Shown here: one piece after another, positions 1 through 64,000 of the stretch | Layout: the number at the start of each line of letters is the position of its first letter | Numbering within the stretch: position 1 is the stretch's first letter | Assembly (NCBI GenBank): GCA_039096225.1 | Contig: JBBPEB010000030.1 | Location: 124,001 to 188,000, forward strand | Reading direction: 5' to 3' | DNA length: 64,000 bases | Source of the DNA: Blastocystis sp. Blastoise | Taxonomy: Eukaryota > Sar > Bigyra > Opalinata > Blastocystidae | Made by a program: the position numbers and the translations under genes | Notes under the pieces: model-generated | Databases searched by the model: none | Seen by the model: the letters and a program-made list of their open reading frames with translations, nothing else | What the model was told of the DNA's origin: nothing

Positions 1-3000
1 ATCATATTGAGGACGTCCAGCACGACCTAACATCTGTAAGACATCTTGAGGACTTAATTCAACCCATTGACCTTTTTCAGGACTATACATTTGTGTACCT
101 TTTATAATAACAGTATGTGCAGGTAAATTTACACCCCAAGCTAATGTCATAGTACTGACTAAAACAGGAATACGACGAGCAGCAAATAAATCTTCAACTA
201 AAGAACGATCATCTCTAGTAAGACCAGCATGATGGATAGCAAAACCAAATGGTAACAATTCTTGTAATTCTTTATCTTTACAATTCTTAGATTGTTCTTT
301 TAATAATTCTTTTTCACCACTATTTTCAGGTACAAATTGTCCTAAAGTATCTTCATCTAAAGACATATCACGAATAGCACGAGCAGTCTTAGCAGTTTCT
401 TTTCTTGAATGAACAAAAATAATTACTTGATTCTTACCAGCTTCAGCAAGTACTTTTTCATAACAGATTTTATTCATTAATTGAAGAGCTTTAAGTGGTT
501 TCTTTTCAGTAACACCAATATATTGTTGATCTAAACCAACAGGACGATACGAATTATCAAAGAAAAACAATCCCTTTTCAGTAACACGAAGGAAATTAGC
601 AACATCAACATAATTAGGAAGAGTAGCTGATAAACCAACAAGACGAACAAGTTCCTATAGAAAATAAAAAATATATCTAAAAATATCTTTACATAAAAAT
701 AGAAAAATTATATATGTAATAAAATAAGATATATAATAGACTGAAAATATCTATCGAGCAAGAGGACCTTCTGTTCAGGGAAATTGCAAACCAAAGGTGA
801 TACATGCTCGAATTGTTTTTTAAAATAATTAAAATAAAAATATATATATATATAAATAATAATGACAAAAAAAAAAGCAATATAAATAATATATACTTGA
901 GTAGTTTCAATTTGTCTTAATGTACGTGCAACAATAGCTTCAAGAACAGGACCACGATCATCATGTAATAAATGAATTTCATCAATAATAATTAATCGAA
1001 CAAGCTATAATATATAAATAAGCATAAGAAATAATATATAATATACTTGAGTATAAGTTCTTTCACCACTCTTACGAGTAATAATATCCCATTTTTCAGG
1101 TGTTGTAACTATGATTTGAGTTTCACTAATTTCTTCTTTAGTAAGATTAATATCACCAGATAATTCTCGAACAACAATTCCATAATAAGATAAACGTTGA
1201 GTAAAATTATCAACAATTTCCTTAACTAAAGCTTTCATAGGAGCAACGTAAACAATTTTAAATTTATCCTTATCAACAGAACCATCTTCACGAAGATGTA
1301 AACCAATTTCATGCATAATTGTTAATACAGCAACATTAGTTTTACCAGCACCTGTAGGAGCACATAGTAAAATATTTTCCTATATATAATAATATAGTAT
1401 TAAATAATATAGATTCATTTATATAATAATATCTAAATAATAAAAAATATTAAAAAAAAAAATGCATACAGATGATAAAAGGGCAGTTTCATAAATTTTG
1501 CTTTGGACAGGATTTAAACGATCCATACCTTTGAAAGCAGGTTGAGCCCAATCGGGAAGAGACTTAATCTTGACAAGAGTATCTTCTGCGAATTGTTTTC
1601 TTTCAATTGCAGGAACATGTACTTCTTCATATCCTTTCTTTTCAGCTTTCCATGACTTTTCAGGTAGCTTAAAGCTTATGTTACTCATATAATGTCCTCC
1701 CTACAAATAAGAACATCATTAATAGAGTTAATAATTATTTTTTCATTGATGAAAAAAAGAAAAATGATAGTAATTAAGTTAAACATAGTATTGCTTTGTA
1801 ACATAAGTTACTCTATACAATCTACGTCAACAACTACTATCGATTTCACTAATTTCATTTCCATCATTATAAAAATAAAGTATTTTGTTAAAATAAAAAT
1901 GAATAAAAAAGAAAAGAGAGAAATTGTTAAAAATATTAACCATTCATTTTGACAAAGGTTTCTCATCATTTTATCCAATCAATCAAATGCAATGAAGAAT
2001 AAAAATCATTTCTGATTATATGGATAATTATGGTGATAAATGCCAGTTTTACATGAATATCGGTTTAAAAAAAAAATGAAATTCAAAAGTCAAATAAAAA
2101 GGATAATAATTAACTTAAAAAAGCATATATATACTATAATCTTACGTTAAAAACTTACAAATATACATATATATGAATAAATATATACTTGAGTAAATTC
2201 TAATTGTTGAAGATTTAACAAATGTTGAGGTTTAGGGACAGAGTTATCAGATGCATTAGCATGGAATGATCCTTCTTCAGTTTCTAGGTCATTTCCTTGT
2301 GATTTTGATGTAGAAACTTCCATTTTTGTAAGTTTCTTAGCTTCCATCTTTGTTTTCTTATCGAATTCTGTTTTTCTATCTTCAGCCCAATCACTGACAT
2401 TAATTGTCTTATTTAATTGAGATAAAATTTCAGGTCCTATATAAATATTATATAATCATCAGACTTAAATAGAATATTTTAATATATATAACATATTTAA
2501 TTGAAAATACCTTGATGAGCAGTATCTTTTTTCATTTCTTCTTCAAGAGATTTCTTAACCTCTTCAGAAGTAGCTTGTCTGTATCGAATAACATAAGAAA
2601 GCACAGATCTATTTTGAGATAACTGTTTAATAAAATCGAAATTCTCAAGACCTAAGATTTCTATTAATTCTTCTTCACATTTTGCCTATATTCAACGTAA
2701 AATATAAAAATTATTTAAAAAAAATGTATAATAAAAAATAATAATAAAATAATAAAAAAATAAGATTAAATCATAAAAAAAAAATAATATTAAATAATGA
2801 AAAAATAAGATTAAATAATAAAAAAAAATAATATTAAATAATAAAAAAATAATATTAAATAATATTAAATAATAACATAAAATAATAATAAAATAATAAT
2901 AAAATAATAACATATACATCATCTTCAATTTGAAGAGCTTGTAAAGTTTGTTCAGATAAACTTTGAGCAATATTAGGATCTTCTGTAAATTTACCGATTT

Positions 3001-4370
3001 CACGTTGTAACCAGAAACTATCGATAGTTTTAATATCAACAGTAGATGTTTCCTCCTATATATAATAGCATATATCAATATAAATAAAACAGAATAATTA
3101 AAATAATTTGTTTTCAAATGAATAGTATATAGATACGTCATTCTTATCTTCTGCATTATGAACAGTTTCAACAACAGCATTATCTTCTCCTTCACTCTCA
3201 CTCTCTTCACTATCTGTAACAATCTCATCAGGCTGATCCTCCTCATTATTATCTTCTTCATCATCAGCATTTATTGTATATATATGATCACCTTCACCAT
3301 TATCCTATAGATTATAGAACTAGTCAATAAAATGTCTATAAGCTATTTTGGTGGTATATATAGATATAGAGCATCAACAAGATAGCAATAATATAAAAAT
3401 AATATATAAACAATATAAAAATAATATAAAAATAATATAAAATATAAAAATAATGTAAAAATAAAAATAATAAAAATAATTATAAAATAAAAGCATACCT
3501 CAGTATTATTACTATTACTTTGATCATAATCATTGATACTAGATATCATAGAGAATAATTTATTAGCTTCAGATTCATCCATTTTCCCTAATATCTCTTC
3601 ACTTTCACTCTTCTTAGAAGAAGAATTCTCAGGGTTTTTTACAATTTGAATCAATTGATCCGCTACATCACGAAGAACATCCTATATATATATATATTAA
3701 TAATTATTATTATAATCAAATAAAACAAATTATAATAGTTGATATTCATCATCATAATTTATTACATATATATATACTTGTGAATAATCACCAACTTTCT
3801 TAATAATAAAATCTAATAAACGTTCATAAATCAAACGAGTTTCAGGAGTTTTAGGTTTGTAAACATTTATATCAATATAACTTGCTTCTGCAAGAATATC
3901 TGCATCTTTATCCATCTCATTTCTTCTTCTCTTAGATGAATGAAGCTCATCTTCTACTTCTACTGCTTGTATAGCACGTCTATATATTTTACATATTTAA
4001 AATAATGATATCAATAAAAATATATGTATAATAAATATAACAATAATAATAATAATTCTATATAATATCATATATAACATATGAACAATAAAATTCAACT
4101 TCAAAACAATAGAAACACAACATACTTCTTCTCTAATTTTTCTTTTCTTTCCAAATAATCATGAGAGTCAACAACAGCTCTATCACCCATACGACCTGTG
4201 ATTCTTCCATAGATAGATTCAGCTTCACCAGAAGGTTCATCTCTCTTAGATTTATCACGTTCAGGTTCAATGACCAAAGCAGCATTCTAAAGAAAATATA
4301 TTCATATATTCAAAAAAGAACTTACGGTCACATAAGCAAATTGTGCTTCACGGACAGATTTCTCAGCCAT
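1..4370 (-). CDS. BRR2: U5 snRNP RNA helicase Brr2 (N-terminal 882 residues; C-terminus outside window)
   Basis: Brr2 is the Ski2-like ATPase of the U5 snRNP that unwinds U4/U6 during spliceosome activation. The start [10 protein letters not shown] lies at 4370-4341. Twelve exons join in frame: 4370-4326, 4287-4126, 3979-3778, 3681-3499, 3304-3137, 3055-2918, 2685-2511, 2436-2189, 1700-1470, 1379-1047, 1004-897 and 654-1. Visible landmarks are the conserved N-terminal [14 protein letters not shown] block, the [10 protein letters not shown] motif, Walker [10 protein letters not shown], the DEIH box, SATLPNY (motif III) and the motif VI region [12 protein letters not shown], so the first RecA cassette is complete. 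An acidic low-complexity insert sits in the fifth exon. All introns have GT-AG ends. Two are unusually long: 2188-1701 and 896-655. The reading frame is still open at the window edge, so the second helicase cassette must lie further left. Confidence 0.97.
655..896 (-). other. BRR2 intron 11 with an embedded stem-loop (candidate intronic RNA)
   Basis: This 242-base intron is almost pure A/T except for a GC-richer block at about 753-811. There TCGAGCA (754-760) is a perfect inverted match to TGCTCGA (805-811), and inside it ACCTT (766-770) pairs with AAGGT (794-798). It resembles a small structured RNA embedded in an intron. It fits no class I can name, and no box C/D or H/ACA signature is convincing. 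Confidence 0.35.
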
Positions 4371-4913
4371 TTATCTTTATTATTCCTATATGACTAAATT
4401 GATGTTTATGTATGTATAACTGTTTTATTTATGTTATCCTAAAGATGTAAAATTATATTCCCTAAATATTATAAGCAAACTTACAACAATAAAGCAGCTA
4501 GCGTAACAAAAACTTTTAATTAAATGACTCTCTTTTTCCTTTGAAGGCGTCTTGATTCGGCTTTTTTTGTTTTCTGGCAGGTAGTGTTTAAGAATAAACT
4601 TTTTTAAAAGAATCGTGAATATTTAGAAATTGCTATTCATTATTTCAATAATTCCATGAAACGAATTATGTTTTAAATAGACATTTTGAAAGAATAATAA
4701 TCACGATTCTATACACTTGAACACTGTCAAAATATACTTTTAGTAATGAAAGCTTCTGTTAGAGATATTCTTGAGAATCTTGTCATATCTGAGTCAATTA
4801 TTATATTTCCCCAATCACAAAAGAACAAAGAATACTTTTCTAAATATAACATTATTGGCTGTTTTCTAAGTAAATTGTCATTAATACTTTTTAATTCATT
4901 TCTTAACGTGAAA
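4371..4913. promoter_or_regulatory. Divergent BRR2/NOMO intergenic region
   Basis: The 543 bases between two divergent start codons presumably hold both promoters. No specific element is recognised. An upstream in-frame ATG at 4746 would extend NOMO by 56 residues, but it would bury the signal peptide. Confidence 0.4.
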
Positions 4914-7900
4914 ATGAGTTGGCTTAAAACAACACTTTGTTTTATTTTATTTTCGGCTATTATCGCTCAAAGTAGCGACAATTTTATGGGTTGTCAAGGA
5001 CTCATCAAACCTTCTGAGGAATTATTAAAATTATACAAAGAAAAAACTGATTTCTCTTCTATTTCTGTGAAATTAACTGATTCTGATAATTATGTTTCTG
5101 AAGAAGAAACAAGTTCTCCTCAAGGTCTTTTTGTCATTCCCATATATAATGCTGGAGCTTATAAGATTTCTCTTGATGGTATTAAGGGATGGTCTGTTGA
5201 ACCTAAGGATTTTTCTGTATAGTTTTATATATAACTATCATGATTTTTTCTCACTAACTAATTATAGTTTATTTCGTATTTTGAATATAAAATGATTTTT
5301 TCAACTCTAATAAATCTTTATACGTTATCTATATATATACTATTATGATATATATTGAATAGGTTTCAATGAATGCTGATGGTAGTATTGAGGGTTGTGA
5401 CGATCTATTAATATTTACTGTAACTGGTTTCACATTATCTGGACAAGTAGTTGATTTTGCTGGTGTTACTGGTGTTCCTGATGTTTCTATTACTATTTCT
5501 AAGTCTCCTAAAGAAGAACCTATCCATCTTACAACTAACATTAATGGTGAATTCAGTGTATCTTCTCTTGTTAGTGGTACTTATAAAGTTACTGCTTCTC
5601 ATCCTACTTGGAGTATTGCTGAACCCTCTACTAAAACTATTGAAGTATGAACATATTTTGTATTATTATTTATTAATCATTATTCTATTTATTATCTATT
5701 ACTATATATTATATATTCTATTTATTATCTATTACTATATATTATATATTCTATTTATATATATAATGTTATTGATATCTTCTTTTTAATAGAATTATAT
5801 TGTTGTATTTACTATGGATCATGTCTATATAGATTGGCTTTAATAATGCCTCTATGAGTGAACCCTTCCATGTATCTGGTTTCAGTATATCCGGATCTCT
5901 TAAGGGTATCAATGTCGAAAGCACTTTTAAAGATATCATTGTTCACTTACAAAAAGTAGATCACTCTAGTATGTATTCATATTATTCTCTTTTTTTTTAT
6001 TTATTTTATTATCATTGAATAGATTTATTATTATTGAATATATTTATTATTGTTGAATGTTTTTATTATTAATTGAATATATTTATTATTATTGAATGTT
6101 TTTATTATTAATTGAATATATTTATTATCATTGAATATATTTATTATCATTGAATATATTTATTATTATTGAATTTCTGTATTATTATTGAATTTCTGTA
6201 TTATTATTTGTATCTATAGAGGTTCATTGTGAAGGTGCTAATGTCTCTAGTAATGAAGATCAAACTCAATGTACTTATACATTTATTGATACCCCTGATT
6301 TCCTCTTTAAAAATGTTCAACCTGGTGATTATGCTGTCGTATGTGAAAACTAATTATTATTTTTATTATTAATTTCTTGGATTATCTACTTTATCATTCA
6401 TTTCATTATCTTCTTTTAATTCCTTATATAAAGAGTGCTTATATATATATTATTTGTTGTTTATATGTATATATGTATTTATGTCTATCTCTTCCTAGAA
6501 CTATCAGTTATTAAATGGATCTTCTTGGTCATTTACTCCTGGTTATTATGCCTTTACTATAGAGAATGATGGTCTCTCTCTTGGTGGTTTCCATTATAAT
6601 GGATATACTAAGAAGGGAAAGGTAGTAGATGAAACAGGGCATGGAGTAGAAGGAGTTAAGATTGTTCTTAATGATGGACAACATTATTTTACAGATCCTG
6701 ATGGTTATTATATTATTCAAGAACTTAAAGATATGAAATATGCTATTCGTGTATTTATATATTTATTATTATTCTCTGTAATCTTTAGATTTTTTGATTT
6801 TTTGATTTTTTTTTTTTTCTTAAATTTTGATTTTTTATTTTAATACAATTATAAGATTTTTAAAAAATTATAATATATTTTAATAAGTCTAATATATTTT
6901 TGTATGATTTCTTATACGTCTCTGTAGGCTGAAAAGAAACACATTCGTTTCTCTCCTTTAGATGTCGATATGACAATGGCTCTCTCTCTTCCTGATATCT
7001 CTATCGTCTCCTATCATGTCTGTGGATCTATATTAATGGATAAAATACCCAACTATATTAAAACTGTAGATACTTTTAATGTTCTTATTTCTGATAATAA
7101 AAATATTAAAAAGCAAGTAAAGACTAACGAAGAATACTATTATTGTTTTAATATGGAACCAGGTGAGTATACTATATCTGTTGATGATAAAGATATGGAT
7201 ATTAAATTTAGTAATGCTAAAGTTACTGTAGAAAAACAAGGATATATTGTTGATGCTCATCTTTCTCCTATCTTTAGAACTATTAAAGGAAGAATTCAAG
7301 TATGTTTATATATATAATAGACTATTCATATTATGTTGAGAGTATCTATATATATATTCTATACATATTTATATATATAGGCTAATTCTGAAGATTTAAC
7401 TATTAATCTTGTCTCTACTACTTCTGCTTCTACTAGTTATTCTATAGCTCCTACTGAAGGAAGTTTCCTATTCAAAAACATACTTCCTTCTATTTATACT
7501 TTATCAGTTAAGAGTAATCAAGTATATTCATTATTATATTATTATGTTTATTATTTATTATGTTTATTATATATTATATTTATTATAATAATAGAATGGT
7601 TGTTGGGGTAATACTCAAGAAGGAGAACTTACTAATGATAATGTTTATACTACTACCGTTGATGTATATTTTTATTATTATTATTATTATTATTATATTT
7701 ATATCCATTTTTTTCAAATACATATATATCTCCTCTAGGTAACTGAAAAGGATGTAGTCGATATTGTTGTTCCTAACAGTTTATTTGTATTTACTATGAA
7801 TACTCCTCTTCCTGTTACTATGAATATTGAATCTCCCAGTTTTACCAAGTCTTATGTAGTTGTTAAGGGAATGACTTCTATCTGTTTATTATCGGATAAT

Positions 7901-8746
7901 ATTTATACTATGAGTTATTCAGGTTGTGTAGAAAGTGATCATAAGAAATATACAGTCAATCCTCAACATGCTTCTATTGATATCAAGGATGATATTTATA
8001 CTCATAAAGTTCATGGAGATATCATGTTCACTTCCAGTCTTATTCCTAAAGAAGTATATATATATATATTATAATATATTCTTATATATATACTTATAAT
8101 ATATTCGTATTATATATATTCTGTATAGGTATTATTAGTAGTCAGTAAAGATAATGAGATTTACAAGACTTTTACTCTCTCTCATAAGGATGCTTCCGTT
8201 CTTAATTACTCTATTGTATGTACTTTATATTCTATAATATACTTGGAATCTTCTTCTTTATTTGTTATATTCCTATCTATATAATATACATATAGTATCT
8301 TCCTATTGGATCTTATTCCCTTTCTGTTTCTTCTCCAGGTACCACTCTTCTCTACACTCCTCTTTCTATTCCTGTTGTTATTAAACAAGACACATGTGAT
8401 GCTAAAGTATATTATTATGTTTATTATGTTATTATTATTATTATTATTATCATATTTATATTCATATTTATATTTATTATATTTATTATGTTTATTATGT
8501 TTATTATGTTTATTATGTTTATTATATAGTTAACTACAGTTGAAGGTGAAGAAGGTCATGTTGTTCGTGGTAAGATTGTTCCTCCACTTTCTGATGTTCA
8601 TATATATATGCGTCAACTTATTGATGGAGACCTTGCTGATACTATATATAGAGAAGCTATCACCGATCTCGAAGGAAACTATATCTTTGAACCTATTTAT
8701 AAACAAATTCAATATGTATATATTATTATTATTAACCATATTATTA

Positions 8747-8808
<62 letters not shown>

Positions 8809-9807
8809 CTTATTATTATTATACTTATTATAGGAATTAGAAGCTGTTCGTGAAGGTCATCACTTTAAGCGTTCTCAAGATGGTTATGTATTTACTCATA
8901 AGAAATTATCTTCTGTTTCTTTATCTATTCTTGATCAATTTAATAATCCAGTAGAAGGAGTATTATTATCTCTTTCTGGAGAAGGATATATGCAACGTGA
9001 ACAAAGTAGAATTGATGGTACTCAAGTATTTGGTGAATTATTCCCTTCTACTTATACACTTCTTATGAAAGATAAAGAGTATATATATATAATGATACTT
9101 TTCATTTTTTATATTTTGATGTGTTTTATTATTTATCTATATATTGACTATAATATATATGTATTATTACTTATTATTATAATATTGACAATATTATTTT
9201 TATATCTATAGACATAAGTTCTCTCCTTCCTATATGACTATAGAATTAGGAGAAGGTGTAGCTAAGACTATTAAGATTACTTCTGAAAAGGTTGGATATA
9301 GTATTTATGGACAAATCAAATCATTAAGTGGACTTCCTCTTCCTTTATTCTCTGTTGAAGCTAGATCTACTTCTGGTCATAAAGAAATGGGTACTAGTGA
9401 TTCTAATGGTATTTACCGTATTCGTGGTCTTAAAGAAGGTCAATCCTATACTATTGTAGTCAAGGATAATGAAACTAATGATATTGATCATTTTATTCCT
9501 AATGAATATACTGTTACTGTCAATAAAGAAGATATTCATAATCAAAACTTTGTAGCTGTCTATAAAACTAAGACTACTTCTTTAGAAGGTAGTATTTCAG
9601 GTCTTCCTTTTGATCATGAACCTCTTACTGTAAATGTATGTGCTGGTAAGAATTGTCAAACTAAATCCATTACTGAATCAAATCATTTTGAAATGAATTA
9701 TAATGAAGTATCTCCTGTTCATGTTAGTATTACTCCTAATAAGAATAATAATTTCGATTATGTCTGTGAAGAAAAAGACGTTGATATTAAACAAGGACAA
9801 CTGTATG

Positions 9808-9892
<85 letters not shown>

Positions 9893-10055
9893 TTTCTCTA
9901 GTAATACGGTTGATGTTGTTTGTTCTATGAATCCTACTTTAGATGTGAATACTCAACATATTAATGGAGGATCCTTATATTTATTAGCTCTTATTTGTAT
10001 TATCCTCTTTGTATATCTTCAATTTGATACAATCAAAATTATATTTAAACTCTAA
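4914..10055 (+). CDS. NOMO: NOMO: ER translocon-associated BOS complex subunit
   Basis: NOMO is an ER-lumenal chain of Ig-like/prealbumin-type sandwiches. With TMEM147 and nicalin it forms the BOS complex at the multipass translocon. I chose the ATG at 4914 because it gives a clean signal peptide (MSWLKTTLCFILFSAIIAQS) directly followed by the family's opening GCQG...KPS motif. Fifteen exons give about 1120 residues (animal NOMO is roughly 1220): 4914-5216, 5363-5644, 5833-5968, 6220-6338, 6499-6750, 6928-7299, 7381-7521, 7595-7663, 7739-8053, 8129-8215, 8296-8406, 8530-8715, 8834-9078, 9212-9802 and 9902-10055. Family landmarks include VTGFTLSGQV, ASHPTWSI, repeated carboxypeptidase-regulatory-like folds, EHKFSPSY and a C-terminal membrane segment (LYLLALICIILFVYL). 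All introns are GT-AG, and several carry TTA microsatellites. Confidence 0.95.
6005..6200 (+). repeat. Imperfect minisatellite in NOMO intron 3
   Basis: Several imperfect copies of a TTTATTATTATTGAATATAT-like unit fill most of the intron between exons 3 and 4. Confidence 0.7.
8735..8832 (+). repeat. (TTA)n microsatellite in a NOMO intron
   Basis: An almost uninterrupted TTA run, with a few substitutions, in the intron between exons 12 and 13. Confidence 0.9.
9811..9890 (+). repeat. (TTA)n microsatellite in the last NOMO intron
   Basis: About 26 uninterrupted TTA units fill most of the intron that precedes the membrane-anchor exon. Confidence 0.95.
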
Positions 10056-11764
10056 AAACTTATAAGAGTCATATAAACTATGTATTTCTTATACATAAGA
10101 TATATTTTTATTTATAAGTATCATTTTTATTTAAGTCTCATTTTATTTTTTGGGGTTATACTTTTATCATTTTTTTTAATAATCATGTTATTGAATCAAC
10201 AGTATATACTATTAGAAATTATAGTTTTGTTTTTAAAAATTTTAAAAATTTATCTAAAGAACCTTACAAAAATATACAAACTTGTTTAAACTATATATTT
10301 TTTCATTTCACATTCTAATAGAGATAAAAAATAATTGTAAAAATTTCTTTTTTGTTGATAATCTTTTATAGACACATATTTCATAGCATCAATTTATATT
10401 AACACACTGATAATTGCAAATTGGAATCATTTTTGTTGATCAAAATATTATATTTATTTATGTATATAAACTACATTTGAATACCACACTGTAATGATGT
10501 CATCAACGTTTCATGAAAAAACAAGAATAATCGTTTCATTCATTCAGAATAGACATTACAATGTATATTCGTTGTTTGATTATGTCTTGAACTATTTTAT
10601 CATCATAAGTCTCTTATAAGACAACAGACTTCTATAACATAATTGATGTCAAAAAAATGTTATATAATCCATATCAACTGAAACACATATTTATAACACA
10701 CTACATGATTACGAAAAGAAGAGAAAACATCCCTTATTTAAAAAATCTTCATTACAATCAAAAGCATATTTGAAGGGCGACACTAATGAAAACAATTGGC
10801 CATTTCGTTGTGTATCATAGTTGCATGTATTTTACAGTGAATATTAATCTTATTTGACTAAAAAATGGCAGAATTTTGTCTAATGGACACTTCTTTAAAA
10901 ATGAGTTGAGTTAATTTCATGTATATAGTATTGTCGCTAAAATAAGTGTTTAATTCCTAGCGAAAAGAGGTTTTTTTTTACATATGTGTTGTGAAAAATA
11001 ATGCAAAACATCCCATAATATTTCCTATCAATAATAGAATGTATGCTACATATGAAACGTCTTGAAAATATTTTAAATACAAAAAGCACAGTAACTAAAA
11101 TGAAACGTCAATGATTTTCGATAAATACTGATAAGGAAATCAAGCCCTTATTCATATTTTCATAAATCTTGAAATTTGAATAATGAGATAAAGCTTTTGA
11201 CTCCACAGAAAAACGGATGGTTTCTGGATGAAAAGTGTTTCGATCTTTTCTGACAAAAAAGTAAAACCTACCTACTTTTGGATCTCCAACAACGTATTCT
11301 CATGATGTTCTAGAATACTGTGTTTTATTTGGGATTATTGATAAAAAATGACTGTCAATTAGAGAATCATAAAATGAAAAAAACTTGTGTTTTCCCAGAG
11401 TTTTCGTATGCATAAAGAATTTTTGTGGTTATTCATTTGAGTATGTATGCTTTTCTTTCTGAATATGCCCTCTATTATTATGGTCATCAAAAAAAGGCGA
11501 AATACAATAAAAATTTTGCCATTTAATTTCAACGGCCATCATCGGGGACTACCGAGAGAAAAAAAGTGCGTCATCACTACGATCTTTTGGTTCCCGTTCT
11601 TGCGGCGGTTAAATGCTGATTTTCGCATGAAATCTGTCTCAATGATGGTTCTCTTTAATCTGGAATATGATTGGCTCTCGTTATCCATTATTCTAAAGAC
11701 AAAATCTATGCGGTTCTTTGTGGTCATCAACTCTGCATATTTTATTTATTATAGATAATAGACG
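10056..11764. other. Intergenic region, no gene recognised
   Basis: This 1.7 kb stretch has AT-rich spacer near NOMO and somewhat more balanced sequence from about 10,700 onward. The only long open frame (11447-11758) resembles no protein I know and ends just before the next start codon. The segment probably contains the promoter of the surface-protein gene. Confidence 0.5.
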
Positions 11765-14700
11765 ATGAAATCATTCATTGTTTGCTTATTTATTGCTTTA
11801 GGTATTTATGATAGTTTGATCCTATATAACTGTTTTTATAGCTGTTGCTCAAACATGTACATCTCCCAAGATGACCGTAAACCTTAGAAGAACTTACAAG
11901 GGTTCTGCTACTCAAGAAGGTGTTCAGATTTGGCAAGGTAATTACCAAACTGGTACCTTAATTGGTGAATGGGATGGTAATGGAAAGGATGGTACTGTTC
12001 AAACTTATACTCTTTGCTTATCTTCTACTTTACATACTCTTGTTGCTACTGATGGGTATATATTTTTATTTATACAATTGTTTAATAATGTTTTTTTATT
12101 ATTTATATTAAATTCAATAACTATTTTTGTTATAGTGCTAAGAATGGTTGGACTGATGGTTCTATTTTTGAACTTGTTACTAGATCTGGTGTTATTATTC
12201 TTAAGGGTACACTTGATAACTATCAACAAAAATTATTCACTTTCTATCGTAAGTTTTTATTTAAAACAAATCTTATTTTTATTCACTAAATAATCTTCTC
12301 TTTCTTTAGCTGCTTTTACTATAAAATCTACTGATTCTTGGAAATATTCTGCTGTCGCTCAAAGTGGTAATCAATGGGCTGCTTCTGGTTTTGCTGATTC
12401 TACTTGGACTTCTTACGCTCCTGGTGCTTTCCCTGAAGTTTCTTCTATTACTAGATATTTCCGTACTACTGCTACTGTTCCTTCTAATAAGAATAGTTTT
12501 GCTCTTGTAGATTGTGGTGTTTTAAGTAAGGATGGTGTTGCTATTTATATTAATGGTCAAGAAGTATATCGTCGTAATATTCCTACTGGTGCTTCTGGTA
12601 GTACTCCTGCTACTACTGTTGATGCTGTATCTGCTTACAGACGTGTCACTTTCCCAGTTACTTCTTCTTTCCTTTCTGGTTCTACTGTTACTATGGCTGT
12701 TGAAGTTCATGGTGCTTCTGCTACTCCTGTTGCTGAAGATTTTAAGGGTATTTTAGTCTTTGTTTATGGTCCTTCTGTTTCTCGTAATATGGATTTCACT
12801 GTTAATGCTGAAAGACCTGCTGATTATTCTGGTGAACCTGTTGGTAATGCTTTTGATGGTGATATTCAAACTAAATGGTATATTAACCCTCTTCCTATTT
12901 GGGGTGAAATAAGATTCAATAATGGTAGAAGAGAATGGATTAATAGATATTCTATTACTCCTGCTAACTATAATGTTGCTCGTAGACCTACTTCTTGGAA
13001 AATCTTTGGTTCTAATGATGGTACTAATTATGATCTTCTTGATGCTAGATCTCATTTTGATTGGGAAGGTACAAGACTTGAAACTATGTTTGAAATGAAT
13101 ACAAATCAAAAATCATATGAAATTTATAGAATTCAAGCTTTAACTTCTGGTGGTACTGATAGTGAAATTGCTGAAATTCAATTCTATGCTACTACTAATG
13201 CTTATGTTACTCCTTCTCTTTCTTATGGTACTACTACCGTAAGTCTTATTGCTAATATGGATAGTAAACAATTAACTCCTACTCAAAATGGTTTCCAAAA
13301 CTTTGCTATTAGTCCTGCTCTTCCTGCTGATGTTGGTGCTACTTTTGATCCTGTTACTGGTGCTATTACTCTTATTCCTACTGCTGTTATTACTGCTGCT
13401 CAATATCAAATTACTGCTTCTCATGCTGTTACTGGACAAAGCTATACTACTTCCGTTATGATTAGTGCCACTCTTTGTCTTTCTCCTAATATTCGTTTCG
13501 ATTTATTCCAACAAGTTGGTAAAGCTGGTACTACTGCTGGTGATGCTGAAACTGTTTCTGTCTTAAATTCTGCTGGTACTCAAATTTTCACTTCCTCTGT
13601 TAGACCTACTGATTATACTGATTATAACCAAAAAACCTATAAATTCTGTCAAACTCCTGGTATTTATACTTTTAAATTAACTGCTGCTACTTCTGCTGGT
13701 TTCTCTACTGCTTCTTATGTTTCTGTTGATATTTACAGAGTTGATGGTGTTAAATTAGTTGCTTCTAGAAGAAATCTTCTTAATAAGAGTACTGATTCTT
13801 TCAAGATGGATATTTCTTTCAATTTACCTACATCTAAGAAAATTTTAACTGGTGTTACTTCTATTCCTGCTGGTTGGAATACTCTTTCTTTTGCTGATTC
13901 TACTTGGGCTACTTATGTTAGTGAACCTACTATGACTTCTACTACTAAACTTGTTTTATACAGAAATACTTTCACTGTTACTCCTGCTGCTGATATTCAA
14001 GGTTGGGAATTCAACTTTAAGAGCAATGCTGGTACTGTTTTATATTTAGATGGTGTTGAAATTCTTAGATTTTATGTTCCTACTACTGGTGAAATAACTA
14101 CTGCTACTGCTGCTACTGGTGGTTATGCTAATTATGATTGGAGAACTATTACTGGTACTATGTCTAAGTTAACTGCTGGATCTCATGTATTTGCTATAGC
14201 TGCTATTGCTTATACTACTTCTTTTGCTACTGATCCTATTAATTTCGATTGTTTCATCCGTTTCTTAGCTGATTCTAATACTAACTCTAGAACTTGGAAT
14301 ATGGGTAGTAATCAATCTTCTGTTGTTTGGGATGATTCTAAAGCTGATAAATTATTTGATTCTAATTATAATACTCGTTTTGCTACTTGGTTTAGAGCTT
14401 CTAATCCTGCTCCTCAATGGGGTGCTGGTAATTTAAAAGGATGGTCTTTTGAAACTTTCAATAAATATTGTCTTGTTAGTAATTTTGATGCTCCTCAACA
14501 TGATCCTAAGAAAATTACTCTTTCTGCTTCTTCTGTTGGTTGGGATGAAACTACTTTTGAAGTTATTGATACTCAAGAAAATATTGTTTTCGATGGAAGA
14601 TCTCAACGTATTTGTTTCTATATGCCTACTGTTACTAAAGCTTATAATATATTTAAGATTTCTACTCTTGAAACTAATGTTGCTCCTCCTGATAATGATA

Positions 14701-16838
14701 AATTTATTCTTGCTGAATTAGAATTCTTCTTAATTGATTTCAATAAACTTACTATTCCTCCTCTTGCTTATTCTGCTTCTTCTGTTACTGGTTATACTAA
14801 TTCTCAAATTACTTCTTTATATCCTACTTCTGAATATTATAGACAATTTACTATTTCTCCTGCTCTTCCTGCTGGTATAACTCTTTCTGCTTCTACTGGT
14901 AGTATTTCTGGTACTCCTACTGCTCCTTCTTCTGGTACTTATACTATTTCTGCTACTGGTATTACTGGTACTGCTACTACTGCTAGTGTTACTATTACTA
15001 TTCAAAATTGTGCTTTACCTAATGTTTTCTTTAAGGTAGTTTTCACTGGTATGGATGATGGTAATGCTTATCAAAATAGTTTCTCTCTTAATAATATGGC
15101 TGGACAAGTTGTTGATAAATTAGATGCTTTCCCTAATTATTTAATTACTGGTTTAACTCGTGGTTATTGTCAACCTTCTGGTGCTTATTCTCTTATTTTA
15201 AAGGATGCTTATAGAGATGGTTGGGGTAATGCTAAGGTTACTGTATATGGTTCTGATGAAAGTGTTATTCTTCAAGATACTCTTCTTTCTGGTGAATCTC
15301 CTAAGACTTTATATATTAATGTTGGTTATTTAGTTGCTTTTGGTCAAAGTTCTTGGAAGTATACTTCTACTGTTCAATCTGGTACTGCTTGGGCTGCTAC
15401 TACTTTCAGTGATGCTACTTGGTCTACTGCTCAAGCTGGTTCTTTCACTGGTTTAACTGGTACTACTGTTTATTATAGAACTACTTTCACTGTTAATAAT
15501 CTTGAACAATTCTCTCTTTATGAATTATCTCTTAAGATTAAGGCTGGTATTATTGCTTATATTAATGGTAAAGAAGTTTATAGATATGCTGTTCCTGCTA
15601 CTGGTGTTACTTCTTCTACTTTAGCTACTAGTGAATTTGCTGATGTTACTGTTGTTACTTCTTCTGAATCTGCTCAATATGGTAGTTTAGTTGCTGGTCA
15701 AAATGTTTTAGCTGTTGAAATTCATAGATATGGTCCTTCTCAAGAAACTACTTTTGATGCTCAAGTTGTTCTTCAATTAACTGGTGCTAACAGAGTTTCT
15801 GGTGGTACTGTTAAGACTAATGTTCCTGGTCATAATACTGATCAATGGCATGAAACTGAAGATATGGCTTTTGATCGTAATATGGATACTAAATATTATG
15901 CTAAGGGTTGTGGTCAAACTATTTGGTTAGAATATATTTATAATTATAATCGTAAAGAATTTGTTTCTTCTGTTGCTGTTTCTCGTGCTAACAATTGGAA
16001 TCGTCAACCTACTGCTTTCATTTTATCTGCTTCTAATGATGGTATTAACTATGTTACTCTTACTGGTGATTTCAATATGACTTTTGGTGATTATAAATCT
16101 GCTGCTGGTACTAAAACTTATGATTTCTTTAATAAGGTTGCTTATAATAGATATAGATTTACTTTTGATACACGTGCTTGTTCTGAAGGTTTAGAAATTT
16201 CTGAATTAGCTCTTACTTCTAAGAGAATCGGTACTACTTGTCCTGCTGAAGGTACTTATACTGAAACTCTTTCTGGTGGTTATGCTTGGAAACAATGTGG
16301 TAATTATTATTATGGTTCTATTGTTCGTCCTTGTACTAATGGTGTTTGGGGAACTGAACAAAGACAATGTGAAGTTGTTGAACCTCGTGCTTTCAATTAT
16401 ACTGCTAAATCTTATGTTTTCAGAACTAAGAGAAATAATGCTACTCCTGTTCCTTATTATGAAGCTGCTGAAGCTAATTTCACTATTGTTCCTGCTCTTC
16501 CTGCTGGTTTATCTATTAATATAAATAATGGTATTATTAGTGGTTCTCCTCAAGCTGATTTTGCTGAAAAGGATTTCGTTATTACTCTTGCTAATGCTAA
16601 GGGTACTAAGACTGCTTCTGTCACTTTAAGTTCTATTGCTGCTGGTGGTTTAGAAGGATGGGGAGTTGCTCTTATTGTTATCGCTTGTATAGTTATTGTT
16701 ATCTTCATTGCCTTTGTTGTTTTCATTGTTCTTAATAGACGTAAGGGATCTAAGAGAGGTAATCATAAGGCTATGAAGGCTGGTGCTAAAGCTACTACTC
16801 CTACTAAGGCTGCTGCTGATAAGAAAGTCAGAATTTAA
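11765..16838 (+). CDS. Large type I surface protein made of three repeated multi-domain units
   Basis: Four exons (11765-11801, 11842-12055, 12136-12248, 12310-16838) encode about 1630 residues. The signal peptide is MKSFIVCLFIALAVAQ. A four-module unit of about 470-510 residues is present three times. Module A is a Cys-led beta module (around residues 17, 510 and 1021). Module B is a Trp-rich jelly-roll-like module (around 125, 629 and 1135). Module C is a discoidin/F5-8C-like module (AFDGDIQTKWY, LFDSNYNTRF, AFDRNMDTKYY). Module D is a putative Ig (He_PIG) module recognised by ISPALPA/ISPALPAG/IVPALPAG. The third unit also holds a short sushi-like Cys module near residue 1431. A single membrane helix (about 1571-1597) precedes a short basic tail. 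Codon choice is strikingly uniform (GCT, GGT, ACT, TCT), which suggests high expression. An adhesive or ligand-binding coat role is inferred; no orthologue is recognised. Confidence 0.88.
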
Positions 16839-17023
16839 ACATATTATCTTTAAATAATAGTTATATATATATATTTTAAGAAATAATTCTTATTTTGAAC
16901 ATTTATTAAGTGTTTCAGTTGTTTTTTTAATTTATTTTGAATACAAAAAAAATTGTTTTGTTGTTTTGTTTGTTTTTTTATAAAGACACAAGTCAACTAA
17001 ATTACATGATTATATAAAATGAA

Positions 17024-18253
17024 TTAGAACTTGATATTTGAATGAATTCCCCTTCTTTCGAAATAATGAATGTGTATTTTTTTATGTGTTTGGTTCTTTT
17101 TCATACTTTCAGATATATAGTGACCATCTTCTTCATCTTCTTCCCATTTAATAGAAGTAATTGTAGGTTTTTTGAATAGTTCTGTGATGGTACTCCAACT
17201 GAATCGAACAATTCGAGGGAATCCAAAAATAGTATGAATATTATCAGTTAACCATTTTTTTGTATTAGGATCTGATGGATATCCTGAACCTAAAGAGTCA
17301 CTATTTCGAATGATACTCTTATTATCATATATTTCTTGAATAAGATTATCACGACAAACCTATATATATAAATATATAAATATAAATAGATAAATGGATC
17401 AATTAAAAAAATATATAAATATATAAATAAAAATATATAAATATATAAATAAATAAATAAATAAATAAAAAATAGTTGACAATTGTAGATGACAAAAATA
17501 GGTTTAAAAAATGTAACTATGAAAAATAGATACTTTTGCAACAATACTAGCAGCACTAACACATTTATAAAGAGCATCAGCCTTCTTAGAGACTGTAAAT
17601 TTTATATGAGTATTTGAAAAATGATTCAATAGTTTATCTTGATACTTTTTGGGATCTCCAACAGTATCAACATAAACTTCTTTAACCTGAACATGATTAT
17701 CAAGAAGAGTCTGAATTAAACCAATAGCTGCATTATGAGACATGAAATTTAAATTATAAGGATTTCTATATAAATGTATTATATAAATTATAATATTATC
17801 AAAATGGAATAACATCTAAAAAAATAAACTCATTGATAAATAAACTATACTTTTGTAGCATATTTGCAGATATTTCTTCTGGACTTAAAACTCGAAGAAC
17901 ATAGCCAATATCCATAGAAGAATCAATAATAGTTTTTAATTCTTCTCTTTTTTCTGCTGTTAAAGCTTTTGAATCTATAAATTTAAATGGATAATCAATT
18001 AAGAAAAGCATATTTTTATATACCATCAAATCCTTTCTTGGAAATCTCATCATTTTTGTCTAATACCCAATAGGCACATCCATAAACCATAGGACCTAAT
18101 GAAAAGTTTTATAAAATAATTTACACTCATACCAAGAACAGGACCTCGACCAGCTTCATCAATTCCAACAATTACATCGTTATTATGACATTCTTCGGGA
18201 ATATGACTGCATTTAAAGTCTTCAGACCATAATGAAGAATGAATAGCAGACAT
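17024..18253 (-). CDS. RNASEH2A: Ribonuclease H2 catalytic subunit A
   Basis: This enzyme cuts RNA within RNA-DNA hybrids and removes ribonucleotides from genomic DNA. Five exons (18253-18133, 18095-18024, 17974-17851, 17765-17534, 17359-17024) give about 294 residues, the usual length. Conserved parts are the catalytic GIDEAGRGPVLG motif followed by PMVYG, the DSK motif, VLSPEEIS, the VDTVGDP strand, SKKADALY, VSAASIVAKVCRD, GSGYPSDP and the C-terminal YFERRG PIP-box-like end. All acidic active-site positions I can place are present. Introns are short and GT-AG. Subunits B and C are not in the window. Confidence 0.96.
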
Positions 18254-19196
18254 TCTTTAATCAAATAATGTACCTAAATTCTTTATTAAGCTACTTTAAA
18301 CAATTCATATTAAAAAAGTATTTTTACCTTATATAAAACGTTTTTTTATCATATTTTTATATTTGTTTTCTTATTATATTTTCATATAATATCGTCAGGA
18401 TACTTGTAGATATATAAATTGCAGTACTATATTTGAATTCAATGGTATCTAGATATAATCCATTCTTTTTTTAATGTTCAATTGTAGTTAGTTTTAATTA
18501 TTATTGTTATTCTCACTTTCAATAAAATTCAATACTCATAAACTTTATAGACAAGCTAATTAATACAGAGTGATACTGAATATGCTTAATATCTAGAATA
18601 ATGTGATTCATTACAGTATTTTTTAAAAGGATGACTTATTGATACAAACAGATATTGCTGCATTTTGTGTTGCCTATATTATTCTTTAAATTGCATCTGA
18701 AATCTAGAAACCACAGTCAAATATACTACTAGTATTCAGTTTAAATGACCTAGTTTACCAATATATTTTATATAGAATTCAGAGTTGTGTTATGATTCGA
18801 ATAAACAACATTTCTTTCTTCAAAAATAAGATTAAAATATTCATAATTTCTATTATTTATTAATGTTTCTCTAAAGGAGATGAATATAAGTCTTTGATAT
18901 AGTTGTCTCTATACGTAATTTAAATATGAATAGATTTCTCGGATCACAATCCATATAATCTGGATCAAGATAGAAATCAATCACAGAATAGTGGGAATAA
19001 GTAAATAGAGAAAAAGATGTTTCTTTATCGAAAAAAGAATTCGATACGTTCGAAAACAAATATGAAAAGAATAAAATATGAACGTAAACAGAATAAAGTT
19101 CCACAATTATTCGTTGTTTTGTTTTGTCTTGGTTCCATATTCTATGATTCTACACTTGTATTTGAAACATTAACATATAGCTTTTTCTTGTTAAAT
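18254..19196. promoter_or_regulatory. Divergent RNASEH2A/acetyltransferase intergenic region
   Basis: 943 AT-rich bases separate two divergent start codons. An in-frame upstream ATG at 19017 could add 60 residues to the acetyltransferase. I see no RNA gene or repeat. Confidence 0.4.
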
Positions 19197-21410
<2,214 letters not shown>

Positions 21411-21739
21411 TCTCTTTTTTGTGCTACTAAATAATACATTGTATATTCTATCTTCATCTGTCAATTCTTCATGTTCTTTTAATACTATAGTTTTTTTAAT
21501 TTCTTTTTTTTCTTATTCATTTTTTTTGTGTTTCTTTTTTCATTTGTTGCTGTATATTTTAATGCTAAGTTCATCTTACTTTTTTTACTGAAATTTAATA
21601 CATTGTTTTGTGTTGGCTTTATTAAATTGATTCCATACTAACATAATAACTTATTTGAAACAAAAACTCTTTTACTAACAAAACTCAAAAGTTGTAAACA
21701 TTTATCTCTTAAAAAATCAAATCAAATAACAATAGAGCA
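21411..21739. other. Convergent intergenic spacer, nothing recognised
   Basis: 329 T-rich bases between the 3' ends of two convergent genes. It presumably holds both polyadenylation regions, and nothing else is visible. Confidence 0.4.
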
Positions 21740-21931
21740 TTAATTACTTAATGGAACATCTGATAATTGCTGTTTGTATGAAGAAAAAAGTTCAAATGAT
21801 GAATTTGTTGTCTTTTTAAGTTCACATATTTTTGCTGTATCTTTTAACAACGTTCCATAGAGTTTATTAGTTGTTTCAAACTCTTCACTGAGTTGATTTA
21901 ACGCAAGGGTCATTCTATCATATTCACTCAT
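21740..21931 (-). CDS. Small 63-residue coiled-coil protein, unidentified
   Basis: A compact open frame runs from MSEYDRMTLALNQL to SDVPLSN. It is hydrophilic and almost entirely helical, with heptad-like Leu/Ile spacing, much like small subunits of BLOC-1/BORC-type or kinetochore complexes. I cannot assign a family. Its codon use and its position between two genes with normal spacing favour a real gene. An upstream 5' exon cannot be excluded. Confidence 0.5.
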   Translation of the reverse strand: MSEYDRMTLALNQLSEEFETTNKLYGTLLKDTAKICELKKTTNSSFELFSSYKQQLSDVPLSN

Positions 21932-22349
21932 ATCAAAAAAAATACGATTCTATAATATAAATAGATTTCAAATCAAATCATACAGGAGCAACTAGAAGTC
22001 TTAATCAAAACATTCTTCTGTTTCTGAAATTAGCACTTTCTTTAAATTAGTGCTTCTATTGGGTGATTTCTCATATTTCGTTATTTGATTCGTTCATTAT
22101 TTGATAATTTTCAATAAAGTGACAAATAAGGTGTAAATATTTAAAAGTTCAGAAAGAAAATCAAATAAACCGCGGTTATTCCATAAATACAGACTGGATT
22201 ATTTCCTAAAAAGAATTTTTGATGAATTCCATCGAATTCTTTATTATATAAAGGAATCAACGAATTACTTTTTATCTGTTAAGTATATGTCTCTATTTTC
22301 TTTTGTATATTTTATCTAATACTATAGACTGTGTACTTAAAGAATCACG
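21932..22349. promoter_or_regulatory. Divergent intergenic region upstream of the calcium pump
   Basis: 418 bases with no gene-like content. It should contain the promoters of the small coiled-coil gene and the SERCA gene. Confidence 0.35.
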
Positions 22350-26458
<4,109 letters not shown>

Positions 26459-26995
26459 ATATTATATAATAAGATATATGTATTATATATATATTATATT
26501 ATATTTTTTGATGTTTTTATTTTTTAATAGTTTACCATTATGAATATATATACATATTATTATTATTTCTTGTAACACACATAATATATATATATATATT
26601 TAAATGATTCTATTCCCTTCTTGATATTCTATAATATATATTCATTATTATTATTCTATTTGTTTATGTACACTTATATATGCTTTTATTGTGGTAATAT
26701 TTCTTTCGTTTGCTACTTTTTTAATATAGATATTTATTCTACTTCATTTAGTAGAATAGAATGAATCACTTCGTAATAAGTCTTTAAATATATATTATAC
26801 TCTCATTTGCTAATTTCTTCATATTATAAGTACATTTTATTTATGTTTTGTTTTGTTATGTTTTTTTGATACATAATATATATATCCTTCGATATCTATT
26901 CAACTCTAAAATAAAATTTAAAAAGAAACTTCTCACTTTTAAAAAACAAATTTAAAAACGAAACACTTTTTGTTTTAGTTTGTATTCTTCTAGTT
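26459..26995. other. Intergenic spacer, nothing recognised
   Basis: 537 bases of AT-rich sequence downstream of SERCA, with TATATA tracts and no open frame of interest. Confidence 0.4.
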
Positions 26996-27379
26996 ATGGG
27001 TTTAGGTCTTGTGAATTATGATTATTCAGATGATAGTGATAGCTCTCAATCAAATTCTGATGTCATAAATGAAGATGAAGTTATTCCTAGCAAAGAGAGT
27101 TCAAATGAATTAAAAGAAACAAAACAAAGTCCTCAAGAAGAAAAACCATTTATATTACCTTCATTTGATGATTTAGATCAAAATTCGTCATCAGTCATCC
27201 CAATTGCAGTCACAAAAACATCAAATGATATTAAAAAAACAAATTCAACAAAGAAAACATTAGCCAAATCTAAAGTATCTCTTCTTCCTCCTCAATTATC
27301 ACGACCTAATGTATCTACAATTGACCATGAAAGTATGAATACGCACTCAACTATGTTACATGTTCAAAAAAATAATTGA
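26996..27379 (+). CDS. Small acidic, probably disordered protein (127 residues)
   Basis: A single-exon frame begins MGLGLVNYDYSDDSDSSQ and ends HVQKNN before TGA. The N-terminal Tyr/Ser/Asp cluster, the FILPSFDDL segment and the C-terminal LLPPQLSRPNVSTIDHE segment recall short conserved nuclear proteins of eukaryotes with an acidic start and a PPQ...RPNV...D motif, but I cannot name the family. It is the only recognised gene here that stops at TGA. It converges on RPS7. Confidence 0.55.
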   Translation: MGLGLVNYDYSDDSDSSQSNSDVINEDEVIPSKESSNELKETKQSPQEEKPFILPSFDDLDQNSSSVIPIAVTKTSNDIKKTNSTKKTLAKSKVSLLPPQLSRPNVSTIDHESMNTHSTMLHVQKNN

Positions 27380-27635
27380 TTTTTATATATGTATATTAAT
27401 ATTATACACTATTTGTTTTGTTCATAATTGATTTCAAACTTTAAAATATCATATATACATATATAAAATACAATTCCAGTTGTTTGTCATGTTAAAAATA
27501 TAAACACATCTTATTACTAATAATAATAAGTATAGTTTAAAAAAAAGAAACAAAAGAAATATGTATAAATATATCACCCACAATGTACCAAGGTTAGTTT
27601 AAACAATGTACATATATATATTATCGGTCTTTTAT

Positions 27636-28476
27636 TTAGTTGGATTGAGCGAATTCGAAGCTAACGTTTTTGTTGGTGAGCTTCTTGTAGATACAACTGA
27701 AAGTATCGAGCTTAGTTTCGACATCACCTTGATGAGCCTTATCTAAGAAGATCTTTTGGTGACGAGAAGCTTCGTTGCTGAGAATGGTTCTCTTACCAAC
27801 AATTTCAGAAGGATATACGAGATCATATAATAAGAATAGGATATAATATATGTTTTAAAAAATGTTATAAAAAGAGTATATGATATAATATTTACTATTA
27901 TAGAGAATAGAAATGTATAATAACAATAATAGCAATAATAAAAATAATAATAATGAGATCATCAAGAATAGCTTCTTGAACGGAGGTAAGGGTTCTAGAA
28001 CGAGGACGGATGGCATTAGCATTCTTAGATCTGCTGTAAGAAGTGCTTAAGATGGTTCTCTTAGCAATGAAAGCAACGGGGCGACCTCTAGAAATTTTAT
28101 ATAAATATAGCTTTCACATATAATAATTGCAAAAAAATAATGACTATATGAATTCATCCTTGAAAAAAAATAAAAATATTAAAATATATATATACTCGAA
28201 CTTCTTTTCAAGTTCAGTAATAAGACGGGATTGAACCTTTTGGAAAGCCTTACGAAGAGGATAAGGGACGAAGATGATAATGGCGTTCTTATCACCAGAA
28301 ACTTCAACTTCCTTAGCAGCAAGAATGTAAAGACCATTGATAGCCTTTTGAATATCCTTGTTAGCGTTTTGGATCTTAACGATTTCTTCAACGACCTTGG
28401 TTTCGAAAGCATCAGGAGATTGCTTACCAGCCTTGACGATCTTTACATTGACAACTTCAGTAGCAACGTTGGACAT
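27636..28476 (-). CDS. RPS7: 40S ribosomal protein eS7
   Basis: eS7 is a small-subunit ribosomal protein. The 198 residues (human 194) come from 28476-28196, 28087-27955 and 27818-27636. Clear family blocks are VPYPLRKAFQKVQSRL with ITELEKKF, GRPVAFIAKRTIL, RPRSRTLTSVQEAILDDL, VYPSEIVGKR, LDKAHQGDVETKLDTF and YKKLTNKNVSFEF. Intron 1 (28195-28088) is an ordinary GT-AG intron. The second interruption is not: the protein must run DDL-VYPSEIVG, yet 136 bases separate the two parts, with no GT-AG pair and with the direct repeat GAGATCAT (plus strand) at both borders. Confidence 0.97.
27819..27962 (-). other. Splice-site-free intervening sequence in RPS7 bounded by an 8-bp direct repeat
   Basis: On the plus strand GAGATCAT lies at 27819-27826 and 27955-27962, a 136-base period. 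No sliding of the borders within the repeat gives GT-AG, GC-AG or AT-AC ends. Read as coding sequence the insert meets stop codons, so it must be absent from functional mRNA or be an assembly artefact. Confidence 0.75.
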
Positions 28477-29502
28477 GTTTATATATGAAACTCAATTAAA
28501 CATAATTTGTGAAAAAGTGTTGCACAAAAACTTTCTGTTTTGTATGCAGATGTCAAGATAGATAACTTTCAAAATAAGGTAATAATAACATACATGTTTA
28601 TATGCACAAATAAACAGAGTAGGTGAGTAATTATTTGTAAAAGTGGACATTCAAGCCACAAACATAAATTCCTAGAAAAAAAGAATTTGCGGCTATAAAT
28701 AATTTGAAGGCCCTATTCCAAAAACACTTTTTTTTATGATAGACAATTAGCTTTTCTTTATTATAATTTTTGTTTTTACCCGCTGGATTTAGTTTTAATT
28801 AGAGACCATATTTTAGAAACGAGCATATTTTTCCTTATTCATTTTTTTTTCATTTTCGCGATTATATACTGTTTTTTTTTATTAATAATAACGATTATTT
28901 CTATCTATTTTTCTTTTTCATCTATTCTTTACTAATTTATTACCCAGAAAAGAAATTGTTCTATTTCTAGTGTCTTTATACATATATCTTATTGGAAAAT
29001 GCAAAATTCATGCATTTTACGAATAAATTTTGTGAATTAATTTTTTTAATGGCTTAAAATGTAATTATAATAGCATAACTTATATTTAGATCATATTTGA
29101 ACATATGTATATAAATTAGTTTGTGCATTTTAATAGAATGGACAATCAGTCTTACTTTTTATTGTTTCTATTACGAAAAATATATATATTAGTTAATTAA
29201 AAAAAACTGGTTTATAGCAAAATAAGTTTTTTTTAAGTGTAGAAACGTGTATAAATATATACTGTTTTTAATGAGTTTTATTTTGATGATATAAATAATG
29301 TGCGCTATGCATGTAAAAGAATAATGGCTCTATAAATAACGCATAATAATATTTTTTTTGTTTAATACAAAAGATAATATTAGCTTAAAATAAAGAAATG
29401 TATTTAAAAAGCTGATTTCGTTTCCCTCATTTTTTATTATTTTTCTTTTTATTTCTTTTTATTTGTTTTTGACTTCTTATATGTTGTAGAAATTAATAAA
29501 TT
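28477..29502. promoter_or_regulatory. Divergent RPS7/XRCC2 intergenic region
   Basis: About 1 kb with T-rich tracts, no open frame of note and no recognisable RNA gene. It should hold the RPS7 promoter. Confidence 0.4.
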
Positions 29503-30523
29503 ATGAATAAAGAGATACAGGATTTGTTTTATAAGCAACTGATAGGATCAACATTAGATTCGAATTATTATAGTTTCGATGAAAATGCAATAGAATTATG
29601 GGAGAAGAAGAGTGCAAAAGGAATAATCACGTCAATACCATTTTTACATACAATTGATTCCTTTCAAATGATAGAATTTTCAGGTAGTTCAGGAACAGGA
29701 AAAACCTCATTGGCATATGATGTGTTATATCATTGTATTTTACATGAACAATATGGTGGACTTGAATCTAATGCTGTTTTATTTGATATGGGTATGGAAA
29801 ATATAATTATATATAGTATTACTCTGTAAAATATAGATAATAAATTAGATTTAGTGAAGCTCATACGAATTATTGAAAACAAAATTATTTCAATACGAGA
29901 AGTTCGTTTGATGCATCCAGAACAGATTCATTCCTTGTTATATGAAATGTTTGGAAGAATAACTGTATATACTCCAACTAGTCTTCAACACTTACATCAA
30001 AACTTAATTTCTCTAATTCAATCAGAAAGTATATAATGAATAATAATAATAATTATATAAATCTATTATTCTTATATATTTAATATAATAATAAGAAATA
30101 TTTTATATGAGAAAGCTTATTAGTATCTTTTTCTTCTATAGAATCAATTCGATTGGTTGTATATGATTCATTTCTAGCATATTTATTTGAATTACAAAAA
30201 GATTCTATTGAGATTTCATTATTTAAAGCAGTATTATTAAGAACAAAAGAACTATTAAGAGTTAAAAAAGCAAGTGCTATTCTAATCACTCCAATGATTA
30301 CAACAAACAAACAAAATATTGTTCTTCCTCATTTTTTATCTAATTATATACAGTATAAACTTATATTTTCCATTCAAAGAGTTGATATCAAGTATATATA
30401 TATGTATATTATTCAAGGATTACTTGTATCTATAGTTGTAGTTTTTATCAAGTATCATGCTCAAAACTATCTAAAGAACCATCTATATTTGTTATTAAAG
30501 ATGGATGTTTTATGTTTCAATAA
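29503..30523 (+). CDS. XRCC2: RAD51 paralogue XRCC2
   Basis: XRCC2 is a RecA-fold protein of the BCDX2 recombination-repair complex. Four exons (29503-29791, 29837-30028, 30142-30391, 30436-30523) give 272 residues (human 280). The landmarks are IEFSGSSGTGKTSLAYDV with a complete Walker A, HCILHEQYGGLESNAVLFD, DLVKLIRIIE, the Walker B-like strand SIRLVVYDSFLAYLFEL, then ILITPMITT and the closing strand FVIKDGCFMF. The order and spacing match animal and plant XRCC2 better than RAD51 itself, which is longer and has an N-terminal helix-hairpin domain. Confidence 0.92.
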
Positions 30524-30737
30524 CTATTTATGTGCTTGCATTTTCTTGTGTTTAAAAAAACTATTTTGGTTCTATAACATTTTTTTAAAGAAAAATAATA
30601 AATAAATGAAAACTATAAAAAAACAAATATAATTCTTTTTACAATAAAGTCTCATTGAATAATTCATCAAGATATAAAGATATAAACAGGTTCTTTACAT
30701 ATATTAATTATTATGGTTTTTACAATACTAATTTAAA

Positions 30738-32060
30738 TTAGTCATCTAATTCTTCTTCTATATCTTCATCAATACTATCATCCATACTATCTTTACGATC
30801 TAAATCATAATTAATACCTTTACTCTTAGTTTCTTTCACATCCTCTTTATCTTCTGTATCTACAGGTTCTTCTATGACTTCTCCATCATTATTATCTAAA
30901 TCTTCATCATGAATCTCCATATCATCCTCTTCATCTATATCAATCTATATATATATATATATATATAAGAATATAACAACTATTTATAGTAATATACACA
31001 AATATTTTATTATTACTTATATACTATATATATATACATCAAAATCACGACTACGATCCAGTACAAAACTCTCTGCCTTCTGAAGGAAATCATTCTATAT
31101 ATATATATATATATGATAAAATAATGAATAGTTAGAATGATTCTTGAGAATATAAAAGAATATATAACATAAATATTAAAATACTTGAGCATCTACAACT
31201 TGTTGACTATTTTCACATGCACAATAAATAGCAAAAAGTTCCTGTAATAATAATATATAATTAATAAATATATTTAATATATAAATAATTCAAAAGAAAT
31301 AATAATATACTTTGTTAATTTGATAAAATCCAGGACCCCATTTAAATTGCTGCATAATAAGATCAGCATCTTCATATATTAGTAATTAATTATAAATAAT
31401 AAATGTGATTACTAATTAGAAAAAAGTAAAAAAATTAGTATAACAAGATAATAATAAAATAAAAATAATTCAAAATAAAATAAAAATAATTTAAAATAAA
31501 ATAAAATAAAATAAAAATAATAATTAAAAAAACATAAAATAAAAACAATAATAAAAAAATAATACATTAAATCCACAAATATATAATGTAGCTGCTAAGG
31601 CTTCAGCACAATTTAATTTTGATGGTTTTCCATAATTAACAGGATTTGCTGCTATTAAATAAGGTAATAATCTATGTACACCATTTCGAAGTTTTTGCAT
31701 AGGTACTTCTTCAATTCTTGCCCAAGAACAATCTATAACTGAAGTACCCTTTTGTTCAACTATCTCTCGGTCTTCTTTAGAAACAGACTTGGTTCCAAAT
31801 GGAGATAAAACAAGTCCATGAAATGGATTACTTACACGAAGTTCCTTGACATAACCAAGTCTTTCTAACTTTCTACCACTACAACGTTTTGCATCACATT
31901 GTTTGAAATCCCACATATATAATCCGACAGAAGTAAGTCTAGGAGTATCATCTTTGTATCCACGAATTGTCTGTTCTCTCTTTCCTGTATATTTTGGAGT
32001 TTGTTTCCTTTTAGAACCATCGTCCTTTCTTTGATCACCCTTATTCTTTCCTTTTGCCAT
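30738..32060 (-). CDS. TSR3: Tsr3, 18S rRNA aminocarboxypropyltransferase
   Basis: Tsr3 transfers the 3-amino-3-carboxypropyl group from S-adenosylmethionine to the hypermodified pseudouridine of 18S rRNA. Five exons (32060-31566, 31373-31311, 31241-31185, 31094-31038, 30944-30738) give 292 residues. Diagnostic blocks are MWDFKQCDAKRCSGRKL, GLVLSPFGTKSVSKEDREI, VIDCSWARIEEVP, RLLPYLIAANPVNYGKPSKL, CAEALAATLYICGFN and FKWGPGFYQIN. The tail is strongly acidic, as in yeast. Intron 1 (31565-31374, 192 bases) begins GT, but the frame and family demand that it end at ...TATAT before GAAGATGC, not at an AG. The other introns are GT-AG. Confidence 0.95.
31374..31565 (-). other. TSR3 intron 1 with a non-AG 3' border
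   Basis: The exon ends GGATTTAAT and the next must begin GAAGATGCT to give GFN-EDADL. The only nearby AGs shift the frame or expose a stop. ATTAGTAAT and ATTACTAAT form an inverted repeat in the last 50 bases on the coding strand. A 3-bp direct repeat (ATG) spans the borders. Confidence 0.5.
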
Positions 32061-32885
32061 CCTTATCTAATGATATAATAAAAGTTTTTTGAATGGCTTC
32101 TGTTTTTATTCTGAATCATTGCTGAAAAATGTCAAGTCTGAATTATATTTTCATCATTTTTCTCTCTCGTATTCAAATTTATATCATATTTCTATTTTAA
32201 AAACTGGAGTACATGATTCTGGAATTACAAAAAAATAATCAGAATCCTGTAAAAACTCAAAGTAATCCTAAATTAAAATATCATATCACAATGTTTAATC
32301 TTTTATATATCATTTAATATCAGAAATTAAAGGTATAAAACAACGTTAATAAAATTAAAATAATTTAAAGACATTTATTGAAAAAAAATTCCTCTCGTTT
32401 TTTAAAAGTTGATCATGAATAACAATCTTTGCTTTATTTTTACTAAATATTTTGTGATAAATCTATTTACTATAATAAATGATTCAAATTCGAGAAAAAC
32501 CAATAGATTCAATTACTTATTTGTATTATTATATATATAGTCTTTTCAATTATTCCAATTTATATAAATAAATATTACAATCATAAATAAAATAAAAATA
32601 AGACAAGACTATAATAAGATAATTGCCATTCAATCACAATCAGGATTCAAATAGAAAATTTTTGCGTGATTTATACAGATATATATATGTACATAATAGA
32701 TTCTAATTAAAAAAAGTAGTATTCTTATTTAGAGCTATATACAATTAATAAAAAGGAATTGCTGTTTTTTAGTGATAAAATTGAAAAATAGAGACAAATT
32801 CTTCTTTTTCCCGTCATTTTTGAAGAGTGCTTGTTTTGAAAAACTGGGTTATGCGACAGATACGAGTTATCTCGGCTTTATTTTA
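32061..32885. other. Intergenic spacer between TSR3 and the transposon
   Basis: 825 AT-rich bases with no gene. It includes the TSR3 promoter side and ends at the TA target duplication (32884-32885) of the element. Confidence 0.4.
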
Positions 32886-33039
32886 AAGTACCTGTACCAG
32901 AGTGACCTCCTGTACCAAAGTGACCCGTTTTTGTTTTGTTTCCATATTTACGGGAAAAAATATTTTTTCACTGTATTTAATAAAGATAAACATGTAAATA
33001 ACATTTTTTCAATAAAAATAGTCTTTTTTCTGTTTAAAA
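32886..33039 (+). repeat. Left terminal inverted repeat of the pogo-like element
   Basis: Identical to the reverse complement of 34767-34920 across 154 bases. Identity ends after CTGTTTAAAA. Confidence 0.95.
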
Positions 33040-33235
33040 AAGGTTTTTAAGAACAGAAATAGTATAATTTTTAAAATTTTCAAAAGAAAAAAACGGAAAA
33101 TATATTCTAGAACTTTCTAAAATATTCTTTTTGTATTCAGTTAAAACGAATACTAACTGGCTTTATCTAATTGTTTTCATATTTTATTCATAATTATTTT
33201 ATTATTGTTTTTTTTTTAAATAAATTAATTATACG

Positions 33236-34652
33236 ATGAATATAGAAAATATATCCGAAAATGATAATACTACTAGTATTCCCCTTCCTGATCTTGATAT
33301 TCTTGATTCTAATTTAACCCTAAATCAAGTTCTGAATCATCCTGAAGTTGAGAAAGAAAGAAGTCCTAGAAAGAAGTCCTGTGCTATAAGAAAAGTGTTT
33401 AATGGAAAGAATGGTATGAAGAAATTATCCTTATCTAGTATTAGTGCTATCACTAAAGTGTCTCCGTCTACAATAAAACGTTCTGAATGAAGATGTATCA
33501 CTTAATAATCGTGGTAATCAACATGTTCTTAATGAAAATGAAGAAGTAGAAATAATAGAATGGATTAAGTCACAAATTAATGTGAATAACTGTCCTTCGA
33601 AGAATGAAATAGCTGAAGAAATACGTAAGAGATCAATTGAAAGGTGTCGAAACGGTATTGGCTGTATGATTACTGTATCAGAAGGGTATGTAAGGAAGCT
33701 GCTTAAAAAGAATAATATTCTATTGAAAAGACCACTAACAAATTATGAAGAAAAAGCTAGACCAACAAAGAAAGATGCAAAGATACTGTATAGGAATATT
33801 CATTATGTAATAAATAAAAGAAAAATCAAAACTTCTCTTATATTCAACATGGATGAGTCATGGGTTACTCCTGGTGATAAAAGATCAAGAGTTACTGTTG
33901 CAGTTGATAATGATCATTTACCAATAACAAAACAAGGTAATAGTGTTACTCATACAACACTAATTGGTTGTATTTGTGCTGATGGTACTGCAGTTCCTTC
34001 CTCTTATGTTGTTGATCGAGATACTTATAATATTAAAGAAATAGATAAGCAAAATCTGTCCTATATAAAAGTATGGTCTGCTAAGTCTGGATGGATAAAT
34101 GCACATGTGTTATACTCATGGATTCAAGATGTTTTTCTTCCATATGTTAATAAAAAGAGAAAAGATATGAATCTTGATAGTACTAATGATTATTGTCTAC
34201 TTATTCTTGATGCTCATACAACACGTAATGATACTGATTTTCTTAGTTTATGTGAGAATAACCGTATTGATGTAATTGTACTTCCAAAAAATACTACTAG
34301 TGTCTTTCAACCGCTTGATTTAGTTATATACAATGTATATAAATCAAAATTTAGAAGATATTATAAAACAACAAATAGATATTCGTTATTAGCAGCATCT
34401 GAGGATGCTTTTAGTGAAGCTTTTACAAGAAGAAATATTTTAAGTGCATGGCAAGCTTCGAGACTTCTTATTGATGATGAGAATGAGTTTATCAAGGATT
34501 TTGATGATCGTCCCCGTAGTAAAGTAACTAGAAAATCATCTAAAGTGTCAAATAAAATCTTAACTAATATCAATAGAGAAATGATGGAGGATGAATTTAG
34601 TGATAAACTTGATAATACTGTTTCAGAAGATGAAATAATAGTTAATGAATAA
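33236..34652 (+). pseudogene. pogo/Tigger-type DDE transposase with one frameshift
   Basis: The N-terminal 84 residues (33236-33490) contain a basic helix-turn-helix start (LSLSSISAITKVSPSTIKR). The frame is then lost by one base near 33478. Coding continues in the +1 frame (VLNEDVSLNNRG...) into the 356-residue catalytic part from 33582 to 34652. That part has the DDE_1 signatures: FNMDESWVTPGD (first Asp), LLILDAHTTRND (second Asp) and VLPKNTTSVFQPLDLVIYN (third acidic residue), followed by an acidic tail. The shift could be inactivation, a sequence error, or +1 frameshifting at AAAACGTTC. All catalytic motifs are intact. Confidence 0.9.
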
Positions 34653-34766
34653 AGATATTCCTTTCTATATATATATTTTTTATTTTTTTTTTATATAATA
34701 TATCATATATATACTTATTTTTTTATAATTGTTATTAATTTATGTCAAAAAAAATTTCTTGTTTTG

Positions 34767-34920
34767 TTTTAAACAGAAAAAAGACTATTTTTATTGAAAA
34801 AATGTTATTTACATGTTTATCTTTATTAAATACAGTGAAAAAATATTTTTTCCCGTAAATATGGAAACAAAACAAAAACGGGTCACTTTGGTACAGGAGG
34901 TCACTCTGGTACAGGTACTT
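34767..34920 (-). repeat. Right terminal inverted repeat of the pogo-like element
   Basis: Exact inverted copy of the left repeat. Confidence 0.95.
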
Positions 34921-35060
34921 TATTTTAAAATTTTATAAAGTGTTTAGTCTCCGTAATATTTTTGAATTCACTTGTCTTCAAAAGATTTTTAAAGTTTAGA
35001 AACTATATACTTGTAGTTAGATTGCTTTGAAGCAAATTAAGAATACAATCATAGTTCCAA

Positions 35061-38000
35061 ATGGAATTAAGTAATTCAAATAGCACCGATTCAAATACGA
35101 AGCTATCAGCAGATGAGCTTCTGACGTAAATATCAATTTTATATGTATAATTTATATAGTCATTTGGAAACATTGTATGATCACAACAAGCGAGATCTTA
35201 TAAAAGAATATTCAGCAAGTGTTATCGCTGAATCAGACAATAAATTTGTATTTCTATGTAAATCATTTGATTCTACATATATTTATTTAGAAATATCATG
35301 GTGATAGTTCAAATCGAAATGTAGGAAGTCGATCTACTATTATTTCATTAAAATTACCACCTCCAACTTCTGATGGTCAAGGAAGTCGACAACTAAAAAG
35401 AAGACAAAATAAGAATTTCGTTACATTAAATAAACATATTTTATATCAAGAACCGCCACAATCCCGCCAAAGTAATTCTATAAAAGAACTTGTTAAAAAA
35501 GAAAAAACCTTGATAACTTCATTATCTGAGGTTCGTGATGAATTGACTTATGTTATTCCTGAAAGATATCAACCCCCTATATATAAATCTCATTGGGATT
35601 ATATACTGGATGAAATGGTATATATATTTTTAAATAAGTATTATTCAAAAATATTTTTTAGAAATATATATATGCTTTTTAAATAAATATTATTCAGTTT
35701 TTTTTTGAAATATATATATATATATATATATATTTAGTGTATTTATATATTTTAATGAAGATTTAATTAGATTATTCTATAATTAATTTTTTTTAAATAT
35801 TCTTTATTATGTACACATATTTATTAATTTTTCATATTATTAAAAGATCTTACTATTTAATTTTATTTTTTATATCTCTATATATCTATATATATATAGA
35901 AATTACTCCAAGAAGATATGTATGAAGAGAGAAAATGGAAAGTACACGCTGCCTATCGTATGGCACATGCCATTAGGGCCTTTTATTATAAGAAACAACA
36001 ATCAACAGATGTATATATATATACTTTATACAATTATATATATACTATATCTTTATTATTTTATATGATTTTGATTATTATTCTTTATTATATATAACTG
36101 ATACTATTGATATTTCATATATTAATACCTGAATTCCATTATTTATATATATAAATATTTTTAGATCAATCCTTCTCCTCTTCTTCTTCTTGAATCTCTT
36201 CCTTCTTCTCTTCCTTCTCCTCTCATATCTACTTCTTCTCTTCTTCCTCCTCTTCCTCTTATTCAACCTATACCTTTATCTTCTTCTCTTCCTCTTTCTC
36301 CTTCTCTTCCTCTCTCTCCTTCTTCATCATCATCATCACCTACTGATGAAACTAATACGACTAATACACTTAATACTACTACTACTACACCTCTTTCAAA
36401 AGATATACTACAAACTGGAATACATTCAGAAACTGGAACATCTATACCCTCATCAGATACTAAAGATACTCTTGCAGTTACAAATTCCAAACGCATAGCA
36501 CATTATCAATCGAAGATAATCACTCAATTTTGGAATAGTATTCATCAACTTAATAATCAATTTCAACAAATAAAACCATCTTCCATATCTTCACAATGTA
36601 TATATTTAATATATATATGTATATATAATTCTATATATAGATGTAAGTAAACCACAATATTTACATTATGTTATCAATGAATATAAACGTATTGAATATA
36701 TTTCGAAATCAACAAAGAATATTCATAATGGTAAGTATTGAAGATAATTTTTATTTTTGTTTTATTTATTTTATTTTATTTTATTTTATTTTTTGTTTTA
36801 TTTTATTTATTCTGTTTATTCTATTATATATATCTAAAGACCCTCCTAGTCCTAAGGCTATTTCAGATATTACTATTCCTCTTACATTCTCTATTCATCC
36901 ATGTATATCTATATAAATCTATATATATTTATATATATATATAGATTTATATCCCTCCATCTCTACATTTCAGGAACTGATTTCTATATATACATATATA
37001 TTTTCATCTACTCCTTCATCTCTTCCTATATCTACTTATCGATATATACATACACATCGATCTCTTCTTAATAAACCATTAGCATTCTTTATATACTCTG
37101 CTCTCCAACAACATGTCCCCGCGGTTATTTCAATAGATAAGGAATGGAATATGGATTTACTTTATACAACAACACTTCTTGTAGATTCTTATTCAGAGAA
37201 GACATCTCTTTATCTAGTAGATGATAGGTATATATATATATATATATATATTATTATTATTATTATTATTATTATTGTTATTACCCTAAGCCTCTCTTAT
37301 TCTTTCATCTCTATAGTCTCATTTCTGTCTATACTTCTCTATACCAAGTGATTCTTCCTTCATACACACTCTATACTATTCAATCTTATGAAGATCTTCA
37401 ACAATATTCAACAATACATACCTCATTCTCTATATATTTTATTCCTCTTTCTCTTCTGTCTTCTACAGAACCTCAATATAAAACACTCTGTAACAACTTC
37501 TTCTCTCTATTCTCTACACTTAATGTATATATACATACTACTCTATCCCAATCCCCTTATGATTATATTTCATGTTTGGGAGAACATTTATGGAGAAACA
37601 TATACTCTATTCTTATTATTATGGATCACATGAATAAAGCTAATCAAGAACACTTAACGAATCTATTATCTTTCCTCTATCAACCATGTATATATATATA
37701 TATATATATTTATTTATTTATTTTTATTAGATATTCATTTTATTCTATTGTGTATATATATATATGATTATTCTTATATATATATATATATATTATTCAT
37801 TCTTCTATTGTTTCTCCTCGTTAGTTTACCCTCCTTCATCCTTTAAGGACAGTTACCCTTCTTCCTCCTCTCTCTCTTCACTTCTTCTTTCTTCGACATA
37901 TTTTTACCCTTCTTCTTCTAGTACAAATAGTAATAATGATGATACTAATAATACTAATAATACTAATAATACTAATAATACTGCTCCTGTTTTATCAAAT

Positions 38001-40742
38001 CATTATTATACAACTCAAACCATTGTAGTCACTCCATCACCATTATTATTATCTATATATAACGCTATTCTACAAAGATCTATCCAAACTCAAGTTTCTG
38101 GAGAGAATGCGAATTACGCCACTCTGTATGAGTTAAACACGGTGTGTAATGGCTTACTTGATAATCTTATCTCATACAGAGACTCAGTCTATGTTGAACC
38201 TATCAAGTATATATATATATATGATATTTTATTTGATCTATTTTTACAGTCTATACTGTTTGTCATATATATATATATATATATAATCTTTTCTAGATTC
38301 TCTTCATATATTCTATTTTCTTATTTTTTTTGTATTCTTTTTGTATTATTTTTGTATTCTGTGATATATATATATATATATCTTATTTACATATCTTTAG
38401 ATATTCTATTCCTATTGTATCTCTTTCTATACTTTATCCTTCTCCTTTGTATTCATTAATCGCATCTACTCGTCTCTTCTATAAACATCATATTTATTTA
38501 AATAACCCATTCACATGTTCTCTTCTTGGCTCTTATAAATATACACTTATCGAAGATAACAATGAAATAATTGAGTTAATTAAAGGACATACTATTTATA
38601 AAATTCCTTTTTGGACTGAAGATAAACAGACTTTATGTGACGAAGTATATATATATATATATTCTATGATGCTGTAAAAATATATATTATTTTAACTTAT
38701 TATCTTAAAATTTTATATTTATTCTTTATTCTATATTACTATCCTATTTAATAGCTTTTTATTGATTATGATACTTATTCTTCGTCTTTTCCTTCTTGTG
38801 TTCATACTATATACAACTCATCTGTATATACACTTCCTCCTCAACTTATACTCAATTCACTTCATTATAATTGGATATATAATCAATTAGACATAGAAAA
38901 AGATACATATAATCATATTATCAATCACATACACACTCCTACAAAATCTTTCGTATATATATATCTATATATATTAGTTATAATTCTATTCTATATATAG
39001 TGTGAACAGATTCCAATAATAGAATCTCCTAAATTAAAAACACTTCTAGAACTTTGTACTATGTACAGAAAAGAACACAAACATGTCCTTCTGATGGTTC
39101 GTTCGCCTTCTTTCGCAAGTTCTATTCATCATTATCTTCATCATCATCATTTTGAAGTCATTCATTTTCTTCCTTCTTCTTCTAAAGTATCTACATCTAT
39201 TCTTAATAATAATACTATAAATCCACCTTGTTATTGGTCATCTCAACAAGTATATACTTTTAATACATCCTCCAGTTTCCCCGTGGGAATATTATGTTTA
39301 TCAGAATATGAGTCTATATTCCATATTAGTCACGAGAATCATGAATGTAATCCTAACTGTATATGTCCTTCTCTTGATATATGTATTTATATGGATGGAC
39401 CTCTTGTTGGATCTATGGAATATATATCATCTTCTATTCAAAAGAATCTTATAACTAGTGGTAGTTATAATCTAATGACTTCTATATATACAATTAAAGT
39501 CAATAATACTGTTGAAACTAATATCAATTATGAATCACAAACAAAGGAATTTGAAGAACAATGGAAACAAACATTACTTAAGTATATATATATTTATTAT
39601 TTATTTAGTTGCTTTTTATTTTTTTTATATGTATATATATTTTATTTGTATTTATATTTCGTTGGTTATATAATTTAATAAATATTTTTCAAATAGTAAA
39701 AAATCAACTGTAATATCATTACCCTGGAATGAACAAATATATAAAGATATTGAAAACTATGCAGAATCCAACCCAAGTATATATATATATTATTATAATT
39801 GTTTTTTTAATGTAATTCAATTATAATTATAATTATAATTATAATTGAATTTATTATAATTAAATTTATTATTATAATTAATTTTATTATGATAATTAAA
39901 TTTGCATAATTAAGATATTCTTCTTCTTTATGAATAACGCTATAATTATGTTTGTATATAGACTTATATAGTCTTACAGGTCCTTCTAAGTCTTATATTA
40001 TACCTACAACATGCCTCTTAAAAGATATTACTACTACAACTTCTACTACTACTACTTCATTCCCTATTCTTCCTCCTATTCCTTCTTCTATACCTAGACA
40101 GCTACGGGGTATATGTAGTTATGCATTGTATATAGATCAAATCTCCAATCAATCTTATAATCTTTCACAATATAATGGTATTTAATACTATACATATATA
40201 TATTCTATTCTTATCTAATTTTTATTTCTTATTTCCTATATATATATATAGATATTACTGAAGATGATCTTCATACTCTTCTAGATGTTCCTACAGTTAA
40301 TAAACGTTATATGAATCCATTAACATATCCTATTATAGACGAAAGTATCTATTCATCGACTACTTTATGTTTAAATCCATTAAATCCACTTGAAAAGCAA
40401 TTAAAATCATGGGAATATGCTATGAACACTTATGCTCATCAAGATACTTCTGTTGAAATCAATAGTTTAGTATATGGTATGACAGATCCAGTTAAACAAC
40501 CTGTAAATCGAATGATAAATAAAGAAGAAAATACAAAGAATCAATTAGGATTAATTGTCTCTTTTGGAAAGATAGAAGAAGAAGATAATAGAATAAAAAG
40601 ACAAAAGAAAAGATTAAGAGAATTCGATGGAGATTCGAAAAGAAAGAATACCACAAAGGTATATCATGGAATTAATGGATACATTGATTATATATATATA
40701 TAATTTATACTAAAATAGTACTTGCTTTTATTGTTATTATTA

Positions 40743-40776
<34 letters not shown>

Positions 40777-43700
40777 ATATATATATAGACATCTATTCTT
40801 CAAACATTTTCTCGTCCTTCCCTCTGGACTCTTGAAGAAGATCAAATTCTGAAATCCCTTTATCTTCTATATCATAAGAATTGGGCTATTATTGCTCAGT
40901 CACTTGCTGTTTTATCTAAAGGAAAAACTAGTAGATCTCCTAATGATTGTATACAAAGATGGAAAAAAGTATTTATATATATATGCATTATTTTATTATT
41001 ATCAGTTTCATTCATTATTATTCAATATTATTTTTAAGTATTATTATTAGTGTTATTTTATGGTATATAATAAACATAATACCATACTGTTAATATTCTT
41101 TTATACTCAATAGTTAACAGCATCTGGTGTATTCACAGATTTATCTACATCTATTGTCACTTGGAATCCTATTTCTCCTTTTATATCGCAAACACATTCT
41201 ATTACTATATTCTCTAAAGGAAAATATATGTATAGACCATTGAGAAATTATAATAAAAAGTTGATGCTTGTATATAAATCAGGAAAACCAATATCTCAAA
41301 GACAAATTATAGATAAAAAAAGAAAAAAAGATAAACAAAGTATATATAGTATATTATATTTTCATTCTTATTAGATTCTATATATAGATATATCTACTTT
41401 GAATCAAGGATTATCTTTATTAACCACTCATTCTACAACAAATACTACTGTTACTACTACCAATAATAATACTACTAATAATAATACTACTAATAATCCA
41501 ATAATATCTACTTCTCTTTCTCAAAAGCATGCTATTGATTTCTCTCATCCTTATAATCTCTCTTTTTCAGATCATATTAAATTTGAAGATAATGCTGCTC
41601 TTAAACTACATCAACGATTATGTTGTAGTGAATATATGATTCAAGATAATCCAATGAATTCAAAAACAGAAGTGAATAAGCGAAATACACAAGGAAATAA
41701 TATGACTCATTCGAATAATACTACTAATAATAATAAAAATAGAGATAATACTATGATGAAAGTTGTTCAAATAGAACAAATACCTGTGAGTCGCCCCGCT
41801 AATTATTTAGAACTTTCCCGCCAAGCTGCTAAATCTTATGGAATATGTCACATTGAAATTAGTGATCCAGCATTATTTAGTCATTTATTAGCTCCAAATC
41901 GTTCTTATTTAGATAATATCAGTGTACCTTGTGAAGAATGTCTGCAACAGGCTCGTCAGAACCTTCGATTATTATATGATGGAATGACACGTCGAAAGGA
42001 TGTTAATATTGCTGCTCTTACTGGAAAAATGAATACTAATGATGGTGTAAATCCTATTACTAATAATAATATGAATATGAATAATATGAATAATAATATG
42101 AATATGAATAATAATACAAATATGAATAATAATATGAATATGAATATGAATATGAATATGAATATGAATATGAATAATAATATGAATAATATGAATAATA
42201 ATATGAATATGAATAATAATATGAATATGAATATGAATAATAACATAAATAATATGAATATGAATAATAATATGAATATGAATAATAACATGAATATGAA
42301 TATGAATAATATGAATATGAATAATAACATGAATAATATGAATATGAATAATAACATGAATAATATGAATAATATGAATAATATGAATATGAATAATAAT
42401 ATGAATAATAATATGAATAATATGAATAATAATATGAATACTATAAATTCATCCCTTCCTCTTCAGACTGCTCCTCTTGGATCAATTCCTTTAACTGACC
42501 CTCTTCAAAGTAATAACACGGCATTACTTGCAAATAATGTCAATACTCTACCATCTACTATGTCAAGTAATACGGTTATAATGAATTCATCTACATCAAT
42601 GAATCAAACATCTACAATAGGAAATAATGACTATTCTTTAAATAATATGAAATATACAAATAATATGAATAACATGAATGGTATGAATAATATGAATGGT
42701 ATGAATAATATGAATATGAATATGAATATGAATATGAATAATATGAATAATAATATGAATATGAATAATAATATGAATAATAATATGAATAATATGAATA
42801 ATATGAATAATATGAATAATATGAATAATATGAATAATATGAATAATATGAATAATATGAATAATAATATGAATACTATAAATAATACTAATATGAATAC
42901 TATAAATAATATGAATACTATAAATAATACTAATATGAATACTATAAATAATATGAATACTATGAATGCCGACATCAATAGTAATACTCTCAATACAGAT
43001 GTAACTACTCCAATTAATACGATGAATCCTGTGAATACAACAAATACATATACATCTATCAATATAAATGAATCTATTCCTCTTTCTTCTTCTCTTCCTA
43101 CTAATAATGTAAATACATTAAATAGCCAATCTCAATATTATATGAATCCATCTACACAAATCAATACACCTATAAATACAAATAATACCCCAACAAATAC
43201 ATCTATGCAAACACAAACAGAATTACTTCCATTACCTACTAAATGGTCACAAGATCCCAATTTAGATACTATACCTATAACAAAAACATCTATTCCAAAT
43301 ACTACTATTAGCCCTTTACATTCTAAAGAAGATTCTGCTACTTCAATTATTAATTTATCTCCTTCTATTCCTCTCTCTTCAACACAATCCATTACACCTA
43401 GGACACCTACCCCTCAAAGTACATGTACTCCTCTTCTTAACTCCCCAACACAGTCTCAACCTTTCTCCTTTTCTCCTTTAGGTAATGATGGACTTTCTGA
43501 TTATTCAAACAATTCTATTTCTAAGGGATTATTAGATAATAATAAAGAAGATGAAACATCCCTTCATTTCTCCGATACTGCTAAAGATATAGAAATTCTT
43601 CCAGATCTTGGTTTATATATAGATGAAGAAGAAGGAGATAAGTTATCTTCTACTATATTAAAAGATCATATCGGAGATAATCACGGGAATGATCTCGTAA

Positions 43701-44759
43701 TATCCAATGAAACAGCAGATAATGAAAGTATTCTAACAACAACAACTACTAGTGTTACTACACCTCTTGAGTATATACCAGAAACATCCTATAGTTTACA
43801 GCGTGAAGTTTCCCTTGGTCGTGTTTTACTGTATTCCTCTTCTTCTCATCGTCACGTAATCTCTGTTATCCGTTATCGTTATCCGTACATTCAATTAGTG
43901 AAAGAACAAGAAGATGTTGAATCTCCTTCTACATCTATTGTGGATCATCTTAATATAAAGAATATATTTATTGCTAAATCTCTTCCTTCTCCTGTTTCTA
44001 CCCCATTTACACCTATTAAGGCTATTGTCAATCCATCTCAGAAATCATTCAAAACTAAAAATCTTCTTGATACGACAAGTGGATTACCTCCATTAACGGC
44101 ATTTAACGGACAATCATCTACAAATCCACTTCTATTACTTAATTATATTATTGAAAAAGAAAAACCAACTGAAATTGTATATTAATTTATAATTATATAT
44201 TAATCTATATTAAGTTATATAAATCTATTTTACTCAATTTTCTTTATATATATATAGCCATTAACAAATAACTGTCTTCCTAACTATTCTCATCCTACTA
44301 ACAATTCTTTTTCATTTAGAAATAACAATAATAATCAATGTATATATATATAATAGACTTATTATTCTTATTAAATATTATATATATATATATATATATA
44401 TGTATAGATACTAATACTGTTAACTCTACTACTAATTATTCCAAAGATCGTACAAAAGTCACACCCTCTGTACAAGGCAGAAATCAATGTAGATATATAG
44501 GCTATTTATATATATATATATATTTTCTAAATTTTTAATGTTTATTTTTATAGATAATATGTCGTTATATGGAGATAAATCTGATGTATATATATATATA
44601 TATATAATTTATATTAAAAATAATTATATATATATATAGTCTACACATGGCAATATGCAGATGGGAAGTTACTCCTTAAATGCAAGTTATAACTCAACTA
44701 ATAACAAAAATACACAACATAAAAATGATTTTGTCTATTATGGAAAAAATATGAAATAA
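35061..44759 (+). CDS. EP400/Eaf1(Vid21)-type HSA-SANT chromatin scaffold
   Basis: A very large split gene. The first exons (35061-35125, 35160-35250, 35295 onward) lead into an HSA domain at about 35575-36010 (SHWDYILDEM, then EERKWKVHAAYRMAHAIR), the actin/Arp-binding helix of SWR1, EP400 and Eaf1. A long fast-evolving middle follows. One part, around 39000-39400 (SPKLKTLLELCTMYRKEHKH, VLLMV, then GILCLSEYE and DICIYMDGPL), resembles a degenerate SNF2 helicase C lobe; no Walker A is visible. A SANT/Myb domain is encoded at 40790-40970 (SRPSLWTLEEDQI, NWAIIAQSL, CIQRWKK). A 928-residue exon (41399-44185) carries Met/Asn repeats and an EP400/Eaf1-like SYGICHIE segment. Small 3' exons end at 44757-44759. 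The expected role is a NuA4/TIP60 complex platform. Middle exon borders are approximate. Confidence 0.82.
42064..42960 (+). repeat. Met/Asn-coding trinucleotide-based repeat tracts
   Basis: Two tracts (about 42064-42441 and 42655-42960) of ATGAAT/AATAAT hexamers encode (MN)n and MNN repeats within the HSA-SANT protein. They remain in frame over hundreds of bases. Confidence 0.95.
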
Positions 44760-45284
44760 CAAACGCCGCATTTCTATATATTAAATTATCTTATACTATT
44801 ATTTTATTTTATTAAACTATATAAGCATCTCTTTACTCTACAAATAGAAACAATTCTTTTCTCACTTTTTTAAAATCATTTTTTATGTTGTCTATCAGAA
44901 AAATTTTCACTTTTTCTATTTTTTAAATACTTATTCGTTTCATTTCTTGTATCTCTGTATATTTGGTCATTGGCTCTATAACTAATATAATCTTATTTCA
45001 CTTGTTAATAAGCAAGTCTGTTTTGCAATTATTTAATAGTATGTTTTCATTGCTTTACTTTTTCTTTGTATTACATAGAAAACGGACTTACTAAGACTGT
45101 ATATCATAGCTCTTTATATCGATCTGTGCAATATTATATTTCATTAAAAAAAAAATAATTTTTTTATAAAATAATATAATTTCCCTTAAGTGAATCATTA
45201 TTTCCATGATTCTAGTTTTTCTTGTATCAGAGTGTACTACGTGTGTGATTCAGTAGATAATATACATTTGATTAGTTAATACAC
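44760..45284. other. Intergenic spacer, nothing recognised
   Basis: 525 AT-rich bases between the HSA-SANT gene and the carrier gene, holding the terminator region and the next promoter. Confidence 0.4.
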
Positions 45285-46693
45285 ATGTCAACATCTATTC
45301 ATGATAATATAAGTAAGAAACTAGTAGTTTCCCTTATTTTTTTAGCGAATTTGATATCTGGAGCATTTGCAGGTGCATCAACAGATCTTATTTTATTTCC
45401 TTTGGATACTTTAAAGACGTATATCGAAAAACATCATATTTTAAACAATAATTAGTCGTTTACAAGCACATAAATCTTCATTAAAAATCAAAACAACATC
45501 TTCTTTATTTAAGGGTCTAGCCCCTGCATTAGCTGGTAGTATTCCCTCATCTGCAATCTATTGGTGTACTTATGAAATGTCAAAAACGGTCTTTGGTTCA
45601 CAGTCTGTTCCTGAATATCTACTTCCTTTCGTTCATCTCTCTTCTGTGGCTGTCGGTATATTAATCTAGTTTTTTGATATTATTTATATATTCCTTTTTT
45701 AGCGGATATTTGCACTTGCTTAGTACGAAACCCTTTTGAAGTATTAAAAAATAATGTTCAAGTGGGTACATATAAAAATACACGTCTCGCAATGTCTGGA
45801 ATATGGAAAGTAAATGATTTTATTATTAGAAATCATTTATTATATTAGTTTGTTATCTTATAATTATTAATATAGAATCGTGGTATTTCTGGGTTTTTAA
45901 CTGGATATAAAACATTAATCATGAGAGAAATCCCTTTTGATGGAATTGAAGTATATTACTCTATATATGTTTATTATATGTATTATATATATATATATAT
46001 TAGTTTGTTCTCTATGAATATCTGAAGAGGAAATTAACTCAATATACAGTATATATATATAATTAATTTTATATATAATAATACTATTCTAAACAATAAA
46101 TATATATATATATAATTAATTTTATTCATAATAATACTATTCTAAGCAATAAATATATATATATATATAACTATTATACTTACTATAAATTAGGGTCATT
46201 CTTTATCTATATATCATAATATGTTACTGGGTAGTTTTTCAGGAGCTGTTGCTTCTTTCTGTACCACACCGTTAGATGTCGTTAAGACACGTTCAATGCT
46301 AACGGTAGTCAATACACATAAACACTCATCTTCATATATATCATTATTTACATCAATTATTCGTGTATATATATATATATTATTATTATTATTTATTAAA
46401 TTATTTTTTTGTCTATATATATATATTAAATATATATATATATAATTTCTTTAATATATATATATATACATATTTGTATATCTAACATTTTGAATTTAAT
46501 AAATTCCTAAATGAACAATTCTATTTTCTTTTTCAATTTATTATATATATATATATATATATATATTCAGGAAGAAGGCTGGCGTACTCTCTTTTCTGGG
46601 TGTGGAGCACGTGTTCTGTGGATATCTTTAGGGGGTGCAGTGTACTTTGGATCTTTTGAAGAATTTAAAAGACAAATAATGAAAATATCTTAA
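45285..46693 (+). CDS. SLC25A26: Mitochondrial S-adenosylmethionine carrier
   Basis: This is a six-helix carrier that imports S-adenosylmethionine into mitochondria. Seven or more short exons join in frame, starting MSTSIHDNITNLISGAFAGA. The three signature motifs are FPLDTLKTRLQ, VRNPFEVLKNNVQ and TPLDVVKTRSM. Features specific to this subfamily are AGSIPSSAIYWCTYE, GYKTLIMREIPFDGIEF and ISLGGAVYFGSFEEFKRQ. All introns are GT-AG and rich in TATATA. Together with TSR3 it is one of two S-adenosylmethionine-related genes here; their proximity is probably incidental. It also shows that the organism retains SAM-dependent mitochondrial functions. Confidence 0.93.
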
Positions 46694-47673
46694 TATATAT
46701 TATATTTTATATATATACTATATGTGTTTTCTCTTTTTTTTTATAATTGTAAAAACTATTTGTTATATATGTTTGATTTAATGTATTATATGGAATTCTT
46801 CATTTTACTGTTTTCATGTTTGCTTTTCATATTATTTTTCTTTATTTTATAAGGGATAGAATTGGGACTTAAAATATCTATTTTGCTGTGTTTGTTTTTC
46901 TATGTATATATATATAAGTATTTTTTGTTCCTATAGATCAACTAGAATAAAGTAAAAAAAAAAAACATTTTTAATGAATTGAATTTTATAAAAATTTATA
47001 TTATTATAGTATTTAAAATGTTTACAATAAATGTATTCAATCTAAGAAACCAAACAAAAATAAGTATTCAATAACAAGAAAAGAATAATGATATAAAAAA
47101 AGAAAGACAAAAAATAATAAATATAGATATTAGGAATATAAAATGAAAAAGAAAAATGAAAGTGATATGACAATAAATAATAATGCCATAATAAGAATAA
47201 CACAACAATTTAAAAAAAAAAAGGAAATCAATAATGAAGAAAATAGAAAAAAAGTTGTATAAAAAAACAACAATAGAAACAATAAGATTGTAAAAGAAAT
47301 AGAATATCACATCAATATAATAATTGACTTAAGAAATATAAATATAGAACATAAAAAAAGTATTTGTTATTTACTTTGATATTATTTATACATAAGAACT
47401 AATCTAAAATAAAAGTAAAAAGGAAAATAGAAAAATGAAAAGTAAAAAATTTGTATTTATAGAATAATAAAAGAGTGAACACAGATGAAAAGAATACAAG
47501 TATATATATAAATATAGCATTGAAAAGGAAGAAAAAAGAGGGTATATACAAGAAAAAAGAAGGCATCGAAACACGACAATAGAATATATATAAAGCTTCA
47601 AAAAAATTTATATATAATCAAGGAAGGCTACAATAGAATATATTAATATATAAATAATATAAATAAGAATCAT
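46694..47673. other. Convergent intergenic region, nothing recognised
   Basis: 980 bases, strongly A-rich on the plus strand from about 46,950 to 47,650. The open frames there are low-complexity Phe/Leu/Tyr translations and not credible genes. It presumably contains the long 3' UTR of the BTB-TLDc gene. Confidence 0.4.
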
Positions 47674-49446
47674 TTAGCATAGTCCATAAACTTCAATATC
47701 ATCTACAATAAATGTATTTCGAGAGTCTTTTCCCGCGGTATTAACGAAGAGAGAAGAACGTTGAGGAGTTTCTTTTACGGAGTACGAATTAGAAGTACAA
47801 TAACTTAAAGAGTTTTTATTACATTCATCATAAATAGCAATACATCCACCTGCTCCAAATATAGGACCAAAGGAAGCACTATTATATATAGCTTTTTCAG
47901 GATCTGCTATATTATATCGAGAAGGTGCTATTTGATGTTCGTTTATTAAAGTGAAGAGAAAAGCTTCAGAATCATAACAAAAACCTATAATATTTATAAT
48001 ATATTTAATATATATAATGAATATATATATACTATCTGTACAATTCCATGATTGACTAGTATATCCTCCAAATATATTAATACCCATTTTCTTATTAACT
48101 TGACGAACAATAACTACAGTTTCCCCGTGGTAATCACAATGTGAATGAAATGATGACGCACTATAACCATCACGAGATCCTCTATATATAATAATATATA
48201 ATATTAATAAACATAATACTAATAAACATAATAATAATAAATATATATAATAATAAACATATATAATAATAATAATAAACATATATAATAATAATAATAA
48301 ACATATATAATAATAATATATAATATTAATAATAAACATATATAATAATATAATAATAAACATAAACATAATAATAATAATAAACATAAACATAATAATA
48401 ATAATATAATAATAATAATACTATAATAAAATATACCTATATAATAATTTCCATTGTTTATATTTTCCAAGCCAACTTGCTAATATATCAGCATAATATT
48501 GATTTAATATTACAGAATCTTTTATAACAGGAAATAATTTATCTTTAATTGAAGAATAAATTACTCGGCCAAACATTTCTAAATCAGAAAACAAACTATT
48601 ATAATCAAATGTCTTCTGTATTTCTTTTGGAATAGTAATTGTATTATTTTCAATATATTCATGTATATATTCAGTATGTTTTATAGTTTTATTTAAATAA
48701 AATTTCTCTTGATAATAATCATAAGGAAGAAAACTATGATTTTCACGTTTAATCAACTCTTCTAGAAGATTATTCTTATATAAATAATTATAAATAAGAC
48801 TATCATGCTTTCCATTTATCGTCAAATCTAATGCCTTTCCTTTCTGATATTTACGAACTTGTCTCTCCATAATTTTTGTTAAACAAACTAAAGATTCAGG
48901 AACAGGAAGACCAAATGAAACAAATACATTGACTAATTCATATTGCTCATCATTAGAATATTCACTAAAATCTATTTTCTTACCTTGAAGGTAATCAAAA
49001 ATAACGGGTGCATACGTATCATCAAAATCAACATAAATAGATCCATCAGGAGATCGCACATTACATTGAGATAGATCGTATATATAAGATCCAGGATAGT
49101 CAGAAAGACAGTGATGCTTTACATAATAATAACAACTCGAATTTCGGAAAGTAAACGTATCTACATCGTCTTCTTGATTACTTGAAGTTGAGGAATGAGA
49201 GGACACTGAGGAATTATGAGAACTTTGAGAAGAAACACTACAATAAGACTCTTTATCAAAATCACCGTTACAATAGGACATCATTGATTTGACAGACCGA
49301 TCTATCAATTGAAGAGATACATTCACATGACTAACTCCTAATGACCATGATGATATCAAACAACAGGCAATTTCTTGAACCGAATGGCTAAAGGTACTTA
49401 GATCTGTTTGAAGCCGACTTAAATCTGAATAAAACATCTGATCCAT
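47674..49446 (-). CDS. BTB/T1-like plus TLDc domain protein
   Basis: Three exons (49446-48437, 48181-48033, 47984-47674) encode about 490 residues. The order is an N-terminal helical segment (MDQMFYSDLSRLQTDLSTF), a Ser-rich linker, and a KCTD/BTB-T1-like fold (SDYPGSYIYDL, SPDGSIYVDFD, VIFDYLQGKKIDF). A long helical linker follows, then a TLDc domain (LLYRGSRDGYSASSFHSHCD, INIFGGYTSQSW, DSEAFLFTLIN, FIVDDIEVYGLC). TLDc proteins are linked to oxidative-stress protection and V-ATPase regulation in animals and yeast. BTB-TLDc combinations are expanded in several amoebae. An in-frame ATG 75 bases upstream is an alternative start. Function is inferred only. Confidence 0.88.
48185..48435 (-). repeat. 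TTA/ATATATG repeat filling a BTB-TLDc intron
   Basis: On the coding strand, TTATTATTATTATATATGTTTA-type units are repeated irregularly across the whole intron 48436-48182. It is not a CRISPR-like array: units vary in length and there are no unique spacers. Confidence 0.85.
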
Positions 49447-49726
49447 CTTTGAAAATATCAAAGAATATTTAACAAAATACAATATAATTAAAAATTGGTT
49501 CTCTAACTTTTTTTTCTGCAAAATTAGCTATTTGTTAAACTTGCAAATCATTTGATTACTTATTATCTTCGTCTTTGTCCACATTATTCAGGGACGAAGT
49601 TTCCCATTATTTGTGTTCATTTTAGTAAATGGAATTCATCTACTAAAAATTCGGTTTAATGATAGTTTTTAAAACTTGTCATTTTTAGTTCTTTGTATGG
49701 TTTTCTTCACCATTCTTTTTCGGTTA

Positions 49727-49738
49727 CACTAGTAGGCA
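49727..49738 (+). repeat. Left CACTA terminal inverted repeat
   Basis: Perfect 12-bp partner of 56742-56753, preceded by TTA. Confidence 0.75.
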
Positions 49739-50169
49739 TTTTGTTTTTTAGTAAAAAAATCTATCTAATGGGTAACCAAAACCTTATCTAAAAAAAGGGC
49801 TATTTTCTTATCTAACGACAAAAAATCTTCTCTAACCATATGCCAGGAAGTTATCTAACACGTCTGACCCAGCTGGCATCTTTTTTTTTAAGAGCAGTTT
49901 TTGGTGTTTTTCTTTTCTAACACAAGGCAAATATATGTCTATTTGTATTTTATCTGCTCTAAAGGTATCTATATTTTTCTCTAATACACATTTTAAACAC
50001 ATTATTATGTATTTTTAAGATAGAATTTGGGTGCTATTTGTTGGATAAAACCTGTCTTATTTATTTATTTAATCGTTGTGTGAATGATAATTAAAATTAT
50101 ATTAACAAAAGACAATAAATAATAATATAATAATTAAAACAATAAGAAAAATAAGAAAAATAAGAAAAA

Positions 50170-50690
50170 TAATAATTATTTTTGTTTGTTTTAACTAAAT
50201 TGGGAACCATTTTAATGACTATACATATAAAAATAATAGAAATAATAATAATATAGATAATAAATAAATATATACCTTGTAATAATACTTCTAAAGCGAC
50301 TCCATGAAGAAAAACCACAACTATAAAAATAAATGTAAACAAATATATATAATATAATAATATACCTTCAACCATCAAGAAATTGTTGACCAATCGGAAC
50401 CACTGAGAAAACCTAGAACCTATATAAAAATAAAAAATAGTTAATTTCAAAAAATATTAATATAATTAAATACCTTTAGAACCATGAAGTTGTCGACTAG
50501 GGAGACCTCCTACAACATCTGAACCTATAGAAGATAATATTAATAAAAAACTACAACAATGTAAAAATATATACCTTTTATAGCACCGGATTTCGGATCA
50601 CCTAAACCACACAACTCACGAGTTAACTTTAAAATATGAAGAGGAATCAGGACCTATTTGAAGCTATTTCGACGGACCCGTAAGCCTATA
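50170..50690 (-). pseudogene. Short exon-like fragments inside the CACTA-type element
   Basis: On the minus strand four or five GC-richer blocks of 45-110 bases are bordered by TATAG and GTAT splice-like signals. One frame joins them as LTRELCGLGDPKSGAI, KGSDVVGGLPSRQLHGS, KGSRFSQWFRLVNNFLMVE. Upstream frames contain stops, and no start codon or family is recognised. They may be remains of a transposase or of a captured gene, or exons of a non-coding transcript. Confidence 0.3.
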
Positions 50691-51693
50691 TGATATAAAA
50701 TAAATAAATTATATAGTATACATTTTAAAAACTATATAAAATAGTTGCGAATCAATTAAAAATAAAAATAAATATGAAATTTTTTAGAATTTATTTTAAA
50801 AATACATACATGGCCCTAAAAATACAGAAAATCTTTTTTTTCTATAATAAAAGTCTCTATAAATTTCTTTATTTCCAGGGGTTATCAAATCTCTAAAATT
50901 CTCCTTTTTTCTACTAAAACGTCTATTTGAATGCTAAATTGAGTTATAAATGTATTTTATATGTATTAAGCTAGATTACTTCATTACAACATGTTTCTAG
51001 ACTTAAAAGAGCAGAAACAAACTTATTTTAGCAAACTATAATTTCTATTTGAAATATTTGTAACAATATATATATAATAGTATTTGATTCATAATATAAA
51101 TGCCATAGAGAATAAAAATATATATTTGACATAGTTGTTTATAAAGTCATAATTCACATTTACGAACATTTTTATTATAATATATTTTATTTTAATGGAT
51201 TGTTGATATTATAAGTAAGTGAATGAATTGAGAAGGTTTGCAAGTTGTTATCAACATAAAATAATAAAATCTAATAAAAATATAAACAGGATTAATACGT
51301 ATTCCATTTTACTATTATTCGAAAAGAATTCTTTACAATAATCTCATTCTATAATATTTACAAAACAAAATGAATAATATATAATTAAATATAACATAAT
51401 AGAAGACATATATAAAAGTTAATAGACAATAAAAATATATATATGTATATGACTTCTTTCTTTATCCTATATAAATTAATTATAAAAATATCTATAATTT
51501 AGTATATATATATATGAGATTTTTCATCATCTACAATATACAAAGCGCATTATCTATCAGTCTATATAACATATATAATAATAAAATAAAAATATTAAAT
51601 ATAATAAGTATAATAGTATATATATATATATACAAGACATATAATAATGTTTTGATAATTATGGTTTTCAATGAGGGATATAAAACGCTGGTA

Positions 51694-52143
51694 TTATAGG
51701 AGGTATGTAGCAGTATATATATTGATGTATCTGTAGTTCATAAGTATATAATAAGCCTTGTTTGTAGTATGTCTAATATCTATCTATATATATATATATT
51801 ATATAATTAATAATAAATATAAAAGAGTAAATAATATATAATATGCTACATCAAAAGTTATATAAAGTGAATATATATATACATAATTAAAATATTCTTG
51901 AGAGTAAGTATTTCCCGCGATTATTGATTTATAAAGACAACAAGCCACTGTAAGGAGGGATGATGAAGGAGAAGATAAGAGGAAAGTAGTATATAACCAC
52001 GGGAATAATTAAGTATATCTAAAGATATAAGTATTAAATATTATATATATATACCTAATAAAATATTTAATAAGAAGATCATATAAGTAGATGAAGAAAG
52101 ATTCACATATCTATAGATTGTATATAATAATAATAATAATAAT

Positions 52144-52188
<45 letters not shown>

Positions 52189-53332
52189 AAATCATATTCA
52201 CATCATATTTTTCTTCTTTATTCGCGGTTTTCAGTCGATTACGAAGAAGAGAATATACATATTGAACATCAATAGCTATATATTATACATAATAAAACCA
52301 TAATAAATGTAATAAATATAATAAATATAAAAAATATAAAACATACAATGATTTTTATCTTCTTCTCTTTTTCCTATATACCTAAACATATCTATCATTT
52401 CTTTTTCTTTCTTCTTTCCTGTTTCTTCTTCACCTTCAATTTCAACAGTATTCAGTATATAACTCAATTCATAAATCAGTTCACCAATAGGTTTTTCTTC
52501 TCCTTCTCCTCTTTCTTTCTCTTCATAAGTATTCATTAATCCTATTTCTTCTTCTTCAGGTACTTCCATATCATCATCATCCATCAAATCATTTCCTGTA
52601 TCTTTATATGCACCTGTGAAATAATTAGTAGGAGGAGGAGGAGGAAAAGGAGGACTATAGACTTCTTTTAAACTATTATGACTCATATTAAAGGAAATAG
52701 AATGACTATTTATCTTCTTTAATGTATGTAATTGAGGAGGTATATAAGAAGAAGGACAGAGAGCTATTTGTATAATATCAGCTATTCTTGCTAATAATGT
52801 ATACATAATATCTTGAGGAATATAATTCGATTCATATATATATATAGACTTACTAATATTATTTCTCTTCTTTGTATTATATATAATAATATGATATAAT
52901 ATTATAGTAAGAAACGAGATAGTAAGGTATATAACTGAAATGGATTTCAGAGAAGGTTCAAAAGTATATAATAAATTGAAGAATGATTTATAACCATCAT
53001 TTAAATATATTGCATTCTTAAACCATGTTGTTAAGAAGTCTATGATAATATATAATAATAATAATAATATATATATATATATATATACAAAGCTATCTGA
53101 TTTATAAAGTGGAATCAATGGAATATCACGTGCTTTTCTTCATTTGATTCGGGAGTACAAATACATCCTTAACGGAAAATATACTCACCAACTGTTTTAA
53201 TAGAATTTCGAATAGAATCAGGAATAGGTTGTGATTCAGGGATGTCATTTAAATATAATACTAGCAATTTACTTATACCTTAATACTCTATATATAATAT
53301 GAATATAAGTATTTATATATATGTATAAGTAT

Positions 53333-53365
<33 letters not shown>

Positions 53366-54841
53366 AGTATATATATATATATACTTGTACTGTACATATA
53401 TTATCACATGTATTCAATAATAAACTTTGTAAATATTCACGTTCTATATATAATAATAAGTATAATTCTATATATATATACGTTGATTAGGGAAGAGAGG
53501 GAGTAGTTGACATATAATGGTAGTTGCTTGAATGGATTCATATATACGGTTATTATGAACAGCCTCATAAAATATATCAATATCCTTATTTGTTAACTAT
53601 ATATATAAGAATATATATATATATATAATGATAATAATAAAGAATATAATAATAATAAGTAAATACAAGGATAGCAGTACATATATATTGAAGAAGAGAG
53701 AGAGAGACAATCGTAATGTTTCTGTATTTAAACACTGTTGGAATAATACATCTAATATATCCTATATATATAATAAGTAATATATATATATAGTTATATA
53801 TACTCTGTCTCGTATGTATTGAACAAGTGATTTATAAATAGCAGATTTCTTTATCGTTTGAAGATCATGAAATAATGTAGTTAAATTAGTTATTCCCTAT
53901 ATATATATATATATGAAATTATTATATACATCAATTTTATTCTTCATATTCGATCTCATCAATATATATATATATATATATTAATATATAATTTTTGATA
54001 ATCATAAGGATCTTGATAACTATATATATATAAATAAATCATAATAAAAACTAATAATAATTACATTTTTCGTTTTTCAGCAAATTTCAGTGTATTAATA
54101 TATTCATCAACATCAATTTGGCGGGGAAAATCACTTGGTAAAAAATTTTAATAACTATATATATAATAATAATAAATACACCATAATATATATATATATA
54201 TATATATGTATACACCTTTCATTACAAATAGTTTCAAGTGAAGGAAGAGAGTAACTATATATATATATATATATATGCTTAATTTATACATAGAAAATAA
54301 GTATTCAAACTATATACATAATAATAGTAATAACATATTTAATATATATATATATACATCTTTTCCAAGGTTAACATCTGCCAATAATAGTTGCAATACA
54401 TTCATATATTCATATAAAGAAGCCTCTATAGATTTATATAAAGAGTAATAATATTAATAATAATATTGTTTATCTCTATATACCTCAACATATAACTTGA
54501 GGTACATACAGAGAATAGTGTCTATTAAAGGGGGGATTGAGGGAGTCACGAGATGATTACGTGATGAAATATCTAGAATCTTCTATATATCTGGATGTAC
54601 ATCGAAACTATAAATAAGTATTTATATAAAACCTATCATCATTAATATATATAAGTGCATAATATTAATTAGAAACAAAGGATTAAAAAATATGTTATCA
54701 TATAAATACCATATATATATATATAATATAAATAATATACTTTTTATTCTTATAGTAATAAGTAAGTTGTTATTTCGAATGTATATTGTAAGAATAAATG
54801 ACGAAAAGAAATGATACATCAGGTAACAAAATAGCTTGAAT
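51694..54841 (-). CDS. Unidentified helical-repeat (solenoid-like) protein, many short exons
   Basis: A chain of short exons with GT-AG introns can be read on the minus strand. It runs from IQAILLPD (54841-54818) through KILDISSRNHL (54582-54484), ASLYEYMNVLQLLLADVNL (54423-54358), PSDFPRQIDVDEYINTLKF, GITNLTTLFHDLQTIKKS, DILDVLFQQCLNTETLRL, LTNKDIDIFYEAVHNNR, KLLVLYLNDIPESQPIP and a 600-base exon (FLTTWFKNAIYLNDGYKSFF...) with a Pro-rich and an acidic Glu-rich stretch. It ends at a stop near 51694. The Leu-rich paired-helix pattern suggests an alpha-solenoid scaffold. I do not recognise the family and could not find the start codon. One junction near 54160 is out of phase in my reading. It lies wholly inside the CACTA-type element. 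Confidence 0.55.
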
Positions 54842-54942
54842 CTATAGATTGATAATTAATAGAATAATAAACTAAAAGATAATTATAATAATAATATATA
54901 TATTTACTTGAATATTCTATTATCTATAAATCTTCACATATT

Positions 54943-55020
54943 TATATCAATTGAAATAAGTTCAATAGCTATTCTTACATATAATTCTAATCATAAAACA
55001 AGTTGTATCTCATATTCTAA

Positions 55021-55061
<41 letters not shown>

Positions 55062-56116
55062 ATGAATAGATATAGATATAGAAACTAATATTCTTATAGT
55101 TTTTGTATATATACTAATAAACTAAAATATAATTATAATTAAACGTATAATAATAAAGATTATAATATATAATAATATATAAACATATATATACTTGATT
55201 GAGTTCCACATGTTCTAGAAGCAAAGAATATAGATATAGAATAGGTGATTCCAGGAATAAGACCTAATTTATCTGCATAATTCGTTATATTAATATGAGA
55301 ACCAACTGGAGTATTATAACTATATATATAATAATAATATATAAAATATAATATATACCCTCCATAATCTAAGAATAAATGTTTATTAATAAAAACCCAT
55401 AATCCATTATTCGTTTCAAAATCTATAAATTGATCTGTTCTATTCTCATATCTATATATATAATAATAATATTATATAAATATAAAATAATAATATACAA
55501 GAAGAATAGATTTATTTTCATAGTAAATTAATATTTCTTACCAATATATTCTTCTATTGAACTTAATGCATATCCTCCTTTTACATCTGTTAAAGGAAAA
55601 TATGTAGGACTAGAAGATATAAAAAATTATAGAATATATATATATATATAAATATATATATATATAAATATACGAGAAATAGCAACAAAAGCCCGAATAT
55701 TATTATCACCATAATCGTTCACTTTATCACATACTGTTTCTACTCTATCTTCTTTTGAATATAAATTTGAATATATATATCTATATAAAAAAATATAATA
55801 ATAATAAATATAAAATATATACTTTGGATAATTTGAAGGTTGTTTCGTAATAAAATTATCTGTATAATGAATAATACAATCACGAATAGCAAATCCTTTC
55901 TCATCTATATATATATAATACATAAATGTTATATATAATTAAACAAATAAATAAATTCTTATATTAATAATATAATTAAATAGATAAAAATAAATAATTA
56001 AATACATATAAATAAACATATATATATACAAACTATTTTACAACTGATATCGTATTTGGTATTTGAAAATATCAGAGAAACCACAAGATTCAAGAATGGA
56101 GTAAGAAATAACTTTT
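54943..56116 (-). CDS. Fibro-slime (PA14-like) domain protein, possibly broken
   Basis: Exons 55904-55823, 55780-55673, 55609-55542, about 55450-55359 and 55319-55195 read GFAIRDCIIHYTDNF, VNDYGDNNIRAFVAIS, SPTYFPLTDVKGGYALSS, FETNNGLWVFINKHLFLDYGG, and VGSHINITNYADKLGLIPGI with FFASRTCGTQS. The LWVFINK...LDYGG and GL.PG..Y...FFA.R..CG pattern is the signature of fibro-slime domains of secreted or surface proteins. Two junctions are troublesome. The exon 55673/55609 border needs a non-GT-AG cut. After EEYIG a frame that continues YxFTMKINLF, as the family would, contains an in-frame TAA. The N-terminus is uncertain. It lies inside the CACTA-type element. Confidence 0.6.
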
Positions 56117-56741
56117 CTATATAATATATAAATTGTAAATATATATAAAATATGAATAGGGTAAATAAAAATCAAATGAATATTTTTGATAGGAAAAGAG
56201 AAAAAAGAGAAATGTGCCAATGCAATAAAAAATTAAATAGATATATTTATATACGCTCTATATTGTCTTGACTTGTTGTTTAGAAGAAGTACTGACGAAA
56301 ATAACCAAGAAATCTAAGTGAATAAAAAAAGAAATGTAATAAAATACCTTATAATAAATAAACCCACAAGTCTCTGTTATGGACCTTTCTAAAACTAGTC
56401 AAGGAGAATGTCTGAAAGGAAGAGGATATCCAGAATCGAAAACCTATAAGAATGATGTAAAACACTATGATAAATTTTATAAATAAATACTAACACATTA
56501 TGAACACTGCTTAGAAACATCTATAATAACTGTAATCAGTTCTAATTTGTTCATATAAACAACAAATTTAAAAATATATATATGAATTCATAATTCATTT
56601 CTAATTTTTCAAATTTTATCCTTTCTTAAAAAACCAGAAGTCTGTCTAAATTTAAAAAGTATGTCTAAAAAAAAGGCGAGAACGCTTTGGTGCGTTTTCG
56701 TTATCTAACGTGACCCAAAAATATATCTAACGCGAAAAACG

Positions 56742-56753
56742 TGCCTACTAGTG
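56742..56753 (-). repeat. Right CACTA terminal inverted repeat
   Basis: Perfect 12-bp partner of 49727-49738, followed by TTA. Confidence 0.75.
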
Positions 56754-56756
56754 TTA

Positions 56757-57191
56757 TATTCTATTTTTAGCATTGTTTCCATTTACAGAAACGCTTATAG
56801 TTCATTTATATCTAAATAAATTATTTATTTTATATTCTAATCTTATTGGATCTGATAATTTCCTTAATTGTTTCCTCTTTTTGGATTCGAACGATCACAA
56901 CCAATTTCAGTAGGATATTAATCTTGACTCGTTGAGCTCTCGATTATACCCGACAACCCAAAGTTAATAGTAAATGAATTTTAGTATTTATAATTATTTT
57001 TTTCATCATCTTAATGAAAAAAACTATAAAAACATGCAACCAACTATATGATGAATAGTAATACTCGTGAAGTTCTTTTATTAAATAATCAAACTTTGAA
57101 ATGACAACAAATTATTTTTTTTAGCTATTATTACCATATATTTAGATGTTAGAAATATGAATAAAAAAAGTTATGAAGCAAATGATTGATT
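56757..57191. other. Intergenic spacer with a weak tRNA-like block
   Basis: 435 bases between the element and the end of the cereblon gene. A GC-richer block at 56882-56957 contains, on the minus strand, TGTCGGG and a GTTCGAATC B-box-like string, but it does not fold into a cloverleaf. Confidence 0.3.
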
Positions 57192-60100
57192 TTATTTGAG
57201 GGAAAACATTGTTAACCCATAGAATGTACTTATTGTTTGCGGGTCATCATCTAGATATTAATATGTAGTGATTAGAATATTATTTTGGATAAATCAAATA
57301 ATAAATAAAATATTAGATAACCTTACCTTTCTTAATGTATTTCCATCCAATATGTTCACCACAGTACGAGCAATAAAGAATACACCACTCATATCCTGGA
57401 TACCAAGAATCATCACTGAATGTCTCAGAAGCTATGTAAAAACGTACAATTAAAACTAAAGAGCAAAATAAATATATATACGGTCATATTTAACAAAATA
57501 AACAGTGGATACCGAAAGAACTGTATGCATAAATCCTAGATCATTATAGTATTGAATAGTATAATATTATATAAATGTTTATTCTTTGTATATATATACC
57601 TCCTCTATTAGTAAATGAATGAAGTGCTCCAGAAAGCATTATATTTCTATCATTAGTATTCTCAGTTGAAGGAAAAATAGTAGAAGTATCATAATTATTC
57701 TTAGAAAGTGAGTATAAAATATCTTTCTTCTTCATATGGAGAATATTACAATATCTACATCTAAATTCGCCATTCTATATATATATATAATACACATAAT
57801 ATACTATATACTATATATATAATATATATATACATCTTGTTCCAGAATATTAACAAGCGAATTCATTCTCTCTAGAAGTGAGTCAATCATATATAAAGAG
57901 AATTGGTTTTGGAGTGAAACAGGATTATTAATCAAGATAAATACAAGTAATCCAGATAATGTAGAGGGAATACAATAGGAATTCACCTCATCTCTCTAAT
58001 ATATATAATATACTATTATATTATATTATATTATATTATATTATATTATATTATATTATATTATATTATATTATATTATATTATATTATATATACAAAAA
58101 ATTGTTTATCTTTACATATATTGATTGCAATATCAATTAATTTGTCCTGAGAAAACATTTTCTTTATTGACGGTAAGATAGAAGAAGTTATCTCTATAAT
58201 GATTAACGATATCAGTCATAGAAATACTTAGAATAATAATTATATATATATATATATATAATATACTTGAAGGAGTAGGTGGTTCATATTCATATATAAT
58301 TGTTGCCTATAAATAAAGATATATATATAAGTATAAATATATTAATATAAAAATATATACATATTAATATATATATATTAATATAATAGAAAGACTGAAT
58401 TATTCAATTCAATATATTTATTATAAACATATTTTTAACAACTAGTAGAATATATATATATATACTATTCCTTGAGCAATTCCATTAGGTGTGATAGTAA
58501 TAGAAGTAATTTGGCATTTATATAACCCTTGGATTTCACATCGAAGAGAATTTTGATTATCCTACAGATATACATATATATATATTATATATATCATATT
58601 AAATTTAAATAAAAATACAAATAATATCTATATACAATAAAATATTTAGTGATTTTAAATAGAGTAGCAATTGTTTTGTTATTTCCAGAAACATTTAATA
58701 AACATATATATCGTTTTTCTAGTTTTTCAGATCGATTCATATCCGCCTGAATTCTACTTAAAACAGTGTCATTAAAGATATCGTGATCTAAAACTTCATT
58801 TGTTTCCGTATAATGGTGAATAAGTTGTTTATAATAATCTTTTATATGATATTGTTTTATTTGTTTAACCCAGTCAGGATCAGATATCCATAAATGAGCA
58901 TACATATCTGGAAATAATATCAAACTCTATATATATATATATAATACTATATTAGCTATGAAATATAAATATCAATAATAAACTATATAATAAAAATAAG
59001 TATAGATCTATTAGTTATACATAATAGATATCATTAATAAGGAATATAAACCTATATATACTGGAGTCGTAAGAATATCGACATTTATACAATCTATAGT
59101 ATCAGGATTAATATCTATAGAATTAACTAGAAGATTTCCTAAGTATTGATTACTCGATTCCATAGAATTAGCACTATAAACTATATCCCTTGATATATTA
59201 ATAGTATTCCATTGTGTTCCTGTTTCTCTCATTTGTAGTTCTTCTTGAGTATTCCTAATATCAGTAGCACTAGTTAGATTGCTACTGTCTATAGAAGAAG
59301 AAGGTGATCTATCTGATAAAGGAGACGCACTAGAAATAGAACGAGGAAGAAGATGAGGTATATCTCCATATTCTTGAGAAGCAAGTACTAAATGATCTTC
59401 TGTTCGATCTAAACCACGTAACAGTGTTTCTATTTCAGCTATAGTCTCATCATTAGCAAGTAGCTCTTCCTCTTCTTCTAATTCTTCCTCATTATCTTCC
59501 TCTATATCACTATTATTATCCATATTATTAATGTTGTTATGAGTATCATGAATTGAATCATCAGAATTATTATTAGCATTATTAGCATTATTATTGTTAT
59601 TGTTATTGTTATTATTATTATTGTTGTTATTATTATTAGCATTATTATCACTATTATTATGATTATTATTATTATCATCACTATTATCATCACTATTATT
59701 ATCATCACTATTATCATCACTATTATCATCATCACTATTATTATCACCATGATCACCATAACTATTATTACTCGAAATATCTTCATCGTAGTCACTATAA
59801 GAATTATTACTATTATTTTGATTAATATCATCGTCTGTTGAACCATAAGCATTTCGAAGAGTATTTATAAATAACTGCTGGAAATTCTCTAGAAATTGAC
59901 GATTACGCAGCAAAGTAGAGACAGAAACAGTATTCATATGATCAGTAATAAAATTATCTTCGTCATTTATACTTATAAAGTCACTTTCTTCATCATCGAT
60001 TCTATCACTACCATCATTACCATCACTATTATTATCACTATTATCATCTTCACTACTATTATCATCTTCTTCGTCACTATTATAACTATAACTATTATTA

Positions 60101-62211
60101 TTATTGCTATTATTATCATTATTATTATTATCATCACTATTATTATTATTATTATCACCATTATTATCACTATTATTACTATTATCATTACTATTATCAT
60201 TACTATTATCACCATTATTATCACCATTATTATCACCATTATTATCACCATTATCGTTACCATAATCACCATTATTATCACTATCATTATTATTACCATA
60301 ATCACTATCACTACTATATGTATCATCCTTATTCGATTCTTCATTATATTCGCTACCTCTATCTTGTTCTATAGTTTCCTCTTTACATATATATTTATTA
60401 TAATTATATGTATCTTCTGAGTTTATCTCCAATTGAGAATTAGAAATATTATTCTCCTTTGTATATTGATCTCTAGGATTCTTAATAATACTGTCTTGTT
60501 TATACATCTTATTAGATACATCATGAGTAGTCTTCAAAATACTACTAAATAAAATATTACAAATGAGCTTCTTCTCCAAATTATTCAAATTCTTCTTCTT
60601 ATTCATAATATAGTACCTTTTTATCAAATTAATACATAAAATAATTTCTTTATTCTTTCTTTGTATATATTCATCGTTCTTCTTAATGAACAACAACTGT
60701 AAAGCATAAATATATTGGTTTCGAATAGACATTGAATCATCTGGAGTCTCTATATATAAAGAAGTATCATTAATACAATTGATATAACACGATATATCTT
60801 GTTGTAGTGAGAAAGTAAATAATATCATAACAATACTAATCATTCTGTTCATTGAACACTCCTTATTTAAATACATATATATATCAGTCATATTCATAAG
60901 AGAAGGAATATATTCTATTTCTTTTAGAAGATAGTGAATATAATAAATCATATCATCTAATGTATCTATTTTATACATGCTATTTACTAAATGAACACAG
61001 TATATATCATCATTTCTATCATTATATTTAGTCGATTTACTTACTTGTGAATGTATTAATTTCATATATATATCAATCCAATAAGATAATAATATATCTC
61101 TTCTCTTTATTCCTTTCCCTTCTATGTTATATAAAGAAGAAGAATAGATCAATGTCCTAAATTTAGTATTATTTATAAAAGTTATATGAGAAGTAGAATA
61201 ATATGTCATAGGATCATATATAGGGCGTACTAAGGATATACAAATAGAAATATCTTCTTTGTTATTATCAACTGTTTCATGTACACAGATATTTGTATAG
61301 TTTTCTCCAAGTACCACTTTTAGTAGTTCTTTCATATATATATCATGTTGACTAGTATTTGAAGAATGATATATATATTCATTTATAAACTTTATGGAGT
61401 AATTCGTATTGAATTGATTATTATTTGAATCATCCTCTACGATATGCATAGATAGAGAAGTATTAGTATAACTAGCTTCATATAATAGAGGTTTCTCATC
61501 TAATGTCTTCTTATGTATATAGAAATCAGAAGATGATTCACGAATAATAACAAAATGAAATATACTATAATTATTATCTATATTATTAATAAATGGATAC
61601 AGACATTTATTTATATGATCTTCTTCCATATATAGTTGTTCAGTATCATTTATGTATTTGTTTTGAGAATAAAGAGATTGTATTATGAATGAATAATATA
61701 GAAAGGAATAGCAAGAATAATATAAAGAGATAATAATAGTAATGGACCACAGTATAGAAGATCGAATAGAATCACATAATTGACGCCAAGGAGAAAAACA
61801 ATAATCATCATCCATTTTAGTTATAGAGATATATGTTAAATATAGAATACTCAAATCTGAAATAGTTCTGAACTCTTCTGATTTACTGAATAAATAGTAT
61901 AGAAATATTGGCTTCCACTTCAAATAATTGGCATAATATATATTTGAAAATAAATAGTGAATAGTATTGTTGAAGTAGGTCATATAAGAAGAATGTATAT
62001 ATTTATATATATTATTTACCAACAAAGAATCTAATTCTCTCATAAGAGAACAATAAAATTGAGTTTGAGCTTTCTTTACAAGTATTATACAATAAAGAAT
62101 ACATTCATATTGATCTTTTTCTAGGTCATATTCAATACTACATAATAAATTGTGTATACATAAAGGAAAAGAATATATAAGTTTATACCTATGTGAAGAT
62201 AGAATTTCCAT
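57192..62211 (-). CDS. CRBN: Cereblon homologue (LON-like plus CULT) with a giant N-terminal extension
   Basis: Ten exons (62211-59062, 58926-58636, 58561-58466, 58306-58267, 58193-58096, 57995-57834, 57774-57600, 57535-57482, 57431-57327, 57250-57192) give about 1409 residues; animal cereblon has about 440. The C-terminal 450 residues are cereblon-like. A LON-type domain starts near SLILFPDMYAHLWISDPDW. A CULT domain follows with zinc pairs CRYC (1285/1288) and CSYC (1376/1379), and the ligand cage W1365, W1371 and W1385, with the same 6- and 14-residue spacing as the human cage. It ends FYGLTMFSLK. Cereblon is the substrate receptor of a CUL4-DDB1 ubiquitin ligase. Residues 1 to about 600 are Tyr/Ile-rich and unassigned; about 600-930 are Asp/Asn/Ser low complexity. 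A single ORF joins all of this to the cereblon part. Confidence 0.92.
58011..58092 (-). repeat. (TATAT)n pentanucleotide microsatellite in a cereblon intron
   Basis: About 16 perfect TTATA units (plus strand) fill most of the intron between exons 5 and 6. Confidence 0.95.
59540..60310 (-). repeat. Asn/Asp/Ser-coding low-complexity tracts in the cereblon gene
   Basis: Two blocks (about 59540-59760 and 60000-60310) of GATAATAAT-type triplets encode D/N/S/G runs in frame within the first exon. Confidence 0.9.
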
Positions 62212-63425
62212 ATTTATCCTTTGTTTCCAATCTAAAATAAATTAGTGTGCTAATTAAATAAATATACTTGGAGTATTATTATAATCGTTATTTATTATCA
62301 TATTGGAATCTAAAAAAAATAAAAGAACGAATAAATCATAATACAAGTAACGATTATACTTATTTATAATATATATTATTTACTATATCTATATCTTCAT
62401 ACATACATATAGATTTAAGAAAAGAAATAGGCTTCGTTGAATTAGGACTCATTTAGATTTGCTGAACTATAGAAATAATAATTTATTTATAGAACTTGTA
62501 GTATTTTTATGATGTATCATCACAAAAAACAGCATTGCTAATATATCATGTGGTCAATATGATAATTAGTATTAAAGAAAAAAGAATATATGATCATTAA
62601 GACATATACCACGATATTTATATTCGTATAGAATGTTTATTTTATATTCTAGATATAAAAAGAAACCATAGAGATGATAATTTGAATAATATATGTTTGA
62701 TGATTCATACAAATTATTTATAGATGTTCTCAGTATATCTTATTTTATGATAAAAACAATTTAGTATAAATATAGATATAGGAAACACACTATTCAAATC
62801 CCAAGAAAAATCTTGTTTTGTCAGTCTGTTTTTCTAAGCCATTTTTTTATTTGGGGTTGTTACGATTATGATTTTGGTGATTCAATAGCTGCTACTCGTA
62901 GATAGAATAATATTCAGTTTAGTTATTTGACATCAATAATTGTGTATACATTTCCTTTTCAATGATTCACTTAATTATTGTTTCTCGATTATCTCGGATG
63001 CTTGGTATAGTATGTGGTTTGTTGTGAAATGAAATATAGGGTCAGTACAAAAGTTTGTTGAGGTAATTATTGTTGATCCCTTAAAATTTGCTTGGTTCTA
63101 TGTATAATATATTTACCTAGACTATAAAAATATGAAAAGACTGAAAAAAACAAGAATATAAAAATGAATATGAAACATTATTGTGTTTTTTCCTGTTATA
63201 CGTATATAGTATCACATTGCTATAGACAGTATACTTATTCGATGTAATTATTATAATAGTACTTGAAAAACTAATAACGAAAAACACAGTTTTTAAAATG
63301 ATAAAAGAATCGAAAAAGAATTTGGGATGAAGAATGAGTTCAGTTAGGAAGTTTAACCAGTTTTTTCCATTAAATATACTAATAATTATCTATTTTGTTA
63401 TTATAAATAGTTAAATTTTGAGGAG
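62212..63425. promoter_or_regulatory. Divergent cereblon/protease intergenic region
   Basis: 1.2 kb between two divergent start codons. AT-rich, with no credible open frame and no RNA gene recognised. It should hold both promoters. Confidence 0.4.

Positions 63426-64000
<575 letters not shown>

Follow-up and report, generated by a model that had tools for sequence, protein, structure and literature searches.

A repeat-bounded insert with non-GT-AG borders in the eS7 gene of Blastocystis sp. Blastoise, and similar inserts in other conserved genes

The window analysed here is a stretch of 64,000 nucleotides (C20:124001-188000) from the genome of Blastocystis sp. Blastoise (taxid 3128533; Opalinata, stramenopiles), which comprises 33.3 Mb in 34 contigs. 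Its minus strand carries the gene encoding the ribosomal protein eS7 (RPS7; 27636..28476), in three exons (28196-28476, 27955-28087 and 27636-27818). The first two exons are separated by an ordinary intron (28088-28195; GTATAT...CTAG), the only other intron of the gene, which agrees with the initial annotation in describing nearby introns as ordinary. Between exons 2 and 3 lies a non-GT-AG insert of 136 bases (27819-27954, in the register where exon 2 retains the upstream copy of the repeat). This insert is framed by two copies of the direct repeat ATGATCTC, one at the end of exon 2 (27955-27962, upstream in gene orientation) and the other directly before exon 3 (27819-27826, downstream). On the plus strand, the repeat reads GAGATCAT at the same two places, with a spacing of 136 bases, and it does not extend beyond 8 bp on either side. 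The anatomy first proposed for this interruption was reproduced exactly. Directly after the repeat, exon 3 starts with GTATATCC (27809-27818, minus strand), which is donor-like and encodes VYP.

In gene orientation, the reading frame runs to ...AILDDL, enters the insert and resumes at VYPSEIVGKR. The insert (14% GC) has a length of 1 modulo 3 and contains stops, as had been reported: the first stop in the frame read from exon 2 comes after 18 codons, and the single stop-free frame of the three is not the one read into. The nine possible registers of the insert start and end with AT-AT, TG-TA, GA-AT, AT-TG, TC-GA, CT-AT, TC-TC, CA-CT and AT-TC. The initial annotation had excluded GT-AG, GC-AG and AT-AC borders; none of these, nor GA-AG, was found in any of the nine registers. 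No join giving the conserved protein therefore has GT-AG, GC-AG or GA-AG borders of the U2 type, and no register at the join is AT-AC, as for a U12-type intron (the U12 donor motif being ATATCCTT). Alternative paths were searched with donors allowed from the start of exon 2 to 110 nt inside the insert, and with acceptors allowed in the last 110 nt of the insert and throughout exon 3. The nearest in-frame GT-AG path loses 54 nt (18 residues around the join), the nearest GC-AG path 45 nt and the nearest GA-AG path 33 nt, while the nearest AT-AC path gains 33 nt.

A protein search of the genome found eS7 only once, as three pieces, so the insert has to be removed or bypassed. The junction had been described as conserved, and the repeat-to-repeat join is indeed gapless against eS7 proteins in two PDB alignments, among the matches listed. 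The joined frame encodes a protein 100% identical, over 198 residues, to the deposited "hypothetical protein" WA158_004927 of Blastocystis sp. Blastoise. The deposited model thus uses the repeat-to-repeat join, although no standard intron path yields that protein. As evidence of a join in RNA, this model is only suggestive, since the deposited models of two other genes described below, eL8 (WA158_004911) and G6PD (WA158_004945), follow GT-AG paths where repeat-bounded inserts lie, and the annotation is therefore not a uniform record of RNA. Deposited eL8 lacks 6 residues net, with T in place of SLNKNEA, and deposited G6PD lacks 18 and 16 residues, in each case matching the GT-AG paths. The missing residues are kept in relatives, for example in Blastocystis DL for eL8 and in Blastocystis BT1 for G6PD.

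Further inserts were sought in 254.5 kb (C20:1-254500) and in 16 other genes with a codon-based gene finder, which allows GT-AG introns, accepts introns with any border at a higher price and is blind to repeats; all its introns are predictions. At its first setting, the finder made ten any-border calls within the window. One recovers the eS7 insert, although at 97 nt rather than 136 its borders are misplaced, and its exact join is the one given by the initial annotation; another corresponds to the interruption that comes first in a SERCA-type gene. The remaining eight are 20-28 nt long or lie in models that were left aside. A 21-nt GT-AG intron called inside the SERCA gene was considered spurious. 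For C20:1-254500, we kept introns with coding signal on both sides and a GC content below 25%, i.e. 348 introns, 304 GT-AG and 44 any-border. Seven of these 44 calls (eS7, SERCA, eL8, gamma-carbonic anhydrase, Brr2 and two in G6PD) were settled with conserved relatives and retained, and CCT-beta was added from the chaperonin set described below. The other 37 were put aside by eye as low-complexity, antisense, mobile-element-like or without a conserved relative at hand. The set thus holds only eight cases, which we selected ourselves from any-border calls through conserved relatives.

Among these 37 calls are two interruptions on the minus strand (C20 207507-207672 and 208161-208220) of a gene that we take to be ABC-transporter-like, with no GT-AG join and no clear in-frame repeat by eye. 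Another (C20:248920-249099, minus strand) fits by eye a U12-type AT-AC intron, with ATATCCTTT at its donor. An insert with an 8-bp repeat at C20:108522-108609 was discarded because its repeat join is out of frame. A scan starting from repeats was given up for excess chance matches, as the inserts it returned contained exons. After retraining of the codon model, 109 GT-AG and 8 any-border introns were kept, and only one of the eight inserts (gamma-carbonic anhydrase) survived, eS7 and SERCA being lost; we judged that the retrained model had drifted and used the first one, a choice that favours our reading.

The eS7 insert is not a one-off, as a similar arrangement recurs in several conserved genes. 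Beyond eS7, six inserts were found (in SERCA, CCT-beta, eL8 and gamma-carbonic anhydrase, and two in G6PD), plus one in Brr2 that can also be read as GA-AG. The gene encoding the SERCA-type calcium ATPase (22350..26458, plus strand) contains, besides seven GT-AG introns, a single repeat-bounded insert of 140 bases (22933..23072, plus strand), which a join between the two copies of TATTAAAAG (at 22924-22932 and at 23064-23072, plus strand) would take out. This join leaves the gene open and aligns without gaps to SERCA1a. In CCT-beta, the repeat is GCTAAGTT (8 bp); the join is gapless in the alignment listed, as are those of gamma-carbonic anhydrase and eL8 (gene at C20:99451-100592, one insert). 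Alternative paths exist for CCT-beta (GC-AG, two residues short) and for eL8 (AT-AC, one residue short). For the two inserts of G6PD (gene at C20:222393-225107), the first join is gapless against Blastocystis BT1 and the second is one residue shorter than the relative. The Brr2 interruption (C20:119325-119402, minus strand) has an exact GA-AG path giving the protein, with GAATATA common to the donor and the following exon; its alignment covers only the sequence before the join. GA-AG introns have been described in Blastocystis ST1, so that Brr2, which has such a register in plain form, needs no new explanation.

The exact repeats measure 8 bp in eS7, 9 bp in SERCA, 8 bp in CCT-beta, 7 bp in gamma-carbonic anhydrase, in the first G6PD insert and in Brr2, and 4 bp in eL8 and in the second G6PD insert. 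An exact repeat of 7-9 bp therefore stands at the join of six of the eight inserts, versus 1 of 362 predicted GT-AG junctions with a repeat of at least 7 bp (Fisher p = 6e-11), a count that is unchanged when every join of the same length and same protein is permitted. The excess persists without Brr2 (5 of 7; p = 2e-9) and among eS7, SERCA, CCT-beta, eL8 and the first G6PD insert (4 of 5; p = 3e-8). Repeats of 4 bp, as in eL8 and in the second G6PD insert, are reached at 35 of the 362 GT-AG junctions. In a looser search, taking the best repeat up to 12 bases from the border, 84 of 362 GT-AG introns have at least 7 bp, so that a repeat counts as evidence only where it lies at the join giving the correct protein.

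To estimate the frequency of such inserts, nine chaperonin and seven proteasome genes were picked regardless of their introns. These genes contain 58 and 19 GT-AG introns, respectively, and a single repeat-bounded insert, in CCT-beta, i.e. 1 of 78 introns (95% interval 0.03 to 7%), eight more any-border calls, located at the termini of models, being left uncounted. The class would thus represent roughly 1% of the introns of Blastoise. Its members are AT-rich, lie in protein-coding genes, have no fixed border dinucleotides and occur alongside ordinary GT-AG introns.

In length and composition, the eight inserts (72-174 bp, 6-14% GC) resemble the GT-AG introns (median 122 bp, mean 13% GC), although the likeness in GC is partly built in by the GC filter. 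On the sense strand, T exceeds A in all eight inserts (sign test, 0.004), slightly so in three of them, and 86% of 352 predicted GT-AG introns likewise have a T excess. Moreover, seven of the eight inserts start with GTAT or end with [ATC]TAG in some register, against 3.9 expected from shuffles in which the end bases were held (P = 0.007). The insert of eS7 is the only one of the eight without an ordinary splice motif in any register. Insert length, strand asymmetry and half-canonical borders all favour removal from RNA.

Secondary structure was examined in nine inserts, the eight retained plus the one discarded for its out-of-frame repeat join. End pairing is absent from eS7 (z = +1.2, no closing pairs), which departs from the euglenid type of intron. 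Two of the nine inserts are exceptional, those of gamma-carbonic anhydrase (z = -2.3) and CCT-beta (z = -2.8); the other seven do not exceed the background given by 66 GT-AG introns (standard deviation of z, 1.3; 29% with closing pairs). Inverted repeats of 8-20 nt were not found at the ends of the eS7 insert, where the longest measures 4 nt. CCT-beta has an end inverted repeat of 11 nt, matched by none of 200 shuffles, and eL8 one of 10 nt, matched by 11 of 200. The genome search revealed no close duplicate of either the eS7 or the eL8 insert. The eS7 insert gave 63 other matches, AT-rich, partial and 70-95% identical (the best, 76% over 128 bases); the seven that were inspected are mainly ATT-type repeats, two of them (L005 and L007) sharing somewhat less simple stretches. 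The eL8 insert gave nine other genome matches, AT-rich, partial and 71-79% identical. A search for a shared end motif returned 8 matches to the eS7-end pattern, eS7 included, versus 9 for the reversed control.

From these observations, we infer, with a probability of about three in four, that the eS7 insert belongs to a minor class of repeat-bounded, non-GT-AG, intron-like elements that are removed from the pre-mRNA. Of the three options raised by the initial annotation, a non-canonical intron is accordingly the best supported. In the mechanism that we propose, an insertion, transposon-type or through break repair, would have duplicated a few target bases and so created the two copies of the repeat. 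The transcript would carry both copies, and cutting at matching points would restore the exon with one copy left. With the repeat present, any matching pair of cuts gives the same mRNA, and the exact borders need not be fixed. More probably than not, removal would be the work of the spliceosome, with less stringent recognition of one splice site or of both. We consider the spliceosome, acting where one site is weak or missing, the probable remover of the inserts, and eS7, without any motif, is the hardest case for it.

The genome holds two identical U1 copies with the ordinary 5' end AUACUUACCU, whose presence, with that of the U12 candidate described below, speaks for our reading; both being identical and of usual type, no variant U1 was found that would explain the borders. 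A third, weak match is not U1. A U12 candidate scores 46.8 bits, under the curated cut-off of 53 bits, and the search for U2AF returned exon-level RRM matches only.

Alternatively, the inserts could be cleaved and ligated at the RNA level independently of the spliceosome, guided by their repeats or by structure, with the half-canonical inserts still going through the spliceosome. As one form of RNA-level removal, this route is counted within the odds given above, and we regard it as a minority possibility. The lack of a splice motif in any eS7 register speaks for it, and such a route has been proposed for noncanonical introns with direct repeats, those of diplonemids included, in the portion of the literature covered here (PMC12621601). 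However, neither eS7 nor most of the nine inserts examined have the end pairing that would set them apart from the background. The initial annotation had suggested that two removal routes may coexist, which is possible, since GT-AG introns and repeat-bounded non-GT-AG inserts occur in the same genes (eS7, SERCA, CCT-beta, eL8, gamma-carbonic anhydrase and G6PD). It is doubtful that a second, repeat-guided route, independent of dinucleotides and perhaps of the spliceosome, serves inserts in essential genes that may run to hundreds, a figure extrapolated from few cases; eS7 would be its cleanest example.

Elimination at the DNA level, the second option initially raised, is less probable still and we consider it unlikely. 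The inserts would then be internally eliminated sequences, with the repeats as pointers, and the assembly would represent the unexcised form. Pointer-bearing eliminated elements of ciliates are bounded by repeats, rich in AT and without conserved ends, and their excision restores reading frames precisely, all of which holds for the inserts described here. However, a T excess in every insert and one-sided splice motifs in all but eS7 are not expected of DNA lost before transcription, and together with insert length they favour RNA. In addition, the inserts are kept in the assembly, and the only piggyBac-type match in the genome is barely above the cut-off (23.2 vs. 22.4 bits).

An assembly error, or a heterozygous insertion inactivating one copy of the gene, is very improbable. 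The pattern recurs in eS7, SERCA, CCT-beta, eL8, gamma-carbonic anhydrase and G6PD, where the products of joining are open, a single eS7 was found, and the depositors' eS7 protein lacks the insert. The third option of the initial annotation, a recent insertion in one allele, is unlikely, as six other inserts in five other genes have the same arrangement and eS7 was found only once. Finally, programmed bypassing, with the insert retained in the mRNA and skipped by ribosomes between take-off and landing codons in the repeat, would account for identical codons on both flanks of a non-coding stretch but is highly improbable, as the inserts are intron-like in length and T excess, several genes would need hopping, and to our knowledge hopping is known only for shorter gaps, in other systems.

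Introns without GT-AG borders but bounded by direct repeats have already been reported in euglenids, diplonemids and Amoebophrya; the comparisons that follow concern the portions of the cited papers covered here. In Amoebophrya, more than 60% of introns are non-canonical with variable borders, beside canonical ones; part of them have direct repeats of 3-5 nt at their boundaries and inverted repeats of 8-20 nt, and a transposable-element-like spread has been proposed for its introners (PMC7789003). The Blastoise class shares the variable non-GT-AG borders, the boundary direct repeat (found in eS7) and the canonical introns alongside, but it is rare (1/78), its repeats are mostly 7-9 bp and inverted repeats are rare. 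Euglenids have nonconventional and intermediate introns, some with one canonical border, beside conventional introns, and a recently gained intron of gapC has an 8-nt direct repeat (PMC4770533). Variable non-canonical borders are likewise found in eS7, whereas the RNA structure joining euglenid intron ends is not seen in eS7 or in most other Blastoise inserts. In hemistasiid diplonemids, noncanonical introns are the majority and their ends are strongly base-paired, with spliceosome components present, and short direct repeats are cited for euglenozoan noncanonical introns (PMC12621601). The Blastoise inserts resemble them in lacking GT-AG in a genome with spliceosome components, but have neither strong end pairing nor a majority share.

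Introners are genic insertions with target duplications of 3-9 bp that act as introns, some of which co-opt splice sites at the insertion site (PMC9860276). The likeness would lie in insertions with target duplications acting as introns; introners, however, form sequence families spliced at defined sites, and the eS7 insert has no ordinary site in any register, nor was a close copy of it found. In Fritillaria, non-GT/AG introns reach 95% and are attributed to an altered major spliceosome, U2AF being duplicated (PMC13326754); the introns are non-GT/AG in both cases, but rare in Blastoise. Within the same genus, Blastocystis ST1 has GC-AG, GA-AG and U12 introns as minor categories (PMC5608401). 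The GA-AG register of Brr2 fits there, but these borders do not fit eS7, and direct repeats are unmentioned in the portion of that paper covered here. The class of Blastoise is thus set apart by its rarity, by repeats mostly longer than those of Amoebophrya and by the lack of end pairing in most members. Our literature search, which drew on parts of papers, found no description of it for Blastocystis; preprints were outside its scope and few subscription papers were covered, so novelty is not proven. With otherwise regular GTATAT...TAG introns, a U1 of ordinary type and indications of a minor spliceosome, Blastoise, a stramenopile from the gut, would be a cleaner system for studying the recognition and removal of such inserts, which would also serve the question of how new introns begin. 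In practical terms, the models deposited for G6PD and eL8, which follow GT-AG paths, drop residues kept by relatives.

As to the origin of the inserts, hAT and MULE transposases have at least 32 and at least 28 matches in the genome, respectively. Many of them have equal scores and long open frames, suggesting from sequence that these elements may have been active recently in Blastoise. Target duplications measure about 8 bp for hAT and about 9 bp for MULE elements, which would fit an origin of this kind, the repeats of the inserts being 8, 9, 8, 7, 7, 7, 4 and 4 bp long. Paired ends sought for one hAT copy and one MULE copy turned up one and four candidates, respectively, with one in a control, and none was convincing. 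In the window, an open frame at 33477-34649 encodes a DDE_1 endonuclease domain of transposases. Near the contig end, C20:3400-42800 contains four long frames of about 1560-1680 amino acids, two per strand and each adjoining a shorter frame, which look like repeated mobile elements.
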